From the NCBI RefSeq assembly GCF_029910235.1, contig NZ_CP112874.1:2728001-2792000 (forward strand): a DNA stretch of 64,000 nucleotides, in the 5' to 3' direction. The notes beneath the pieces are model-generated. The model had not been told where the DNA came from, searched no databases, and saw only the letters and a program-made list of their open reading frames with translations. The DNA comes from Pseudanabaena galeata CCNP1313 (GTDB taxonomy: Bacteria; Cyanobacteriota; Cyanobacteriia; Pseudanabaenales; Pseudanabaenaceae). Made by a program: the position numbers and the translations under genes. Shown here piece by piece: positions 1 to 64,000 of this stretch; positions within the stretch are counted from its first letter, which is position 1; every line of letters starts with the position of its first letter.

Positions 1-792
1 CTCGATACTTACCTAGATTCTACGCCACAGTCCTTATCCCCCAACTTCGAGCCATCAGTTCAAATCCGCAATTTAAATTTTCATTACGGTGAAGGAGATT
101 TATTTAAGCAGGTTTTATTTGACATCAATCTAGAGATCCGCTCTGGACAAATTGTGATCCTTACGGGACCATCTGGCTCAGGTAAAACCACGCTTCTAAC
201 TTTAATAGGGGCTTTAAGGACAATCCAAGATGGTAGTCTGAAAGTTTTGGGTCAGGAACTAAAAGGACTAAACCCTAAAAAATTGGTGCAAATCCGTAAG
301 AATATTGGCTTTATATTTCAGGCGCATAACCTCTTTCATTCTTTGACAGCAAGACAAAATGTGATGATGTCAACGGATCTATTTACCCATGAGGGTGGTA
401 ATGCGATGGCAGCGAATAAAGCGGCGGAAATTTTGACGCAGCTTGGGCTAGGAGAAAGAGTTGACTATAAGCCCCATGCTCTATCGGGTGGACAAAAACA
501 ACGGGTGGCGATCGCAAGGGCTTTGGTCAATCGTCCTAGTTTAATCCTTGCCGATGAGCCAACGGCGGCTCTAGATAAAAAATCTGGGCGCGATGTGGTG
601 ACTTTGATGCAAAAAATGGCTAAGGAGGAAAACATCACTATTTTGATGGTGACCCATGACAACCGTATTCTTGATGTTGCCGATCGCATTATTAACTTGG
701 TGGATGGCAATTTAGAATCTGACAATGTGATGAATGATTTTCTGGCGAATCGTGATGCTTCAGGTGTTGATTCACGTACATTTATGCTGTAG
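1..792 (+). CDS. ABC exporter ATP-binding subunit, DevA-like (5' end outside window)
   Basis: The reading frame is open from base 1 with no start codon, so the N-terminus lies upstream; about 263 codons are visible. ABC ATPase motifs appear in order: Walker A GPSGSGKT (near base 166), Q-loop in FIFQAHNL, signature LSGGQKQRVAIARAL, Walker B LILADEPTAALD and H-loop VTHD. The overall pattern matches the DevA/MacB-type ATPase that works with DevB (membrane fusion) and DevC (permease) subunits; those genes would be expected just upstream, but this is inferred. ATP hydrolysis at the inner membrane would drive export of a glycolipid, lipid or peptide. Two hairpins follow the stop codon immediately. 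Confidence 0.9.
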   Translation, partial: LDTYLDSTPQSLSPNFEPSVQIRNLNFHYGEGDLFKQVLFDINLEIRSGQIVILTGPSGSGKTTLLTLIGALRTIQDGSLKVLGQELKGLNPKKLVQIRKNIGFIFQAHNLFHSLTARQNVMMSTDLFTHEGGNAMAANKAAEILTQLGLGERVDYKPHALSGGQKQRVAIARALVNRPSLILADEPTAALDKKSGRDVVTLMQKMAKEENITILMVTHDNRILDVADRIINLVDGNLESDNVMNDFLANRDASGVDSRTFML

Positions 793-863
793 ATAAGTAT
801 GGTTGGAGCTTTGCGCCAACCATACTTATCTGAAATTATTGAAAGCAGCGCTTTCAATAATTT
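791..863. terminator. Two back-to-back hairpins after the ABC gene
   Basis: A perfect 16-bp stem (791-806 with 816-831, loop AGCTTTGCG) begins with the last base of the stop codon. A second perfect 14-bp stem follows (833-846 with 850-863). There is no clear U-tract, so Rho-independent termination is likely but not proven. They belong to the palindrome population found throughout the window. Confidence 0.6.
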
Positions 864-902
864 AAATAGGCTGTAACTAATTTATTTGGAGTTAATTTTT
901 TG

Positions 903-2258
903 ATGAGCAGACATCTAGAAGAACAAGCACTAGAAAAAGCGTTTTATCAACTTGCCGATCGCTTGATTGATAGTCTGCATCAGGGTGAACACCTAACGAT
1001 TAACTTGGAGAGTGAACGTAGTCAATTCACCAGATTTAACCATGCCAAAGTCCGACAGTCAGGAGTGGTCGCTGATGGGAACGTGACCATTTTGCTAATT
1101 TATAATCAGCGTGAAGCTTTTGCTAAGTTTCCGTTTACAGGCGATCGCGAAATTGATATGGCTTATGCGATCGCTAATCTTGAATATCTCAGGCAAGAAG
1201 TTGCCCAAATCCCTGAGAACCCTTATCTAGTCATTCCTGAGAACCAAGGCTCAAGTCGCGAGGTTTATCAAGGTAATTTGTTAAAGCCAGAGGAGGCGAT
1301 CGCCACAATTCTCGCGCCAGTGAATAATGTTGATTTTACTGGCTTCTATGCTTCAGGTTCGGTAATTCGCGCTAACGCGAATTCCGCAGGTCAAAGACAT
1401 TGGTTTGCGACGGATTCTTTTTTTGTGGATTATTCGATGTTTGTCCAGACTGATTCAGGCGAAAAAGCCGTCAAAGGTATTTATGCTGGCAAAGATTGGG
1501 ATGCACAAGCTTATAAATTACAGATTAATCGCTCTCAGCAACAATTAGTAGCATTGCAAAAGCCAAGTAAAACGTTAGAGCGTGGTCAGTACCGTACTTA
1601 CTTTGCGCCTGCGGCTTCATCGGAGCTATTGGGCTTTTTGACTTGGAGTGCGGGGGAGTCTGGTTTGCAGCAGAGTAGTAGCGCTCTTTTAAAGTTAAAA
1701 AACCAAGAAAAAGCTCTCTCACCTTTACTATCCATTAGTGAAAACTTTACCTATGGGAATGTACCGCGTTTTAACGATTTAGGCGAGGTTGCTCCTGAAT
1801 ATTTACCCATTATTACTGAGGGAAAACTTGTTAATACTTTGGTAAGTTCGCGCAGTGCCAAAGAATATGGCAAGATTGCTAATGGTGCTGATGAAGGTGA
1901 ATCGATGCGATCGCCTGAAGTTGCCGCAGGGAGTTTAGCTGAGTCTGACATTCTCAAACAGTTAGATACGGGACTCTATCTATCCAATTTGCATTACCTC
2001 AATTGGAGCGATCGCAGTGGTGGTAGAATTACTGGGATGACTCGCTATGCTTGCTTCTGGGTTGAGAATGGTGAGTTTATCGCTCCCATTGAGAATCTAC
2101 GTTTTGATGATAGTATCTATGAGTTTCTTGGCGAAAATCTCGAAGCTTTTACCAATTTTCGTGAATTTATTCCTAATACAGGAACCTATGAAACGCGATC
2201 GCTTGGCGGTATTCTCGTCCCAGGCATGTTAGTACAAGACTTTACCTTCACTCTCTAA
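903..2258 (+). CDS. pmbA: TldE/PmbA-type metalloprotease subunit
   Basis: A 451-residue protein of the TldD/PmbA (U62) family. The partner TldD in this window (38939-40327) carries the HEAFGH metal site; no HExxxH is visible here, as expected for the non-catalytic TldE subunit. The TldD-TldE complex degrades unfolded peptides and matures some ribosomal peptides. Family features include an N-terminal segment with RFNHAKVRQSG and a C-terminal segment with GRITGMTRYACFWVENGE and LGGILVPGMLVQDFTF. The ATG at 903 follows GGAG (888-891) by 11 bases; a TTG one codon earlier is also possible. The gene stands alone, with no neighbour in its pathway. Confidence 0.9.
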   Translation: MSRHLEEQALEKAFYQLADRLIDSLHQGEHLTINLESERSQFTRFNHAKVRQSGVVADGNVTILLIYNQREAFAKFPFTGDREIDMAYAIANLEYLRQEVAQIPENPYLVIPENQGSSREVYQGNLLKPEEAIATILAPVNNVDFTGFYASGSVIRANANSAGQRHWFATDSFFVDYSMFVQTDSGEKAVKGIYAGKDWDAQAYKLQINRSQQQLVALQKPSKTLERGQYRTYFAPAASSELLGFLTWSAGESGLQQSSSALLKLKNQEKALSPLLSISENFTYGNVPRFNDLGEVAPEYLPIITEGKLVNTLVSSRSAKEYGKIANGADEGESMRSPEVAAGSLAESDILKQLDTGLYLSNLHYLNWSDRSGGRITGMTRYACFWVENGEFIAPIENLRFDDSIYEFLGENLEAFTNFREFIPNTGTYETRSLGGILVPGMLVQDFTFTL

Positions 2259-2356
2259 AAAACGATTGGGTTGCCTCTCGTGCGCTAATAATCCATTACG
2301 AGCGAAATGTGGGTTGTAAAACACCCGTTAAGTAGATGGGCATAATTAATTACAAA

Positions 2357-2407
2357 CCCAAACCCGTAAAGTTGCGCCCCTGCGGGGCGCAACTTTACGG
2401 GTTTGGG
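2357..2407. terminator. Perfect 24-bp stem hairpin
   Basis: Bases 2357-2380 pair perfectly with 2384-2407 around a 3-base loop. The stem contains the CCCGTAAAGTT motif that recurs in the hairpin at 50958-51004. It sits between convergently spaced + strand genes and could end pmbA transcription. Confidence 0.55.
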
Positions 2408-2442
2408 TAATTTATTCTGCACAGGTACTTAAAAGACAAAAA

Positions 2443-3636
2443 ATGAATCACGTACTAATTGGAATATCTGGCGGCATTGCTGCTTATAAAGTTTGTGAGG
2501 TGGTTTCGAGTCTAGCCAAACGTGGAATCGAAGTGCGAGTAATCCTGACGCGATCCGCCTCGGAATTTGTGACTCCACTTACCTTTGCGACACTCTCGCG
2601 GCAACCAGCTTATACTGATGTAGACTTCTGGCAACCGAGTAATGGTAGACCCTTGCATATAGAGTTAGCAGAATGGGCGGATGTAATTTTATTAGCACCC
2701 ATGACCGCAAACACCTTGGCGAAAGTAGCCTATGGAATGGCTGATAACTTACTTACAAATACCTTACTCGCGGCTGAATGCCCAATTCTATTTGCTCCAG
2801 CGATGAATACGACGATGTGGTTGCAACCTACTGTTCAAGAGAATTGGCATAAAGTTTTGACATTCTCCAAATATACCGCGATCGCACCGACCGATGGAAT
2901 CCTCGCCTGTGATGCAGTTGGCACTGGACGGATGGCAGAACCAGAAATAATTTTGGAATATCTAGAGTCTTTTCTGTTTACCCAAGGGAAACAAGATCTT
3001 AAAGGAAAGAGGATTTTAGTGAATGCTGGCGGAACAAGAGAATTTATTGATCCTGTCCGCTTTATCGGCAATCCATCCACAGGAAAACAAGGACTTGCGA
3101 TCGCCAAAGCAGCTATTCATCGCGGAGCAAAAGTTACCCTCATTACTTCTAACTCCTCGCCGCTAGTGGGAAGTGGTTTAGGGGTGAAGACAGTCCGTAC
3201 TTCCGCCGAAATGCACCAAGCTATGCTCGAAGAATTTCCTAACGCTGATATTACGATTGCGGCGGCGGCTGTTGGTGATGTGCGATCTAAAATGCAAAGT
3301 GATCGTAAGCTACCAAAGTCAGAAATCCCCTTAAATTTAGAACTCGAATATATTCCTGATATTATTGCCGATCTCGCCACTCGTAAACGTCCTGATCAAA
3401 TACTGGTGGGATTTGCTGCTCAAACTGGAACTGAGGCAGAGGTTATGACCGCAGCACAAGAGAAATTGCAGCGAAAAGGACTAGATGCGATCGCGGCTAA
3501 TGCGGTCAATACTTCTTTAACAGGCTTTGGCACTGATACCAATCAAGCCATATTTATCCACAAAGAGGGACATGAGCAAACTACTCCTCTCTGCTCAAAA
3601 TTAGAACTTGCCCATCGCTTATTCGATTTCCTATAG
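2443..3636 (+). CDS. coaBC: Bifunctional phosphopantothenoylcysteine decarboxylase / phosphopantothenate-cysteine ligase
   Basis: A 397-residue CoaBC, the two-step enzyme of coenzyme A synthesis. The N-terminal flavoprotein half has GISGGIAAYK at the start, LAPMTANTLAK (the PASANT-type motif), FAPAMNTTMW and LACDAVGTGRMAEPE around the catalytic Cys. The C-terminal CoaB half starts near residue 185 with NAGGTREFIDPVRFIGN and keeps KQGLAIA and DITIAAAAVGD. Length is normal for the family. ATG 2443 is the first Met before the conserved start. The TAG stop overlaps the outer edge of the repeat element that follows (CTATAGCAATG). Confidence 0.95.
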   Translation: MNHVLIGISGGIAAYKVCEVVSSLAKRGIEVRVILTRSASEFVTPLTFATLSRQPAYTDVDFWQPSNGRPLHIELAEWADVILLAPMTANTLAKVAYGMADNLLTNTLLAAECPILFAPAMNTTMWLQPTVQENWHKVLTFSKYTAIAPTDGILACDAVGTGRMAEPEIILEYLESFLFTQGKQDLKGKRILVNAGGTREFIDPVRFIGNPSTGKQGLAIAKAAIHRGAKVTLITSNSSPLVGSGLGVKTVRTSAEMHQAMLEEFPNADITIAAAAVGDVRSKMQSDRKLPKSEIPLNLELEYIPDIIADLATRKRPDQILVGFAAQTGTEAEVMTAAQEKLQRKGLDAIAANAVNTSLTGFGTDTNQAIFIHKEGHEQTTPLCSKLELAHRLFDFL

Positions 3637-3639
3637 CAA

Positions 3640-3751
3640 TGTCAGATCGACGAAAGCGAAAAATGGTAAGAATCGCTAAGCGATTCTTACCATTTTCTGC
3701 CATTTGCGTCGTGCATCGCACGCCGCAAATGGCTATATTGAACTCACGTTA
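3640..3751. mobile_element. Family B double-hairpin element, copy 1
   Basis: Bounded by GTCAGATCGACGAAAGCG on the left and GAACTCACGTTA on the right, matching the family B ends (AACGTCAGTTCGA and its complement). Inside are hairpin 1 (arm AAAATGGTAAGAATCGC) and hairpin 2 (arm GCCATTTGCGTCGTGC). Hairpin 2 has one arm mismatch: the left arm reads GCGTCGTGC but the right arm reads GCACGCCGC. Other copies are at 45711-45823, 52854-52966 and 55047-55160. A 63-codon frame starting at 3639 runs through this and the next element and is not regarded as a gene. Confidence 0.75.
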
Positions 3752-3853
3752 TAGCAATGTAAGTTTTGCTAATAAAAACCAAAAGATGAGTGGCGGCGCT
3801 TCGCGCCGCCACTCATCTTTTGGTTTTTGATTTGTCCTAGCTATCTCTCTAGA
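3750..3853. mobile_element. Family C hairpin element, copy 1
   Basis: Starts TATAGCAATGTAAGTTTTGC and ends in a TGTCCTAGCTATCTCTC segment, with a long central hairpin (arm CCAAAAGATGAGTGGCGGCG, core TTCG). It abuts family B copy 1 with a shared TA, so the two are nested or joined. Related copies are at 47543-47658, 53005-53090 (truncated) and 54914-55029. Confidence 0.7.
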
Positions 3854-3896
3854 GTGGGTGTAAAATATCTAAGTTTTAGAAAATATTGGGCTTGAC

Positions 3897-5498
3897 ATGC
3901 TAAAAACTTTCGGTATCGTTCGCCAAACCGTAATAGTGACTATTTGTTCATTTACACTCACAGCAGGTGAATTTGCTCAAGCTCAATCCGACTCTAACCC
4001 CATCTTAAAAATTGGCATTGTGCAACGTTTTGGGGAAAGACCTCAAGATCGGCTGACACTAAAAGCAAGAGCAGGTGGACAACTGACACTTTCCTTCCCA
4101 TCGGCTGATGGTACAAGTACCCAGACTATTACCAGCGATCGCATAGTGATCGAAATCGCCTCCCAGCCATTATCGCCACCAATTCTCGAAGAGAAGATCG
4201 TTCTGAGTAATCATCGTAGTTTTGAGAATGCGGCTGCGAGTGCCTTCCATTGGGGAGAGAAAGGAATTCAAACAGAAATGGCACAACCAAGACGCTGGCA
4301 AGTTTGGGCAAAGCGTGAAGTCTATGACTCAATGTTATTGCGCTATTTGATGTTTTATACCCTGCGATCGCAAGGTAATTTAACCGTGCAACTCGATCGC
4401 CGTGTATTGCCTCAAAAAGCGATCCCCTCCTTTACGGTCGGAGATTTTCGATACAATCGCGATCGCCTTGATGTTAGTAGCAGTACAGGAATTGTGGAAG
4501 TTAGCTATCAACGCGAGAATAAAGCCGAAATTAGCAATCGTCCCTATGCAGGTACACTCAGATTACAACCCAATGCCCACCAAAATTTTACGCTAGTTAA
4601 TAATGTTCCTTTGGAAACCTATGTGCGTGGTGTGGTTCCCCATGAAATTGGGTATAACGCTCCCTATGCCGCAGTCCAAGCGCAAGCAATTTTAGCCCGT
4701 ACCTATGTGTTGGCAAGTTTGCACCGTTTCAAAGTCGATAACTATGAACTCTGTGCCGATACGCAATGCCAAGTCTATCGAGGGTTAGAAGACACAACAG
4801 TAGTGGCTGATCGGGCGATATCTGATACTAGAGGCTTAGTGCTGACCTACAACAATCGCGCGATCGATGCTTTGTATTCCTCAACCACAGGGGGCATTAC
4901 CGCCAACTACAACGATATTTGGGATGGCACACCACGCCCCTATTTACAATCGGTTTTGGATCTTGCTAAGCGTCCAGAAAATATGCGATCGGCGAATATT
5001 AGTGACGATAAGAATTTGAAAGCATTTTTAGCACGCCAAGAAGGATTTAATGAGGTAGGGTGGAAAAATCTGCGATGGCGGAGAGTTGGCACGTTAGAAG
5101 AATTGCAAACATCTTTGAAAAGGTATTTGCGCTTCTCTGGAGATAACACAACTAATTTTAATGCAATTAAACAATTGCAAGTATTAAAAAGAGCTACTTC
5201 AGGAAGAGTCTTAGAGATGGAAGTAACCACCGATACTGGCAAAATCATCGTCAGGAAAGATGAAATCATTGATGCGTTCGATCCACCTGACAGCACATTT
5301 TTTAAACTAGAGCCAATTTATCAAGATAAGGTATTAACTGGATATGCTTTTATTGGTGGCGGTTTGGGGCATGGAGTCGGCATGAGTCAAACAGGTGCTT
5401 ACAATTTGGCGCGTATGGGCTGGACTTACGATCGCATTCTCAATTTCTATTACACAAACGTCCAGCTAGAAAAGCTACGTCCCGAACATTACCAATAA
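3897..5498 (+). CDS. Exported SpoIID/LytB-domain protein
   Basis: A 533-residue protein with an N-terminal signal peptide (hydrophobic stretch TVIVTICSFTLTAG, likely cleavage after AQA near residue 30). The SpoIID/LytB domain occupies the C-terminal 60%: NVPLETYVRGVVPHEIG, AVQAQAILARTYVLAS, CADTQCQVYRG and YSSTTGGITAN, ending with GLGHGVGMSQTGAYNLA. In sporulating bacteria SpoIID is a lytic transglycosylase acting on denuded peptidoglycan; cyanobacterial homologues are presumed wall-active proteins. ATG 3897 directly precedes the signal peptide. The TAA stop is the last codon before family A copy 1. Confidence 0.88.
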   Translation: MLKTFGIVRQTVIVTICSFTLTAGEFAQAQSDSNPILKIGIVQRFGERPQDRLTLKARAGGQLTLSFPSADGTSTQTITSDRIVIEIASQPLSPPILEEKIVLSNHRSFENAAASAFHWGEKGIQTEMAQPRRWQVWAKREVYDSMLLRYLMFYTLRSQGNLTVQLDRRVLPQKAIPSFTVGDFRYNRDRLDVSSSTGIVEVSYQRENKAEISNRPYAGTLRLQPNAHQNFTLVNNVPLETYVRGVVPHEIGYNAPYAAVQAQAILARTYVLASLHRFKVDNYELCADTQCQVYRGLEDTTVVADRAISDTRGLVLTYNNRAIDALYSSTTGGITANYNDIWDGTPRPYLQSVLDLAKRPENMRSANISDDKNLKAFLARQEGFNEVGWKNLRWRRVGTLEELQTSLKRYLRFSGDNTTNFNAIKQLQVLKRATSGRVLEMEVTTDTGKIIVRKDEIIDAFDPPDSTFFKLEPIYQDKVLTGYAFIGGGLGHGVGMSQTGAYNLARMGWTYDRILNFYYTNVQLEKLRPEHYQ

Positions 5499-5657
5499 CT
5501 GATGTTACGTGGAACTCAGATGATGAATCTCTTGCTGGTAGCGTAACAGGGCAACCACGGGGGGATTGCCCCTACTACAATAATTTATATTCTGTAGGGG
5601 CTGTGCCTCCGTGCCAGCCCTAGACTTATATGATCTCAGGAATTGTATACACGTAAC
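5499..5657. mobile_element. Family A element, copy 1 (degenerate right end)
   Basis: Begins CTGATGTTACGTGGAA immediately after the stop codon of the SpoIID-like gene. The interior matches copy 3 (15324-15487): GGGCAACCACGGGGGG, ATTGCCCCTAC and TGTAGGGGCTG. The right end is worn to ACACGTAAC, and no target duplication is recognisable. Confidence 0.7.
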
Positions 5658-5744
5658 TCTCCACAATAAAAAAGAGATAGCACGGCGTGCTATCTCTTTT
5701 TTATTGTGGAGAGTTAAATTAAGAGCCTTGCTCTTAATTTAACT
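5655..5744. terminator. Two hairpins between SpoIID-like gene and psaJ
   Basis: A long stem (5655-5715) with arm ACAATAAAAAAGAGATAGCAC is followed by a second (5712-5744) with arm AGTTAAATTAAGAGC. The T-rich strands on both sides allow bidirectional termination for the convergent spoIID-like and psaFJ transcripts. Confidence 0.65.
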
Positions 5745-5755
5745 CTTTTCCAAAT

Positions 5756-5872
5756 TTAGAAAGGAAATGTCAGGGTGTCTGGGAATAAGCGGTTAGCTTC
5801 AATCAATACACCAGCCGTAATGGTCATCCATACAGCAGCTAAAACAGGAGCAGATGATAAGAAACCTTTCAA
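5756..5872 (-). CDS. psaJ: Photosystem I subunit IX (PsaJ)
   Basis: A 38-residue peptide beginning [20 protein letters not shown] and continuing [18 protein letters not shown], with one membrane helix. This is the PsaJ pattern (KxFLSxAPVLA, TAGxLIExNRxFPD). PsaJ is a single-span subunit at the periphery of photosystem I, near PsaF. The start codon is TTG (5872-5870), preceded by AAAAGGAGAAC; no ATG is available in frame nearby. The gene lies 107 bp downstream of psaF on the same strand, the usual cyanobacterial psaF-psaJ order. It is too short for many gene callers. Confidence 0.92.
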
Positions 5873-5930
5873 TGGAGTTCTCCTTTTAAATAGTTTTGAT
5901 AAATTCTCTAAGTGGAAATATGCTGGGGAT

Positions 5931-5969
5931 AATTTTTAAAAGCTTTGCAAAACAAAGCTTTTAAAAATT
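5931..5969. repeat. 17-bp perfect hairpin between psaF and psaJ
   Basis: Arm AATTTTTAAAAGCTTTG (5931-5947) pairs with 5953-5969. It may attenuate or stabilise the psaF part of a psaFJ transcript; this is inference from position. Confidence 0.55.
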
Positions 5970-5979
5970 ACTTGCATAT

Positions 5980-6555
5980 CTAGCGAGGTGAGACGGTAAC
6001 TTCGTTTTCAGGAGCTACTAGTTCGCCAGTACCAAATTCTTTGAGAGCAGCAAGGGGCCATGCAAAGCCAGTTAGCATGTACTTAACAGCTAGAGGAAGA
6101 TCGATGAGGATTTCCTTTTGAGCTGCGGTTGCTGTGTCCTTACGGATCGCAATGAGGTAAGCACGACCTACCCAGCCAATCCAACCAGCGATGTATAGGA
6201 ACATCAAAGCAGGAATAGTGAATTCGCCAGCGCGATCCCAACGACCATCACTGATCAAGTGAGGTAGACCATCATCTCCACAGAGTAAGCCTGCTTGAGC
6301 ATACTTAGCAAAGCGTGCTTCAGTTTGAGCGATTTTACCTTTGAGGTACTCCGCAGGACCACTGCCAGCTTTGAAGTTAGCTAGACGAGCGGTGTAACCA
6401 TCAACTTCTGAAGCCAAACGATCTTGGAATGCAGAGGATGTAGCACAGGGAGTCAAAGCATTGAATGAGAACTCTGCATATGCAGCAGGGGTTGCAGCAA
6501 GGCTTACGCCAAACCACAAGCTAATAACTAAAATGAGAGCAAAAAGTCTTTTCAT
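5980..6555 (-). CDS. psaF: Photosystem I subunit III (PsaF)
   Basis: A 191-residue PsaF with signal peptide ([20 protein letters not shown], cleavage near AYA-EF). The mature start resembles the family ([13 protein letters not shown]), and [15 protein letters not shown] and [20 protein letters not shown] follow. PsaF spans the thylakoid membrane and exposes a lumenal domain near the plastocyanin/cytochrome c6 docking face. The ATG at 6555 has AAGG ahead (AAGGTTAGTCC). It is the first gene of a likely psaF-psaJ operon, with a hairpin in the 107-bp gap. Confidence 0.96.
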
Positions 6556-6687
6556 GGACTAACCTTAATTTACCTTGGTTTAAGATAGGCAAAAATAACG
6601 AGATTTTCGTTTGAGAACTTAGCCTCAGATCCTATATCAGCGATCGCGCCTTGGTAAAGCAATCTTCACATCCTGTAAAGTAAGTTA

Positions 6688-6845
6688 TTAATTAGGGGCT
6701 GTTAGCTATTAGCTATTAGCTGTTAGCTTTGGGCTTTTTTAGAAGAATATCAAGGCTACCAAGTGTTTATGTATCATAAGTAAGTCCACTAAAAGCTAAA
6801 AGCTAAAAGCTAAAAGCTAATCGCTAAAAGCTAATCGCTAATTAA
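6688..6845. repeat. Heptamer repeat element (AGCTTTT/AGCTAAT type), copy 1
   Basis: The left part has tandem GTTAGCTATTAGC units (about 6700-6728) and the right part has inverted AAAAGCT/AAAGCTAATCGCT units (about 6789-6841), so the two ends are inverted repeats made of 7-bp tandem units. The 3' edge touches the tsaD start codon region. A second copy lies between groES and groEL (44749-44878). Confidence 0.65.
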
Positions 6846-6846
6846 A

Positions 6847-7872
6847 ATGCCAACTATTCTTGCGATCGAATCTAGCTGTGATGAAACTGCGGCGGCGGTG
6901 GTATACGATCGCCAAATTCTTAGTAGCGTAGTTTCATCGCAAATTCAGACCCATGCACTCTATGGCGGCGTTGTGCCTGAGATTGCGGCGCGTCAGCATG
7001 TGGAGACGATTAATCCTGCGATCGCCCAAGCCTATCGTGAATCGGGTAAAACATGGGCTGATATTGACGGGATTGCGGTGACGACTGCCCCCGGACTAAT
7101 TGGCTCGCTGATGATCGGCGTAACAGCGGCGAAAACCTTGGCAATGCTGCATAAAAAGCCTTTGATTGCCGTGCATCACCTTGAGGGGCATATATGTTCA
7201 GCTTTGTTAGCTGATCCAGCTTTGGAGCCACCTTTCCTATGTTTACTAGTCTCTGGCGGACATAGCAGCATTATTTTGGTCAAGGACTACACCGACTATC
7301 AGGTGATGGGTAAAACCCGCGATGATGCGGCGGGTGAGGCTTTTGATAAGGTAGCAAGGTTGTTAGGTTTGGGTTACCCTGGGGGCCCAGCAATTGACAA
7401 AATTGCGATCGCGGGAAATCCGAAAGCCTACAAATTGCCACAGGGAAGAATCCCCGATTTTCCCTATGATTCCAGTTTTAGCGGCTTAAAGACTGCGGTA
7501 TTGCGCTTAACCCAAAAGCTAAGTCCCAATGGCGAAGAGTTGCCGATCGCGGATATTGCGGCTAGTTTCCAAGAAACCGTAGCGGCGGCTCTAGCTATAA
7601 GGACAATCAAATGTGCGCTTGAGCATAATTTATCGACAATTGTGGCGGTCGGTGGTGTGGCGGCGAATAGTGCTTTGCGATCGCGTCTGGTAACAAGTGC
7701 GGCAGAGCATGACATTCGTGCCATTTTTCCGCCTTTGAGTCTATGCACGGATAACGCGGCGATGATTGGCTGTGCGGGAGCGATTCATCTGGCACGCGGC
7801 GAAACTTCGTCGATGAATATTGCCACGCGATCGCGCCTAAATCTCGAAGATTGCCAAAGCTTATATTCATAA
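6847..7872 (+). CDS. tsaD: tRNA N6-adenosine threonylcarbamoyltransferase (TsaD)
   Basis: A 341-residue Kae1/TsaD protein that transfers threonylcarbamoyl to A37 of ANN-decoding tRNAs. It starts [17 protein letters not shown], carries the metal-binding HHLEGH (H111, H115), then LVSGGHS and [22 protein letters not shown], and ends with [11 protein letters not shown] and the D of CTDNAAMIG. Length is typical. ATG 6847 is the only plausible start. A G/C-run palindrome follows the gene. Confidence 0.97.
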
Positions 7873-7875
7873 AAA

Positions 7876-8003
7876 AGCGTTAAGCCCTCACCCCTAGCCC
7901 CTCTCCCGCAGGAGAGGGGAACAAGAAATCTAATTTCCTCCCCTTCTCCTGCGGGAGAAGGGGTTGGGGGATGAGGGGCGTGTCAGGCATAGTTAAGGCT
8001 TTT
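7876..8003. repeat. G/C-run palindromic cargo in AAAAGCnTTAA ends
   Basis: CCCTCACCCCTAGCCCCTC on the left pairs imperfectly with a GGGGTTGGGGGATGAGGGG right arm (7885-7978). The outer sequences AAAAGCGTTAA (7874-7884) and the complement of TTAAGGCTTTT (7993-8003) form weak terminal inverted repeats. The same cargo type recurs inside different ends at 42643-42793, 54353-54498 and 59081-59220. Confidence 0.55.
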
Positions 8004-8005
8004 GT

Positions 8006-9391
8006 TTACATAACCGAGGGTAAGACTAAATTTTTCATGGCAACATGAATTTCTTCAGTCAGTTTTTTTGTACATTCTTTAGCAGAGTTACGACTGGATT
8101 GATATTCGGATAGTCGCTCAGAAACTGAGAGGGGTTCAGCCACCGAGATGGTTAATTTGCGATCGCCAAAGTGAGGAGTTTCTTTAAAAGCCGAATCTTG
8201 ATTGCGTTCGGTGACGCGCTGCAACACACTCCACATTAATTTCAAAACTTCGATATAACGGCTAGGGCTAGGATGTTGGCGTACATAATCACTAGTAACA
8301 CCAATAATGCTTTCAGCAATTCGCATATGCCAGTTGCTATAGCTGGCTTCGAGAGCTAACTGATCGGCAAAGCCACGCTCTACTTCCGATAACTGCTCAA
8401 GATCCTTAATGTCATTGCGAAAAATGCGATCCCATCCTGCTTGTTCGAGACGGCGACAGCGATCGATGGGTGTACCCTTTGCCTTGATGCCAAAATTCAT
8501 TTCGGCAACGCTCAAAATGCGCTCAGCCAACTCCTGCAAATTGATTGCCAAATCATCAGAATTGGTGTTTCCGCTATCAATTTTGGCATAGTTACCATAG
8601 AAATTTTTGTAATAATCACTAACCCACTGCACTAAGTAACTACCTAAGTCGTAAAGTCTTTGGTATCTGGTATCGGTAGTAATTGCAGGTTTATTAATTC
8701 CACATTCTTTTTCAATTGTGGCGATCGTTTGATCGATTTTGTCCCAAGCCTCGGTCGAATATTCGTATTGAATCCCCACAGGAATGATTAACATTTCCTC
8801 GGTACGCCCTTCTTTTTGCAAATCTTCGGCAGCCCAAAATCCGATCTGAGCGATCCCTGGTTCTAACTCCGCAACGGTTTCGCTTTTACCGTTTGTGCCG
8901 CCTTCTGGAGCCATCGAGAGTGGTACATCTCCATGAGTAATTTGCTTACGCATCAGGTTTAAAGCTGGGCGATCGAGCTTGCCGCGAAAGATCGAAATCC
9001 CACCCAATGCTGGAAATAGCCAATTAATATAGTCCCCAGCCCATAGAGAAATGCCGCGATCGTACACAAAACCACTATGGGGTAATGTCGTTAGTTTGAT
9101 CCCCATTTCTCGCGCTTGTTCTGGTACTGCGTAGGCTAACAGATATAACATCGCAAAGGGATCATCTGTGGTGGGATGCCGAAATGCAAGCATATATCGG
9201 GATTTACCATCCTGAAACTTTTTGGTGGCTTCAACAAGGCGATCAATATAGCGGGTTTCAATCTGCTTAATGCCACATTGCCACCGCAACCAAAAAGGCG
9301 TTAACAGCCGTATGATTTTCAATATGAATTGATTGGCTTTGGGCGGATGAACTTTGAGAGGTGGTTGGACGCGAGTCAGATCTACTGCCAT
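8006..9391 (-). CDS. PlsC-like lysophospholipid acyltransferase family protein
   Basis: About 461 residues. The acyltransferase HX4D motif is RHPTTDD and the second block is APEGGTNG (PEGT-like), with IFRGKLDRPALN between them. This points to the 1-acylglycerol-3-phosphate acyltransferase superfamily, but length exceeds the usual 200-260 residues because of a C-terminal extension of about 200 residues of unknown role. The start at 9391 (MAVDLTRVQPPL) follows AAAGGAAATC; the frame extends 14 codons upstream but without a better signal. Substrate cannot be told from sequence. Confidence 0.78.
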   Translation of the reverse strand: MAVDLTRVQPPLKVHPPKANQFILKIIRLLTPFWLRWQCGIKQIETRYIDRLVEATKKFQDGKSRYMLAFRHPTTDDPFAMLYLLAYAVPEQAREMGIKLTTLPHSGFVYDRGISLWAGDYINWLFPALGGISIFRGKLDRPALNLMRKQITHGDVPLSMAPEGGTNGKSETVAELEPGIAQIGFWAAEDLQKEGRTEEMLIIPVGIQYEYSTEAWDKIDQTIATIEKECGINKPAITTDTRYQRLYDLGSYLVQWVSDYYKNFYGNYAKIDSGNTNSDDLAINLQELAERILSVAEMNFGIKAKGTPIDRCRRLEQAGWDRIFRNDIKDLEQLSEVERGFADQLALEASYSNWHMRIAESIIGVTSDYVRQHPSPSRYIEVLKLMWSVLQRVTERNQDSAFKETPHFGDRKLTISVAEPLSVSERLSEYQSSRNSAKECTKKLTEEIHVAMKNLVLPSVM

Positions 9392-9493
9392 GATTTCCTT
9401 TGTATGTATAGCAATACGAATTAAAACACGCAAAGCGTATATTCGCGATTTTAGCTTTTTTACAAACCAAATAAATTTTAGTTAAGCCATAAA

Positions 9494-9540
9494 ACCCAAA
9501 AGAGAGTGGCGGCGCGAAGCGCCGCTTCGCTCTTTTGGGT
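9494..9540. repeat. Imperfect long palindrome with GGCGGCGC core
   Basis: Outer arms ACCCAAAAGAG pair perfectly and the GCGGCG core pairs, but the middle four bases (AGTG versus CGAA in complement) do not. It is a decayed or recombined member of the palindrome population, between divergent genes. Confidence 0.55.
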
Positions 9541-9590
9541 ATAATTTCAGCTAAAGTCCTTTTCGCAACAAACTTTAAACAAGGCACTCT

Positions 9591-9896
9591 ATGCTGACAA
9601 ATATACCTGCGGTATTAAATGATTTTGGAACATATTTGAAAGCTAGTGGTAAAAGGTTTCAATGGATTGCCCCTAAGAAAGGTACTAAATTTCGGACGAT
9701 CGCATGGTCAAGTGGCACGATGTTACTTTTGCGAGTCATGCTCCCAAACCGTAGATATGCAGTGGCAAGAATATATTGTGCAAATCAAGAGATTTTACAA
9801 AAAACTCATCAACACTTAATCAATGGCGATCGCCTATCCGTAAAACTGGGCTTTCAGTTAACGCGATCGATCTGGTGTACGATTCCGCAAGTATAA
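9591..9896 (+). CDS. Hypothetical protein, 101 residues
   Basis: I do not recognise this protein. It begins MLTNIPAVLNDFGTYL, has a basic middle (FQWIAPKKGTKFRTIAW) and no clear membrane segment. An AAGG six bases before the ATG and a strong terminator just after the stop (9902-9927) support a real single-gene transcript. HIP1-type GGCGATCGCC sequence lies inside the frame, as in neighbouring genes. Confidence 0.6.
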   Translation: MLTNIPAVLNDFGTYLKASGKRFQWIAPKKGTKFRTIAWSSGTMLLLRVMLPNRRYAVARIYCANQEILQKTHQHLINGDRLSVKLGFQLTRSIWCTIPQV

Positions 9897-9928
9897 AAAA
9901 AGGGGCGCAAAGCGCCCCCTTTTTTTAT
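9894..9928. terminator. Rho-independent terminator
   Basis: A-run, stem GGGGCGC-AAA-GCGCCCC, then seven T. It works in either direction. It lies between the hypothetical gene and the carbonic anhydrase and argues that the latter does not start upstream of it. Confidence 0.85.
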
Positions 9929-10006
9929 CGACACAAATCGCTATACACTAGAGCATTAGCAATAAAACAAGCGATAAATTGCTGCATCCAAGGTCAACAC
10001 TGGTAT

Positions 10007-10792
10007 ATGAGAAAGCTACTAAAGGGTTTACACAAGTTTCAATCGTCCTATTTCCCTGCCAATCAAGAGATTTTTGAACAACTCGCCGAAGGACAAAAAC
10101 CGCGAGTATTGTTTATCACTTGCTCCGATTCGCGGATTGTGCCGCATCTCATTACCCAGTCAGGTGTTGGCGAACTATTTGTAATTCGTAATGCAGGGAA
10201 TTTAGTGCCGCCCTTTGGTGCTGCTAATGGTGGTGAAGGTGCAGCGATCGAATATGCGATCCATGTGCTTGGTATCGAGCAAGTAATTATTTGCGGACAT
10301 TCTAACTGCGGTGCGATGAAAGGTCTGCTCAAGCTAGAAAAGCTGAGAACCGAAATGCCTCTGGTCTATGAATGGCTTCAACATGCTGAGTCAACGCGCC
10401 GACTGATTCAAGAAAATTATTCTGATATTAAAGGTGAAGAACTTTTAGCAATTACGATGGCGGAGAATGTCGTCACCCAAATCGAAAACCTGAAAACCTA
10501 TCCCGTAATTCGCTCTAAATTGCATCAAAACAAGATGTCTATTTATGGCTGGATTTATGACATTGAGTCGGGTGAAGTGCTTGCCTACAATCCTGAAACT
10601 GACGAGTTTGAGGTTCCCCAATCTTTGTTAGCCAGTGCGCCCAATGAACATTTTGTGCATACTGATGCCCCCCCCATTCCATCCGCCTATCAGAACGATG
10701 CAACTAAATCTCAATCTAAAAATCCTGGTGATTTAGCTTCATGGATGTCCATTGAGCAAGCCAATCGCATCTATCGCGGTTCAGTAAGATAA
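10007..10792 (+). CDS. Beta-class carbonic anhydrase
   Basis: A 261-residue enzyme interconverting CO2 and bicarbonate. Zinc ligands are C39 in CSDSR with the D41-R43 pair, H98 and C101 in GHSNCGAMKG. The N-terminus MRKLLKGLHKFQ is typical of the IcfA/CcaA-like group. The open frame extends to 9776, but that extension crosses the terminator at 9894-9928, so ATG 10007 is chosen. It may be carboxysomal, but no carboxysome gene is nearby, so location is unproven. The stop codon lies inside the following hairpin. Confidence 0.92.
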   Translation: MRKLLKGLHKFQSSYFPANQEIFEQLAEGQKPRVLFITCSDSRIVPHLITQSGVGELFVIRNAGNLVPPFGAANGGEGAAIEYAIHVLGIEQVIICGHSNCGAMKGLLKLEKLRTEMPLVYEWLQHAESTRRLIQENYSDIKGEELLAITMAENVVTQIENLKTYPVIRSKLHQNKMSIYGWIYDIESGEVLAYNPETDEFEVPQSLLASAPNEHFVHTDAPPIPSAYQNDATKSQSKNPGDLASWMSIEQANRIYRGSVR

Positions 10793-10828
10793 TTAAAGGC
10801 GGTGCAAAGCACCGCCTTTAATTATCTT
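10786..10828. terminator. 20-bp perfect hairpin over the carbonic anhydrase stop codon
   Basis: Arm 10786-10805 pairs with 10809-10828 around AAA. The stem includes the TAA stop of the gene. Likely terminator or 3'-end stabiliser. Confidence 0.6.
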
Positions 10829-10911
10829 GCCGCTCAAATTTATCCGATAATCAAACAAAATCTACATTAAGGTTTTATTTGATTTGCGCCCCCAGCAATT
10901 TGTTTCAGTAA

Positions 10912-11166
10912 CTGATGCTACGTGGAAGGAATTCCTGCGACCCTCAAGGTTGGGGGCTGGCACGGGGGGCTGGCACGGGGGGCTGGCACGGGGGGCTGGC
11001 ACGGGGGGCTGGCACGGGGGGCTGGCACGGGGGGCTGGCACGGGGGGCTGGCACGGGGGCGCAGCCCCTACTAGTTCAAAATTGTACAGGTAGGGGCAAT
11101 GCCCCCGTGCTTGCCCTGTCACGCTAGCAGTAGGAGATTCATCATCTGCGTTCCACGTAACATCAG
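10912..11166. mobile_element. Family A element, copy 2, with expanded tandem repeat
   Basis: Ends are CTGATGCTACGTGGAA and TTCCACGTAACATCAG, flanked by a perfect 7-bp target duplication TCAGTAA (10905-10911 and 11167-11173). The interior is in the opposite orientation to copies 1 and 3 and contains eight 13-bp units. No protein is encoded. Confidence 0.82.
10951..11054. repeat. Eight tandem 13-bp units GGGGGGCTGGCAC
   Basis: CTGGCAC recurs exactly every 13 bp at 10957, 10970, 10983, 10996, 11009, 11022, 11035 and 11048, separated by six G. The unit appears once in the related family A copies. Since 13 is not a multiple of 3, it keeps open reading frames on both strands by chance; these are not genes. 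Confidence 0.9.
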
Positions 11167-11256
11167 TCAGTAAGACAGTATCTAAAGTTCTATTCTTTCT
11201 ATTCTATGGGCGCTAATGATTAATGATATTAACAAAAACTACACTTTGTAAAGCTT

Positions 11257-11559
11257 CTACTTGATAGCATCCAAAATAGAATCTAGTAAATTGGGAAATC
11301 TTGCATCTAAATCCTCTCGGCGCAAGGAATTATAATGTTGCGTCCCTTCTAGGCGCGTATACATAATTCCCATATCGCGCAGAACTTTAAAATGATGGGA
11401 TTGAGTGGATTTGCTCATTTCTAGACAAAACTCGCCACAGGTAATTTCTTCCTTAGTCGCTAACATTTTCACGATTTGTAAGCGCGTTGGATCGCTGAGT
11501 GCGTAGAAAACACCAGTAAGAGAAATATTTTCGCGATCGGGATGATGATATTGACGCAT
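11257..11559 (-). CDS. ArsR-family transcriptional regulator
   Basis: A 100-residue winged-helix repressor: LSDPTRLQIVKMLA in the first helices, recognition helix SKSTQSHHFKVLRDMGI, wing YTRLEGTQHYNSLR. A C41xxxC45 pair (TCGEFC) precedes the recognition helix but is not the classical ELCVC metal site. Start ATG 11559 is chosen; an extension to 11619 would be encoded by a palindrome (11584-11611) and is unlikely. It is divergent from the ene-reductase gene and separated by a 50-bp palindrome, suggesting it controls that gene and itself. Confidence 0.88.
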   Translation of the reverse strand: MRQYHHPDRENISLTGVFYALSDPTRLQIVKMLATKEEITCGEFCLEMSKSTQSHHFKVLRDMGIMYTRLEGTQHYNSLRREDLDARFPNLLDSILDAIK

Positions 11560-11632
11560 TACAAAAAGCCGAACCAATGAAATTGATGAAAATAGCAAAG
11601 CTATTTTCATCAATTTCATTATCCCATGATCT

Positions 11633-11682
11633 TACATAAATTTCTATTGTTCGCGTATAATCGAACAATAGAAATTTATGTA
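11633..11682. promoter_or_regulatory. 50-bp palindromic operator candidate with embedded TATAAT
   Basis: A perfect 21-bp arm (11633-11653) pairs with 11662-11682 around CGTATAAT. TATAAT at 11656-11661 fits a -10 box for the + strand gene, with TTACAT 18 bp upstream as a weak -35. The position between arsR and the reductase makes it a likely ArsR operator. Confidence 0.55.
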
Positions 11683-11698
11683 GTCACTAATTAATCCA

Positions 11699-12781
11699 AT
11701 GAGCGCTCCCCTTCTCTCCTCAGTTAAGCTTGGTCGTTATACCTTGCCCAATCGAATTGTGATGGCTCCCTTAACACGCAATCGGGCTGCTGCTGGTAAT
11801 GTACCTACAGCCTTAAATGCTCTGCACTACGAACAAAGAGCTTCCGCAGGATTGTTGATTACCGAAGCAACACAGGTTTGTCCTGAAGGTTTGGGCTATC
11901 CCAATACCCCTGGAATTTATGCTCCTGAACAGGTGGCAGGCTGGAAACTGGTTACGGATGCAGTTCATGCTAAGGGTGGCAAAATCTTTTTACAGCTTTG
12001 GCATGTGGGCAGAATTTCCCATCCAGACTTACAACCCAATGGCATATTGCCTGTCGCCCCATCGGCGATCGCCCCTGAAGGTGAATCAGCGACTTACACA
12101 GGCATGAAGCCTTACGTTACACCTCGCGCTTTGGAATTAGCTGAAATTCCTCAAATTATTGAACAATATCGTCTCGGTGCAAAAAATGCTCTCGATGCGG
12201 GTTTTGATGGCGTAGAAATTCACAGTGCAAACGGATATCTATTAGATCAATTTTTGCAAGATAATTCTAATCATCGCACCGATATTTATGGTGGAGCGGT
12301 TGAGAATCGCGCTCGTCTATTGCTGGAAGTAACCGCCGCAGTTATGGATGTATGGGGTAGTGATCGCGTGGGAGTGAGACTTTCTCCTAGTGGCACATTT
12401 AACAGTATGTATGACTCCAATCGTGCTGTTACTTTTGGCTATACAGTGAAGGAATTGAATCGCTTTAACCTTGCCTATCTACATCTAGTCGCGCCTAGAG
12501 TTGAAGGTTTTGGCTCTGCTGAAGATCAACCTGATCTTGGGGCTGATTTCTTCCGTCCAATTTTTAATAATCCAATTATTACTGCGGGTGGTTACAGCTT
12601 TGAGACTGGTAACGAAGCGATCGCATCTGGATCGGCAGATCTGGTTGCCTTTGGTCGTCTCTACATTGCTAACCCTGATCTCGTAGAACGATTTGCGGCA
12701 AATGCTCCATTAAATACACCTGATCGCAATACCTTCTACGGTGGTGATGAGAAAGGTTATACCGACTATCCCAGCTTGTAA
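11699..12781 (+). CDS. Old-yellow-enzyme family alkene reductase (NemA-like)
   Basis: A 360-residue FMN-dependent TIM-barrel reductase. Family marks: NRIVMAPLTRNRA at the start, LQLWHVGRISHPD, FDGVEIHSANGYLLDQFLQD with the His-Asn pair that binds substrate, and RVGVRLSPSGTFN. It reduces activated C=C bonds or nitro and electrophilic compounds with NAD(P)H. Regulation by the divergent ArsR protein through the shared palindrome is likely. No clear ribosome-binding site is seen before ATG 11699. Confidence 0.92.
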   Translation: MSAPLLSSVKLGRYTLPNRIVMAPLTRNRAAAGNVPTALNALHYEQRASAGLLITEATQVCPEGLGYPNTPGIYAPEQVAGWKLVTDAVHAKGGKIFLQLWHVGRISHPDLQPNGILPVAPSAIAPEGESATYTGMKPYVTPRALELAEIPQIIEQYRLGAKNALDAGFDGVEIHSANGYLLDQFLQDNSNHRTDIYGGAVENRARLLLEVTAAVMDVWGSDRVGVRLSPSGTFNSMYDSNRAVTFGYTVKELNRFNLAYLHLVAPRVEGFGSAEDQPDLGADFFRPIFNNPIITAGGYSFETGNEAIASGSADLVAFGRLYIANPDLVERFAANAPLNTPDRNTFYGGDEKGYTDYPSL

Positions 12782-12782
12782 G

Positions 12783-12993
12783 TAGCTAGGCATAAGCCTA
12801 GAAAGCTGTCCCGCCCACTTAGCGGGCGGGACAGCTTTCTAGGTTTATGCTGCGCCCCACACGAAATTTTACGGGTTAGGGTTTGGAATTACAGCAATTA
12901 CCAATCAAACCCAAACCAACAAAAAAAAGAAAGCGTTGCTTCGCAACGCTTTCTTTTTTTTGTTGGTTTGGGTTTGAGCGCAAAGCGTTGTAA
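12783..12993. repeat. Two palindromic elements (families G and E) between convergent genes
   Basis: A perfect 20-bp stem (12797-12816 with 12824-12843, arm CCTAGAAAGCTGTCCCGCCC) is related to the one at 47479-47517. A family E element follows (about 12889-12993), with CAAACCCAAACCAAC outside, a GCGTTGCTTCGCAACGC core and right end GGGTTTGAGCGCAAAGCG. Together they fill the 221-bp gap and probably terminate both converging genes. Confidence 0.65.
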
Positions 12994-13002
12994 ATAGCCC
13001 GT

Positions 13003-14394
13003 CTACTTAATGAATTTTTTCAAGCTATCAAGAGTCATTGTGTAAGGGGGATAGCGCCATTTGAGATCAAAGCGAAAAGAATTTTTGAGGACACTCTTAC
13101 GATGGGAAAAAGTATCGAAACTTGCCTTGCCATGATAATTACCCATACCGCTATGACCTACACCGCCGAAGGGAAGCTCTGGATTGCCTAAATGCATAAT
13201 GATGTCGTTGAAACAACCGCCACCGTAGGATGTCTCTTGGATAATGCGCTCCTGATTCTGTTTGTTGCTAGAGAAGAAATACAAGGCTAGTGGTTTTGGA
13301 TGAGCATTAACAAAAGCGATCGCTTCTGAAAGTTGGTCATATTCTAAAATTGGCAAGATTGGACCAAAGATTTCCTCAGCCATGATTTTTGAATTAGGAG
13401 ACACCGCCTCAATTAGAGTCGGTGCAATAAAGCGATCGCTTTTATCGCTGTTCCCACCGATTAGTACTTTACCTTCATTTAGCAAACCTACGAGGCGATC
13501 AAATTGGCGATCGTTGACGATACGAGCCAAGTCAGGGCTTTTTTGAGGATTCTCTCCGAAGAAGGCTTGAACATGAGTGACTAACTTCTCAATGAGCGCA
13601 GACTTAATACTTTTCTGAACCAATAGATAGTCAGGTGCAACACAGGTTTGTCCAGCATTATAGAACTTACCCCAGACAATCCGCTTCGCAGTAATTTCTA
13701 AATCACAGGTTTCATCGATAATACAAGGGCTTTTACCACCAAGTTCTAGGGTGACAGGAGTTAGATGTTTTGCCGCAGCTTCCATTACAATTTTGCCGAT
13801 CGCAGTTCCACCAGTAAAGAAAATATGGTCAAATTTTTCGGCAAGTAAGGCTTGATTGGTCTCAATCCCACCTTCAACGGCGATTACAAAATTAGGCTCG
13901 AAGTTATCGTTAATGATTTTAGTGATCGCACTGGAAGTATGCGGCGTATGTTCTGAAGGCTTGAGAATGGCGCAATTTCCTGCGGCGATCGCCCCAATCA
14001 GAGGTTGAATTGTCAGGGCAAAAGGATAGTTCCAAGGCGCAACGATCAATACTACGCCTAGAGGTTCAGTATAAATATAACTAGAACTTGGAAATAAGTT
14101 GATAGGAGTTCCCACCTTTTGGGGCTTCATCCAAGCTTTAAGATTTTTGAGAACAAATTTAATCTCTGAGAGGGTGACTAAAATTTCACTCCCAAAAGCC
14201 TCGATCGCGGGTTTGCGTAAATCGGCATAAACAGCATCAAGAATTAGCTGTTCATGTTCTTTAATCATTTGTGAAAGCTTATTTAGCTGAGTAACCCGAA
14301 AATTATAATCTTTGGTTTGACCTGAGGCAAAAAAAGTGCGTTGCTTGGCGATCGCGACTTGGATATCAAGACTACTGGCAGGTATGGTGACCAT
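13003..14394 (-). CDS. Aldehyde dehydrogenase, fatty-aldehyde (class 3) type
   Basis: A 463-residue NAD(P)-dependent dehydrogenase. APWNYPFALTIQPLIGAIAAGN and FFTGGTAIGKIVMEAA form the cofactor site, TLELGGKSP carries the general-base Glu and GQTCVAPDY the catalytic Cys. The short N-terminus and SYGGGCFNDIIMHLGNPELPFGGVGHSGMG fit the class 3/AldE group that oxidises fatty aldehydes in cyanobacteria. The start is GTG at 14394; no closer ATG precedes the conserved part. Confidence 0.9.
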   Translation of the reverse strand: MVTIPASSLDIQVAIAKQRTFFASGQTKDYNFRVTQLNKLSQMIKEHEQLILDAVYADLRKPAIEAFGSEILVTLSEIKFVLKNLKAWMKPQKVGTPINLFPSSSYIYTEPLGVVLIVAPWNYPFALTIQPLIGAIAAGNCAILKPSEHTPHTSSAITKIINDNFEPNFVIAVEGGIETNQALLAEKFDHIFFTGGTAIGKIVMEAAAKHLTPVTLELGGKSPCIIDETCDLEITAKRIVWGKFYNAGQTCVAPDYLLVQKSIKSALIEKLVTHVQAFFGENPQKSPDLARIVNDRQFDRLVGLLNEGKVLIGGNSDKSDRFIAPTLIEAVSPNSKIMAEEIFGPILPILEYDQLSEAIAFVNAHPKPLALYFFSSNKQNQERIIQETSYGGGCFNDIIMHLGNPELPFGGVGHSGMGNYHGKASFDTFSHRKSVLKNSFRFDLKWRYPPYTMTLDSLKKFIK

Positions 14395-14505
14395 AATTTG
14401 TAATTCGTACTTTGTAATTCGTAATTTATAAAATTGAGTTCTAGCTCAAGGTTAACCTATGTTAATTTTAAGCCATAGCAAAAGCGCATATATACTGCAA
14501 AGACT

Positions 14506-15300
14506 ATGGCAATTTTTGGCGGCATTCTAATCGTAATCGGTATCATTCTATTTTTTGTCCAAAAGAATTACAGTACGAAACTACAAAGTATTAAACTAGC
14601 GACAGCCTCAACAGTAGGGGAGTTACAACGGATTGCTAGTGAAATTGCAGGTGAGATTGGCAGTGGAAATTTACGAGAATACGTGAAGGTGCGCGGTATT
14701 ATTCGTAGCGATCACCCTTTAATTTCGGAGCTTAAACAGGAACCCTGTGTGCATTACACCATGAAGGTGGTCAGGGAATATGAGGAGCAACAGACAACTC
14801 GCGATAGTGAAAATAAAACCCGCACCGAAACTCGTCGGGGTTCAGAAACGGTGTCAAGTAATAGTCAAGCAATTCCATTTACTTTGCGAGATAATTCTGG
14901 CGAACTTGTGGTTAATCCTTATGGTGGCAATATTGAGACTGTTCAAGTCTTAAATGAGTTTCGACAAGAGAGTACAAGTGGTTCTTCGATATCTTTTGGC
15001 GGCTTTAATTTATCCCTCGGTGAGGGCATGGGTGGTAGACGCACAATTGGTTATCGTTATACGGAGTCAATCTTGCCCTGCGATCGCGAGGTTTTAGTAA
15101 TTGGTACAGCGGCTGATGAGGGTGGGCAAGTTACTCTTCGGAAGCCGATCCAATCTGACAAAAAGTTTATTATTTCCCTCAAGAGTGAAGAGGAATTAGC
15201 CAAGTCTACGGCAAATGCTGCCAAAGGTTTTCTCTATGGTGAGATTGCTTGTTTTGCGATCGGGGCAATTCTATTGGTTTTAGGATTAATTTTGAAATAG
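14506..15300 (+). CDS. GIDE-domain membrane protein (E3-ligase-like family)
   Basis: A 264-residue protein with a membrane helix at each end (residues 2-19 FGGILIVIGIILFFVQ and 244-262). The middle matches the GIDE domain known from the mitochondrial ubiquitin ligase MUL1/MAPL: ASTVGELQ, a KVRGIIRSDHPLISELKQEPCVHY strip and YRYTESILPCDREVLVIGTA. No RING finger is present, so ubiquitin ligase activity is not expected. Function in cyanobacteria is unknown. Spacing to neighbours gives no operon clue. Confidence 0.75.
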   Translation: MAIFGGILIVIGIILFFVQKNYSTKLQSIKLATASTVGELQRIASEIAGEIGSGNLREYVKVRGIIRSDHPLISELKQEPCVHYTMKVVREYEEQQTTRDSENKTRTETRRGSETVSSNSQAIPFTLRDNSGELVVNPYGGNIETVQVLNEFRQESTSGSSISFGGFNLSLGEGMGGRRTIGYRYTESILPCDREVLVIGTAADEGGQVTLRKPIQSDKKFIISLKSEEELAKSTANAAKGFLYGEIACFAIGAILLVLGLILK

Positions 15301-15323
15301 TGAACATTACAACTCCTTAATTA

Positions 15324-15487
15324 CTGATGTTACGTGGAACTCAGATGATGAATTGCTTGCTGCTAGCGAAGCAGGGCAACCACGGGGGGATTGCCCCTAC
15401 CTCAATAATTTAGATTCTGTAGGGGCTGCGCCCCCGTGCCAGCCCCAGACTTCCGAGATCGCAGGAATTGCTTCCACGTAACATCAG
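15324..15487. mobile_element. Family A element, copy 3
   Basis: 164 bp with ends CTGATGTTACGTGGAA and TTCCACGTAACATCAG and a perfect 7-bp duplication TTAATTA (15317-15323 and 15488-15494). The interior closely matches copy 1. No gene inside. Confidence 0.85.
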
Positions 15488-15491
15488 TTAA

Positions 15492-15524
15492 TTAGAAAGG
15501 CGGCGCTTCGCGCCGCCTTTCTAA
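15492..15524. repeat. 15-bp hairpin with GGCGGCGC-TTC core
   Basis: Arm TTAGAAAGGCGGCGC pairs perfectly with 15510-15524. It overlaps the right target duplication of family A copy 3, so the A element inserted beside or into a palindrome. Confidence 0.6.
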
Positions 15525-15639
15525 ATTAGGTGAATTTTAGAGAATATGCTAAATTTCCATAAAATATTTAGACTAATTGCTGCAAGTACACCTAAAGTGG
15601 GTAGTCTGTCTTAACAAAACTCATGTCAGAGGCGCGGAA

Positions 15640-18495
15640 ATGAAGAGAATTCGATTTTGGATAGCAATTTGCCTTAGTTTTTTTCTTGTACTAATTTCTC
15701 ATCCATTTATCGAGAGATTTTCTCCCATTTACGCCCAAGTTCCTCTTGTTACTAATACTCCTCCTCTACCTAATATCCAAGGACAGGACAAACCTGCGCT
15801 ACAGCCATTTGACCAATTAATCAAAGATTATCAAAAATTAGCGGGGCTATTTACGCTTTATCGCCATAAAGAGACGGGTAAAATCTTTGCCGAAATTAAA
15901 CCTGCACAACTTAATCGCAACTTTTTGGCAGTGATGACCCTTGAATCGGGGCTAGGTGAGCGCGGTCTCTATCGTGGTATTCCTTTGCGTGACTTGATAT
16001 TCACCCTGCGCCGCTTAAATAACAATTTGCAATTTGTGGTTCCAAATACTAACTTTCGCGCTCAGCTAGGTGACCCCCAAGAGCGATCGCTTAGTCAATC
16101 ATTTAGCGACTCGATTTTGATATCACTGCCAATTCTCAGTATTCATCCTCAAAATAAATCTTTTTTAGTCGATTTAGATCCCTTGATCTTGAGTGATATT
16201 TTACCCAGTTTGAGTAAAACTTTGGCTGCACAACTTGGTACTTCCTTCACAGCCGATCCCAGCAAATCCTATATCAGCAATGCGGAAGCCTTTCCCAAAA
16301 ATATTGAACTGGAGTCAGTATTTGGATTTATGGGATCAGTAATACCGACTTCAGGATTTAGTAATTCCAATCTAGCTACCTTACCTGATAGCAATAGTTT
16401 TACACTCAAAGTCCGTTATAGCCTATCTCAACTACCAACTCAAAATGGCTATCGTCCTCGCCTTGCTGATGAACGAATTGGCTATTTTGTGACAGCCTAT
16501 CAAGACATCTCCAAAAGCTCGGCAAGAACTCCGTTTGTACGCTACATCAATCGTTGGCATTTAGAAAAGCAAAATCCTCGCGATCCAATTTCTCCACCAA
16601 AACAGCCGATTACCTTTTGGATAGAGAATACGGTTCCTTTAGAATATCGGGCTGCTGTGCGGGAAGGTGCATTAATGTGGAATAGTGCCTTTGAGAAGAT
16701 CGGGTTTAAAGATGCGATCGTTGTTAAACAAATGCCCGATCGCACTGATTGGAATCCAGCCGATGTTCGCTATAACACGATCCGTTGGTTCAACTCAGTT
16801 GATGGTTTCTTCGCGATGGGACCATCTCGCACTAATCCCTTAACAGGTGAGATTCTCGACGCTGATATTATTATTGACAGTAATTTGGTTCGAGCCATCA
16901 AGCAGAATTTTGGCAGTATCACTCAGCAAAATAGTTGGCAAAACTTAGCTTTTCTGTCGCGTTTGACGGGTAATCCGCCTCTATGCAGTTCTGGAATGGA
17001 TGCGCGGCGAATGCGCTACGACAAACAGGCGATCGCCTTGCTGCAAAAACAAACGATTTCCCCTAAGTTCAATGACAACCTGTTTATGTCTAGGGCCAGT
17101 GATTTGTGCTATGGCATGGAAGCAGTGGAACAGTTTAAGGTGGGTGCAATGTCTCTATCACTGTTTGAGAACATATTGCCCAGTAGCGATCGCATGAAAG
17201 ACTATATCAATCAATTTGTGCGAGAAGTTACAGCCCATGAAGTCGGACATACCTTGGGTTTGCGCCATAATTTTCATGGTAGTGCGATGCTCTCACCTGC
17301 GGAGTTGAACAATACTGAAATCACTCGCAAACGTGGTTTAGTTGGTTCTGTAATGGATTACAACGGTGTAAATCTTGCGCCCCAAGGAACGAAGCAAGGT
17401 GATTTCTTCACCAGTAAAATTGGAGCCTATGACGAATGGGCGATCGCCTATGGATATACTCCAATCGATGCGATTATTCCTGCTGGTGAGCTAAAAGAAC
17501 TAGAAAAAATCGCTAAGCTTGCTCCTCAATCAGAACTAGCCTATGCCCCCGATGAGGATGCATTTGCGGGACTTGATCCTATGACCCAAGCCCATGATTT
17601 GAGCAATGATTCTATTACCTATACTCAATGGCAGTTTGACAATGCTCGCGTCATGTGGAACCGCATCGAAAAGCGTTACCCAGGTAAAGGTGTAAGCTTT
17701 AATGATACGAAAGTTGCCTTCAATCAGGTGTTTGGACATTATGCCTCTAATTTGTTTACCTTAGTTTCCTATGTGGGTGGGCAATCCTTTAACCGTTATC
17801 GTTCTGGTGATGCGATCGGGCGATTACCCTTTGAGCCAGTTCCTCTATCAAAGCAACGGGAAGCGATCGCCTCAATTCAAAAAAATCTCTTTTCAGCCGA
17901 TGCGCTCAACTTTTCGCCCAATCTGTTGAATAAACTAGCTCCATCCCGTTGGTATCATTGGGGAGCTTCACCGCAATACTCTTCTCTAGACTATCCAATT
18001 CACGATCGCATTCTCTCTTTGCAAACCTTTGTTCTAAGCGATTTACTGTCTTCAGAACGCTTGCAAAGGCTACGTGATACGGAACTAAAAACCTCTGCTG
18101 GTGAAGCTCTGACCTTACCTGAACTGTTTGACACGCTAATGCAAGGTATTTGGACAGAAGTAATACAACCAACTAATGACTTAACCCAAGTTTCGAGTCT
18201 GCGGCGTTCACTTCAGCGCCAACATATGAATCTATTAGTCAATTTGGCTCTCCGCAATCGTCTCTCCTTAAACAAAATCGATAATTTCCTTGATCTTGTC
18301 GTTGGGATGCAAACCATTAATCCACCTGAAGATGCCCGTACCCTTGCGTGGTATCAACTGCGTCAACTGCGCGATCGCCTTGCGAGTGTATTGCGAGATC
18401 GTGGTGACAGGCTCGACACCTATACAAAAGCCCACCTCGAAGAAGCAAATGATCGCATTGCCAAAGCGATCGACTCCAAGTTGCAAGCTCAATAA
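15640..18495 (+). CDS. Large exported zinc metalloprotease (HEXXHXXGXXH type)
   Basis: About 951 residues with a signal peptide (IAICLSFFLVLISHP). The zinc site HEVGHTLGLRHN lies near residue 532, with a likely Met-turn at GSVMDYNG downstream, as in metzincins. The layout (long N-terminal domain, then protease, then DERIGYFVTAY and NTVPLEYRAAVREGALMWNSAFEKIGF blocks) resembles the bacterial DUF5117/DUF4953 zinc-dependent metalloproteases. Substrate is unknown; the signal suggests periplasmic or external action. ATG 15640 is preferred because it begins the signal peptide; a TTG at 15577 is the upstream alternative. Confidence 0.85.
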   Translation: MKRIRFWIAICLSFFLVLISHPFIERFSPIYAQVPLVTNTPPLPNIQGQDKPALQPFDQLIKDYQKLAGLFTLYRHKETGKIFAEIKPAQLNRNFLAVMTLESGLGERGLYRGIPLRDLIFTLRRLNNNLQFVVPNTNFRAQLGDPQERSLSQSFSDSILISLPILSIHPQNKSFLVDLDPLILSDILPSLSKTLAAQLGTSFTADPSKSYISNAEAFPKNIELESVFGFMGSVIPTSGFSNSNLATLPDSNSFTLKVRYSLSQLPTQNGYRPRLADERIGYFVTAYQDISKSSARTPFVRYINRWHLEKQNPRDPISPPKQPITFWIENTVPLEYRAAVREGALMWNSAFEKIGFKDAIVVKQMPDRTDWNPADVRYNTIRWFNSVDGFFAMGPSRTNPLTGEILDADIIIDSNLVRAIKQNFGSITQQNSWQNLAFLSRLTGNPPLCSSGMDARRMRYDKQAIALLQKQTISPKFNDNLFMSRASDLCYGMEAVEQFKVGAMSLSLFENILPSSDRMKDYINQFVREVTAHEVGHTLGLRHNFHGSAMLSPAELNNTEITRKRGLVGSVMDYNGVNLAPQGTKQGDFFTSKIGAYDEWAIAYGYTPIDAIIPAGELKELEKIAKLAPQSELAYAPDEDAFAGLDPMTQAHDLSNDSITYTQWQFDNARVMWNRIEKRYPGKGVSFNDTKVAFNQVFGHYASNLFTLVSYVGGQSFNRYRSGDAIGRLPFEPVPLSKQREAIASIQKNLFSADALNFSPNLLNKLAPSRWYHWGASPQYSSLDYPIHDRILSLQTFVLSDLLSSERLQRLRDTELKTSAGEALTLPELFDTLMQGIWTEVIQPTNDLTQVSSLRRSLQRQHMNLLVNLALRNRLSLNKIDNFLDLVVGMQTINPPEDARTLAWYQLRQLRDRLASVLRDRGDRLDTYTKAHLEEANDRIAKAIDSKLQAQ

Positions 18496-18519
18496 AGCGC
18501 TGAAACCAGAACTGTAATT

Positions 18520-18590
18520 ATTGTAAAAAGTGCTGCTTCGCAGCACTTTTTACAATAAAGAAAAGCGGCGCGATGCGCCGCTTTTCTTTA
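18520..18590. terminator. Two perfect hairpins between convergent genes
   Basis: Stem 1 (18520-18556) has arm ATTGTAAAAAGTGCTGC. Stem 2 (18556-18590) has arm TAAAGAAAAGCGGCGC and overlaps the stop codon of the TPM-domain gene. Both have T-rich outer arms, so they can end both converging transcripts. Confidence 0.65.
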
Positions 18591-19424
18591 TCTTGCTTCA
18601 GTTGATGGAGTCACTCGCCTTGGCGAAGGAATCAAATAGGCAATTACCGCGCCACCGACAAAACCCGCCACATTGCGAACAATGGGAACCCATTCACTAG
18701 TGCGCGTCAGTACGGGTCCTAAACCAAACGAGATAAACAACATGCCCCAAAGTGGTGTAAAGATTAAAGCCCATTTCCAAGCAAAGATTTCACCATCTTT
18801 CCGAGGATGTCCCGCGAATCCAAATACAACACCACCGACAATGGAAGTAATCAAAGTCAAAATCCATTGCTCTTGAGGAATCCCAGGAACAACAGCGCAA
18901 CCATCTTGATCGAGACAGGTAGCGATCGCATCAATAGCCGACAAAATTGATTGATCATAACCCTGTTCACGGACATAGAATTGGTTGCCATATCGCGATT
19001 GCAACTCAATCCAGAAGCTACGAGATAGCAATGGATAAATGGCATCACCAACACTAAAATTTAACAAGTTGCGTCCGCGTGCATCCGCTACTAACATCAC
19101 ACTATTATCATCTAATCCCCAAAATTCTTTAACTGCACGTCCGGGGGTGCGATCAACTTGAGTAAGAACACGCAATTTCCAACCTGTTTGCTCTTCAAAT
19201 TTGGTTAACTTTTGATCTAGAGCTGATTCTTCTGGATCAGTCAAAAAACGTCCCAAATCAATAACGTTTGTATACTTTTCAGGCAATAGCTCTGGGGCAT
19301 CAAAGGCTTGAGCAGCAGGAATATGGGTAAAGGCGATCGCTAAGGGAAGAAACATGGCGATCGCGATCGCGCCAAATCTTTGAGCGAATCTCCGAGCAAA
19401 TTTTTGTAGATTGAGCTTAATCAT
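18588..19424 (-). CDS. TPM-domain thylakoid-type protein (Psb32/TLP18.3-like)
   Basis: A 278-residue protein with an N-terminal signal (AIAIAMFLPLAIAFTHIPAAQAFD), a TPM domain (NVIDLGRFLTDPEESALDQKLTKFEEQTGWKLRV, then NSVMLVADARGRNLLNFSVGDAIYPLL) and two C-terminal membrane segments. The TPM family includes plant TLP18.3 and cyanobacterial Psb32, linked to photosystem II repair. The extra C-terminal membrane part differs from the shortest Psb32 proteins, so the role is inferred only. It converges on the metalloprotease gene. Confidence 0.72.
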   Translation of the reverse strand: MIKLNLQKFARRFAQRFGAIAIAMFLPLAIAFTHIPAAQAFDAPELLPEKYTNVIDLGRFLTDPEESALDQKLTKFEEQTGWKLRVLTQVDRTPGRAVKEFWGLDDNSVMLVADARGRNLLNFSVGDAIYPLLSRSFWIELQSRYGNQFYVREQGYDQSILSAIDAIATCLDQDGCAVVPGIPQEQWILTLITSIVGGVVFGFAGHPRKDGEIFAWKWALIFTPLWGMLFISFGLGPVLTRTSEWVPIVRNVAGFVGGAVIAYLIPSPRRVTPSTEAR

Positions 19425-19512
19425 GATTTTTGTTAAAAGTTAATCTTAATATTTCTTAATATCTTAGCAGCAGTATATAGTTAAAGATACTTTCTCTCTG
19501 TATTTTTTTCCT

Positions 19513-20352
19513 ATGGCAAGCCCAATTCAATGGTATCCAGGTCATATCGCCAAAGCTGAAAAGCAGTTGTTAGAACAACTAAAATTGGTGGACGTGGTCA
19601 TTGAGGTGCGTGATTCGCGCATTTTGATGTCTAGTAAGCATCCCAAAATTGAAAAATGGGTGGAGGGAAAGTCGCATATCTTAGTATGCAATCGCATTGA
19701 TGCCATTTCTTCAACGGTGAAAACGCAATGGATGCGCTGGTTTACCGAGCAAGAACGCATGGCATATTTCACCGATGCACAGGCTGGCAAAGGCATGGTG
19801 GATCTGCTCAAGGCGGCTCAAGTTGCAGGCGAAAAGGTAAATGAACGGCGGCGTGGTCGGGGCATGTTGCCGCGTCCTGTGAGGGCTGTAGTCGTCGGCT
19901 TCCCTAATGTGGGCAAATCGGCGCTAATTAATCGGTTACTCAAGAAAAAAGTGGTTGCTAGTGCTAATAAACCGGGGGTTACGCGCCAGTTACGTTGGAT
20001 CAGGATTTCTGACGAGATCGAGTTGTTAGATACCCCTGGGGTAATTCCACCCTTGCTCCATGATCAAGATGCAGCGATGAAGCTTGCCATTTGCGATGAT
20101 ATTGGTCAGGCGGCTTACGACAACGTATTAGTGGCGGCGGAAGCAGTGGATCTGCTGATCCAGTTAAATGCCAAGCTGAGCAGCCGTTACGTCATTGATC
20201 CAGCAACGGTAACTTCAGGAATCGAGTATATCCACGAAGTTGCAGCCTTAAATAAGTTTCAAGGTGATTTAGATAAAGTTGCTAGGTTGATTTTATATGA
20301 CTTTCGCAAAGGGAAATTAGGGGCGATCGCGCTAGAAATGCCGCCTCAATAA
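19513..20352 (+). CDS. rbgA: Ribosome biogenesis GTPase RbgA/YlqF
   Basis: A 279-residue circularly permuted GTPase: the N-terminus IQWYPGHIAKAEKQL, then G4 (CNRID near 61), G1 (GFPNVGKSALINRL near 132), G2/SANKPGVTRQ and G3 (LLDTPGVIPP). RbgA-type GTPases act late in assembly of the large ribosomal subunit. The G4 box has NRID rather than the usual NKxD. ATG 19513 directly precedes the conserved start. Confidence 0.94.
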   Translation: MASPIQWYPGHIAKAEKQLLEQLKLVDVVIEVRDSRILMSSKHPKIEKWVEGKSHILVCNRIDAISSTVKTQWMRWFTEQERMAYFTDAQAGKGMVDLLKAAQVAGEKVNERRRGRGMLPRPVRAVVVGFPNVGKSALINRLLKKKVVASANKPGVTRQLRWIRISDEIELLDTPGVIPPLLHDQDAAMKLAICDDIGQAAYDNVLVAAEAVDLLIQLNAKLSSRYVIDPATVTSGIEYIHEVAALNKFQGDLDKVARLILYDFRKGKLGAIALEMPPQ

Positions 20353-20414
20353 CATTAACAAGCCGAATGAGTTCATATCCACTACTACAAGCCCAAGAGT
20401 CTTGAAATTATTCT

Positions 20415-20516
20415 TATCCTAAAGCGCAAAATGGCGTACATTTTGCGCCTTGAAAACCCTTACTGGGTTTGTTTTTTAATTCATAAAAGTATTGCCACAC
20501 TTTTATGAATTGGTAT
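20415..20516. repeat. Family D element, copy 1
   Basis: Contains a CGCAAAATGGCGTACATTTTGCG hairpin, the constant middle AAAACCCTTACTGGGTTT and a second hairpin around CATAAAAGTATTGCCACACT, ending GAATTGGTAT. Copies occur at 42801-42904, 45577-45680 and 47842-47946. Reverse-strand frames that run through it end in a recurring KPSKGF peptide and are not genes. Confidence 0.65.
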
Positions 20517-20598
20517 GACTTGAGAGCGATCGCGCTATATGCATGAATGGTAGCTGTAAGCTTGCGTTCCTGCGTATAAAATTCGCTAAAATAAGCCA

Positions 20599-21498
20599 AT
20601 GCGAACTGACACGATCTTTTTTCAGCTATTTCAAACCTTTGATAGTTTGTTGTTTGAGCTAGTAGGACTACCACCTGAAGCTTCAGAGGGCTATCGCTTT
20701 ACTTCTGTGGAGATCAAGGAAAAAGCCTTCCGCTTTGATGGTATTTTTATCCCAGATTCAATTGATAAAAATATTTGGTTTGTGGAGGTTCAATTCCAAA
20801 AACGAGCCGAATTTTACTGGGAGTTTATCGGTGAGATATTTCTGTATCTGAGTCAGTACAAGCCAGCGCATGATTGGCAAGCGGTCGCCATTTTTGCGAA
20901 GCGGAGCATTGAGCCTGAGATACCTAAGCAATTTAGGATACTATTTGCGGGTGGGCATATTGAACGGATCTATCTGGATGAGTTGCCAGAGTCTGAGTCA
21001 TTGAGTTTGGGGCTTGTGAGGTTGATCGTTGCGCCGAAGAGGGAAACGGTAGCTCTGGCGCAGCAGTTGGCTAGTAGGGTGGGGCAAGGCGATCGCGAGA
21101 GGATGATAGAATTTATTGAGACAGTTTTGCTTTACAAGTTTCCGCAAATGAGTCGAGAGGAGGTTGAGGCGATGTTTACGTTAGGTGATCTCAAAAAAAC
21201 AAGGGTTTATCGGGATGCAAAGCTTGAGGGTAAGCTCGAAGGCAAGCTTGAGGGCAAGCTTGAAGGTGAAAAAATTGGCGCACAGCGTGGTCAAATATTA
21301 GGACAGCAGCAGGGGCTAAAGCAGGGGCTAAAGCAAGCTGTGGTAAGGCTATTGACGCGGAAGTTTGGCAAGGTGTCGCTGAAGACGGTTAAGCGCCTCG
21401 AAAAGTTGTCGGCTGAGCAGTTGGAGGAGTTGGCGGAGGCGGTGTTGGATTTTGTGAAGGTGGCGGATTTGGAGGCTTGGTTGGTAAGTAAAAAGTAG
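20599..21498 (+). CDS. DUF2887/Rpn-like PD-(D/E)XK nuclease-family protein
   Basis: A 299-residue protein of the cyanobacterial DUF2887 group, related to recombination-promoting (Rpn) PD-(D/E)XK nucleases. It starts MRTDTIFFQLFQTFDSLLFEL, then has the probable active-site pair D in FRFDGIF and E-x-Q in WFVEVQFQK. Near the end are four tandem KLEG units followed by a Q/G-rich linker and a helical tail. Such genes are numerous and expand in cyanobacterial genomes; activity is inferred. The KLEG repeats are low-complexity and may vary between strains. Confidence 0.75.
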   Translation: MRTDTIFFQLFQTFDSLLFELVGLPPEASEGYRFTSVEIKEKAFRFDGIFIPDSIDKNIWFVEVQFQKRAEFYWEFIGEIFLYLSQYKPAHDWQAVAIFAKRSIEPEIPKQFRILFAGGHIERIYLDELPESESLSLGLVRLIVAPKRETVALAQQLASRVGQGDRERMIEFIETVLLYKFPQMSREEVEAMFTLGDLKKTRVYRDAKLEGKLEGKLEGKLEGEKIGAQRGQILGQQQGLKQGLKQAVVRLLTRKFGKVSLKTVKRLEKLSAEQLEELAEAVLDFVKVADLEAWLVSKK

Positions 21499-21897
21499 AA
21501 AGGAAAAAGGAAAAAATTTGTAAATCTGTAGGGGTCAAGCATTTGCGCCACAATTCTTAAACTTCTCAAGAAATTTCTGTACGCAAATGCTTGACCCTCT
21601 TGGCGGTTTATAGGTTATCTGTGAATGCGAGAGGTTTGGGCGTAGCATTACCGTTTAGAGGTTGTGGTGAAATGCCTAAATAGTGGCGGTAATGCTACGC
21701 CCCTACGATAATTTTTACTTTCTACTTTTTCCTTTTTCCTTGATTTGGTGAATGCTAAAAACAATCGGGGAGAGAGAGGTATAAAAAAATTTAGTGATAT
21801 ATTGGCTGTGCGGATGGTAGGGTTTGGGATGTAATCGCGCCCGAAAGCCCCAAAACTCCACCACTTTTTCCTTTTGCCTTTCTACTTTTTCCTTGAG
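21488..21897. repeat. Polypurine/polypyrimidine inverted repeats and two palindromes in a gene-free gap
   Basis: AAAAAGTAGAAAGGAAAAAGG (21493-21513 region) recurs inverted near 21712-21741 and again near 21866-21895. Between them lie inverted pairs around TCAAGCATTTGCG (21535-21596) and GGCGTAGCATTACCG (21639-21705). No gene was found in the 407-bp gap. Confidence 0.6.
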
Positions 21898-21905
21898 GAA
21901 CGTTT

Positions 21906-24900
21906 ATGGCTTCGCGGTTTTATGCGTTGGTGTTTGTGGCTCTGACTGGAGTTTTGGGCATGGTGTCGCCGCCTGATTTAGCTTTGATGACGGTGCTGGC
22001 GCAAACAGCAGAGGAGCGCAAGGCGGAAGAAGATCGAGTCTTAAAGTCATGTCGCGATAATTTGAATGCTCAAAAGTTTCAAGAGGGATTATTGGCTTGT
22101 CAGGCGGCGTTAGAGGATTTCAAAAAAACTGATAACTTGAGGGGACAGGGACTTACTCTTAACAATATCGGTGTTGCCTATAACGCTCTCAATCAATATC
22201 AAAAAGCGATTGATAATTTACAACAAGCTTTAAAGATCGTAAGGGAAGTCAAAGATCAACGAATTGAAAGACTAGCTGTTGGCAATCTGGCAACTAGCTA
22301 CGAAAAGCTGGGTAACTTTGACAAAGCGATCGAGTTCCATCTGCAAAGCTTAGCTATTACGAGAGAACTCAAAGACCGTAGCGGTGAGGGAAATGCGCTG
22401 GGGAATTTGGGAAACGCTTACTATGATCTCGACAAATATGACAAAGTGATCGAGTTCCAACTGCAAAGATTAGCTATTACAAGAGAACTCAAAGACCGTA
22501 GCGGTGAGGGAAATGCGCTGGGGGATTTGGGAAACGCTTACCTAGCCCTCGGCAAATATGACAAAGCGATCGAGTTCCATTTGCAAGACTTAGCGATCAC
22601 GCGGGAAATCAAAGACCGTCGCAGTGAGGGACAGTCGCTGGGAAATCTGGGAGTCGCTTACGATTACCTCGGCAAATATGACAAAGCGATCGAGTTCCAT
22701 CTGCAAAGTTTAGAAATCAAGCGGAAAATCAAAGACCGTCTCGGTGAGGGAAATTCACTAGGAAATCTGGGAAGCGCTTACCTAGCCCTCGGCAAATATG
22801 ACAAAGCGATCGAGTTCCATCTGCAAAGATTAGCGATCGCGCGGGAAATCAAAGACCGTCGTGGTGAGGGGCGGTCGCTCGGAAATCTAGGACTCGCTTA
22901 CGATTTACTCGGCAAATATGACAAAGCGATCGAGTTTCATCTGCAAAGCATAGAAATCAGGCGGGAAATTAAAGACCGTAGCGGTGAGGGAAATGCACTG
23001 GGAAATCTGGGAGTCGCTTACCGAAACCTCGGCAAATATGACAAATCAATCGAGTTACATCTGCAAAGCTTAGAGATCGCGAGGGAAATCAAAAACCGTC
23101 AAGGCGAGGGAAATGCGCTAGGAAGTCTTGGAATCGCTTACTATTCCCTTGGCAAATATGACAAAGCGATCGAGTTACATCTGCAAAGCTTAGAGATCGC
23201 GAGAGAAATCAAAAACCGTCAAGGTGAGGGAAATGCGCTGGGAGGGCTGGGAAACGCATACTATTCCCTTAGCAAATACGACAAAGCGATTGAGAACTAT
23301 CTAGAATGGTTAGCAATTGCGCGGGAAACCAAAGACCGTCGCAGTGAGGGAACTGCGCTCGGAAATCTTGGAGTCGCTTACGATTCCCTCGGCAAATATG
23401 ACAAAGTGATCGAATTCCAAATGCAATGGTTAGCGATCGCACAGGAAATCAAAGACCGTCGCAGTGAGGGAACGGCGCTGAATAATTTAGCCGTTGCCTA
23501 CGGAAAACTAAATCGCGATCGCGAAGCGATGATTTATTATCAGCAAGCATTGAGCATTGCTAGAGAAATTGGCGATCGAGGGAGTGAAGGTTTAACTCTC
23601 GCAAATTTAGGAGATGTATTATCCAAAGCCAAACGACCCGAACTAGCGATTCTCTTTTACAAACAATCGATCAATGTCCGCGAAGCCATCCGCAAAGACA
23701 TCAGCAAACTCGATAAGGACATCCAAAAATCCTACTTAGCCACAGTCGAATCTACCTACCGCAACCTCGCCGATCTCCTGCTCAAAGAAGACCGCATCCT
23801 CGAATCACAACAAGTCCTCGACCTCCTCAAAGTCCAAGAACTCAGCGACTACTTTAAAACTGTGCGCGGCAACAACCAAACCTCCCAAGGAGTCGATCTG
23901 CAACGTCCCGAACAAAACATTATTGCCCTTGCCACCGAACTCAACCAACTGCAACAAAAAGACCGAGAAGGCAAACTAGACCAAACAGAAGCACAACGCC
24001 TTGCCCAACTTGTCCGAGCCGAACGCGACCAAAATAAACAATTTAACTCCTTCCTCGATAGCCCCGAAATCAAGAAGCTCATCACCGAACTGCGCCGCGT
24101 TGAAGACAATCAAAACGTTGACGTAGCTAAGTATCGCAAATTACAAAAAGATCTTCTTTCGCAATTTCCTAAAGCTGTCCTTCTCTATCCCCTCATTCTC
24201 GAAGATCGCCTAGAGCTAGTTATCCTCAACGCCAACACCCCACCACTGCGGCGCACCGTCAACATCAAACGCGAAGATCTTAATGAAGCAATAATTACCT
24301 TATTGATCGAACTAAGAGACAAAACCCTATCACCCGAAGTCAAGGAAAACTCACAGAAGCTTTATAACATCCTGATCAAGCCCTTTGAAGCTGAACTTGC
24401 CCAACTTAACATCGACACGATTATCTATGCCCCAGACGGACAACTGCGCTATATTCCCCTTGGCAGTCTCCATGACGGTAAACAATGGCTAGTCGAGAAA
24501 TATCGGATTAATAACATCACCGCCGAATCCTTGACCGCCTTTAACAGCAAACCTATAACCAATCCGCGCATCTTTGCAGGTGCATTTGGAGGCAAAGGTG
24601 GCGAAATTCGTGCAGGTTTTAGCGGATTACCCGCAACTATCAACGAAGTCCAAAAAATTGCTAGCCAATTTCCAAACACCACCAAACTCATTGAAAAGGA
24701 ATTTACCAAGAGCATTACTGAAGACAGAGCAAACTCCTATACGATTTTGCATTTAGCTACCCACGGAAAGCTAGCAGTCGGTACACCCGAAGATTCTTTT
24801 ATTCTGTTTGGCAATGGCGAAAAAGTAACTATTAGCGAACTTAAGGACTGGAATTTAAGCAATATAGATCTAGTGGTGCTAAGTGCCTGTCAGACAGCAT

Positions 24901-25169
24901 TGGGTAGCAAGTTAGGCACAGGAATTGAGGTCTTAGGTTTGGGCTATCAAATGCAAGCGGCAGGTGCGAGAGTGGCGATCGCCTCACTGTGGGAAGTTAG
25001 TGACGATGGAACCCAAGCACTGATGGAAGCATTTTATGCCGAATTAAAAAAAGGCAATGTCACGGTAACAGAAGCATTGCGCCGCGCTCAAGTGACCATG
25101 ATCAAGTCTGGTAAATACAATCATCCCTTCTACTGGTCAGCATTTTTTGCGATCGGGAATGGGTTGTAA
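21906..25169 (+). CDS. Exported TPR-CHAT protease-like protein
   Basis: A 1087-residue protein with a signal peptide (MASRFYALVFVALTGVLGM, cleavage near VLAQ), about 12-13 tetratricopeptide repeats of 40 residues (roughly 75-600, consensus GNLGxAYxxLGKYDKAIEFHLQ) and a C-terminal CHAT domain. The CHAT caspase-like dyad is intact: His near 953 in LHLATHGKL and Cys near 994 in VLSACQTALG, with ASLWEVSDDGT after it. CHAT proteases are used in bacterial signalling and immunity, with TPRs as sensors. The repeats are nearly identical at DNA level. A trypsin-like gene follows on the same strand after 107 bp. Confidence 0.9.
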   Translation: MASRFYALVFVALTGVLGMVSPPDLALMTVLAQTAEERKAEEDRVLKSCRDNLNAQKFQEGLLACQAALEDFKKTDNLRGQGLTLNNIGVAYNALNQYQKAIDNLQQALKIVREVKDQRIERLAVGNLATSYEKLGNFDKAIEFHLQSLAITRELKDRSGEGNALGNLGNAYYDLDKYDKVIEFQLQRLAITRELKDRSGEGNALGDLGNAYLALGKYDKAIEFHLQDLAITREIKDRRSEGQSLGNLGVAYDYLGKYDKAIEFHLQSLEIKRKIKDRLGEGNSLGNLGSAYLALGKYDKAIEFHLQRLAIAREIKDRRGEGRSLGNLGLAYDLLGKYDKAIEFHLQSIEIRREIKDRSGEGNALGNLGVAYRNLGKYDKSIELHLQSLEIAREIKNRQGEGNALGSLGIAYYSLGKYDKAIELHLQSLEIAREIKNRQGEGNALGGLGNAYYSLSKYDKAIENYLEWLAIARETKDRRSEGTALGNLGVAYDSLGKYDKVIEFQMQWLAIAQEIKDRRSEGTALNNLAVAYGKLNRDREAMIYYQQALSIAREIGDRGSEGLTLANLGDVLSKAKRPELAILFYKQSINVREAIRKDISKLDKDIQKSYLATVESTYRNLADLLLKEDRILESQQVLDLLKVQELSDYFKTVRGNNQTSQGVDLQRPEQNIIALATELNQLQQKDREGKLDQTEAQRLAQLVRAERDQNKQFNSFLDSPEIKKLITELRRVEDNQNVDVAKYRKLQKDLLSQFPKAVLLYPLILEDRLELVILNANTPPLRRTVNIKREDLNEAIITLLIELRDKTLSPEVKENSQKLYNILIKPFEAELAQLNIDTIIYAPDGQLRYIPLGSLHDGKQWLVEKYRINNITAESLTAFNSKPITNPRIFAGAFGGKGGEIRAGFSGLPATINEVQKIASQFPNTTKLIEKEFTKSITEDRANSYTILHLATHGKLAVGTPEDSFILFGNGEKVTISELKDWNLSNIDLVVLSACQTALGSKLGTGIEVLGLGYQMQAAGARVAIASLWEVSDDGTQALMEAFYAELKKGNVTVTEALRRAQVTMIKSGKYNHPFYWSAFFAIGNGL

Positions 25170-25276
25170 TAAGAAAACATCTAAAAATTGTTGCAAATTC
25201 TGTAACCGCTATAGTAATCGTTTAACCTTGATCGTAATCTAGTGAAAATCTAATCTTAAAACTGAAAGAGAAAGCT

Positions 25277-26221
25277 ATGCCAGTCAAAACGTGGAAAGCT
25301 CTAATCGGATTTGTACTTGGGATCGCGATCGCCTCTTTAAGCGGGATCATCATACAGAGTCCATCGGAGGCGCAATCGCTGGAGGATTTACTAACGCAAG
25401 AGGCGATCGCCCCTGCCCAGATTAATCAGACGCAAACCCTGAACACCGATCCTAACGGCTTTGTTCCTAGACTATTGCGCCAATCGGATCAGCCTAGTTC
25501 TAATCGTGGCGTGATCGGAGCAGACCAGCGCCAACCCATGATGAGCCGAGATTATCCTTGGTCTACCGTGGGTAAGGTTATAGGACTGACTGATAAAAAT
25601 GAAAAATATGCTTGCACAGGAACCTTGATTGGAGATTACCATGTGTTAACCAATTCTCACTGTGTTTATGATCGGGGCAAGTTAGCCAAGAAAATGATCT
25701 TTTTACCCAACTTAATCAATGGAAGGCTACGAAGGAAGACAGACTATGCCGTGGTAAAAGAAGTTTTTGCAGGAACTAAGAATTCAGAAAACAACTCAGC
25801 AGACGATTGGGCGATCTTGCTCCTGAATAAGCCCTTGGGTGAGAAATATGGATATCTAAGATGGAAATCACTTTCTCTCTCAGTGTTGCAAGACTACAAA
25901 AAGAAACTATTTGTAACAGGTTATTCTGTTGATTATCCCGATCCAAAACGCTATGCTGACTTGCAAGCAGGTAAGGGCGAGACGGCTGGAGTCCATATTG
26001 GCTGTAGTGTAGTCGGCGAATTGGATGGTATGTTTGTGCATGATTGCGACACCAACTCTGGGGCTTCTGGTTCCGCACTGATTGGCAAGATTGATGGTGC
26101 TTATCATATTGTCGGACTCCATGCGGCTGGGCTGAAATCGCGTACAGGTAAAGGAATTGAAAACTATGCGGTACAGATTAGTAGGATTGAGGCAGAGTTA
26201 AAGAAACGGATGGGTAAGTAG
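25277..26221 (+). CDS. Exported trypsin-like serine protease
   Basis: A 314-residue S1-type peptidase with a signal peptide (LIGFVLGIAIASLSGIII, cleavage near SEA-Q). Catalytic residues are visible: H128 in TNSHCVYD, D177 in ADDWAILLL and S264 in SGASGSAL. The CTGTLI strand and GLHAAG also fit the V8/glutamyl-endopeptidase side of the fold. A 60-residue segment between signal and protease domain may be a propeptide. It lies downstream of the TPR-CHAT gene in the same orientation; a protease cascade is possible but unproven. Confidence 0.9.
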   Translation: MPVKTWKALIGFVLGIAIASLSGIIIQSPSEAQSLEDLLTQEAIAPAQINQTQTLNTDPNGFVPRLLRQSDQPSSNRGVIGADQRQPMMSRDYPWSTVGKVIGLTDKNEKYACTGTLIGDYHVLTNSHCVYDRGKLAKKMIFLPNLINGRLRRKTDYAVVKEVFAGTKNSENNSADDWAILLLNKPLGEKYGYLRWKSLSLSVLQDYKKKLFVTGYSVDYPDPKRYADLQAGKGETAGVHIGCSVVGELDGMFVHDCDTNSGASGSALIGKIDGAYHIVGLHAAGLKSRTGKGIENYAVQISRIEAELKKRMGK

Positions 26222-26267
26222 GAAATGTGCGTGATTTACAGAGCCAAGCGCTGTAGACAATTGCCGA

Positions 26268-27485
26268 CTAGCCCAAAAACTTCTCGACACAACGAGCAAA
26301 AATCTCTACTCCAGTCGCGAGAACCGTCTCATCGAAATTGAAACGGGGGTGGTGGTGAGGATAGGCTAAACCCTTGTCAGGATTTGCTGAACCAAGAAAG
26401 AAATAGCAGCCAGCGACAGCTTCCAAAAAGAAAGAGACATCTTCACCGCCCATCGTTTGACATTCGGGAACAATTCCTGCGGGAGTTTCGATGACGGTTT
26501 CGGCAACAGAGCGAACTAACTCAGCGATCGCATAATCATTAATTACAGGTGGATAGAGCTTGGTATAGTCCAATTCGTAAGTAGCACCATGAGCCGCACA
26601 AACTCCAGCGATCGCCTCTTCCAAACGTAATACTAACTTTGCGCCAACTTCAGGATTAAAAAACCTCACAGTGCCACTAATCATGGCGGAATCAGCAATA
26701 ATATTTGTGGCGGAACCTGCGTGAAATTCACCGATGCTGATGACGGCGGATTCGAGAGGGCTAACATTGCGGGACACGATGCTATGAATGGTATTTACCA
26801 CTTGCGCCGCGACTAAAATCGAATCAATAGTTTGATGGGGAAGTGCGCCATGTCCACCCCGTCCCATAATTTTGCAATAAAAGTATTCCGTTGCCGCCAT
26901 TAATGCACCACTTCGCACGCCGACCGTACCAAGGGGCAAATTATTCCATAGATGCAACCCAATCACAGCATCAACTTTAGGGTTTTCGAGTACTCCCGCC
27001 TCGATCATCGGTTTTGCACCCCCTGGTCCCTCTTCGGCAGGCTGGAAAATAATTTTCACCGTGCCGCTAAAATCGGCGCGATGTTCCCAGAGATATTTTG
27101 CTGTACCCAAGGCGATCGCCGTATGTCCGTCATGACCGCAAGCGTGCATCAGCCCGTCAATTTGCGATTTATAACTAATGATATTTTCTTCTTGAATTGG
27201 TAGCGCATCCATATCGGCACGGATTGCTAAAACCTTGTTGCCGCCTTTTTTGGTTCCTGCGATCGTGGCGACAATGCCTGTTTGGGCTATGCCTGTTTGG
27301 TGTGGAATACCCCATGCAGTTAATTTTTCAGCGATCGCATTAGCTGTACGCTTTTCTTTAAACCCAAGCTCAGGAAAGCGATGAAAGTCTCTCCGCCATT
27401 GAATAAGACTAGATTTCAGATCGAGAATATCGGCACGAATCTTGAAGTTAGTATGGGTGGGTGAGGCGGTGGTAGCAAAAGTCAT
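26268..27485 (-). CDS. M20-family amidohydrolase
   Basis: A 405-residue metal-dependent amidohydrolase of the M20D/HipO type (N-acyl-amino-acid or hippurate hydrolase). Metal-binding motifs are MHACGHDGHTAIALG, PAEEGPGGAKPMIEAG and CQTMGGEDVSFF, with PHHHPRFNFDE at the end. FHRFPELGFKEKRTA is the usual start. The natural substrate could be an acylated amino acid, an IAA conjugate or a peptide; sequence does not decide. ATG 27485 is well placed. Confidence 0.93.
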   Translation of the reverse strand: MTFATTASPTHTNFKIRADILDLKSSLIQWRRDFHRFPELGFKEKRTANAIAEKLTAWGIPHQTGIAQTGIVATIAGTKKGGNKVLAIRADMDALPIQEENIISYKSQIDGLMHACGHDGHTAIALGTAKYLWEHRADFSGTVKIIFQPAEEGPGGAKPMIEAGVLENPKVDAVIGLHLWNNLPLGTVGVRSGALMAATEYFYCKIMGRGGHGALPHQTIDSILVAAQVVNTIHSIVSRNVSPLESAVISIGEFHAGSATNIIADSAMISGTVRFFNPEVGAKLVLRLEEAIAGVCAAHGATYELDYTKLYPPVINDYAIAELVRSVAETVIETPAGIVPECQTMGGEDVSFFLEAVAGCYFFLGSANPDKGLAYPHHHPRFNFDETVLATGVEIFARCVEKFLG

Positions 27486-27625
27486 GATCTTGTAGGGCGA
27501 TCGCTATATAGGCAAAATTACTATCTCCAATATAACAATCTCAGCTTTACCATTCATCTCAAGGTGTGAAAACTGCGATCGCGGTGGATGTTGTCAAAAT
27601 TCTGACGCTTTTTCTATTTGATTAA

Positions 27626-28270
27626 TCAAGGTGCAATCATTTTGGCAATGCGGCGCAAAATTTGTAATACAGTCGGAAGATGATCGTCTGGGGGCGAAAT
27701 AGAAAATAGAGAAGATGGAGCATATTGTGGTGGTTCGGTAGGTAAATTGGGATGATTTAGTTTCAAAAAGCGATATTCGCCACCATTAGTAATTAATCCG
27801 AAAGTGGTTTTGGGTGAGTTAGGGCTTGCCAGCATATAGGCAAGGGCTTGAGGTAAAGCTTTGTGCAAGGAAAAGCTACTGCTCTTGGACTCGATGACTA
27901 TTACCCACAGACTTTGTTGGATTACGAGAATATCAATGCGTCCTCGATAGACGGTTTCACCATCATTGGTGGTTATTTCGATGGATTCTTCATCAGCGAT
28001 TGCAAATTGAGAGCTATAAAATCCTGCAAGATCGAGTAATGGGGACAAAATCGCCATTTTAATGATGTTTTCTGAAACCACAGATCGCCGACTAATGCGT
28101 TCATAAAGTTCTGCGATCCGTTGCAAATCTTCGCGATCGCTTTCTGTTAGATTTGGCAGATCCTGTTGCCATTCTAAAAAGAAGTTGCGATCGTCATTCC
28201 GCTGTAAGAGAAAGTCTTGCTCTAGTCTCTCAAGGCTTGTTTCTTCAGAAATTCGGAGAAGTTGAACCAT
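27626..28270 (-). CDS. PD-(D/E)XK nuclease, HsdR N-terminal-like
   Basis: A 214-residue protein with a PD-(D/E)XK core: RGRIDILVIQQSLWVIVIES with D113, then E127-S-K129. ALPQALAYMLASP and TTFGLITNGGEYRF follow, as in the N-terminal nuclease of type I restriction subunits (HSDR_N). No helicase part is present, so it stands alone. A close paralogue is at 60542-61162. It may be a restriction-like nuclease; target unknown. Confidence 0.75.
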   Translation of the reverse strand: MVQLLRISEETSLERLEQDFLLQRNDDRNFFLEWQQDLPNLTESDREDLQRIAELYERISRRSVVSENIIKMAILSPLLDLAGFYSSQFAIADEESIEITTNDGETVYRGRIDILVIQQSLWVIVIESKSSSFSLHKALPQALAYMLASPNSPKTTFGLITNGGEYRFLKLNHPNLPTEPPQYAPSSLFSISPPDDHLPTVLQILRRIAKMIAP

Positions 28271-28680
28271 AGTTTTAATTTTCCTTATTAGGATTTTATT
28301 ACAGATTTTTAGTTGACAGAAATATCTGTTTTATCTTCAACACATCCAACTAACCCAAGTTCAGTAAATGTTCTGTTGTCAGGCATGAGTTTTGCGACTG
28401 CTATTTACCGTGTTTAATATTGCTAGCGTTTACAAGATAAATTCCTTATTTAACTAGACCAATAGTTAAAAAGCTGAACTGGCAAATCTTGAGATTTTGG
28501 TTTAGGTTGTGGGAGGTTTTGAGAATTATAGATCGCCTGATGAATTATTGAGTAAGTTAGCAATGCGATCGCCTATAGATTCATTAATTCAAAAAATGAT
28601 AGGGTGGCAAAGCATTACTCCATGAGATCTGCCAATGGGAATGTTGCTCTTCCCACGATCGCAATGTATCTTTTAATGAT
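28271..28680. other. 410-bp gap without a recognised gene
   Basis: A/T-rich spacer with one HIP1 site near 28565. No hairpin, repeat copy or open frame I can support was seen. It may contain the promoter of the downstream-reading - strand nuclease gene. Confidence 0.5.
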
Positions 28681-29718
28681 CTACTTAAAAAAGATGACTA
28701 GACCTATTGTGAAGCTGAGCCACAGCAAAAAACAGATACTGGTTAGTTTGAGAGCCTGTGAAATCTTAGGTGCAGCGATCGCCTCAATTGCATCTCCCAA
28801 TAAAGGCTTTTGTTTGACAAGTCCCCGATAGCGATTTTCGCCGCCTAGCTGTACTTGTAAGATTGCCGCATAGACACATTCGCTCCATCCTGAATTGGGG
28901 CTAGGGTCTTGCTTCGCATCACGTTGACAGATTTGCCAAACATAAATCGGCTTGCCTGATAGCAAAGCTAAAGTAAGCACCGTGAGCCGACATGGCAACC
29001 AAGTAAGCACATCATCGGTTTTGGCGCTGAACCAACCGAGATCGGAATAGGGTAATTCCCGATAGCCCACCATTGAGTCAAGAGTGCTAGATGCTTTGTA
29101 GGCGATCGCGAGGGCTACACCGCCATAATCAAACAATACCGAACCAATCAAGGCATAAAACAATGGCGAAGTAACAGCATCGATCGCATTTTCGGTCACA
29201 GTTTCTAGCACCGCCCGTAAAATTTCTAATTCTGTCAAATCGGCTGTGTCACGCCCCACATAACGACTCAACTCTTGGCGAGCATTTTCAATATTTCCCG
29301 TTTGTAAGACTGCTAATACCGACTCGGCAGCATCACGAAGACTCCGCCCCGCAAAACAAGCGGCGAGTAAGATGCTAGAAACTGCGATCGCCAAAAGAGG
29401 ATGGACTTTTGATGCAGCCATGGCGATCGACCAGCCAACAACTCCACTTCCTAAAATCATGCTCATCCCTAAAATTACGCCTAAGATCTTCATGGTTATT
29501 GGCTCAAAGCGAGGAATGCGGGTGTTCGTAACAGGATCTTGAATCAGCACCAAATTAGTAAACCGCGATATTAACCATCCCATCACCTGTACAGGATGCA
29601 ACCAATCAAAAGGATCACCAATTAAGCGATCAAGGCTAGCTGCCAAGACTAAAATCAGCAAATTTACATTTATTCCATTTAGATGTAAATCTAAAAATGG
29701 ATTCAAAGCGATCATCAT
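28681..29718 (-). CDS. cbiB: Adenosylcobinamide-phosphate synthase (CbiB/CobD)
   Basis: A 345-residue membrane enzyme that joins the aminopropanol arm to adenosylcobyric acid in cobalamin or pseudocobalamin synthesis. DRLIGDPFDWLHPVQVMGWLI, RDTADLTELEILRAVLETVTENAIDAVTSPLFYAL and SSTLDSMVGYRELPYSDLGWFSAKTDDVLTWLPCRLT are signature blocks. Several membrane helices are evident. No other cobalamin gene is near. ATG 29718 (or the next codon) is the start. Confidence 0.94.
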   Translation of the reverse strand: MMIALNPFLDLHLNGINVNLLILVLAASLDRLIGDPFDWLHPVQVMGWLISRFTNLVLIQDPVTNTRIPRFEPITMKILGVILGMSMILGSGVVGWSIAMAASKVHPLLAIAVSSILLAACFAGRSLRDAAESVLAVLQTGNIENARQELSRYVGRDTADLTELEILRAVLETVTENAIDAVTSPLFYALIGSVLFDYGGVALAIAYKASSTLDSMVGYRELPYSDLGWFSAKTDDVLTWLPCRLTVLTLALLSGKPIYVWQICQRDAKQDPSPNSGWSECVYAAILQVQLGGENRYRGLVKQKPLLGDAIEAIAAPKISQALKLTSICFLLWLSFTIGLVIFFK

Positions 29719-29754
29719 TAGTTTGAGAATAGAAGTTGCTCAGTTCAAAGTCCA

Positions 29755-29793
29755 ATTATTGTTGAGATAGATTTTGCTCACCTCAACAATAAT
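29755..29793. terminator. Hairpin at the end of the NACHT gene
   Basis: ATTATTGTTGAG (29755-29766) pairs with 29782-29793. It lies 3' of the NACHT gene and 5' of cbiB on the same strand, and may terminate the former. Confidence 0.5.
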
Positions 29794-29802
29794 GATTTCT
29801 AT

Positions 29803-31971
29803 TTAATTTGTGATTCTTAACATCCGTGATTCAATCTCTTGCCAAGTTTTGCGGGAAATAGCGATCGCCTCGTTTTTACATCGCACCATTAACAAATTTG
29901 CATAGAGATAGTTCTCTAAATTTGTGATTTCTTGATATGAAAGCTGATTGGAATCCAATGGAAGATATAGAGTTTGCAACCAAGTGCGGCTAATCTGATT
30001 GCGAAACTGTAATCGCACATCAAAGGGTTGATCATAGCTAGGGGCTTGGGTATGCAACTCATTCAATTTTTCACTCAAAGCTCTAAAGTTAATTTGGCTT
30101 GGGTCATAGTCAATCTTAATCAAAGACTGTTCTAAGTTAGAACAAAGTTGCATTGCCAAATCAAGTTCTGTGGAACTATCAAAATCTAGAGCTTGAGCAA
30201 GACTCAGTGAGAGTTCTGCCTCAAAAATCTTGTCAAAATTTAGGGGTGAATCAAACATCCCATAGAGGTTACGAGCCAAGAATAGCATTCTTGTCAAACT
30301 TAGAGCGGGTGCAAGCTCCGTCAAAAAACGTGGGCGAGCAAGAAACAAAGTCGCAATTCGTTTGGATATGTTCTTTAAGTCACCTGAAGAGTTAACAGCT
30401 ACTTTCTCCAACCAAATTAGCAGATTAGTTAGTTTCGATGCATTAATATATTGAGCAGCCTGAAACTCTATATCAATTAATAGCTCCTCTACATTACCGC
30501 TCATCATTCCTGCAAGGAAAAGGAAAACATTTTGCCAATGGCGATCGTGAAGATGATTAACAACTAAATTTTTAGTTTGATTATGTTTATGTATATATAG
30601 AGCGACAAAATATTCTTGAAAATTAATATGGGTAAAGCTAAAACTAGCTCCACTTTCAGAATTAATAATTTTACAAATTCCAATTTTCTTCAAAATCTTG
30701 AACACAAAATCAGTGGATAGTTCTTGAAGATCTTGAAAATAGTTAGTGAGCATGTCTTCTATATAAACTGTCACAACCTCTAAAGGTAATGTTAGCTTGC
30801 AGATTTCAAAGCCTCTGTAGGCAATTTCAGCCAGTATTAGTTCCAAAACAACAACGCTAAGACTGCTGCAATCCTCGATATTATCTAGCTGTTGATTAAG
30901 TAACTGCTCTTCAATTAGTAACTGAATGCTTTTTTGATAAAGTCCACTAACATTACTGGGTAAACTATAACGGCGATCGCACAGTAGGCAGAGCAGGGAT
31001 AAACTCAACGGTGATTTTGCTAGTTCCCTAGCGATCGTATTGACCTGCAAAATCTCCCAACACCTTTGAGCCATTGCCGAGGCATTGTTATTAGCTTCAT
31101 CGTGAGAAGACTCATTCTTAAAAGCTTGGTTGAGCGTAAACCACCTATGAATATATTCCTGCACATGTAGATCTCCCCAAGGCTGAAGTTCAACTTCTAG
31201 AAATTGACCAAAACTATTTTCATAGGAATCTAAACGACTAGAAACAATATAGCGATTACGTGGATAGGCGGTTACAAATTCTTTGATCAGATGGGAAAGT
31301 TGGTTATGAGATAGAGCGGACTCATTGAGTCCATCAATCAGAATTATTAACTTGCCCTGTTCTAACATCCATAGCGCTAGTTCTTGTGGAGTGGGAAACC
31401 CACATTTCTCAAACTCTTCTGCGATCGCCTGTAATAGAGTATCGGTATCACGATAGAATTTATGGGGCTGTAAAAACACAGGTACAACATCGTGCTTGTA
31501 ACGACCCTTAGGATAGCGTAAAGCTTCAGATCCAATATGTTTTAGATAAGTTGTTTTACCAGAAGCAGGTAGCCCCAATACCATGAGATATTCTTCTTCA
31601 TTGGCAATATTCAAACCCAACAAATTATGACCTTTACAAGAAGAGCTTCTCTGGAGATCGCGAGTAAAGGCTTCCTCTAGATCATCCACTGATTCAAAAC
31701 TACGAATGGAAGTATAGGCTTGAAGTTTTTGGGTAATATAAATTGAAGTTAAAGAAGTAGATCTTTGAGTGCCCATTACTTGAATAGCAGTATAAGATTC
31801 TACATAATTTTTGATATAACGAAGCACAGCCTTGGAAATCGCATGATTAAAATATACTTGGTCGATTTCATCCCTACGCTCATTTTTATTGTTAATAAAT
31901 TCTGACAATAATGTTTCAAATCTATTGACAACTTCACGAATGCTTTGCTCTTGTTTTGTATCTACTGCCAT
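29803..31971 (-). CDS. NACHT-domain NTPase
   Basis: A 722-residue STAND-type NTPase. Walker A GLPASGKTT is at 133-141 and Walker B LIILIDGLNE at 208-217, followed by the small residues typical of NACHT, then VSSRLDSYE (sensor) and SPLSLSLLCLL. The C-terminal third is helical with IGICKIINSESGASFSFTHINFQEYFVALYI, a winged-helix pattern. No recognisable LRR or enzymatic effector is present; the N-terminal 110 residues are unassigned. Bacterial NACHT proteins include antiphage defence proteins. Decayed toxin genes lie upstream, suggesting an accessory island. Confidence 0.85.
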   Translation of the reverse strand: MAVDTKQEQSIREVVNRFETLLSEFINNKNERRDEIDQVYFNHAISKAVLRYIKNYVESYTAIQVMGTQRSTSLTSIYITQKLQAYTSIRSFESVDDLEEAFTRDLQRSSSCKGHNLLGLNIANEEEYLMVLGLPASGKTTYLKHIGSEALRYPKGRYKHDVVPVFLQPHKFYRDTDTLLQAIAEEFEKCGFPTPQELALWMLEQGKLIILIDGLNESALSHNQLSHLIKEFVTAYPRNRYIVSSRLDSYENSFGQFLEVELQPWGDLHVQEYIHRWFTLNQAFKNESSHDEANNNASAMAQRCWEILQVNTIARELAKSPLSLSLLCLLCDRRYSLPSNVSGLYQKSIQLLIEEQLLNQQLDNIEDCSSLSVVVLELILAEIAYRGFEICKLTLPLEVVTVYIEDMLTNYFQDLQELSTDFVFKILKKIGICKIINSESGASFSFTHINFQEYFVALYIHKHNQTKNLVVNHLHDRHWQNVFLFLAGMMSGNVEELLIDIEFQAAQYINASKLTNLLIWLEKVAVNSSGDLKNISKRIATLFLARPRFLTELAPALSLTRMLFLARNLYGMFDSPLNFDKIFEAELSLSLAQALDFDSSTELDLAMQLCSNLEQSLIKIDYDPSQINFRALSEKLNELHTQAPSYDQPFDVRLQFRNQISRTWLQTLYLPLDSNQLSYQEITNLENYLYANLLMVRCKNEAIAISRKTWQEIESRMLRITN

Positions 31972-32021
31972 TCTAAAATGCGCTCAAATAACGCCCAAAC
32001 AACATAATTGTATATTAACGT

Positions 32022-32345
32022 CAGTTCGACGGAGTAGACAAAAGCAAAAGAAAAGCTGAGACTAGTAGTCCGCCACTAGAACTTTGACTAGTTGGGGGTT
32101 ATCGAAACGAGCTTTGCTCGTTTCGATAACCCCGCAAATTTCCTTTGGCAGTCTACATCGCCTTTCATGGGTCAGGATACAAAAGAGCATTCAAGACATC
32201 CCAGTTTTTTTAATTTTCTTGTCAACCTTTTAGCTGGGTTGGTTGCTTATACATATCGAGAGACTAAACCTGCTTTAGATCTTCTCTTCAAAGGCTTGCC
32301 TGCTCTTCATCATGCCATCTTTTAGTGCGTCGAACTCACGTTATG
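32022..32345. repeat. Split family B ends around a relic segment
   Basis: ACGTCAGTTCGACGGAG (32021-32037) and TCGAACTCACGTTATG (32329-32344) resemble the two ends of family B, but the usual two hairpins are absent. Between them are a different hairpin (TTATCGAAACGAGC arm, 32100-32133) and a short frame resembling a transposase end. This looks like an element broken up by later events. Confidence 0.4.
32139..32325 (+). pseudogene. Possible transposase C-terminal remnant
   Basis: The frame encodes [20 protein letters not shown] followed by [19 protein letters not shown] and a stop. The [15 protein letters not shown] string looks like the C-terminal helix of a DDE transposase, but I cannot name the family and there is no catalytic part. 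Upstream sequence is not coding. Confidence 0.3.
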
Positions 32346-32500
32346 TTAAACAGCAAATTACACCTCTATCGCTTTTTGGCAATTTATCAAGCTTTTTTAA
32401 GCTGCGTGTTGGAGATTATCGAGTTATCTATGCGATCGCGCAATCACAAAAAAGTGTCATTATCCATCAGGTCAGACATTGCAGGGAAATTTACGATTAG
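32346..32500 (+). pseudogene. RelE/ParE toxin, N-terminally truncated
   Basis: The frame reads NLSSFFKLRVGDYRVIYAIA then QKSVIIHQVRHCREIYD, the C-terminal half of a RelE/ParE-type ribonuclease or gyrase toxin (KLRVGDYRVIY and H.REIYD are diagnostic). The N-terminal half is missing: sequence similar to a family B end joins just upstream. No antitoxin gene is seen. It is judged inactive. Confidence 0.7.
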
Positions 32501-32555
32501 ATAAATGATCGCCTATTCCCCATCAAACAGCAATCATCCTTTACAACCCATAAAT

Positions 32556-32645
32556 GCGATCGCCTTTTCCTTATATCAAACTGCGATCGCCCCACATCAC
32601 CCACAAAACCCGATCAACTAAATCTCAAAACAAAACAGCGATCGC
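32556..32645. repeat. Small cluster of HIP1 sites in non-coding DNA
   Basis: GCGATCGC or near copies occur about every 25-55 bp in A/C-rich spacer (near 32557, 32583 and 32638), overlapping the end of the AAA-ATPase relic. It resembles the two arrays near 61.2-61.7 kb. Confidence 0.5.
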
Positions 32646-33064
32646 ACTTTCAGTTCTTTTAAGTTTCGGTATCTGAGTTTGATTTAATGTAGATTCGGTT
32701 TTAGTGCGATGTAGAATTTCTATAGGTTTATTATTTTCGGTAAATTTAATAAGTTTTTCTTCTGCAATCTCAGAGTGTTGCTGCTCGTTAGAAAAAGTTG
32801 TTTCAGTTGGATTTAACGCCTTTAGCTCCCATCGATATTTTCGTCCTAAATGTGAAAAGCTAATAGACCATTCTACATCTTCTAAATTTGGACTTCGCCT
32901 TGAGCAACATTACAAATTAAATAAAGTGCTTTTAGAATTCTAGTTTTTCCAACGCCCGAACCACCAACTAACAGGTTTAAGTTATCAAAGCAAGTGTTCT
33001 CTAGATGCCAATTTTGGCTATTATTTCTAAAATTAAAACTATTGATTTTCATCTTGTTTACCAC
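32625..33064 (-). pseudogene. AAA-family ATPase N-terminal fragment with frameshift
   Basis: Frame 1 encodes MKINSFNFRNNSQNWHLENT and NLNLLVGGSGVGKTRILKAL, a Walker A (GGSGVGKT) of the AAA15/OLD-like kind, then stops after QGEVQI. A shift of one base near 32893 continues as NLEDVEWSISFSHLGRKYRW ELKALNPTE and runs to a stop at 32625. No Walker B region follows, so the gene is both shifted and truncated. The first codon is GTG 33064 or ATG 33052. It is probably dead. Confidence 0.7.
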
Positions 33065-33124
33065 TTTGCTTATAGTTTGTTAGTGTACAGTTTGATGGCT
33101 CGCCTTTCTCAAAGCTATAGATTG

Positions 33125-33159
33125 ATGGCGAACGCCAAAATCCTCGAGTCAATCAAACA
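33125..33159. repeat. Direct repeat, copy downstream of hicA
   Basis: ATGGCGAACGCCAAAATCCT at the start, then CGAGTCAATCAAACA. It matches 33685-33720 at about 31 of 35 positions and the two copies bracket the hicBA operon. Confidence 0.6.
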
Positions 33160-33169
33160 GGAATTACAC

Positions 33170-33394
33170 TTACAGCAAGTCTCTAAGCTCATCTCTTGTG
33201 ATCTGACAATCTCTGAGAATTTGTGAAAGTAGTCCAGTTCCAATATCTTCACCTGAATGAACTGGAACTACTGTTCGTCTACCATCCTCATGAATAAGAA
33301 TATGGTGACTACCTTTTACCCGCGCTATATCAAAGCCTATTTTCTGTAGAGCTTTGATTAGTTGGTTGCCTGTCAAACTTGGTAGCTTGCTCAT
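33170..33394 (-). CDS. hicA: HicA-family mRNA interferase toxin
   Basis: A 74-residue dsRBD-like toxin: SLTGNQLIKALQKIGFDIAR, then VKGSHHILIHEDG with the conserved catalytic His, and VVPVHSGEDIGTGLLSQIL. HicA cleaves mRNA when free of its antitoxin. ATG 33394 overlaps the hicB stop by 4 bp (ATGA), indicating translational coupling. Order hicB-hicA is the reverse of the classical operon. A longer frame to 33466 lies inside hicB and is rejected. Confidence 0.9.
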   Translation of the reverse strand: MSKLPSLTGNQLIKALQKIGFDIARVKGSHHILIHEDGRRTVVPVHSGEDIGTGLLSQILRDCQITRDELRDLL

Positions 33395-33606
33395 ACCTTT
33401 ACTAAAATTTTCTGGATGCCTACAAATTCTGGAAATGGACTGTCTTGTTTCTCGAATTCTAAGCATAGTTCTGCTGCTTCTTGAATGCGTTCCATAAGAA
33501 TATCAAGGGATTTTGCTTGGGTATGGCAGCCTCTCAAGTTGGGGATTGAGGCGACAAAGTACCCATCAGAGTCTTTTTCGATGACTACGTTAAATTCTCT
33601 AATCAT
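33391..33606 (-). CDS. hicB: HicB-family antitoxin
   Basis: A 71-residue antitoxin: MIREFNVVIEKDSDGYFVAS, IPNLRGCHTQAKSLDILMER and IQEAAELCLE, the HicB partial RNase-H-like fold. No C-terminal DNA-binding domain is present, so autoregulation would need another mechanism. It precedes and overlaps hicA by 4 bp. Confidence 0.9.
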   Translation of the reverse strand: MIREFNVVIEKDSDGYFVASIPNLRGCHTQAKSLDILMERIQEAAELCLEFEKQDSPFPEFVGIQKILVKV

Positions 33607-33684
33607 TTTTGACTAACTCGCTTATCTTGATTTGCCCAAATTGCTTTTAGGTTATTGCCCTAGTTTACTATAGGTTAACGAACC

Positions 33685-33720
33685 ATTGGCGATCGCCAAA
33701 ATCCTCAAGTTAATCAAAAC
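33685..33720. repeat. Direct repeat, copy upstream of hicB
   Basis: ATTGGCGATCGCCAAAATCC then TCAAGTTAATCAAAAC, matching 33125-33159. Its core contains a HIP1 palindrome. Confidence 0.6.
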
Positions 33721-33745
33721 ACCAATTGTTTTTGGAATTGAGTAT

Positions 33746-34429
33746 TTAAAGCAATCCCCGCTTTTTCAGTTTTGCCAATGCATCAGCCGCAGCTTCTTTT
33801 TCTGCATCTTTCTTGTTACGACCTTTGCCTTCACCATAGATTTTGCCATTGACATAGACTTTAGCTAGGAATTCGGGAGCATGAGACATTCCGCCAATCT
33901 GCTCAGTTTCGTACTTGGGAGGAGTTGTCGCTCCATTTGCCTGCACGAATTCTTGAAGTTTATTTTTGGAATCTATACTGGAGCGAACAACCATGACATC
34001 TTTTGGTACAGAGTCAAATAGTTGTTCTATTAGAGGACGAAGTACATCAATATTCCGTTGATTATCCAAATAGTAAGCACCAACAACTGCTTCAAATGTA
34101 CTACTCAGAATATTAGGATTGGTATAACCACCTTCTCTTTTTGCGCCTTCTCCCAAACGGATTCTAAAATCTAGTCCAACTTCAGTCGCAAATCGAGCAA
34201 GTTGTTTTTCATCCACAAGAGCAGAACGTCTTCGAGTCATTTCATCTTCTGCCATTTCAGGATTTTGTTCATATAGGTATTCGCCACTAATAAAATTGAG
34301 AATGGCATCACCAAGAAATTCTAATCTTTCATTATGTCCAGATTCATCAAAGTTTTCATTAACAAAAGAGCGATGAGTAAGCGCACGACGAAGTAATTTT
34401 TCGTCATTAAAAATCAAAAGTTTATGCAT
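33746..34429 (-). CDS. rnc: Ribonuclease III
   Basis: A 227-residue double-strand RNase. The signature HNERLEFLGDAIL (residues 32-44) holds catalytic acidic residues, and STFEAVVGAYYLD holds the second set. The dsRNA-binding domain fills the C-terminus (NKLQEFVQANGATTPPKYET to KDAEKEAAADALAKL). It processes rRNA precursors and structured RNAs; in this genome, transcripts of the many long hairpins could be substrates (inference). Cyanobacteria often encode more than one RNase III; this is the full-length type. ATG 34429 is the start. Confidence 0.95.
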   Translation of the reverse strand: MHKLLIFNDEKLLRRALTHRSFVNENFDESGHNERLEFLGDAILNFISGEYLYEQNPEMAEDEMTRRRSALVDEKQLARFATEVGLDFRIRLGEGAKREGGYTNPNILSSTFEAVVGAYYLDNQRNIDVLRPLIEQLFDSVPKDVMVVRSSIDSKNKLQEFVQANGATTPPKYETEQIGGMSHAPEFLAKVYVNGKIYGEGKGRNKKDAEKEAAADALAKLKKRGLL

Positions 34430-34514
34430 TTTTATTGAGTTTATTTGTTAGAAATATAATTGTTTAAATCAACTAAAACCTAAATATAAAATCTAGGTTT
34501 TAGTTACACAAAAG

Positions 34515-34787
34515 TTATTTGCCAGAGTTGTTCAAAGACGAACTTTTGTACCTTTGCTCAGGTGGAAATAAGCTGTTACCGCGTGAGATATTACATTTGC
34601 GGCAAGTAAGGCGTAAATTTTCTGGATTGTTTGATCCACCTTTACTTGAAGGACGCAAGTGATCAAGGGTAAGTTGCTCAAATGGGAAATCTTGCCGACA
34701 CCAGAAACAAGACAGACCAAAGCCCCAATCATTTGCAAGTAGATGTTTTCTGGCATTTTTTTGTTTTTTGCTCATTTGCTTAGGCAT
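34515..34787 (-). CDS. HNH endonuclease-family protein
   Basis: A 90-residue HNH protein. Zinc pairs C27-x2-C30 and C62-x2-C65 surround LDHLRPSSKGGSNNPENLRL with D42-H43 and the Asn of NPENL, the full ββα-metal core. Such small HNH genes occur near mobile elements, in phages and as stand-alone nickases; the role here is unknown. It lies 85 bp upstream of rnc on the same strand. Confidence 0.85.
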   Translation of the reverse strand: MPKQMSKKQKNARKHLLANDWGFGLSCFWCRQDFPFEQLTLDHLRPSSKGGSNNPENLRLTCRKCNISRGNSLFPPEQRYKSSSLNNSGK

Positions 34788-35090
34788 TTCAAAGAACTCC
34801 GTTAAATAGTGGTTTAACAGACTTGAAATATCAAATTGTCAAATATACAGAAATTTCACTTTTGGATAGCGCATTTCCTTAGAATAATTGACTGTAAACG
34901 TCTTAAGCATAATACCTATGTCCCTCAGTTCAGTGCATACTTCAGTATGTTGAACCAGTACCTTTGCTAGAAGTACAATGTCTGCTCTACAATCAGTGCT
35001 GAGTCAAAATAATGAGGCTGCACAAAACTGAGAAACTTAGGTGTTATGTATAAGACGAAAATCAAATAGTTGATATTTGTTTGTCTTAAA
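34788..35090. other. Gene-free spacer left of the IS element
   Basis: About 300 bp, A/T-rich, no supported open frame or hairpin. The last seven bases, TCTTAAA (35084-35090), are the left target duplication of the insertion sequence. Confidence 0.55.
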
Positions 35091-36268
35091 CCAGAAGTGT
35101 TGAATGATAGAAAAAAGCTAGAAAAACACGCTTCTAATTTGATAAATTAGAAGCGTCAAAACAAAAAATAATGTTAACAATGTTATCTAACTTCCCTAAG
35201 ATTGTCAAACAACTACTCAAAAACTTGCCCCAAAACGATTATCCAAAGTTAAGTACATTTTTATTTGTATCTTGCTGGCTTAGTTATGTACTTGACCAAG
35301 GTCAAACAAGTATGAGAAGTCTATTCCAACGGTTGAATATGAGAGGAATTGATATAGACATATCAACATTTTCCAAAGCCAGTAAAACGAGATGTTCTAA
35401 TATTTTTTATAATTTGTTTGTAGATTTAAGAAGGCAGCTAAAGAAAGAGAAAAAATTAGGTAAAGAAGATTTAGTATTATTTCCTCTAGATTCAACCATA
35501 GTTACCCTAACTAGTAAACTAATGTGGAATCAAGGATATGGACAAGTAAAACTGTTCAGTGGCATCAATATTTGCAACAATGAACCTGATGGTATAGTGA
35601 TACATTTTGGTGCTGGACATGACAGTAAATATGGTGAACCAACAATAAGAGCAATACCAGAAAATGGAGTTGGGATAATGGATCGAGGTTTTGCTAAGCT
35701 TGAACGTATCAGGAATTTAATAAAATTAAAAGACCGCTATTTTGTAATTAGGGTGAAGAACAACATTAACCTAGAATTATTAGATAATGGTAATGCTATA
35801 TTAGGGACAGGTAAAGATAAAGTAGAAGTAAGATTAGTTATTTTTTCAGATTTAGAAACCCGTAGTGAATTTCGACTAGCAACAAACTTGTCAGAGACAG
35901 ACAATCAAACAGTAAGTAATGACGAAATTGCAGAGATATATAAAAAGCGATGGCAAATTGAACTGCTTTGGAAGTTCTTGAAAATGCATTTGAAGTTAGA
36001 TCGATTGATCACTAAAAATGTCAATGGTATTACTATTCAAATTTACACTTGCTTAATTGCTTATGTTTTACTAGAGCTAGTCAATATACCAAAAGAGTTT
36101 GGTTCAAAGATGTTAGATAAACTGCGATATTTACAAGCATTTATGTGTGAGAATATTAGCTACTTACATTGGTTTAGGAGGATAGTGATTTTAAGCTGAA
36201 ATCACTATTTTGATAGGTGTAGTGTATCCATTTTTGGTGTTTCTTCACTTTTGATTCAACACTTCTGG
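35091..36268 (+). mobile_element. Insertion sequence, IS4-type, complete
   Basis: 1178 bp with inverted ends CCAGAAGTGTTGAAT (35091-35105, complement at 36254-36268) and a 7-bp target duplication TCTTAAA (35084-35090 and 36269-36275). It encodes one intact transposase. Its base composition is more A/T-rich than neighbouring genes and it has no HIP1 site, consistent with recent arrival. Confidence 0.9.
35171..36199 (+). CDS. IS4-family transposase
   Basis: A 342-residue DDE transposase. Candidate catalytic residues are D107 (FPLDSTI), D171 (GIMDRGF) and E264 in IYKKRWQIELLWKFLK, the Y-(2)-R-(3)-E-(6)-K motif of the IS4 group. No frameshift or stop is present, so it should be active. ATG 35171 is preceded by poly-A rather than a clear Shine-Dalgarno. 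It occupies nearly the whole element. Confidence 0.93.
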   Translation: MLTMLSNFPKIVKQLLKNLPQNDYPKLSTFLFVSCWLSYVLDQGQTSMRSLFQRLNMRGIDIDISTFSKASKTRCSNIFYNLFVDLRRQLKKEKKLGKEDLVLFPLDSTIVTLTSKLMWNQGYGQVKLFSGINICNNEPDGIVIHFGAGHDSKYGEPTIRAIPENGVGIMDRGFAKLERIRNLIKLKDRYFVIRVKNNINLELLDNGNAILGTGKDKVEVRLVIFSDLETRSEFRLATNLSETDNQTVSNDEIAEIYKKRWQIELLWKFLKMHLKLDRLITKNVNGITIQIYTCLIAYVLLELVNIPKEFGSKMLDKLRYLQAFMCENISYLHWFRRIVILS

Positions 36269-36391
36269 TCTTAAACTATTTAACTACGACTAAATTTATT
36301 TGTCAATAGTCATTTGATAAATAAATTTACCGAATTATTATTTTATTATGATTCACTAATTTACAGCTTTTTAATGTGCTGGGCGATCTCA

Positions 36392-36811
36392 TTACTTTGA
36401 TACTGGATTAACCTCAAAGAATAACTCATGGCGATAGAAACAAACATTGAACTCAGTAAAAAAGTTCACATGTCCAAGAATTACAGGTGAATCGTTTGAT
36501 TGAGTCCAAGCAAAAGCGAATAAGGTGCTTGAGAAATTTCCAACAGTACCAGACAAAACTAAACCTTTTGCTTCACTGCGAGAAAGATTGTCACTTAATG
36601 GAATTATTACTGTTTGCTCTTCCCAAATTGCTCCTAACTATAAGCCAATATCATAAGGTAATACGTTTACACTTGCCCCAGTGTCCAATAAAGCCACCAC
36701 TTCTACAGATTGACTGCCATTAGTAAGCCGCAAAGGTAAATAGGGCATAACGACCGATCGCCCAGAGCTATCAACTTTCTCTGTAAAATTAAAACGCTCT
36801 CCATTAAGCAT
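36392..36811 (-). pseudogene. Retropepsin-like aspartic protease with in-frame TAG
   Basis: The frame encodes MLNGERFNFTEKVDSSGRSV and then VEVVALLDTGASVNVLPYDI, with the active-site D43 in LLDTGAS. A TAG at 36638-36640 interrupts codon 58, but the same frame continues for 81 codons (LGAIWEEQTVIIPLSDNLSR, SPVILGHVNFFTEFNVCFY) to TAA at 36392. Homologues are single proteins of about 140 residues, so one nonsense mutation has probably killed it; readthrough is possible. It overlaps the upstream small gene by 8 bp. Confidence 0.75.
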
Positions 36812-37061
36812 TTGCTTTTACCTTCGCATCTCTCAACAGATCTGACAATGCTGTGACCGCTTGAGTATCTGCTTGAGGCGACCATACGACTGCATGAGTT
36901 GAGGCTAATTGATTGAGTAGATTTTGTTCTGGATTAACCCGTGGTGTTTCCAAATTACAACCTTCTTCTTTAGCTACAGCCAGCAAAAGAAAATGGATTA
37001 ACCGTAGTTTATCCTCATGGGTTAATTGGCTAACAGTTGGTAAAAGCTCAGTGAGAGGCAT
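36804..37061 (-). CDS. Small helical protein, partner of the retropepsin-like gene
   Basis: An 85-residue protein: MPLTELLPTVSQLTHEDKLR then LIHFLLLAVAKEEG, a short helical N-terminus of a kind I associate with small cyanobacterial genes preceding retropepsin-like or toxin genes. The C-terminal half is not recognised. It overlaps the protease pseudogene by 8 bp, so the two were translated together. It may be antitoxin-like; function is not established. Confidence 0.6.
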   Translation of the reverse strand: MPLTELLPTVSQLTHEDKLRLIHFLLLAVAKEEGCNLETPRVNPEQNLLNQLASTHAVVWSPQADTQAVTALSDLLRDAKVKANA

Positions 37062-37338
37062 AATTACGAGTAGGTTAGGTTGATCTTAGATAATGCTGGT
37101 GATTGTTTCTGTGTTTTACCTAAGTTATTTAGATTGTACGATATCTAGCCAAGCGATCGCTATGCACGAAGACCTGACGCTCTATAACATCCAAAGATTG
37201 TCCTAATTACAAGATTGCGATCGCCGAAAGCTTGCATATAGCGGTTTTCAAATGAGCGTGGTGCGAGCGTCACATTCGTAAAACCAGCCAAAGAAGTGCG
37301 ATCGCTTTGGTCAGTATTTTATAATTGCCAATTCATGA

Positions 37339-38970
37339 TCATGAATTTTCCTGAAAAGTAAAATGGAAACTTGTACCTATAGAACAGGATAAATCTAAAT
37401 TAGCTCTCAATTGTTGTGCTAAAATCCTCACTAACCTGAGTCCAAGAGAAGTAGTTCCATTAAAGTCAACATTTTTAGGGATTCCTATACCATTATCTCG
37501 AATCACCAAATGTAAATTGCGCGATTCAGTAGATTCGTATAAACTCACCTCAATCACCCCTGTCATACTATTTGGGAATGCGTACTTGAACGCATTCGTC
37601 AATAACTCATTGACGATTAATCCCATCGAAATTGCTGTATCAATATTAAGTAAAGTTGGCTTAAGATCTAGCTTTAATTCAACTTGGCTAGCATTAAAAC
37701 TTGTAGAACTATAAAGATTGACAACTAAACGTTGGAGATATTCACAAAAATCAACCTTGTCCACATCCTGAGATTGATATAACTGCTCATGAATCAGGGA
37801 CATTGTATGAATCCGCCGTTGACTGTCTGAAATTGCTTTTAGAGCTTCAGTGTCACTAATATAGCGAGCTTGCATTGACAGTAAACTATCAACTACGCTC
37901 AGATTATTTTTAACTCGATGGTGAACTTCTCTTAATAAAACCTCTTTCTCGGCGAGTGAAGAATGGAGCTTAGTTTCTGCTTCTTTCAGTTCTGTAATAT
38001 CAGAGGCTGCTCCAATTATTTGCTTAACCGTGCCATCAGAATTCCGTAAAAATACGGTTTCTTGGCTGTAAAACCATTTCCATCTACCATGAACATCGCG
38101 CATCCGATATTCCACAAAGAATAAATCTTCTGATTTTTGATAGCGTACATGATCATGGTGTTCCCTTACTTTCACGAAGTCATCAGGATGCACGATGTTT
38201 TGCAGCATAGACTCGCCCATAGACTGAATCTCTGATAAGGAGTAGCCAAGAATATGAGTAATTGCCTGATTGCAATAAATATTCTGTTTTTCTTCTACAT
38301 CATAAATATAGAGAATATTTGGAATTGTATCGTTAATTCGTTGTATAAACTGCTGGCTCTCTTTAAGAGCTTGTTCTGCTTGCTTGCGAGTTAGCGCGAT
38401 CGCAATATAAGTAACTATTGTCTGTGTTAATTGGACTTCTTCTTCAGTGAACTGTCTGGGTGCATCAAAATACGCGGCAATATCACCTAAATGCCTATGT
38501 TCGTAATCTAATGGAAATACGGCGATCGCGCCAATACCCTCGTCTTGACAGATACTCTGTAATTTGCGATCGCTAGGCAGGATCGCGCAGTAAGGAAAAA
38601 ACCGAAATCTTGATTCGACTTGATGCGATGCATCTTCAAAAAAAACCTCGATCGCTTGTTTGTATGTTTGGCTAAGCCCTATGGATTCTTGATAAGTTAA
38701 ATTATGATGAGAATTCGTGATGATCACCGCAGCTCTTGAAGTTCGTAGTGCATGACAGATTCCATTTAAGGCAACCTGATAAATTTCATTAACTGTTTGA
38801 GCTGCATTCAAAGCCGATACAAAGTCGTACATTAGCCTTAATCGATTAAGCTGCAAATTCAAACGATCTTCAGTTTTTTGTTGATCGGCAATTGTTTGTA
38901 CTAATTGAAAGTTAACTTCTTTTAGTTCTGTTTTGAATCTAGCCACAGGTTTCACCTCCGACGATCGCAT
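37339..38970 (-). CDS. GAF-PAS sensor histidine kinase (HisKA_2 type)
   Basis: A 543-residue soluble kinase. An N-terminal coiled coil leads to a GAF domain (about 50-195), a PAS/PAC pair (about 205-330, with GRWKWFYSQETVFLRNSDGTVKQIIGAASDITE in PAC), the HisKA_2 phosphoacceptor region (LREVHHRVKNNLSVVDSLLSMQ) and HATPase (NELLTNAFKYAFP, IRDNGIGIP). No membrane helix, so it senses a cytoplasmic signal or light-bound cofactor; no bilin Cys is evident. ATG 38970 lies inside the end of tldD (32-bp overlap). No response regulator is adjacent. Confidence 0.88.
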   Translation of the reverse strand: MRSSEVKPVARFKTELKEVNFQLVQTIADQQKTEDRLNLQLNRLRLMYDFVSALNAAQTVNEIYQVALNGICHALRTSRAAVIITNSHHNLTYQESIGLSQTYKQAIEVFFEDASHQVESRFRFFPYCAILPSDRKLQSICQDEGIGAIAVFPLDYEHRHLGDIAAYFDAPRQFTEEEVQLTQTIVTYIAIALTRKQAEQALKESQQFIQRINDTIPNILYIYDVEEKQNIYCNQAITHILGYSLSEIQSMGESMLQNIVHPDDFVKVREHHDHVRYQKSEDLFFVEYRMRDVHGRWKWFYSQETVFLRNSDGTVKQIIGAASDITELKEAETKLHSSLAEKEVLLREVHHRVKNNLSVVDSLLSMQARYISDTEALKAISDSQRRIHTMSLIHEQLYQSQDVDKVDFCEYLQRLVVNLYSSTSFNASQVELKLDLKPTLLNIDTAISMGLIVNELLTNAFKYAFPNSMTGVIEVSLYESTESRNLHLVIRDNGIGIPKNVDFNGTTSLGLRLVRILAQQLRANLDLSCSIGTSFHFTFQENS

Positions 38971-40327
38971 TCTTAATTCTTAAGCTTGGCGAACCACAAC
39001 CAACTGCTAGCCCACTTTGTCCGCCTTTTCCGCAACCGCCCGACTCATCCCACAGAAAGTCATTGCCGATCGCCTCAATGTCCTGTAACGTCTCAAAGGC
39101 ATTTCCTGAAAGAGTTACATCCTTGACAGGCTCAGCGATTTTGCCATTGCGAATCATCCATGCTTCCCCTGCGGTAAAGGTAAACATCTCGCCATTGGTC
39201 ATGCCGCCTTGCCAGTTTTTGGCATACACACCCACAGGAATATCATTAAATAAGTCCGCCACAGGGGTTTTGCCACGACCAATCCAAGTATTAGTCATCC
39301 TCACTATGGGCGGATAGTGATAATCCAAACATCTAGCGTTTCCAGTTACTTGCTCACCCAACTTTCCTGCTGTCTCCCGCGAATGCAACCTACCAACTAA
39401 TACACCATCGGCGATTAATTGAGTTGTTGTCGCAGGCACACCTTCATCATCATAAAGATAACTACCCCGATGCTCAGCCACTGCTGCACCATCAAAAATT
39501 TGTAAGTCTTTCGAGCCAAATCTTCTACCAATGCTCATCGTTTCTAACATATCGGGATTTTCGTAGAGCATATCTGCTTCTGAGAGATGTCCAAATGCTT
39601 CATGCACAAACAACCCTGCCAAAATTGGATCGATTACTACTGTATAAGTATTGCCTTGTACCGTCGGTAAGCCTAGGGCTGCAACAGCGCGTTGAGATGC
39701 ACCAATCACCTGCTGTTCCAAATTTAGCAAATCCGCATAAGCACGCCTTGAGCCAAAGGTTTCTCTACCAGTTTGGACAGTATCACCATCTCTCGCGATC
39801 GCCGAACATCTTAACTCCCAATCAGCCCATTCCTGCTCGATCATTGCACCTTCTGATGTGGCAAATATCATTTGCTGTGTGCAGTCGCCATAGCGGACAG
39901 AGGTGCTAACTACCCGATCAGAAACCGATCGCAAAATATCTGTGTAGTGAGCGCATAAATTCTTTTTATCAATAAGTGCTATCTGATGGGGATTTTCCTG
40001 AATCAGTGATACTTTTGCTTGCACAGGTTCTACATCAGCTAAAACAGTTTCTTCATTACCCACCCATTTGGCGGCGGCGATCGCCTCTTGAAGTTTAGCT
40101 TCCAAATTATCCAAATTATTAAAACTCGCAAATCCCCAACCACCTCGATGGCAAGCTCTCACCTGTCCACCAATCGAGATACCCGTACTCAGAGTTTCAA
40201 CTCTGCCACTGCGTAAAAAGATATCTGCTCCCTGCGATCGCTCTAGCCGAATCGCAAAAAAATCGACATGTGGTTTATATTTCTGCACTAAGCTCGAAAT
40301 TTGATCTTTAACTTGCCATATGTCCAT
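38939..40327 (-). CDS. tldD: TldD catalytic metalloprotease subunit
   Basis: A 462-residue TldD with the metal site HEAFGH (H242, E243, H247) and a probable third ligand in the C-terminal Cys/Gly-rich end (GGCGKGGQSGLAVGCG). It forms the active protease with TldE/PmbA (903-2258). SFGRRFG-type YENPDMLETMSIGRRFGSKD, and YLYDDEGVPATTTQLI are family blocks. It overlaps the kinase gene by 32 bp downstream. ATG 40327 follows a weak upstream signal. Confidence 0.95.
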   Translation of the reverse strand: MDIWQVKDQISSLVQKYKPHVDFFAIRLERSQGADIFLRSGRVETLSTGISIGGQVRACHRGGWGFASFNNLDNLEAKLQEAIAAAKWVGNEETVLADVEPVQAKVSLIQENPHQIALIDKKNLCAHYTDILRSVSDRVVSTSVRYGDCTQQMIFATSEGAMIEQEWADWELRCSAIARDGDTVQTGRETFGSRRAYADLLNLEQQVIGASQRAVAALGLPTVQGNTYTVVIDPILAGLFVHEAFGHLSEADMLYENPDMLETMSIGRRFGSKDLQIFDGAAVAEHRGSYLYDDEGVPATTTQLIADGVLVGRLHSRETAGKLGEQVTGNARCLDYHYPPIVRMTNTWIGRGKTPVADLFNDIPVGVYAKNWQGGMTNGEMFTFTAGEAWMIRNGKIAEPVKDVTLSGNAFETLQDIEAIGNDFLWDESGGCGKGGQSGLAVGCGSPSLRIKNAIVGGETCG

Positions 40328-40642
40328 ATATAAAGCTCACAGAAATGCCCTTGATGCATCTTACTGGAAATTATCACAATAAAAATATCATTTTAGTGGA
40401 TAAATAATAGTTTCTACAGAAATATTCATTATTTTTGTCGGAGCCTAAAACCCAAATATGGTGGGGCGGCGCTTTGCACCGCCCCACCATATTTGGGTTT
40501 TAATTGGTTCTAACACAAGTGGCGATGAAAACCCTGAAATTGATTTCACGATAAGAATTGCAGAAATCAAAAAATGTAAATTGCCAACTGAGTACTTATG
40601 TGATATATATCTTAGCCTAAATTCCCTTAATGAATTGCACCT
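40328..40642. repeat. Gap with a 23-bp perfect palindrome and an open frame tail
   Basis: Stem 40447-40469 with 40479-40501 (arm AAAACCCAAATATGGTGGGG then CGG). An open frame leaves the palindrome and ends at 40646 in ATGA overlap with the next gene; its last 42 codons (SGDENPEIDFTIRIAEIKKC onward) look protein-like but have no start outside the palindrome. Confidence 0.5.
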
Positions 40643-41194
40643 ATGAATGCCACCGTAAATGCCATCGCGAATCCCTCCGAAAACATGACAGCCAATCTTC
40701 AGAAGGAAATCAATTTACTTAAGGTTGACTTAGAACAAAAGGATTTGCTAGTCCAACAGCTTTCTGAAGAGCTTTTTCGTCTGGTCAAAGGAAATACTGC
40801 CTTTCTGCCCAATGCTGAGGTGCATGAGCAGCATTCAGAAGAAATGCGTTGTTTGGCAGAAAAACTAGCGCTAGTCGAAAATCAATTAGCCTTGTCACAA
40901 GCACTCATCCAAGATCGCGATCGCGAAGCTTTAGAATTGCGTCACACTATCCAAGAAATGAGCGATCGCAATCGGATGCTTGAGCAAGTTGTACAGGAGT
41001 TGCCAAATATTTATCGGGCTAAGTTTGCTGAGCGGATTGTTCCCATCAAACAAAAGATTGAAGCTCTCCAAAAAGAAAATCGCCAATTGCATATTGAGCT
41101 ACAAAGCCTGAGTTTCCGCCTTTCAGGTCGTACACGTCGTCCTACCACTCAACAACGCCTTGAGCTACCCAGAGTTATGCCTGCCTTGGGTTAA
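40643..41194 (+). CDS. Coiled-coil hypothetical protein
   Basis: A 183-residue protein that is mostly predicted coiled coil: heptad-rich LQKEINLLKVDLEQKDLLVQ and EKLALVENQLALSQALIQDR, then IKQKIEALQKENRQLHIELQ before a basic tail (SGRTRRPTTQQ). I do not recognise a named family. No signal or membrane segment. Its ATG overlaps the stop of a short upstream frame by ATGA, which may reflect lost coupling. A strong hairpin pair follows. Confidence 0.7.
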   Translation: MNATVNAIANPSENMTANLQKEINLLKVDLEQKDLLVQQLSEELFRLVKGNTAFLPNAEVHEQHSEEMRCLAEKLALVENQLALSQALIQDRDREALELRHTIQEMSDRNRMLEQVVQELPNIYRAKFAERIVPIKQKIEALQKENRQLHIELQSLSFRLSGRTRRPTTQQRLELPRVMPALG

Positions 41195-41202
41195 TTTCAA
41201 AC

Positions 41203-41355
41203 TGTCTCCTAGAAAGGGTTCGCGGCGCGAACCCTTTCTAGGAGACAAAACAGTAAAAGCCTCGCTTTGCGAGGCTTTTACTGTTTTGTCTTTTAAAATT
41301 TTGTAGATTATTCCGAACTCACGTTAACTAAAGGCGGCGCAAAGCGCCGCCTTTA
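41203..41355. terminator. Three hairpins and a family B half-end between convergent genes
   Basis: Perfect stems at 41203-41247 (21 bp), 41244-41290 (22 bp, T-rich flank) and 41329-41355 (12 bp, GGCGGCGC core). CCGAACTCACGTTAAC at 41313-41328 matches one end of family B with no partner. The last hairpin overlaps the stop codon of the O-antigen ligase-like gene. Confidence 0.65.
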
Positions 41356-42618
41356 CTTGTTATGTCTGGTTAAGGCATACATCCCACCTAGCAAAAGCCA
41401 TAACACCATACTCAGACGTGGTTCATAGAGTACTAAATCTAACCAACCTGACATCAAAAAGAGCATCACCCCAATCGTAACTACGACGATCATTCCTTCT
41501 GAGTCTTTGATTAGTGCTGATTTAAGTGATGTCCAGATTGTCCAGCCGATGATGCAGATAAATCCTAGCAGCGCAGGAATTCCTGCACCAACAGCGATCG
41601 CCAAAAACAAATTATGCTCATGGGGTAACCCGCGCAAGTCGTAGCCCATAGACTGCGCCACAAGTGGAAAATTGCGTAGCCCCCAACCCTGAATTGGATG
41701 CTGAGAAATCAGAGAAAGCGCAAATTGCCATACATTCAGGCGATCGGCTGTGGAAGCATACGCGCCTAAACTTGGATCAACTGTACTAGCTAAGCGATTG
41801 ACAAATCCTTCTGGTAATAGCGATCGCACAGCTTCACCACCTAAACCAAATTTCTGTCCAAATACACCCCATGTAATCACAAGCGAGATAATTCCAAATC
41901 CTGCTACTAGCAGCCATTGACGGTAATACATTGCTAACGCTACAGCACCTAATATGGCGAGTCCCCAAGCATTGCGTGAACCAGTCAGAATTAGCACACA
42001 GGTTCCTAATGCAAGGGCTATAGCCGCGATAGCTTGTTGAGATTTGGAGATACTTTTAACTTTGCCAAGGGCAAAATGTAAGGCGATCGGGAGGATCATT
42101 AACAAGTAAGCAGCCGTTTCATTGAAATGACCAAAAAATGACTGGATGCGGCGATCGGGACTAAATCCCATCGGAATCGGATAGCTATCAAAAATCACCT
42201 TTGGGAATATCCAATCGGGGCGATCGATAACTGCCTGTAAAACGCCAAAACCACTCACCATTAGGGAACTCAGTACCAGTAACCATAGAAAATGAATAAG
42301 CTGAGTTGGGGTACGAATTATATAGCTAGTAATGGCAGTCAAGAAAAAATATGGTAAGAAATTCGCTAATCCACCTGCGGCTGTGGGGATATTGAAAGCG
42401 ATGATAGTGGTGAAAATCATCCATAACGACAGCCCGAAATAAGCTTGATTAACTGGTGTGGCGATCGCTTTCCATCCATAGCGAAACAGAACTCTCAAAG
42501 CCAGTAATGAAGCAAAAACTGGCATAAAAACATTGCTAATCACCATAAAAATAGCAACGCTTTGTAGCCAATTCCACTCTAAACTCAATTCATCGTCTTC
42601 AGTCGTTTTCCAGAGCAT
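41353..42618 (-). CDS. O-antigen ligase-like polytopic membrane protein
   Basis: A 421-residue protein with about ten membrane helices. The O-antigen ligase/polymerase (Wzy_C) region carries GSRNAWG, then a long periplasmic loop (QKFGLGGEAVRSLLPEGFVNRLASTVD to SQHPIQGWGLRNFP) and GLPHEHNLFLAIAVGAGIPALLG, in which the His of PHEHN is typical. It would join or polymerise surface polysaccharide at the plasma membrane. Cyanobacterial IctB is in the same superfamily, so the name is provisional. No sugar genes are adjacent. Confidence 0.82.
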   Translation of the reverse strand: MLWKTTEDDELSLEWNWLQSVAIFMVISNVFMPVFASLLALRVLFRYGWKAIATPVNQAYFGLSLWMIFTTIIAFNIPTAAGGLANFLPYFFLTAITSYIIRTPTQLIHFLWLLVLSSLMVSGFGVLQAVIDRPDWIFPKVIFDSYPIPMGFSPDRRIQSFFGHFNETAAYLLMILPIALHFALGKVKSISKSQQAIAAIALALGTCVLILTGSRNAWGLAILGAVALAMYYRQWLLVAGFGIISLVITWGVFGQKFGLGGEAVRSLLPEGFVNRLASTVDPSLGAYASTADRLNVWQFALSLISQHPIQGWGLRNFPLVAQSMGYDLRGLPHEHNLFLAIAVGAGIPALLGFICIIGWTIWTSLKSALIKDSEGMIVVVTIGVMLFLMSGWLDLVLYEPRLSMVLWLLLGGMYALTRHNK

Positions 42619-42642
42619 CCATTCACCTTACAGATTATGTAA

Positions 42643-42793
42643 CTTACGTTACGTGGAAATTTCTAAGACCCTCACCCCTAGCCCCTCTCCCAAAGGGCGA
42701 GGGGAACAAGAATTTTCTGGATTTTGCTCTCCCTCTCCTCTCTGGGAGAGGGGGCTGGGGGGTGAGGGCAATTTTCATTCCACGTAACATCAG
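42643..42793. mobile_element. Family A element, copy 4, with G/C-run cargo
   Basis: Ends CTTACGTTACGTGGAA and TTCCACGTAACATCAG with an 8-bp duplication TTATGTAA (42635-42642 and 42794-42801). The interior is unrelated to copies 1-3: CCCTCACCCCTAGCCCCTC to GGGGCTGGGGGGTGAGGG, the cargo also found at 7885-7978. Confidence 0.8.
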
Positions 42794-42800
42794 TTATGTA

Positions 42801-42904
42801 ATACCAATTCACGAAAGTGTGGTAACACTTTTGTGAATTAAAAACCAAACCCAGTAAGGGTTTTAAAAACACTAAATGGCTATGTCATTTAGTGTTTTGG
42901 TATA
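42801..42904. repeat. Family D element, copy 2
   Basis: ATACCAATTCACGAAAGTGT, a hairpin, the constant middle AAACCCAGTAAGGGTTTTAAA, a second hairpin around CTAAATGGCTATGTCATTTAG and the end TTTTGGTAT. It starts at the last base of the family A copy 4 target duplication. Confidence 0.7.
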
Positions 42905-42907
42905 AAT

Positions 42908-43042
42908 GTTACAGCGCTTTGCGCTCAAACCCAAAACTTTCAAAAGTGTTGCAAAGCAACACTTTTGAAAGTTTTGGGTTTGGTTTATTTGGGATAAAAA
43001 TCCAAAAGAGAAGGGAGCGCACAGCGCTCCCTTCTCTTTTGG
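42908..43042. terminator. Family E element and hairpin downstream of groEL
   Basis: ACAGCGCTTTGCGCTCAAAC precedes a hairpin with arm ACTTTCAAAAGTGTTGC (42936-42972 region) and TTTTGGGTTTGG. A perfect 19-bp stem (43002-43020 with 43024-43042, arm CCAAAAGAGAAGGGAGCGC) follows and is well placed to end groEL transcription. Confidence 0.65.
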
Positions 43043-43072
43043 CGATCAAGATTCGCTTAGCAAATCCTTTGA

Positions 43073-44877
<1,805 letters not shown>

Positions 44878-44878
<1 letters not shown>

Positions 44879-45189
44879 TAAGAAACGATCGCTAAAATAT
44901 CTTTTTCTGCTAGCAGCACATACTCATCTGTGCCAAGTTTGATATCAGTGCCAGCGTACTTGGAGTACAAAACCTTGTCTCCAACTTTAACTTCGAGGGC
45001 TTGGCGCTCACCTTTGTCATCGAGTTTGCCAGGTCCTACGGCGGCGATTTCGCCAACTTGAGGCTTTTCTTTTGCGGTTTCAGGCAAGAAAATTCCGCCT
45101 GCGGTTTTTTCTTCTTTAGCGCTTACTTTGATAAATACGCGATCGGCTAAAGGTTTTACAGTAGTTACGTTTAATGTCGTTGTTGCCAT
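44878..45189 (-). CDS. groS: 10-kDa co-chaperonin GroES
   Basis: A 103-residue Gro[22 protein letters not shown], the mobile loop [14 protein letters not shown] and [20 protein letters not shown], ending [15 protein letters not shown]. It caps GroEL. It precedes groEL in the usual order, behind a CIRCE operator 48 bp upstream. ATG 45189 is standard. Confidence 0.98.
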
Positions 45190-45237
45190 TGGTATTCACT
45201 CAGTTGACTAACATTTCTTGTTGTTGTCTAGAGTGGT

Positions 45238-45264
45238 TTAGCACTCTAGGTGACTGAGTGCTAA
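45238..45264. promoter_or_regulatory. CIRCE operator (HrcA site)
   Basis: TTAGCACTC, nine bases, GAGTGCTAA: an exact match to the CIRCE consensus, just upstream of groES. HrcA repressor binding and heat induction of groESL are expected from known cyanobacterial regulation. Confidence 0.95.
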
Positions 45265-45316
45265 TTTAACCGAAATGGTTGCAACGGCTATAGTGTGGTT
45301 TACCGAACTGATTAAA

Positions 45317-45345
45317 CAAGAAGCGGCGCTAAGCGCCGCTTCTTG
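45317..45345. terminator. 13-bp perfect hairpin after petM
   Basis: Arm CAAGAAGCGGCGC pairs with 45333-45345 around TAA, six bases beyond the petM stop. Likely terminator. Confidence 0.6.
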
Positions 45346-45350
45346 AAATA

Positions 45351-45461
45351 TTAGGCTTCTTCTTGTTCTTCGCCTTGTAGCTTTAGTAAGAAGTATCCGA
45401 AGGCGATACCGACAGGAATTAATACCATCGATAAAACCATTGCGTTACCAATTTCTCCCAT
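45351..45461 (-). CDS. petM: Cytochrome b6f subunit PetM
   Basis: A 36-residue single-span peptide, MGEIGNAMVLSMVLIPVGIA then FGYFLLKLQGEEQEEA. The FxLLKLQGEE end after the helix is the PetM (subunit VII) signature. PetM is a small subunit at the edge of the b6f complex. AAAAGAGAAA precedes ATG 45461. It is too short for many gene callers and stands alone between groESL and repeats. Confidence 0.82.
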   Translation of the reverse strand: MGEIGNAMVLSMVLIPVGIAFGYFLLKLQGEEQEEA

Positions 45462-45576
45462 GATTTTCTCTTTTAAATAAATAATATTGCTTTATATTGC
45501 TTTAGGAATTTTACCGTAAAACACAGGTCATACACAGAGCGTAAGTACTTGTACAAAATAAATTTCCCAAGCTCGT

Positions 45577-45680
45577 AATACCAAAACATAAAATGGCTAC
45601 GCCATTTTATGTTTTGAAAACCCTTACTAGGTTTGGTTTTCAATTTACGAAAGTGTTGCCACACTTTCGTAAATTGGGAT
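45577..45680. repeat. Family D element, copy 3 (reverse)
   Basis: Contains CATAAAATGGCTACGCCATTTTATG, the constant AAAACCCTTACTAGGTTTGG and the ACGAAAGTGTTGCCACACTT hairpin. It lies between petM and family B copy 2. Confidence 0.65.
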
Positions 45681-45710
45681 AAAGTTTCGTCTCGTAGGGG
45701 CGCAACTTTA

Positions 45711-45823
45711 TCGTCAGTTCGACAAAAGCAGAAAATGGTAAGAATCGCTAAGCAATTCTTACCATTTTCCGCCATTTGCGGCGTGCCTCGCACGCCGCAA
45801 ATGGCTATATCGAACTCACGTTA
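45711..45823. mobile_element. Family B double-hairpin element, copy 2
   Basis: TCGTCAGTTCGACAAAAGC to TCGAACTCACGTTA. Hairpin 2 has the fully paired GCGGCGTGC/GCACGCCGC state. Its right end supplies the TAA stop codon of the - strand gene that begins at 45821. Confidence 0.78.
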
Positions 45824-46670
45824 AATTATCACCTCAACATCGATCGCATCGGCATAGTCTTCATCGTCCTGCTCAACTTGACTATCCTTAGATTTATTAG
45901 ATTTATGCGAGCTTGGGGTATTTTGATAATCCCCCATGATTTCAGATTCGTCTAGCCAAACTGGGCGAATCTCGTAGTGAACTCGCAAATTACTTGGAGC
46001 GCTGCGTTCAGCTTCCCGCACAAATCGATTAGCTTCCCATTCTGCTTGAAATGTATTGATTAATTTGAGCGTTTTTAGGCGCTGTCTTTCTAGATATGTC
46101 CATACTTCCCAAGCGTTGTATTCAGGTTCTTTGGGTGGGTCAATAATTTCTTCAGGTTCGGCAGATACTTCAACGTGATCAGCGGAATCTGGAGATTTTG
46201 GGTTGTTGTCACTAACTGGTTCGTCACTAATAGGCTCATTACTCTGATCACCAAATTCTGAAGATGATGACTTTACTTTTTGAACAAAGTCTTCGTCATT
46301 ATGAGACTTACTAGCAACATCCTGTGATGTGGAAATTTCTTCAACATCCAGTGATCGCGATAGGCTTTTGATCTCTTTAGCTCGAACCTGTTTAACTGAA
46401 GATAAATCATCAGCGATCGTTTTCACTTCGATCGCTGTCTGAGATTGATCAACCCATCCTTTGAAAGTTACTTCTTCGCCGTTGATGATAAGGCGATCGC
46501 CTACTTCTAACGCAAATCCTGCTAATGAGTTAAATAATGGCTTCGCCTTTGGTGCTGAACTAAAGCCACTAGCACTATGATCATTTTGGTCGGAATTTTC
46601 TTCGTTGGGAGCCGATACATTTGCCTGACTAAATGTCCCTTTGTCAATCAGGCTCTGGACTCCCCCAATT
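45821..46670 (-). pseudogene. C-terminal part of a frameshifted acidic protein
   Basis: From a GTG at 46426 this frame gives 201 residues (Asp/Glu/Ser-rich, then NAWEVWTYLERQRLKTLKLI). But the same frame is open further upstream to about 46670, encoding protein-like sequence (GDRLIINGEEVTFKGWVDQS) and no start codon other than the GTG. It overlaps in a different frame the end of the gene at 46648-46947. The two are best read as one gene broken by a single-base change in a G-run near 46665. No family is recognised. The stop codon comes from the family B element. Confidence 0.6.
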
Positions 46671-46947
46671 GCATCCTCAATTCGCTAATTTGAGAATGTA
46701 ACGGAGCTAGACAATTCTCCACATATGTCAAAAGTTCGGGGTGCAATATAAATGGAGCCTTCTCTGGTGATGTCTCTGGTGATGTCTCTGGTGATATTTC
46801 TGGCTTTTGCTCAAACTCTCGGCTGACCACGGCTAAAATCCAATCAGCGATCGCCTGTTGTTTGGCATCAGCTTGTGTCTTAATTTGGCTCAATAAAGGC
46901 AAAGGAAAACGAAGATTTACCTGTTTTGTCCTATGAGAAGTCGCCAT
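46648..46947 (-). pseudogene. N-terminal part of the same frameshifted gene (DNA-binding-like start)
   Basis: ATG 46947 follows AAGGGCAAATA. The first residues, ATSHRTKQVNLRFPLPLLSQ then IKTQADAKQQAIADWILAVV, resemble a ribbon-helix-helix or plasmid-type small DNA-binding motif, followed by three SPET repeats and a coiled segment. The frame ends at 46648, about 20 bases after a GGGGG run where a -1 shift would enter the downstream frame. It may be a pseudogene or use programmed frameshifting. Confidence 0.6.
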
Positions 46948-47092
46948 TATTTGCCCTTGCTTAAAGTTTTTGAATATGTTTGCGAACTTAATTATAGCAA
47001 TCGTCGCTACCCAAACCCATATAGTGATTTTCATCGAGCCTGTGGCATGGAGAAAATCGCAAAACCTTACAATCTCAAAACCTTACAATATT

Positions 47093-47131
47093 AAAGAAAA
47101 AGCATCGCAATTATTGCGATGCTTTTTCTTT
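47093..47131. terminator. Rho-independent terminator
   Basis: An 18-bp perfect stem (arm AAAGAAAAAGCATCGCAA) with T-rich 3' arm lies just beyond the small membrane protein gene. It can act on both strands. Confidence 0.75.
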
Positions 47132-47160
47132 AGCTTTATAGACATTTCGATAGCCAACAG

Positions 47161-47280
47161 TTATTTGAATTGTAGAGGGGATTTCCCCAAAGAAAGCGCA
47201 ACCATTACCCACAAAGCTAAGCTAGAGCAGGCAAAAGCGGAAATAACTCCTAAGAAAAAGCTATTCCATACAATAACCAT
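47161..47280 (-). CDS. Small single-span membrane protein, 39 residues
   Basis: MVIVWNSFFLGVISAFACSS then LALWVMVALSLGKSPLQFK: one hydrophobic helix and a short basic tail. A strong AGGAG lies eight bases before ATG 47280, and a good terminator follows. I do not recognise the family; size and topology resemble the small subunits of photosynthetic or NDH complexes. A longer frame to 47370 lacks a ribosome-binding site. Confidence 0.55.
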   Translation of the reverse strand: MVIVWNSFFLGVISAFACSSLALWVMVALSLGKSPLQFK

Positions 47281-47454
47281 TTTGCTTTTCTCCTGAATGC
47301 AGATTCTAGCCGTACTACCATAACATCTATAGCTTAGTATCTTATAAGCTGTAGATGTGATATCTGACAAAATTTAACAATTCATCAAAGACGATAAAGA
47401 AAAAAATTTGTTCCAGATTTTGTATGTCTTATACCAAAGCACAAAAAGGCTTAG

Positions 47455-47537
47455 TAAGTAGCTAGGCTTAAGTAAACTGAAAGCTGTCACGCCAGCTACG
47501 CGGGCGTGACAGCTTTCTAGGTTTTAATTATGGTGAG
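47455..47537. repeat. Family G palindrome, copy 2
   Basis: TAGTAAGTAGCTAGGCTTAA then a 15-bp stem (47479-47493 with 47503-47517, arm GAAAGCTGTCACGCC). The outer GTAGCTAGGC and the AAAGCTGTC arm match the element at 12783-12843. Confidence 0.6.
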
Positions 47538-47542
47538 CTACT

Positions 47543-47658
47543 TATAGCAACGCAAGAGATAGATAGGACAAATCAAAACCAAAAAGATGAGTGGCGGCGC
47601 AAAGCGCCGCCACTCATCTTTTTGGTTTTATGTCCTAAGCAAAACTTACATTGCTATA
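47543..47658. mobile_element. Family C hairpin element, copy 2
   Basis: Ends TATAGCAACGCAAGAGATAG and AACTTACATTGCTATA with AGGACA inside; central hairpin arm CCAAAAAGATGAGTGGCGGC, core GCAAAGC. Opposite orientation to copies 1 and 4. No gene in it. Confidence 0.75.
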
Positions 47659-47734
47659 GAATCAGAAATTTGGGCTTGGAGACCAAGCCCCTACCGTTAC
47701 AAAAATGTAGGGATTTGGAAACCAAATCCTCTTG

Positions 47735-47840
47735 CAAGAAGACATAGAACAAATTAAAATCCAAAATACAAGTAGCGGTGCGAAGCACCGCTACTTGTAT
47801 TTTGGGTTTTATGTCCTAAGGAAAACCTTGGTTGCTGTCT
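47735..47840. repeat. Diverged family C-type hairpin
   Basis: GACATAGAACAAATTAAAAT, a perfect 21-bp stem (47761-47781 with 47785-47805, arm CCAAAATACAAGTAGCGGTG then C), and ATGTCCTAAGGAAAACCTTG. The outer parts match family C but the arm sequence is different. Confidence 0.6.
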
Positions 47841-47841
47841 T

Positions 47842-47946
47842 ATACCAATTCACGAAAGAAAGGCAACACTTTTGTGGATTGAAAACCAAACCCAGTAAGG
47901 GTTTTAAAATCACAAAATGGCTTAGCCATTTTGTGATTTGGTGTTA
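47842..47946. repeat. Family D element, copy 4
   Basis: ATACCAATTCACGAAAG, the constant AAACCCAGTAAGGGTTTTAAA and a hairpin CACAAAATGGCTTAGCCATTTTGTG. It directly follows the diverged C hairpin, so the 47.28-48.01 kb gap is almost wholly repeats (G, C, C-type, D). Confidence 0.65.
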
Positions 47947-48014
47947 GATGAAAAAAAATATGTCGGTTAAAGCTGATGATAAAATGAGTTTCTGTACTTT
48001 TCTATCTCAAAACC

Positions 48015-48845
48015 ATGACCGATTGGCAGATCGCCGCCGAATTTGAAGACATTCTCTATCACAAAGCCGATGGAATGGCAAAAATCACAATTAATCGTCC
48101 CCAAGTTCGTAATGCTTTTCGTCCAAAAACAATTACGGAAATGATTGCGGCTTTTGCAGATGCGCGAGAAGATGTGGAGACTGGGGTAGTTTTGCTAACG
48201 GGTGCAGGACCTGCTCCCGATGGTAAATATGCCTTTTGTGCAGGGGGTGATCAAAAAGTACGTGGTGATGGTGGCTATATTTCTGAGTCTGGTGTACCAC
48301 GATTGAATGTGCTTGATTTGCAGCGATTAATTCGCACCATGCCTCAGCCAGTGATTGCATTGGTTGCTGGTTATGCGATCGGTGGAGGTCATGTGCTGCA
48401 TGTAGTCTGCGATCTAACGATCGCCGCTGATAATGCTATTTTTGGTCAGACTGGTCCAATGGTGGGTAGTTTTGACGGAGGTTTTGGGGCTTCTTATTTG
48501 GCGCGATTAGTTGGGCAGAAGAAAGCCCGCGAAATTTGGTATCTCTGTCGTCAATATGATGCTCAAGAAGCTTTAGACATGGGCTTAGTGAATAAGGTTG
48601 TGCCAGTGGAGCAATTAGAAACTGAAGGCATTCAGTGGGCGCAAGAGATTTTAGATAAGAGTCCTCTGGCCATTCGTTGCCTTAAATCTGCTTTTAATGC
48701 TGATTGTGATGGTCAGGCGGGTATTCAAGAACTAGCGGGTAATGCGACTCTGTTGTTTTACATGACAGAGGAAGCGCAAGAAGGTAAGCAAGCATTTCTC
48801 GAAAAGCGCAAACCCAATTTTCGGCAATATCCCAAATTGCCATAA
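48015..48845 (+). CDS. menB: 1,4-dihydroxy-2-naphthoyl-CoA synthase (MenB)
   Basis: A 276-residue crotonase-fold enzyme that closes the naphthoate ring in phylloquinone (vitamin K1) synthesis for photosystem [38 protein letters not shown], oxyanion-hole [14 protein letters not shown] and [27 protein letters not shown] identify MenB. Length is normal. No other men gene is near. A hairpin pair follows the gene. Confidence 0.96.
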
Positions 48846-48865
48846 AAATTAGTCACGACAAATCA

Positions 48866-48916
48866 AAACCAAAAATAGAAGGGCGGCGCTCCGAGCCGCC
48901 CTTCTATTTTTGGTTT
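48866..48916. terminator. 22-bp perfect hairpin after menB (family C-type arms)
   Basis: Arm AAACCAAAAATAGAAGGGCG then GC (48866-48887) pairs with 48895-48916. The flanking ACGACAAATCA resembles family C. Probably terminates menB. Confidence 0.6.
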
Positions 48917-48982
48917 GCAGATAGGAAGATCGCGATACACTTGATAAATTATGATTAATTAGCAAAAAATCAACCAAGTTTT

Positions 48983-49114
48983 ATGTCGGAAGCTATTCTT
49001 CTCAATACTTTTTTCTGGGCTGCCATTGTGCTAATGGCGATCGCTACTAGTGGCATCGGTTATCTTACTTATCTAGAATGGCAAGATCGTCGCCGTCGCG
49101 GAGGAAAAAGTTAA
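48983..49114 (+). CDS. Small single-span membrane protein, 43 residues
   Basis: [20 protein letters not shown] then [23 protein letters not shown]: one membrane helix and an arginine-rich cytosolic tail. It resembles the size and shape of small NDH-1/photosystem subunits (for example NdhP), but I cannot assign it. The 3' end overlaps the convergent ribBA gene by 50 bp. The ribosome-binding site is weak. Conservation elsewhere would be decisive. Confidence 0.55.
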
Positions 49115-50765
49115 ACCACTCGTACATGCGATCGCCTTTCCAAGGGGTATTCCAAGCAAGCCCAAGATTGATTGTCTCCACAAAACTTTCAGGTAGTTCA
49201 GCATCATTGAGCACCACACAAAACTTAAAGGTCGTGATCTGTTCCCATTGTTTTAAATGCTTGAATACACGCACGATCGCTTGCCGATAGGGATGATTGG
49301 GTTGCTCATACCAGTCATCGGAAATCTCATTGGAGCGATCAAAACCTAAATGGACAATCGAGAGCTTACTGGAAATATCTTTGGCTAGTAAAACAGGGTC
49401 TTGTGTATCGGCATTGGCAAATAAACTCGCAAACTCTGTAGATGTTTCTTCTTGCATGAGCAGATCATTTGTTGCCGCAACTTCTCGCAACTGCGCCAGC
49501 CATTCAGGAGATTTATGTTCTGTCCACCGAATACCCAGAGTGATTAGCTTTGTTTGCAAAAGCAAATGTCCCAGCTTTTCAGCTTTAGTTTCCAGATAGC
49601 GCCAATTATGCTCATTGGTTTCAATTAGCAAGGGTAAGCGTCCGACCACTTCAATATCAAAACCTTTAAGCCCTGCCAACTTGCGAGGATTATTGGTGAT
49701 TAGACGCATTTTTTTAATGCCAAGATCATGTAAAATTTGCGCTCCAACTCCGTAGGTACGCAGATCCGCCCCAAATCCTAGCTTTTCGTTAGCTTCGACC
49801 GTATCTAAGCCTCCATCTTGGAGACAGTATGCCTTGATTTTATTAATTAAACCGATGCCGCGTCCCTCTTGTCGCAAGTAAACGACTACGCCCCAATTAG
49901 CAAACTCGATCATTTTTAAGGCGCTTTGCAACTGTCCCCGACAATCACAACGCAGTGATCCAAGTGCATCACCTGTCAGACATTCAGAATGTACTCTTAC
50001 TAAAACTTCATTGTCAGGAAATTCCCGTAGATCGCCTTTGACGATCGCTAGATGCTCAGTATTGTCAATAGTGTTGCGATAGGCATAGACCCGAAAGTTA
50101 CCGAATAACGATGGCAACTTGGCGATCGCTTCTCGTTGTACAAAGCGATCGTGGGCTAAACGATAACTAATCAGATCGGCAATGCTAATTAATTTTAGGT
50201 TATGCAATTTAGCATATTCAATTAACTCAGGCAGTCGCGCCATTGAGCCATCATCATTTTGAATTTCGCAAATCACGCCTGCGGGATATAGTCCCGACAT
50301 TTGAGCAAGATCTACAGCCGCCTCGGTATGCCCCGCCCGCTTCAGTACTCCTCCATCTTTAGCCCTGAGAGGAAAAACATGCCCAGGACGACGAAGATCA
50401 TTAGGGCGAGTATTTGGATTAATTGCCGCTTGAATTGTGCGTGAACGATCTTCTGCTGAAATTCCTGTTGATGTTCCTTCTACGGCATCAATACTAACGG
50501 TAAAGGCAGTTTGTTGACTATCGGTATTGCGATCGACCATCAATGGTAAATCTAAACGATCAAGGCGATCGCCTGTCATAGCTAGGCAGATAAGTCCGCG
50601 AGCTTTTACTGCCATAAAATTTACCATCTCAGGTGTGGCAAACTGAGCTGCCCCGATTAGATCGCCTTCATTTTCTCGGTTTTCATCATCGACAACGACA
50701 ATGAGCCGACCAGATTTGAGGTCGTTAAGGGCATCGGGAATAGAGTCAAATTGAAACTTAGTCAA
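49065..50765 (-). CDS. ribBA: Bifunctional DHBP synthase / GTP cyclohydrolase II (RibBA)
   Basis: A 566-residue enzyme providing both early steps of riboflavin synthesis. The N-terminal RibB half has [21 protein letters not shown], and [20 protein letters not shown] with the catalytic acidic residues. The RibA half has [20 protein letters not shown] (zinc Cys) and [22 protein letters not shown]-terminal extension of about 150 residues (from [10 protein letters not shown]) is of unknown role but seen in cyanobacteria. It overlaps the small + strand gene by 50 bp at the 3' end. Confidence 0.95.
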
Positions 50766-51612
50766 GGCTTACTGTCAGGCATTCAAGCTATTTATATCCA
50801 TCATATAGCAATCTCTATATTGCTCACCTCAGAAAAACATGGATAGTGCTATGGCTACAGCAAGAAGTGAGGAGCGGCGCGATGCGCCGCTCCTCACTTC
50901 TTGGTAATACTAAATTCACAAAAATGTGACCGAAGTACCTGTACAAAATAAATTACCAAAACCCGTAAAGTTTCGCCCCGCAGGAGCGAAACTTTACGGG
51001 TTTTTCTTTACAATTCATTATGCCTAACTATTTATAGTGTTTTTCAAGAAAGCGAGTTACAAATGTTTGTTTCCCCGCCGAAGGTGGGGAAACAAACCCG
51101 TACTTCACTAGACTGATAAACGCTATATTGTGAATTAAAAAGCAAACTGAGTAAAGTTTTAAATATAAAACAGCTACCTCATTTTGTACTTTGGTCTAAC
51201 TCCTATCAATACAGATATAAAGCATCACTTTTTGACATATTTAATAACTATCTGAATTTATATAGCGCTCTTAAATGAGTTGTAAGATTTTGAGTTTTGT
51301 GAGAGTTTACCCCGAAGGGGCGAACTCTCACAACCTATTTAGGATTGCTATGCAATTTTTTATTTGATGCTTTAAAAGTTTGCCTAATAAAATGTTTGAG
51401 TTGGTTGATTTACTTAATTAACTTGATGAATCAAACCTATATTTACCGAACCTTAATGTTTGAGTTGGTTGACTTATTGAATTAAAAAATATAAATAATC
51501 AAGGGCTTGCAATCATTTCAGCATTAGATTTAAAAATCTTTTAGGAACATTTAGTTTAGATATACAGTCGTTTATCGCATATGCATAAATGTGTATAGGA
51601 GAAAAACTCAAA
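50766..51612. repeat. 847-bp gap with four hairpins and a direct repeat
   Basis: Perfect or near-perfect stems at 50861-50903 (arm CAAGAAGTGAGGAGCGGCGC), 50958-51004 (GTAAAGTTTCGC arm), 51065-51097 (GTTTGTTTCCCC) and 51297-51333 (TTGTGAGAGTT). A worn family D sequence lies at 51124-51196. TGTTTGAGTTGGTTGA occurs twice (51392 and 51455 regions). No gene is supported; the last 200 bp should hold the promoter and leader of the SLH-protein gene. Confidence 0.55.
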
Positions 51613-52842
51613 ATGACAAATCAAACTAAACGTTCTAGCACTGCATTACTTGTTGCTGTTAGCTTTATTGGTAGCTCTGCAATTCCTTTGATCAGCGCAA
51701 CCTCTGCTTTTGCTCAGACCACGTTTAATGATGTGCCTACAGGATATTGGGCGCAGACTTTTATTCAAGAGTTAGCTTCAAGAGACATTATTAAAGGCTT
51801 TCCAGATGGGGGATTTCGTCCAAATGATCCAGTAACTAGAGCACAATTTGCCGCGATGCTTAGCAAAGCTGTAAACAAAGCACCTATTCGTGGTGGAGTG
51901 ACCTTTGTTGACGTTGCATCAAGTTATTGGGCAGCTTCAGCTATTCAAACTTCATACATAACAGGTTTTCTGTCTGGATACCCAGGTAATGTTTTTGAAC
52001 CTAACCAAAATATTCCTCGCGTACAGGTTTTAGTCTCCCTTGCTAATGGCTTGAATTATTCAGCTAGTCAAGCACCTGAAACAATTTTACAAACTTATGC
52101 TGATGCTTCTGGCATTCCGAACTATGCGAGAAATAGCGTAGCAGCAGCGACTGAGAACCGCTTGGTTGTTAATTATCCCAATGTCCAGTTCTTAAATCCT
52201 AATCAAACTGCAACTAGAGCCGAGGTTGCCGCATTTATCTATCAATCGTTAGTGCGTTCAGGTCAAGCAAATGCGATCGCTTCACCTTATATTGTGGGAC
52301 AAAACACAACTACTCCCCCTGTTCAAAATCAAGTCAGGATTCCCGCAGGCAATACGATCGCAGTTCAGTATTCCAAAGATAAGATTTTGCTCGGTCCTAA
52401 CGAAAAAGTACCTCTTGTGCTAAATGTGGCGCAAAATATTGCTAATTCCCAAGGCACAATTTTGATACCTGCTGGTACTCAAGTTGTCGGTGAATTGAGG
52501 ACTGTATCAGGTGGCGCTCAGTTCTTTACTAGCGAACTTGTGTTTGCCAATGGTCAGAGACGAGCCATCAATGCAACTTCTAAAGTTGTAACCACGACCG
52601 AGAGAGTAGATAAGGGTGTTAGCGTTGGTGGTCTGCTCCAAAATGCTGCGCTTGGCGCGGCGGCAGCAGCAGCAATCTCTGCGGTAACAGGCGATCGCGC
52701 GATCGCTACTGAAGAAATTCTCGGCGGCGTTGGAGTTGGCGCATTGATAGGTCTATTCCTAGGTCGCGACAGTGTAACGCTTGCTTCTGTCAATCCTAAT
52801 ACCGATTTAGCAGTAACTTTAAATTCCGATCTTCTACTCTAG
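51613..52842 (+). CDS. Exported SLH-domain protein
   Basis: A 409-residue protein with signal peptide (ALLVAVSFIGSSAIPLIS, cleavage after AFA near residue 34). Three SLH-type segments follow (FNDVPTGYWAQTFIQELASR, FVDVASSYWAASAIQTSYIT, and residues to about 215) that bind peptidoglycan-linked polymers. The C-terminal half has a β-rich NTIAVQYSKDKILLGPNEKV section and an Ala/Gly-rich helix (GALIGLFLGRD) of glycine-zipper type. AGGAG eleven bases upstream selects ATG 51613 over the 51589 alternative. Probably an envelope anchor. Confidence 0.85.
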   Translation: MTNQTKRSSTALLVAVSFIGSSAIPLISATSAFAQTTFNDVPTGYWAQTFIQELASRDIIKGFPDGGFRPNDPVTRAQFAAMLSKAVNKAPIRGGVTFVDVASSYWAASAIQTSYITGFLSGYPGNVFEPNQNIPRVQVLVSLANGLNYSASQAPETILQTYADASGIPNYARNSVAAATENRLVVNYPNVQFLNPNQTATRAEVAAFIYQSLVRSGQANAIASPYIVGQNTTTPPVQNQVRIPAGNTIAVQYSKDKILLGPNEKVPLVLNVAQNIANSQGTILIPAGTQVVGELRTVSGGAQFFTSELVFANGQRRAINATSKVVTTTERVDKGVSVGGLLQNAALGAAAAAAISAVTGDRAIATEEILGGVGVGALIGLFLGRDSVTLASVNPNTDLAVTLNSDLLL

Positions 52843-52853
52843 TTTCTAATACC

Positions 52854-52966
52854 ACGTCAGTTCGATGAAAGCTAAAAATGGGAAGAATCGCTAAGCGATT
52901 CTTCCCATTTTTAGCCATTTGCGTCGTGCTTCGCACGACGCAAATGGCTATATCGAACTCACGTTA
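52854..52966. mobile_element. Family B double-hairpin element, copy 3
   Basis: ACGTCAGTTCGATGAAAGC to TCGAACTCACGTTA, with a candidate 5-bp duplication AATAC on both sides. Hairpin 1 has arm ATGGGAAGAATCGC (changed in both arms relative to copies 1, 2 and 4). Hairpin 2 is fully paired (GCGTCGTGC/GCACGACGC). Confidence 0.8.
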
Positions 52967-53090
52967 ATACCAATTCACAAAAGTGTTGTTACTCTTTTGT
53001 GAATCAAAAACCAAAAAGATGAGTGGCGGCGCTTCGCGCCGCCACTCATCTTTTTGGTTTTATGTCCTAAGCAAAACTTACATTGCTATA
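52967..53090. mobile_element. Half family D fused to truncated family C copy 3
   Basis: ATACCAATTCACAAAAGTGT and its hairpin are the left part of family D, but it then enters the family C hairpin (arm CCAAAAAGATGAGTGGCGGC) and ends AACTTACATTGCTATA. The C left end and the D right end are missing, so this is a join of two elements. Confidence 0.65.
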
Positions 53091-53097
53091 CATAAAA

Positions 53098-53181
53098 GTA
53101 TCTGTGAAAGTTTTGCCGAGTAAAACTTTCACAGATACTTTTAATTATGGTTATGGCGCTTTGCGCTATAACCATAATTAA
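53098..53181. terminator. Two hairpins before the Mrp stop codon
   Basis: Stem 1, 53098-53138 (arm GTATCTGTGAAAGTTTT). Stem 2, 53141-53181 (arm TTAATTATGGTTAT). The second overlaps the TAA of the convergent mrp gene. Confidence 0.6.
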
Positions 53182-54257
53182 TTAGCTTGAACTTTAGCCG
53201 CGATCGCCTTGGCAATCTCCCTTAAAGCCTTAGCCGAAGCAGACTCAGGATGACCTAACACAATTGGGACACCGCGATCGCCACCTTCGCGCAGACCAAT
53301 TTCTAGCGGCACACAACCAAGTAAATCCACACCTAGCTCATCGGAAGTTTTTTTGCCACCACCAGAGCCAAAAATATCGTATTGGCGATCGGGAAGATCG
53401 GGCGGAATGAAATAACTCATATTCTCGACAATACCCAAGACAGGAATCCCCATGTTTTGAAACATTTTTAAACCCTTGCGCGAGTCTAAGAGGGAAACAG
53501 TCTGTGGGGTCGTTACGATAACCGCTCCTGCAAGAGGCACAGACTGCGTGAGCGTCAACTGCGCGTCTCCCGTTCCAGGAGGCATATCCACAATTAAATA
53601 ATCAAGTTCGCCCCAGTTTGCTTGATACAAAAACTGACGAATCACACCATTAAGCATTGGACCACGCCAAACCACAGGCTGATCCTTGGCAATCAGAAAT
53701 GCCATCGAGATCATTTTTACGCCATAGTTAAAGGCTGGCTCCACCACATCTGCGCCATTTTCCGCCTTTACTACTTTGACTTGAGCCGCCTCCATGCCCA
53801 GCATTACAGGTACATTTGGCCCGTAAATATCTGCATCGAGAATGCCCACCTTTGCGCCCATATCCGCCAGAGCCACAGCAACATTTACTGCTACTGAGGT
53901 TTTACCCACACCGCCTTTGCCACTGGAAATGGCAAGGACATACTTCACACCCTCAATGCCTTGCAAAGCGTTAGTCGGTGGTGCAGGTGTTGCCACAACG
54001 GGGCTATCGGCAATTACCTTCACCCAAACATCGGTGACAGAGGCGATCGCCTTAATTGCGTCTTTACATTCTTGGATTAAAGGATCACGCTTGGGACTAT
54101 TGGGATCGTTCAGCAACAAAGTGAAACTGACCACCCCATTGGACTTAATGGCGATATCGCGCACCATATTTAGGTCGATAATGCTTTTTTGGTGATCGGG
54201 ATCGACAATAGGATTTAATAGGTTTTTGATCGCTTGCAAATCGGGTAAATCAGCCAT
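53178..54257 (-). CDS. mrp: Mrp/ApbC-type iron-sulfur carrier ATPase
   Basis: A 359-residue P-loop protein that carries and inserts Fe-S clusters. An N-terminal MIP18/DUF59-like domain (residues 1-90) precedes the deviant Walker A SSGKGGVGKTSVAVNVA, then DADIYGPNVPVMLG and LIVDMPPGTGDAQLTL. The usual CxxC near the C-terminus is not visible here (VENMSYFIPPDLPDRQYDIFG), so cluster binding may differ from enterobacterial Mrp. Length is typical for cyanobacteria. Confidence 0.94.
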   Translation of the reverse strand: MADLPDLQAIKNLLNPIVDPDHQKSIIDLNMVRDIAIKSNGVVSFTLLLNDPNSPKRDPLIQECKDAIKAIASVTDVWVKVIADSPVVATPAPPTNALQGIEGVKYVLAISSGKGGVGKTSVAVNVAVALADMGAKVGILDADIYGPNVPVMLGMEAAQVKVVKAENGADVVEPAFNYGVKMISMAFLIAKDQPVVWRGPMLNGVIRQFLYQANWGELDYLIVDMPPGTGDAQLTLTQSVPLAGAVIVTTPQTVSLLDSRKGLKMFQNMGIPVLGIVENMSYFIPPDLPDRQYDIFGSGGGKKTSDELGVDLLGCVPLEIGLREGGDRGVPIVLGHPESASAKALREIAKAIAAKVQAN

Positions 54258-54352
54258 AGATTTATAGAGTTAAAAATTAAAAAAATTGCTTAATAGTGCC
54301 AAGATTTCATTAAAGCCCAAATAAGAGCAAAAATAATCGATAAAGATTTATG

Positions 54353-54498
54353 CTTAAGAAATCATTTAAGAATTACTCTCTGCGGTCAAAAGCTCTAAGA
54401 GATCCCCCTCAATCCCCCTTTTTAAGGGGAAGAATTTAATCTTCCCCCTTTTTTAAGGGGGCTGGGGGGATCTAGACAATTCTTAAATGATTTCTAAG
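54353..54498. mobile_element. Element with CTTAGAAATC ends and G/C-run cargo
   Basis: Left end CTTAAGAAATCATTTAAGAA (54353-54372) is the inverted match of AATTCTTAAATGATTTCTAA (54478-54497). Inside is a CCCCCTCAATCCCCCTTTTT to AAGGGGGCTGGGGGGATC palindrome, the same cargo class as 7885-7978 and 42643-42793. Confidence 0.7.
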
Positions 54499-54580
54499 AA
54501 GAAACTTCCTCTTAAGACTTGATAGCTAATCATTATTTCTGCAATTCTCAAACTAAATCTTTAAAGACAAGAAAAAATCA

Positions 54581-54904
54581 ATGAGTAATCAAGTAAAAGT
54601 TATACAGCCTTCAGGAAGGTTGGATGTCACAACTGCGGCTGATTTTCGTCGCCAAGTTAACGATATCGCTTCAGTCCCAAATCCTCCCAAATATTTACTA
54701 GTTGATCTGCAAGAGATTACTTTTATGGATAGTTCTGGATTAGGTGCATTAGTGTCAGCTCTCAAGGCAATCCGTAACAGTGATGGGGATATGGTGATTT
54801 GTGGTGCTAACGATCAAGTTCAAATGCTATTTGAACTTACTAGCATGACCAAGATTTTTAAAATCTATCCAACCGTTGACGAATTTAACGCAACCTTAAA
54901 TTAA
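54581..54904 (+). CDS. STAS-domain anti-sigma-factor antagonist
   Basis: A 107-residue SpoIIAA-like protein. The phosphorylatable serine is S51 or S52 in VDLQEITFMDSSGLGALVSA. It would swap between an anti-sigma kinase and its phosphatase. The nearby SpoIIE-type response regulator (55265-56428, convergent) is the likely phosphatase. No anti-sigma kinase is seen here. ATG 54581 follows AAGACAAG. Confidence 0.9.
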   Translation: MSNQVKVIQPSGRLDVTTAADFRRQVNDIASVPNPPKYLLVDLQEITFMDSSGLGALVSALKAIRNSDGDMVICGANDQVQMLFELTSMTKIFKIYPTVDEFNATLN

Positions 54905-54913
54905 ATATATTTA

Positions 54914-55029
54914 TATAGCAATGTAAGTTTTGCTTAGGACATAAAACCAAAAAGATGAATGGCGGCGCTTCGCGCCGCCATTCATCTTTTTGGTTTTGAT
55001 TTGTTCTATCTATCTCTTGCGTAGCTATA
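54914..55029. mobile_element. Family C hairpin element, copy 4
   Basis: TATAGCAATGTAAGTTTTGC to CTCTTGCGTAGCTATA. Arms CCAAAAAGATGAATGGCGGC/complement differ from copies 1-3 (GTGG to ATGG) on both sides of the stem. Confidence 0.78.
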
Positions 55030-55046
55030 TCAGCCGACACTTGTGT

Positions 55047-55160
55047 TAACGTGAGTTCGATATAGCCATTTGCGTCGTGCTTCGCACGACGCAAATGGCG
55101 AAAAATGGTAAGAATCGCTTAGCGATTCTTACCATTTTTCACAGTCGTCGAACTGACGTT
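55047..55160. mobile_element. Family B double-hairpin element, copy 4 (reverse)
   Basis: AACGTGAGTTCGATATAGCC to TCGTCGAACTGACGTT, with candidate 5-bp duplication GTGTT on both sides. Hairpin order is inverted relative to copies 1-3. All stems fully paired. Confidence 0.8.
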
Positions 55161-55187
55161 GTGTTAGGACGCAATCAAAACCCAAGG

Positions 55188-55270
55188 GAAGAAAGGCGGC
55201 GCTTCGCGCCGCCTTTCTTCTCAATATAAGAAAGTAGGTGGGCGCATAGCGCCCACCTACTTTCTTATAT
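55188..55270. terminator. Two perfect hairpins at the 3' end of the response-regulator gene
   Basis: Stem 55188-55220 (arm GAAGAAAGGCGGCGC, core TTC) and 22-bp stem 55224-55270 (arm ATATAAGAAAGTAGGTGGGC then GC). The second overlaps the gene's TGA/TAG stop region. Confidence 0.6.
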
Positions 55271-56428
55271 GTGAAACTCGACTTCTAATAGCGATAAGTC
55301 ATCTTCAAAAGGACGATTATTAGCAGCATCTTTAACACAGGTTAATATATGCTCAATGCGTGAATGACGATCGCTGGGAATCCTGATAAATGTATCAATC
55401 AAAGCATTAAATCCCCAAATATTGTCATTCTCTTGAGGAATCTCATAAACTCCATCGCTAAATAAATATAACCTACTACTAGTATCAATCTCGCAAACCT
55501 GCTCTTGATAATCAATATCAGACATCATGCCAATTGGTAGTCCCGCAGTTTTTAGTAACTTGATTTTAGGGATTTCTTCATTAGAAATTAGTACCGCAGG
55601 AGGATGCCCACCACTGGCATAAACCAGTGTATGGTTGCGTTTATCATATACGCCATACCAGATCGTAAAGTACATTTCATTATGTACAGACATCTGAAAA
55701 GTATTATTTAGATCGCTTAATACTTCACTAGGCTTATAAAAATTAGTTGTATCTTGCGATGTTCTACTACGTCTTAAGCTACGTGTACGCATCAGATTTA
55801 AAACTGACACTGATAAAAGGGCTGATCCGACTCCATGCCCAGATACATCTAGTAAGTAAAGGGCTAGATGATCACTATCTAGCCAAAAATAGTCAAAGCT
55901 ATCACCGCCAAGCTGTGTCGATGGCAAAAAACTAGACTGAATCGACACATCACCTTCGAGTGGAGCAGGCAAAAGCGATCGCACATATTGCGATGCTTGA
56001 GCTAACTCTTGTTCGATTAATCGTTTTTGCTTCTGGATTTCTTCAGTGGCCTGATAGAGTCTTAGCCCTGCTCTTACCCTTGCGCGTAACTCATTAATGC
56101 GTGGTGGCTTACCTAAAAAGTCATCTGCACCCATTTCTAAACCGCGTACTAAGTCGCCTTCTTGGTCACGCGCCGTCAGCAAAATTAGATAGATATTAGC
56201 TAAGTCAGGGTTGCTCTTAATTTGACGACATACCTCTAAGCCGTCAATAATTGGCATCATCCAATCACAAATAATTAAAGATGGATGCAGTTCCCTTGCT
56301 TTAGCTAAGCCCTCTTGACCATCCTTAGCCACAATCACGTCATAGCCTTGACTCTTGAGAAACCTCTGAAGAGTCATTCTGATCGTAGGATCATCATCAA
56401 TGACGAGAATTTGCAGCATATTTTCCAA
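55265..56428 (-). CDS. Response regulator with SpoIIE/RsbU-type PP2C phosphatase
   Basis: A 387-residue protein: receiver domain 1-125 (DDD at 11-13, phosphorylated D55 in IICDWMMP, K107), a short coiled coil (ATEEIQKQKRLIEQELAQAS) and a SpoIIE-type PP2C domain (LGGDSFDYFWLDSDHLALYL, DVSGHGVGSALLS, LFSDGVYE, DDLSLLEVEF). Phosphorylation would control dephosphorylation of a STAS antagonist, very likely the product of 54581-54904. The two genes converge over repeats rather than forming an operon. Confidence 0.93.
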   Translation of the reverse strand: MENMLQILVIDDDPTIRMTLQRFLKSQGYDVIVAKDGQEGLAKARELHPSLIICDWMMPIIDGLEVCRQIKSNPDLANIYLILLTARDQEGDLVRGLEMGADDFLGKPPRINELRARVRAGLRLYQATEEIQKQKRLIEQELAQASQYVRSLLPAPLEGDVSIQSSFLPSTQLGGDSFDYFWLDSDHLALYLLDVSGHGVGSALLSVSVLNLMRTRSLRRSRTSQDTTNFYKPSEVLSDLNNTFQMSVHNEMYFTIWYGVYDKRNHTLVYASGGHPPAVLISNEEIPKIKLLKTAGLPIGMMSDIDYQEQVCEIDTSSRLYLFSDGVYEIPQENDNIWGFNALIDTFIRIPSDRHSRIEHILTCVKDAANNRPFEDDLSLLEVEFHI

Positions 56429-56452
56429 GCTTACAAAGATAGATAATTGTTG

Positions 56453-57001
56453 CTATTCGTCGATGGTGAAAGATTTGGCAACTCTAGCGAACAAATCTTT
56501 CACTTTTTCCCAACGCTTTTCGGAGCTAGAAATACTAAGCGTATAAAGATTGCCACGATTTGTAGATACAGTTACAAGGTCATGGCGGGGTTCGCCCTGC
56601 AAACGCTGAACGGCATATTCAAAAATATAATAGTTGCGATCGCCTGATTCTTTCTGAGTCGCACTAAGCAACTTAGCCTGACGACCAGAACCTTCTGGGG
56701 CAACGACACGCTGTTGTACTCGCAAACCGATCGCTTCAGGTTCACCGATCTCTTCAAGGGTTTTCACTGTTTCGAGCTTACTAATCGCAACCGACACGTT
56801 TTCTGAAGGCTCAATAATGTCGTGAAACAAAATATCGATCGCCGAATTACCTTTAGTTTCTGTCCAGCCATTGGGATATAAAAATCTATAGCCATCTTTA
56901 CTATCTGCAAATGGGACAAGTCCACTGGTGGGTGTACTAGCACAACTGGTAAGAAACAGAGCAAATACTACAAGTAAGAGGGAAACAGCGCGTTTAAGCA
57001 T
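56453..57001 (-). CDS. CyanoP (PsbP-like photosystem II lipoprotein)
   Basis: A 182-residue lipoprotein: signal with lipobox FLTSC (Cys20), then PsbP fold blocks GLVPFADSKDGYRFLYPNGW, DIIEPSENVSVAISKLETVK, YYIFEYAVQR and RHDLVTVSTNRGNLYTLSIS. CyanoP sits on the lumenal face of photosystem II and aids assembly. It lies 24 bp upstream of the regulator gene on the same strand, so the two may be co-transcribed. Confidence 0.93.
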   Translation of the reverse strand: MLKRAVSLLLVVFALFLTSCASTPTSGLVPFADSKDGYRFLYPNGWTETKGNSAIDILFHDIIEPSENVSVAISKLETVKTLEEIGEPEAIGLRVQQRVVAPEGSGRQAKLLSATQKESGDRNYYIFEYAVQRLQGEPRHDLVTVSTNRGNLYTLSISSSEKRWEKVKDLFARVAKSFTIDE

Positions 57002-57297
57002 GATTAAAGGGATTAAATAAAATAAAATCTAATAAATTACAAAAATTTCAACAAAAAGTATTGGAATATCCTATCAAGAACAGTCAGAACAACCTAGTAA
57101 GAACTACTTTATAAAACTTACCAATACTACAATACAGTACCTTAGACTTTCTACCGATCTCATACTCCCAAAAAATGAGAGGTGTCGCTTTGTGCCACCT
57201 CTCATTTTTTGTTTTCTACAAGGGAGTTTTAAAAGTGTTGCAAAGCAACACTTTTAAAACTCCCTTGGTTTGAATTACAGCGCAAAGCGCTGCAATT
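57002..57297. repeat. Two hairpins between gatB and CyanoP gene
   Basis: Stem about 57168-57212 (arm AAAAAATGAGAGGTG) and a family E element about 57213-57297 (arm AAGGGAGTTTTAAAAGTGTT, with AATTACAGCGCAAAGCGC end). They form the likely terminator of gatB; the remainder (57002-57160) has nothing recognised. Confidence 0.55.
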
Positions 57298-58780
57298 ACT
57301 CCGAGGCACTTAACTTATCAGCAATCAATTTATTGGTTGATTGGGGTTCGGCACGTCCTTGAGTTTTCTTCATTGTTTGTCCGACAAAGAAACCTAATAG
57401 CTTAGTTTTACCAGCTTTGTATTGTTCTACTTCTTTGGGATTAGCAGCAATAATCTCATCGATGATTTTCTCCAATTCTGCACCAGCGAGTACAGTTAAG
57501 CCTTTAGATGCCACAAGATCTTTTACTGAGCCACCTTTGACGATCAGTTCAGGTAAGATGTCCTTCGCAATTTTGCTGCTGATTGTACCGTCGGCAATTA
57601 GAACGATCATTTCACCTAATATCATAGGTGTAAGGGCAATATCAGCGATCTTGAGTTTGTTCTCATTGAGATAGGCAGTAATGTCGCCCATCACCCAGTT
57701 AAAGACTTGCTTGGGTTCTGCACCCGTGAGGATCGTCGCATCAAAGAACTCGGCAATACTGCGATCGTCGGCAATCAGCGCCGCATCGTAGGGAGTCAGT
57801 CCAAATTCATCACGATAGCGTTGACGATGAGATGCTGGTAGCGTAGGAAGCTCAGAACGATAGCGAGCTAATGTCGTTAGGGGAACCTCGATCGCCATAA
57901 GATCAGGCTCAGGGAAATAGCGATAATCACTAGCTCCTTCCTTGGAACGCATACTGATTGTGCGTTGAGTATTTTCTTCCCAAAGGCGAGTTTCTTGTTT
58001 AATGGTTTCATTGCCAGTTTCAAGAGCTTCTATTTGACGATTAATTTCAAAATCGATCGCTCTTTGAATGGCATTAAAGGAGTTCATGTTTTTGATTTCT
58101 ACCTTTGTGCCAAATTTCTCTTGACCGACTGGGCGCACGGAGATATTCACGTCACAACGGAGGGAGCCTTCTTGCATATTGCCATCGCAAACACCGAGAT
58201 AGCGCATAATCCGCCGTAGTTCTTGAGCATAGGCGGCGGCTTCTACCCCCGATCGCATATCTGGTTCGGATACAATTTCGCACAAAGGTACACCTGTGCG
58301 GTTGTAGTCTACTAGGGAGTGACTAGAACCCGATAGGCGATCGCTACCACCATGCACCAATTTACCTGCATCCTCTTCCATATGCAGACGAGTAATGCCG
58401 ATGCGCTTAGTACTACCATCTTCTAATTGAATTTCGAGCCAGCCATGCTCGGCGATCGGTAGATCGTATTGCGATACTTGGTAGTTTTTGGGAAGGTCGG
58501 GATAAAAATATTGTTTGCGATCGAATTTACTGTGCGGCGCAATTTGACAATTTAGAGCTAGTCCAGCTTTGACGGCATATTCCAAAACTTTTTCGTTAAG
58601 AACGGGCAGTACCCCCGGCATTCCCAGACAGACAGGACAAACATTGGTGTTGGGGGTGGAGCCAAACTGGGTTGAGCAGTTACAAAAGATTTTGGAGTTT
58701 GTGGTCAACTGGCAGTGGGTTTCTAAACCAATGACGGCTTCGTATTGTGTCTTGGTTTTAGTCGGGGCGGTTGCAGTCAT
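57296..58780 (-). CDS. gatB: Asp-tRNA(Asn)/Glu-tRNA(Gln) amidotransferase subunit B
   Basis: A 494-residue GatB, the tRNA-binding and kinase subunit of GatCAB that converts Glu-tRNA(Gln) to Gln-tRNA(Gln). YEAVIGLETHCQLTTNSKIF, CNCSTQFGSTPNTNVCPVCL (zinc Cys), DYNRTGVPLCEIVSEPDM and the C-terminal YqeY-like tail (GFFVGQTMKKTQGRAEP) identify it. gatA and gatC are not near, as is common in cyanobacteria. Confidence 0.97.
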   Translation of the reverse strand: MTATAPTKTKTQYEAVIGLETHCQLTTNSKIFCNCSTQFGSTPNTNVCPVCLGMPGVLPVLNEKVLEYAVKAGLALNCQIAPHSKFDRKQYFYPDLPKNYQVSQYDLPIAEHGWLEIQLEDGSTKRIGITRLHMEEDAGKLVHGGSDRLSGSSHSLVDYNRTGVPLCEIVSEPDMRSGVEAAAYAQELRRIMRYLGVCDGNMQEGSLRCDVNISVRPVGQEKFGTKVEIKNMNSFNAIQRAIDFEINRQIEALETGNETIKQETRLWEENTQRTISMRSKEGASDYRYFPEPDLMAIEVPLTTLARYRSELPTLPASHRQRYRDEFGLTPYDAALIADDRSIAEFFDATILTGAEPKQVFNWVMGDITAYLNENKLKIADIALTPMILGEMIVLIADGTISSKIAKDILPELIVKGGSVKDLVASKGLTVLAGAELEKIIDEIIAANPKEVEQYKAGKTKLLGFFVGQTMKKTQGRAEPQSTNKLIADKLSASE

Positions 58781-58816
58781 AACGTATGCGTTTAGGCGAA
58801 GTATTGGAGAAGATAT

Positions 58817-58921
58817 TACAGGGCTTTGCGCTCAAACCCAAACCAAGGAAATTATTGAAAGTGTTGCTTCGCAACACTTTCAATAATTTCCTTGTGGTTC
58901 GTTTGTAGGGCAATTGCTGTA
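58817..58921. repeat. Family E element, copy 4
   Basis: TTACAGGGCTTTGCGCTCAA, then CCAAGGAAATTATTGAAAGT stem with GTTGCTTCGCAAC core and TTCCTTGTGGTTCG. Partner element next to it at 58973. Confidence 0.65.
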
Positions 58922-58972
58922 GGTAGCAAATCTAGTATAAATCCTAGCACTATGGGATGAACGCCTTGTGCG

Positions 58973-59075
58973 ATTTACAGGGCTTTGCGCTCAGACCCAA
59001 ACCAAGAGATTTCCTGAAAGTGCTGCTTTGCAGCACTTTCAAAAAATCTCTTGTGGTTCGTTTAATCGGTAATTG
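58973..59075. repeat. Family E element, copy 5
   Basis: TTACAGGGCTTTGCGCTCAG, CCAAGAGATTTCCTGAAAGT stem with GCTGCTTTGCAGC core and TCTTGTGGTTCG. Outer parts match copy 4, inner arms differ but still pair. Confidence 0.65.
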
Positions 59076-59080
59076 CTTTA

Positions 59081-59220
59081 GAGCGTGTTTGATAAGTCTC
59101 TTATTTAGCGTAAATTTCTGCTTTTACCCCCCTTAATCCCCCCTTGCAAAGGGGGGAAACCCAGATTCTCCCCCTTTACAAGGGGGAGTTAGAGGGGGTA
59201 AAAACTTCTCAAACACTCTC
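59081..59220. mobile_element. Element with AGAGnnTGTTTGAnAAGT ends and G/C-run cargo
   Basis: Left end AGAGCGTGTTTGATAAGT and right ACTTCTCAAACACTCTCT are imperfect inverted repeats. The cargo is an ACCCCCCTTAATCCCCCCTT to AGGGGGAGTTAGAGGGGG palindrome. It runs up to the aldolase stop codon. Confidence 0.65.
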
Positions 59221-60117
59221 TTAACCATAGGCTTGGCTAGATAACATTGCAGCGTAGGGTGTGTCGTGTAAATGTGCTTTACCTAATGAACCAAAGAGAT
59301 TGAGCTTTTCGATAATTACTTCTTGCATGGCTGCGATCGCTTCCCCTGCGATCTCTAACAAATCCTTGGGACTATCACCACAGATTTCTAATTTCAGGGC
59401 TTGCATATAGGCTTGGCGGACTTCTGTATTTACGTTAAATTTGCAAACCCCCAATTGAATCGATCGCTGGATCATTTCCGCAGGTAAGCCCGATGCTCCA
59501 TGCAAAACTAAGGGAATATCGACTAGATTACGGATTTTTTCGAGACGGTCAAAATCGAGACGGGGTGGACTTTTATATTCACCATGTACGTTACCAATGG
59601 TGACCGCGATCGCATCGACTTTGGTTTGCTGCACAAATTCCAAAGCTTGAATCGGATCAGTCATTTTGGCTTCTTTTTCGGCGATCGTCAGTCCATCTTC
59701 AGTTCCGCTAATTCTACCAATCTCTGCTTCGACAACAGCATGGAATTTGTGGGAGAGAGCGGTCATGTCTCTGGTAAATTTTAAATTCTCTTTGTAGGAC
59801 ATTGGTGAGCCATCCGCCATAATTGACCGCACACCAGCATCTAGCGCTAAGCGAATATCGCTAGCGGAAGTGCTGTGATCGAGGTGAATGGAGATTGGTA
59901 CTTTGGCAAATTTGGCGGCTTCGATGCACAATTTGACTAGGGGAAGTTTGCCATAGATGAGGGCGCTAGGGTGTAGTTGCAACATGGCAGGGCTACGGCT
60001 AATTTCGGCTGCATTGACTACGGCTTTTACGCCTTCTAAGTTGTAAATATTAAAGGCTCCGATCGCATAGGAGTTACGACGGGCGGTTTCTAGAAGTTCT
60101 TTAGTCGAACTTAGCAT
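59221..60117 (-). CDS. Class II (zinc) ketose-bisphosphate aldolase
   Basis: A 298-residue aldolase: IHLDHSTSASDIRLALDAGV (zinc His and active-site Asp), MADGSPMSYKENL, VEAEIGRISGTED, NVHGEYKSPPRLDF and LHGASGLPAEMI. Shorter than the 359-residue class II FBP aldolase of the Calvin cycle; closer in size to tagatose/fructose-bisphosphate aldolases (KbaY/GatY/YdjI). Substrate not certain. ATG 60117 is the start. Confidence 0.88.
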   Translation of the reverse strand: MLSSTKELLETARRNSYAIGAFNIYNLEGVKAVVNAAEISRSPAMLQLHPSALIYGKLPLVKLCIEAAKFAKVPISIHLDHSTSASDIRLALDAGVRSIMADGSPMSYKENLKFTRDMTALSHKFHAVVEAEIGRISGTEDGLTIAEKEAKMTDPIQALEFVQQTKVDAIAVTIGNVHGEYKSPPRLDFDRLEKIRNLVDIPLVLHGASGLPAEMIQRSIQLGVCKFNVNTEVRQAYMQALKLEICGDSPKDLLEIAGEAIAAMQEVIIEKLNLFGSLGKAHLHDTPYAAMLSSQAYG

Positions 60118-60301
60118 GGTGGCTTGGGTTTAAAACGTTTAATCGGTAAGTCGTGGCTTGCTGATCATAATCCTTTTTAGACTTGTTTGCGATTGGGTAT
60201 ATTCTTTGAGACAGGTACGCACGATCTGGCGACAACGTTCTAATCAATGATAGATATCTGATGCGTATGGTTGCAAAAAAGCGATGAAGTTTATTGCTAG
60301 C

Positions 60302-60447
60302 CATTGGGGAATATCGCCAAAATTAGATTTATTATGTCATCTGTGCATATTTATCCCACTCAGAAGAAAATACACATTCACCGCCTATGCTCTGGCAAGT
60401 CTAAATCCGCCAATGCCAGCAAATAAATCCACAAAAACAAAACTCAT
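60302..60447 (-). pseudogene. Relic of a DNA cytosine-5 methyltransferase N-terminus
   Basis: ATG 60447 encodes MSFVFVDLFAGIGGFRLARA, matching the intact MTase at 63360 (MSFVFADLFAGIGGFRIALE), then a small deletion and shift, then IGGECVFSSEWDKYAQMT and two stop codons, matching the next part of the intact gene. The rest is gone. It lies just upstream of the nuclease paralogue, indicating a second lost restriction-modification copy. Confidence 0.75.
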
Positions 60448-60541
60448 TACTGTTTATAAATCTCTACGGCTGTTCACTATACACGCTATCGATTTATCAA
60501 TATGATCGCCCAATCAACTACAAAAAACGCGATCGCCAAGC

Positions 60542-61162
60542 TTACATACATATTTTCGAGCCTAGATGTTTTAGTATTTGTAATACTTCGTAAAGCTCAT
60601 TATTAGGGTTTACCAAAGAAAATAACCGTGAATTGGCATACTCATTTTGTGAAGTTTTCAAAAATAAAAATTCATTCCCATTGGTAATCATGCCAAATGT
60701 TGATTGCACGGTTTCCGAATTACTCAACATATAAGCTAAAGCTTGTGGAATCGCTCTTGTTACAGCAAAATCGCTTCGTTTTGATTCAATGACTAATAAC
60801 CAAAGCTGATTTTTTACTACCAATACATCGATTCGACCTCGAATTATTGCTTCTTCATCTTTCATTTCTAAGGCAATAGATGTTTCTGTCTCAATCCGAA
60901 ATGGTTTGTGATAAATGCCAGCCAGATCTAACAATGGTGCAAGTACTACCATCTTGACTGTATTTTCTAACATTGGTGGATCTTCCATCAATTCTAGAAA
61001 ATTAGATCTCACCCGATCTAATAAATGGTGCTCTTCTTCATTTAAAGGAATAAAACCATCCAACCATTCAGTAAAAAAAGTAGGATCTTGAGACATCTGA
61101 AGCCCAAAATTTTGCTTTAATTCTCTTAACGTTACATCTTTTGCGGCGATCGCCTGAACCAT
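60542..61162 (-). CDS. PD-(D/E)XK nuclease, paralogue of 27626-28270
   Basis: A 206-residue HsdR_N-like nuclease: IIRGRIDVLVVKNQLWLLVI with D112, then E126-S-K128, IPQALAYMLSNSETVQSTFG and MITNGNEF. Same length and block order as the 27626-28270 gene. Its C-terminus differs. Together they show a nuclease family spread in this genome. It is next to the MTase relic, so may once have formed part of a modification system. Confidence 0.75.
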   Translation of the reverse strand: MVQAIAAKDVTLRELKQNFGLQMSQDPTFFTEWLDGFIPLNEEEHHLLDRVRSNFLELMEDPPMLENTVKMVVLAPLLDLAGIYHKPFRIETETSIALEMKDEEAIIRGRIDVLVVKNQLWLLVIESKRSDFAVTRAIPQALAYMLSNSETVQSTFGMITNGNEFLFLKTSQNEYANSRLFSLVNPNNELYEVLQILKHLGSKICM

Positions 61163-61220
61163 GATGAATTCTAGGTAGAAGTAATAATCTTAATAGTAGT
61201 GCAAAAACAAAATATCCAAC

Positions 61221-61322
61221 GCGATCGCTTACGCTTAATCAATCCATCAAAAACGCGATCGCCCAATCATCTCCTTCATAAAAACGCGATCGCCCAATTC
61301 CCCCTCTCAACAACGCGTTCGC
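61221..61322. repeat. HIP1-spaced array 1
   Basis: GCGATCGC at 61221, 61255 and 61286 and GCGTTCGC at 61315, i.e. 29-34 bp apart, each preceded by A/C-rich unique spacers. Not CRISPR: only the octamer is conserved. Confidence 0.65.
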
Positions 61323-61530
61323 CTAATAGTGATAACGAGCTTGAAGAAACTCAATGCGATCATCTTTAAAGCGATAAACCAGTCGATGTTCTTGAGTTAA
61401 TCTTCTTGACCACGTGTTTTCGCCAACATATTTGAGAGATTCAGGATGCCAATTCCCTTAAATGGATTATCAAGAATAGATTCAACTAATTCCTTCGCTC
61501 GAATAGCAATTTTACGATCTGTATTTACCT
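61323..61530 (-). pseudogene. YoeB-type toxin relic with frameshift
   Basis: Reading from 61530: RKIAIRAKELVESILDNPFK GIG, then one shift, then HPESLKYVGENTWSRRLTQE, HRLVYRFKDDRIEFLQARYH Y and stop. This is the YoeB/Txe consensus (NPFxGIGxPExLK, WSRRITxEHRLVY, RYHY). The N-terminus is lost at a family B-like end (61533-61556). No YefM antitoxin is present. Inactive. Confidence 0.75.
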
Positions 61531-61532
61531 AA

Positions 61533-61556
61533 TACAACGCCAGTTCAACAAAAGCG
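61533..61556. repeat. Family B half-end
   Basis: ACAACGCCAGTTCAACAAAAGCG resembles the family B left end (AACGTCAGTTCGACAAAAGC). It truncates the YoeB relic. Confidence 0.5.
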
Positions 61557-61730
61557 ATCGTCTCAAATATCTATACCTTTCACGAACAAGCGATCGCCCC
61601 TCAACAAACCAACAACATCAAACAGCGATCGCCCCTAATCTCAATCAAAAAGCGATCGCCTAAAATATCCACACTCTGACCACACAAGCGATCGCCTCTC
61701 AACAAACCAACAACATCAAACAGCGATCGC
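61554..61730. repeat. HIP1-spaced array 2 with duplicated spacer
   Basis: GCGATCGC or close copies start at 61554, 61590, 61625, 61652, 61688 and 61723 (spacing 36, 35, 27, 36, 35). The segment 61586-61632 is repeated at 61684-61730 with one difference in 47 bp. No gene. It ends at the stop of the HNH endonuclease gene. Confidence 0.75.
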
Positions 61731-61739
61731 ATAATCAAC

Positions 61740-62360
61740 TTACTTTTTCCATTCGATATGTCCATTAATATTAAAATCTTCAAAAGTCTTAAGAATTTCT
61801 ATGCAAAACTCTTGCAATTCCTGATTGTTTTCTTTTTTAGAAAGTTCGTAGAGACGGATAAACATTTTTTTCCCTGTCTCAGTTTGCTTAAGGTTTTTCT
61901 TGAGAAAGTTATGCTGACTACACAAAGTTTGACCATTCTCAGTCGTAGCTAATCCACCCATATCTTTAGGTTTGATATGATCAACGTGTAATTCGACTCC
62001 ATTCTCTCGACCTGCTCCACAAATTACACATCTGTATCCATCGCGTTCTAAAATTTCTTTTTTCTGAGCAATTGTAAAATCTTGTTGTTGCTTATTTTGA
62101 GCATATTTAGGATCGTATTTATAAACTCCCTTTGCTATTTTCTGTAAAAAACCTCTCTGATATAAAGATCTAACTCCCCTATCAGGATCTCTAAATATTT
62201 TCCCAGTACGCTCTAGATATGTTGAAGTTACCCAATCAACAACATCTTTAGTATGTATTTCAATATCAGGATACATTTCAAAGTATTCCTTAATAATATT
62301 GATCTGAGCTAAACTTTGCTCTTTCTCTTTGGATTTATTATTTTCATCATTATTAGGCAC
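61740..62360 (-). CDS. HNH restriction endonuclease (type II system)
   Basis: A 206-residue protein with an N-terminal helical/winged domain (QINIIKEYFEMYPDIEIHTK, DVVDWVTSTYL) and an HNH nuclease: C111-x2-C114 in CVICG, LHVDHIKPKDMGGLATTENG with D127-H128 and N142, C147 and H150 in LCSQH. It overlaps the cytosine methyltransferase gene by 8 bp on the same strand. Together they form a type II-like system; recognition site is unknown. Confidence 0.85.
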   Translation of the reverse strand: MPNNDENNKSKEKEQSLAQINIIKEYFEMYPDIEIHTKDVVDWVTSTYLERTGKIFRDPDRGVRSLYQRGFLQKIAKGVYKYDPKYAQNKQQQDFTIAQKKEILERDGYRCVICGAGRENGVELHVDHIKPKDMGGLATTENGQTLCSQHNFLKKNLKQTETGKKMFIRLYELSKKENNQELQEFCIEILKTFEDFNINGHIEWKK

Positions 62361-63360
62361 TTAGTAATCTCCTTTTTGGATTGAAACTATCTGAAATAAC
62401 TTTATACTTTCCTAACGAATTGATTAAGTTTATAACAACTTGTCGAACAACTGGAACTACAACCGAGTTGCCAAACTGTCTATACATTTGTGTTCTGGAA
62501 ACAGGAATGATAAAGCTTAGAGGGTATCCCATGATTGATTTACATTCATTTTCACTAAGCAGTCTAATTCCAGTTTCTCCATCCTTAACAAAAGTCCCCG
62601 TTAATCTCTGAATTTTATGATATGTGGAGCATAGTGTTTTGACCTGAATCTTAGAATCTCGATTAATTAATTCTGGTTTCCCATCATCTAGTTTAAATAG
62701 ATATGAATCTTGTAAGTGCTTAGATATTGAATAACCGATTATATTTTCTTCTACATACGAGCCTATATATTCTTTGTGTTTAATAGGCGAAGGAAATGTA
62801 AAACTAGGTACATCTTTGGAAACTTCTTCAGATATACCTACTATAAATATTCTTTTTCTAACCTGCGGTACACCATAGTCTTTGGCATCTAAAACACTCC
62901 AAAAGACATGATATCTAACATCAGGTTGACTAAAAAAAAGATATTGTCCATTGATAGATACGGATAAGGTGTCTAATATGATTTTTAGAGTCTTTCCGCC
63001 ATCATGGGTTACTAGTCCTTCAACATTTTCTAAAATAAAAGCCTTAGGCTTTTTCTCTTTTAAAATCTTAACCACATCATAAAATAGAGTTCCCTGTGTC
63101 GGATGTTCAAATCCTTCTCGTTTGCCAATTGAACTAAATGGTTGACAGGGAAACCCAGCAGTTAATATATCAATATCTGGAATTGCAGATGCTTCAATTT
63201 TTGTAATATCTCCAAATGGAAGATCCCCAAAATTAGCTTTATATGTCATCTGCGCATATTTATCCCACTCAGAGGAAAATACACACTCGCCTCCTATGCT
63301 CTCTAGAGCTATTCTAAATCCCCCAATACCGGCAAATAAATCTGCAAAAACAAAACTCAT
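62353..63360 (-). CDS. DNA (cytosine-5-)-methyltransferase
   Basis: A 335-residue C5-MTase: motif I FADLFAGIGGFRIALES (AdoMet), motif IV GFPCQPFSSIG with catalytic C72, motif VI ENVEGL, motif VIII PQVRKRIFIVG and motif X FGNSVVVPVV. It overlaps the HNH gene, giving M before R in the operon. HIP1 abundance in cyanobacteria is linked to other DNA methylases, so this one need not recognise HIP1. ATG 63360 is the start. Confidence 0.95.
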   Translation of the reverse strand: MSFVFADLFAGIGGFRIALESIGGECVFSSEWDKYAQMTYKANFGDLPFGDITKIEASAIPDIDILTAGFPCQPFSSIGKREGFEHPTQGTLFYDVVKILKEKKPKAFILENVEGLVTHDGGKTLKIILDTLSVSINGQYLFFSQPDVRYHVFWSVLDAKDYGVPQVRKRIFIVGISEEVSKDVPSFTFPSPIKHKEYIGSYVEENIIGYSISKHLQDSYLFKLDDGKPELINRDSKIQVKTLCSTYHKIQRLTGTFVKDGETGIRLLSENECKSIMGYPLSFIIPVSRTQMYRQFGNSVVVPVVRQVVINLINSLGKYKVISDSFNPKRRLLSA

Positions 63361-63667
63361 TGCTATTTTTAAATCTCTACCACTACTTACTATACACGCT
63401 ATTAATTTGTCAAATCAAAGTTTAGCGCTCATATTATACAGCTTAGGGTAAGGTATTGCCGAAATGGTGGCGGCTCAAATATTTAATGCCAGAAGTGAAA
63501 ACAGTCTGTCTATTTATCAGTAGCGAAATTAGGACTTTTGTTTACTGGCAGTTCCAACTTTGAATCAAGCATTATGTTTCAGTCTGCAATACATTACATA
63601 CAACTATAACAAACTAGACCTACCATGCTATAGGGTTAAAATCATCATCATTGGCGATCGCCGTGTT
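63361..63667. other. 307-bp gap, no gene recognised
   Basis: A/T-rich with one HIP1 site near 63654. It should carry the promoter for the MTase-HNH operon. I see no hairpin or repeat copy. Confidence 0.5.
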
Positions 63668-64000
63668 CTAAGGCAATATCTCAAAATAATCACAATGCCT
63701 AGGTCGCATAATCGAAAAATCACGGCGATCCAAAGTTAAAACGCGGGTGATTCTTAATCTTTCAGCGATCGCCACAATTACCGCATCAACAAAATCAAGT
63801 TGACTATCAGCATACTGCTCTAAAATTTGATTAACTCGTTCCAAATCTTTTGCTGTCATCGATTCTATTTGAACCCCACTAACAACCAAATTAGCAATAA
63901 ATTTCCGCATCGCCTGATGTCCTAACCTTGAAGCAATCAAATAACAAACTTCAGGCAAAACGACACTAGGCAGCAGTAATGGCTCATTGATACTTTGCAC
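63668..64000 (-). CDS. PIN-domain ribonuclease (VapC-like), cut by window edge
   Basis: 110 residues are visible from the right edge: LLPSVVLPEVCYLIASRLGH then HQAMRKFIANLVVSGVQIES, and ADSQLDFVDAVIVAIAERLR with the conserved acidic residues of the third PIN motif, then TLDRRDFSIMRPRHCDYFEI. The expected N-terminal MxxxDTSxLIA lies beyond base 64000, so the gene is partial. VapC toxins cleave tRNA or rRNA; a VapB antitoxin should precede it outside the window. Confidence 0.85.
   Translation of the reverse strand: MQSINEPLLLPSVVLPEVCYLIASRLGHQAMRKFIANLVVSGVQIESMTAKDLERVNQILEQYADSQLDFVDAVIVAIAERLRITRVLTLDRRDFSIMRPRHCDYFEILP

Follow-up and report, generated by a model that had tools for sequence, protein, structure and literature searches.

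Compensatory changes in the two arms of a stem are conventionally taken to show that an RNA or DNA fold is functional. Homogenization of hairpin arms and inversion of the spacer between them by template switching have been described in E. coli, in yeast, and in rRNA genes from across life (PMC7202029, PMC8604942, PMC8794818). In the Ripley model and the E. coli lacZ QP reporters, an imperfect inverted repeat is perfected by arm-to-arm copying (PMC7202029); in yeast genes, arms are made identical and short spacers are inverted, including a change from TTC to GAA (PMC8604942); and in rRNA hairpins, one switch explains instant compensatory changes, with loop inversion as the strongest footprint (PMC8794818). 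Exact loop inversion is a hallmark of interstrand template switching (PMC8604942, PMC8794818). Minute hairpin inversions are also a known nuisance in chloroplast DNA, where, as Kelchner and Wendel (1996) are cited in PMC2903610, the loops of non-coding hairpins flip repeatedly and homoplasiously.

Here, we describe a repeat family of the cyanobacterium Pseudanabaena galeata CCNP1313 that resembles each of these systems in a different setting. The lacZ system is an engineered reporter, whereas our record comes from a high-copy family in nature and from orthologous hairpins across the genus, and we infer the process by comparison. The yeast study reports ten spacer inversions in coding sequence (PMC8604942), against 14 strict cases among 71 hairpins here, in a cyanobacterium and with many mobile or repeated palindromes. 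In rRNA, compensatory change combined with loop inversion is extremely rare, at 6 cases, which the authors tie to the conservation of rRNA loops (PMC8794818), whereas here the loops appear free to flip. The chloroplast cases, as cited in PMC2903610, concern plant plastids and do not have paired arm changes as their point, whereas ours come from a free-living cyanobacterium. Among literature titles and abstract openings, with subscription journals mostly outside the search, we found no description of either this element or the template-switch process in cyanobacteria. The element thus adds a new example to a familiar kind, and the process is already known and has left an unusually rich natural record here.

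The window, by which we mean the whole stretch of 64,000 nucleotides analyzed, contains four copies of one 111-bp repeat, each with two hairpins (Table 1). The element starts at or near ACGTCAGTTCGA and finishes with TCGAACTCACGT, its ends forming an imperfect inverted repeat. Hairpin 1 has 19 pairs as counted and a TAA or TTA loop, and hairpin 2 has 16 pairs and a loop of TTC, GAA or variants of these. Folded as single-stranded DNA, the four copies give z scores of -8.9 to -16.2, with none of 200 shuffles equal, so that the hairpin fold is far beyond chance; an Rfam search of the window gave no match at the gathering threshold. The hairpin-2 arms read GCGTCGTGC/GCACGCCGC in copy 1, leaving its mismatch, GCGGCGTGC/GCACGCCGC in copy 2, and GCGTCGTGC/GCACGACGC in copies 3 and 4, and in hairpin 1 copy 3 carries TGGGAAG/CTTCCCA in place of TGGTAAG/CTTACCA. 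The preliminary description had reported four copies with the same two hairpins, all of these arm sequences, the mismatched hairpin 2 of copy 1 and the paired hairpin-1 change of copy 3, and each is present as it said. That description left out that hairpin 1 is mismatched in copy 1 (Table 1) and also in copy 2, where the mismatches lie close to the loop and in the outermost pair. It also left out that the hairpin-2 loop is different in every window copy, and two of its forms, TTC and GAA, are reverse complements of each other. Other repeats in the window are included in Table 1.

Table 1. Features of the window, with positions counted from its first nucleotide.
Feature	Position	Strand	Details
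MITE copy 1	3639-3749	+	Flanked on either side by the 7-bp target duplication TATAGCA (3632-3638, 3750-3756)
Hairpin 1 of copy 1	3658..3698	+	Loop TAA; mismatches in the two outermost pairs (GA on the left, CT on the right)
Hairpin 2 of copy 1	3699..3733	+	Loop ATC; T.C mismatch where most copies have G-C or T-A
MITE copy 2	45711-45821	+	Hairpin 2 of G-C type, loop CTC
MITE copy 3	52854-52964	+	Hairpin 2 of T-A type, loop TTC; target duplication TAATACC
Hairpin 1 of copy 3	within 52854-52964	+	Paired change, T-A to G-C
MITE copy 4	55049-55159	-	Hairpin 2 of T-A type, with GAA, the inverse of TTC, as its loop; target duplication TAACACA
Internally deleted IS982-family copy, ~324 bp	32018..32341	+	Same terminal repeats, ACGTCAGTTCGACGG...GCGTCGAACTCACGT
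Second palindromic family (AAAACCAAAAAGATGAGTGGCGGCGC..., near TATAGCAATGTAAGTTTTGC)	3774-3828, 47575-47629, 53007-53061, 54943-54997, and related		Loop also varies: TTC/GAA/AAA
Tandem array	22110-23489		120-bp units, about ten copies, mostly 70-76% alike
Tandem 13-bp repeat	10939-11081		GGGGGCTGGCACG; adjoins a hairpin-rich repeat
Heptamer arrays	6789-6859 and 44731-44801		CTAAAAG, in opposite orientation

The 111-bp repeat is a non-autonomous transposon (MITE) with IS982-type ends. It is short, lacks a transposase gene, and is present in many copies: its right end has 297 matches with at most 3 mismatches in the 5.84-Mb P. galeata genome (G000). Among 100 copies in this genome, 51 have a target duplication of exactly 7 bp and 61 have one of 6-9 bp, compared with duplications in 3/100 when flanks are shuffled, and the preferred target is TAAWTTA; in an independent subfamily of a related genome, G022, 24/39 copies have target duplications. 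No empty sites for the P. galeata insertions were found in the compared stretches of related genomes. About 11 genomic sites also carry paired ends ACGTCAGTTCGAC[GA]G / ACGTGAGTTCGACGC at a spacing of 1003 bp, and the 303-aa open reading frame of this longer element matches the IS982 model NF033520 at 255.7 bits (cut-off 130) as well as PF13612; the closest named relative found for the transposase is from Pseudanabaena mucicola FACHB-723, at 94% identity. Like IS982 insertion sequences and their non-autonomous derivatives, the MITE has the terminal repeats ACGTSAGTTCGA(C), common to the full IS982 elements of the same genome, and 7-bp duplications as in the IS982 family. Only about the first 12-15 bases are common to the two, however, and the two-hairpin interior of the MITE is not derived from the insertion sequence. 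Judging from these shared ends, the MITE presumably moves by means of the IS982-family transposase encoded in this genome. Its IS982 ends and 7-bp duplications also led us to reject classification as a REP/IS200-type palindrome.

Two further kinds of element accompany the family in the P. galeata genome. Another MITE-like family (L005:1300-1500, L099, L104) has the same outermost terminal repeat (...CCCGAACTSACGT) around a different interior with two hairpins, and is possibly mobilized by the same transposase. Short 67-bp versions of the element (L039, L067, L094) are perfect palindromes of two right halves; they resemble what a template switch copying the whole right half would leave, and they have apparently transposed as such, the version at L094 being flanked by a 7-bp duplication, TGTTTTA.

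Paired arm changes exceed chance by a wide margin in two genomes. We sampled 100 ungapped full copies of the roughly 300 in P. galeata, by 3'-end match and map order, and counted paired and single-arm changes as cells; these count copies rather than events and, given shared ancestry, are not fully independent. Hairpin 1 has 33 paired and 20 single cells and hairpin 2 has 23 and 49, while the terminal inverted repeats, a control of the same age whose arms are separated by ~100 bp, have 0 and 54. When one arm is shuffled among the copies, 2.5, 6.8 and 0.15 paired cells remain on average, respectively, so that the stems together show 56 paired cells against about 9 under independence, alongside 69 single ones. 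The P. galeata end retrieved mostly diverged copies from G014, G022 and G025, and a subfamily-specific query was used instead; the 37 copies of the G022 subfamily give paired/single counts of 26/6 for hairpin 1, 20/20 for hairpin 2 (46 against 26 for both stems) and 0/34 for the terminal repeats, which show no correction in either genome. At the hairpin-2 site that distinguishes the window copies (columns 70/84), the 100 copies are G-C in 65, T-A in 17, T.C in 13 and G.A in 5.

Single-arm mismatches are at least as common as paired changes in P. galeata, so the arms are not strictly kept matched. The preliminary description had asserted that the arms are kept complementary, and this proved too strong, although paired changes do far exceed both independence and the terminal-repeat control. 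It had also proposed that the idea should fall if single-arm mismatches equaled paired changes; by number they do so in P. galeata, but we judge that test invalid because correction is expected to work against a steady input of single-arm mutations. Paired changes are properly judged against the independence expectation and the terminal repeats, and the frequent mismatches reflect incomplete correction. Of the two causes it offered, palindrome-directed repair or selection on the fold, the data support correction of the palindrome, with fold selection unneeded and disfavored.

The loops vary in a manner that selection for pairing does not predict, namely by exact inversion, a feature that the preliminary description missed. 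Among the 100 copies, hairpin 2 has TTC in 38, GAA in 46, TTT in 8 and AAA in 6, while hairpin 1 is skewed, with TAA in 78 and TTA in 20 rather than 50:50. Both hairpin-2 orientations occur within each arm subgroup (28 TTC and 28 GAA in the G-C type), and 19 copies that are identical outside the loops display five loop combinations. A two-arc contrast of loop orientation, drawn without reference to a known origin, gave a permutation p of about 0.04, which is only suggestive of a replication-direction bias.

Related species show these changes at the same locus. One insertion common to P. galeata, G009 and G018 (set A) has the loops TTT, TTC and GAA, respectively; in two other shared insertions (sets B and E) the arm is matched in one species and mismatched in the other; a fourth (set D) has a paired change in hairpin 1; and a different palindromic repeat (set C) combines a paired change with an inverted loop. 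The locus of window copy 2, which its right flank and the neighboring repeat on the left identify as shared with G009 and G018, reads GCGGCGTGC|CTC|GCACGCCGC in P. galeata, GCGTCGTGC|GAA|GCACGACGC in G009 and GCGTCGTGA|TTC|GCACGACGC in G018, so that GGC/GCC faces GTC/GAC in two sister species: the change that separates copies within the window also separates species at a single locus. In a palindrome of related genomes that resembles the second palindromic family of the window (Table 1), at L307:7937 compared with G018, an arm pair is changed and the loop flipped at the same locus.

For a systematic count we required at least 130 bp aligned on each side and a flank divergence of at most 13% (mean 5.3%), since many first-pass 'orthologs' with flanks more than 12% diverged were rejected as paralogs. 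Copy 2 fails this filter on the left, where its flank is occupied by another repeat; we examined it manually, outside the filtered set. Several 20-kb stretches yielded few orthologs because synteny between P. galeata and G018 is short. The sampled stretches provided 71 ungapped orthologous hairpins after removal of duplicates, in comparisons that are partly three-way on the same loci, hence not fully independent, and that leave the direction of change unpolarized by an outgroup. Their loops are the same in 31 cases, exactly inverted with at least two differences in 14, inverted with one difference in 5 and otherwise changed in 21, 9 of which are nearer to the inverse. About 0.0004 exact three-base inversions are expected against the 14 strict cases, and outside hairpins a fully changed triplet was exactly inverted in 14 of 225,992 windows. 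In the stems, both members differ in 33 pairs that remain complementary, where independence predicts 1.3, and such changes occur at 8.8 times the rate of control pairs outside hairpins; 103 pairs are changed on one side only. At some hairpins orthologous between G014 and G022 (L328:15632, L326:13866), numerous changes cluster in a single arm or in both, which resembles the rewriting of an arm by an asymmetric template switch.

We propose that these patterns very probably arise by template switching during replication, that is, by quasipalindrome correction with spacer inversion, with no need for selection on the fold. The two internal hairpins of the MITE would act as natural quasipalindromes at which the nascent strand at times switches template. 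Intrastrand fold-back would copy one arm from the other and keep the loop, either erasing a single-arm mutation or making it a matched pair, and an interstrand switch across the hairpin would invert the loop; repeated switching of both forms could then generate paired arm changes, mismatched intermediates and both loop orientations. The position of changes along the stem is consistent with this scheme. Between orthologs, the four loop-proximal pairs contain 2/33 paired changes against 35/103 single ones (Fisher P = 0.0013), and distinct changes show the same trend within families (P = 0.02 in P. galeata, P = 0.04 in G022). This avoidance is what fold-back priming would produce, since annealing would start at the loop-proximal pairs and copying of the distal arm would follow; selection alone gives no grounds for expecting it.

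Loss of repair nucleases was considered as a cause and rejected. The genome has two sbcD genes and xseA, and while ExoI was not found, the same search matched only E. coli among 14 control genomes, so this negative result explains nothing by itself. It is unlikely, in our estimate, that these cyanobacteria possess an unusually strong, perhaps enzyme-assisted, hairpin-flipping activity that turns the loops of short hairpins genome-wide several times faster than bases substitute (by arithmetic on the ortholog counts, about 7 times the per-site rate when inversions are counted strictly and about 14 times when counted generously) and that amounts to a natural phase-flipping system.

Selection on the folded form, whether for transposition, RNA stability or termination, with second mutations that restore pairing, would also produce an excess of paired changes in the stems and none in the terminal repeats. 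We nonetheless find it quite improbable. Stems change about as fast as unpaired sites and flanks, both within the family (0.023-0.030 substitutions per site against 0.033 at unpaired element positions) and between orthologs (0.069 against 0.053 at unpaired and flank comparison sites), and single-arm mismatches persist widely. Many paired types are transversional (8/15 and 8/23), for which a G-U intermediate is impossible. Fold selection further leaves the loop inversions unexplained, and the same pattern appears in unrelated hairpins, one of them without near-identical paralogs.

Ectopic gene conversion or recombination could instead spread ready-made paired variants and loop types among the ~300 copies, as the high copy number and the recurrence of the G-C and T-A types of hairpin 2 in many copies would allow. 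Such exchange creates no new paired alleles, however, yet many are private to one copy (7 types in P. galeata and 15 in G022, among sampled copies), and it predicts no loop-proximal avoidance. In-place pairs and inversions also occur at hairpins that lack near-identical paralogs: hairpin L308:1639, which differs by two paired changes in place, lacks a near-identical second copy throughout the G009 and G018 genomes, where its best other match is 75% identical over part of the query, and for other changed hairpins such paralogs are absent within the compared stretches. As the principal explanation conversion is therefore very unlikely, although it can mimic some events and may be part of why copies of the family have variants in common. 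Still further from credible is the amplification by transposition of a few master elements with differing arms and loops and no in-place change, since, while some paired types are common to several copies (T-A at columns 70/84 in 17, AG/CT in 6), loops flip inside every arm subgroup and the same insertion differs between species, so that orthologous loci refute it as sole cause and leave it to explain part of the sharing.

Template switching at quasipalindromes thus bears on how covariation is read. Paired changes and in-place loop inversions, found together in mobile repeats and in unrelated hairpins, point to a mutational process; covariation in such repeats should consequently not be taken as evidence of function without a loop-inversion control. 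The family offers what the rRNA study (PMC8794818) lacked, namely many hairpins with loops that are seemingly free to flip, and the likeness to the minute inversions of chloroplasts makes a comparison with cyanobacteria of interest. Since it numbers ~300 copies per genome and has orthologous insertions in sister species, the family may serve as a natural reporter of template-switch rates, of intrastrand and interstrand use, and of replication-direction bias.
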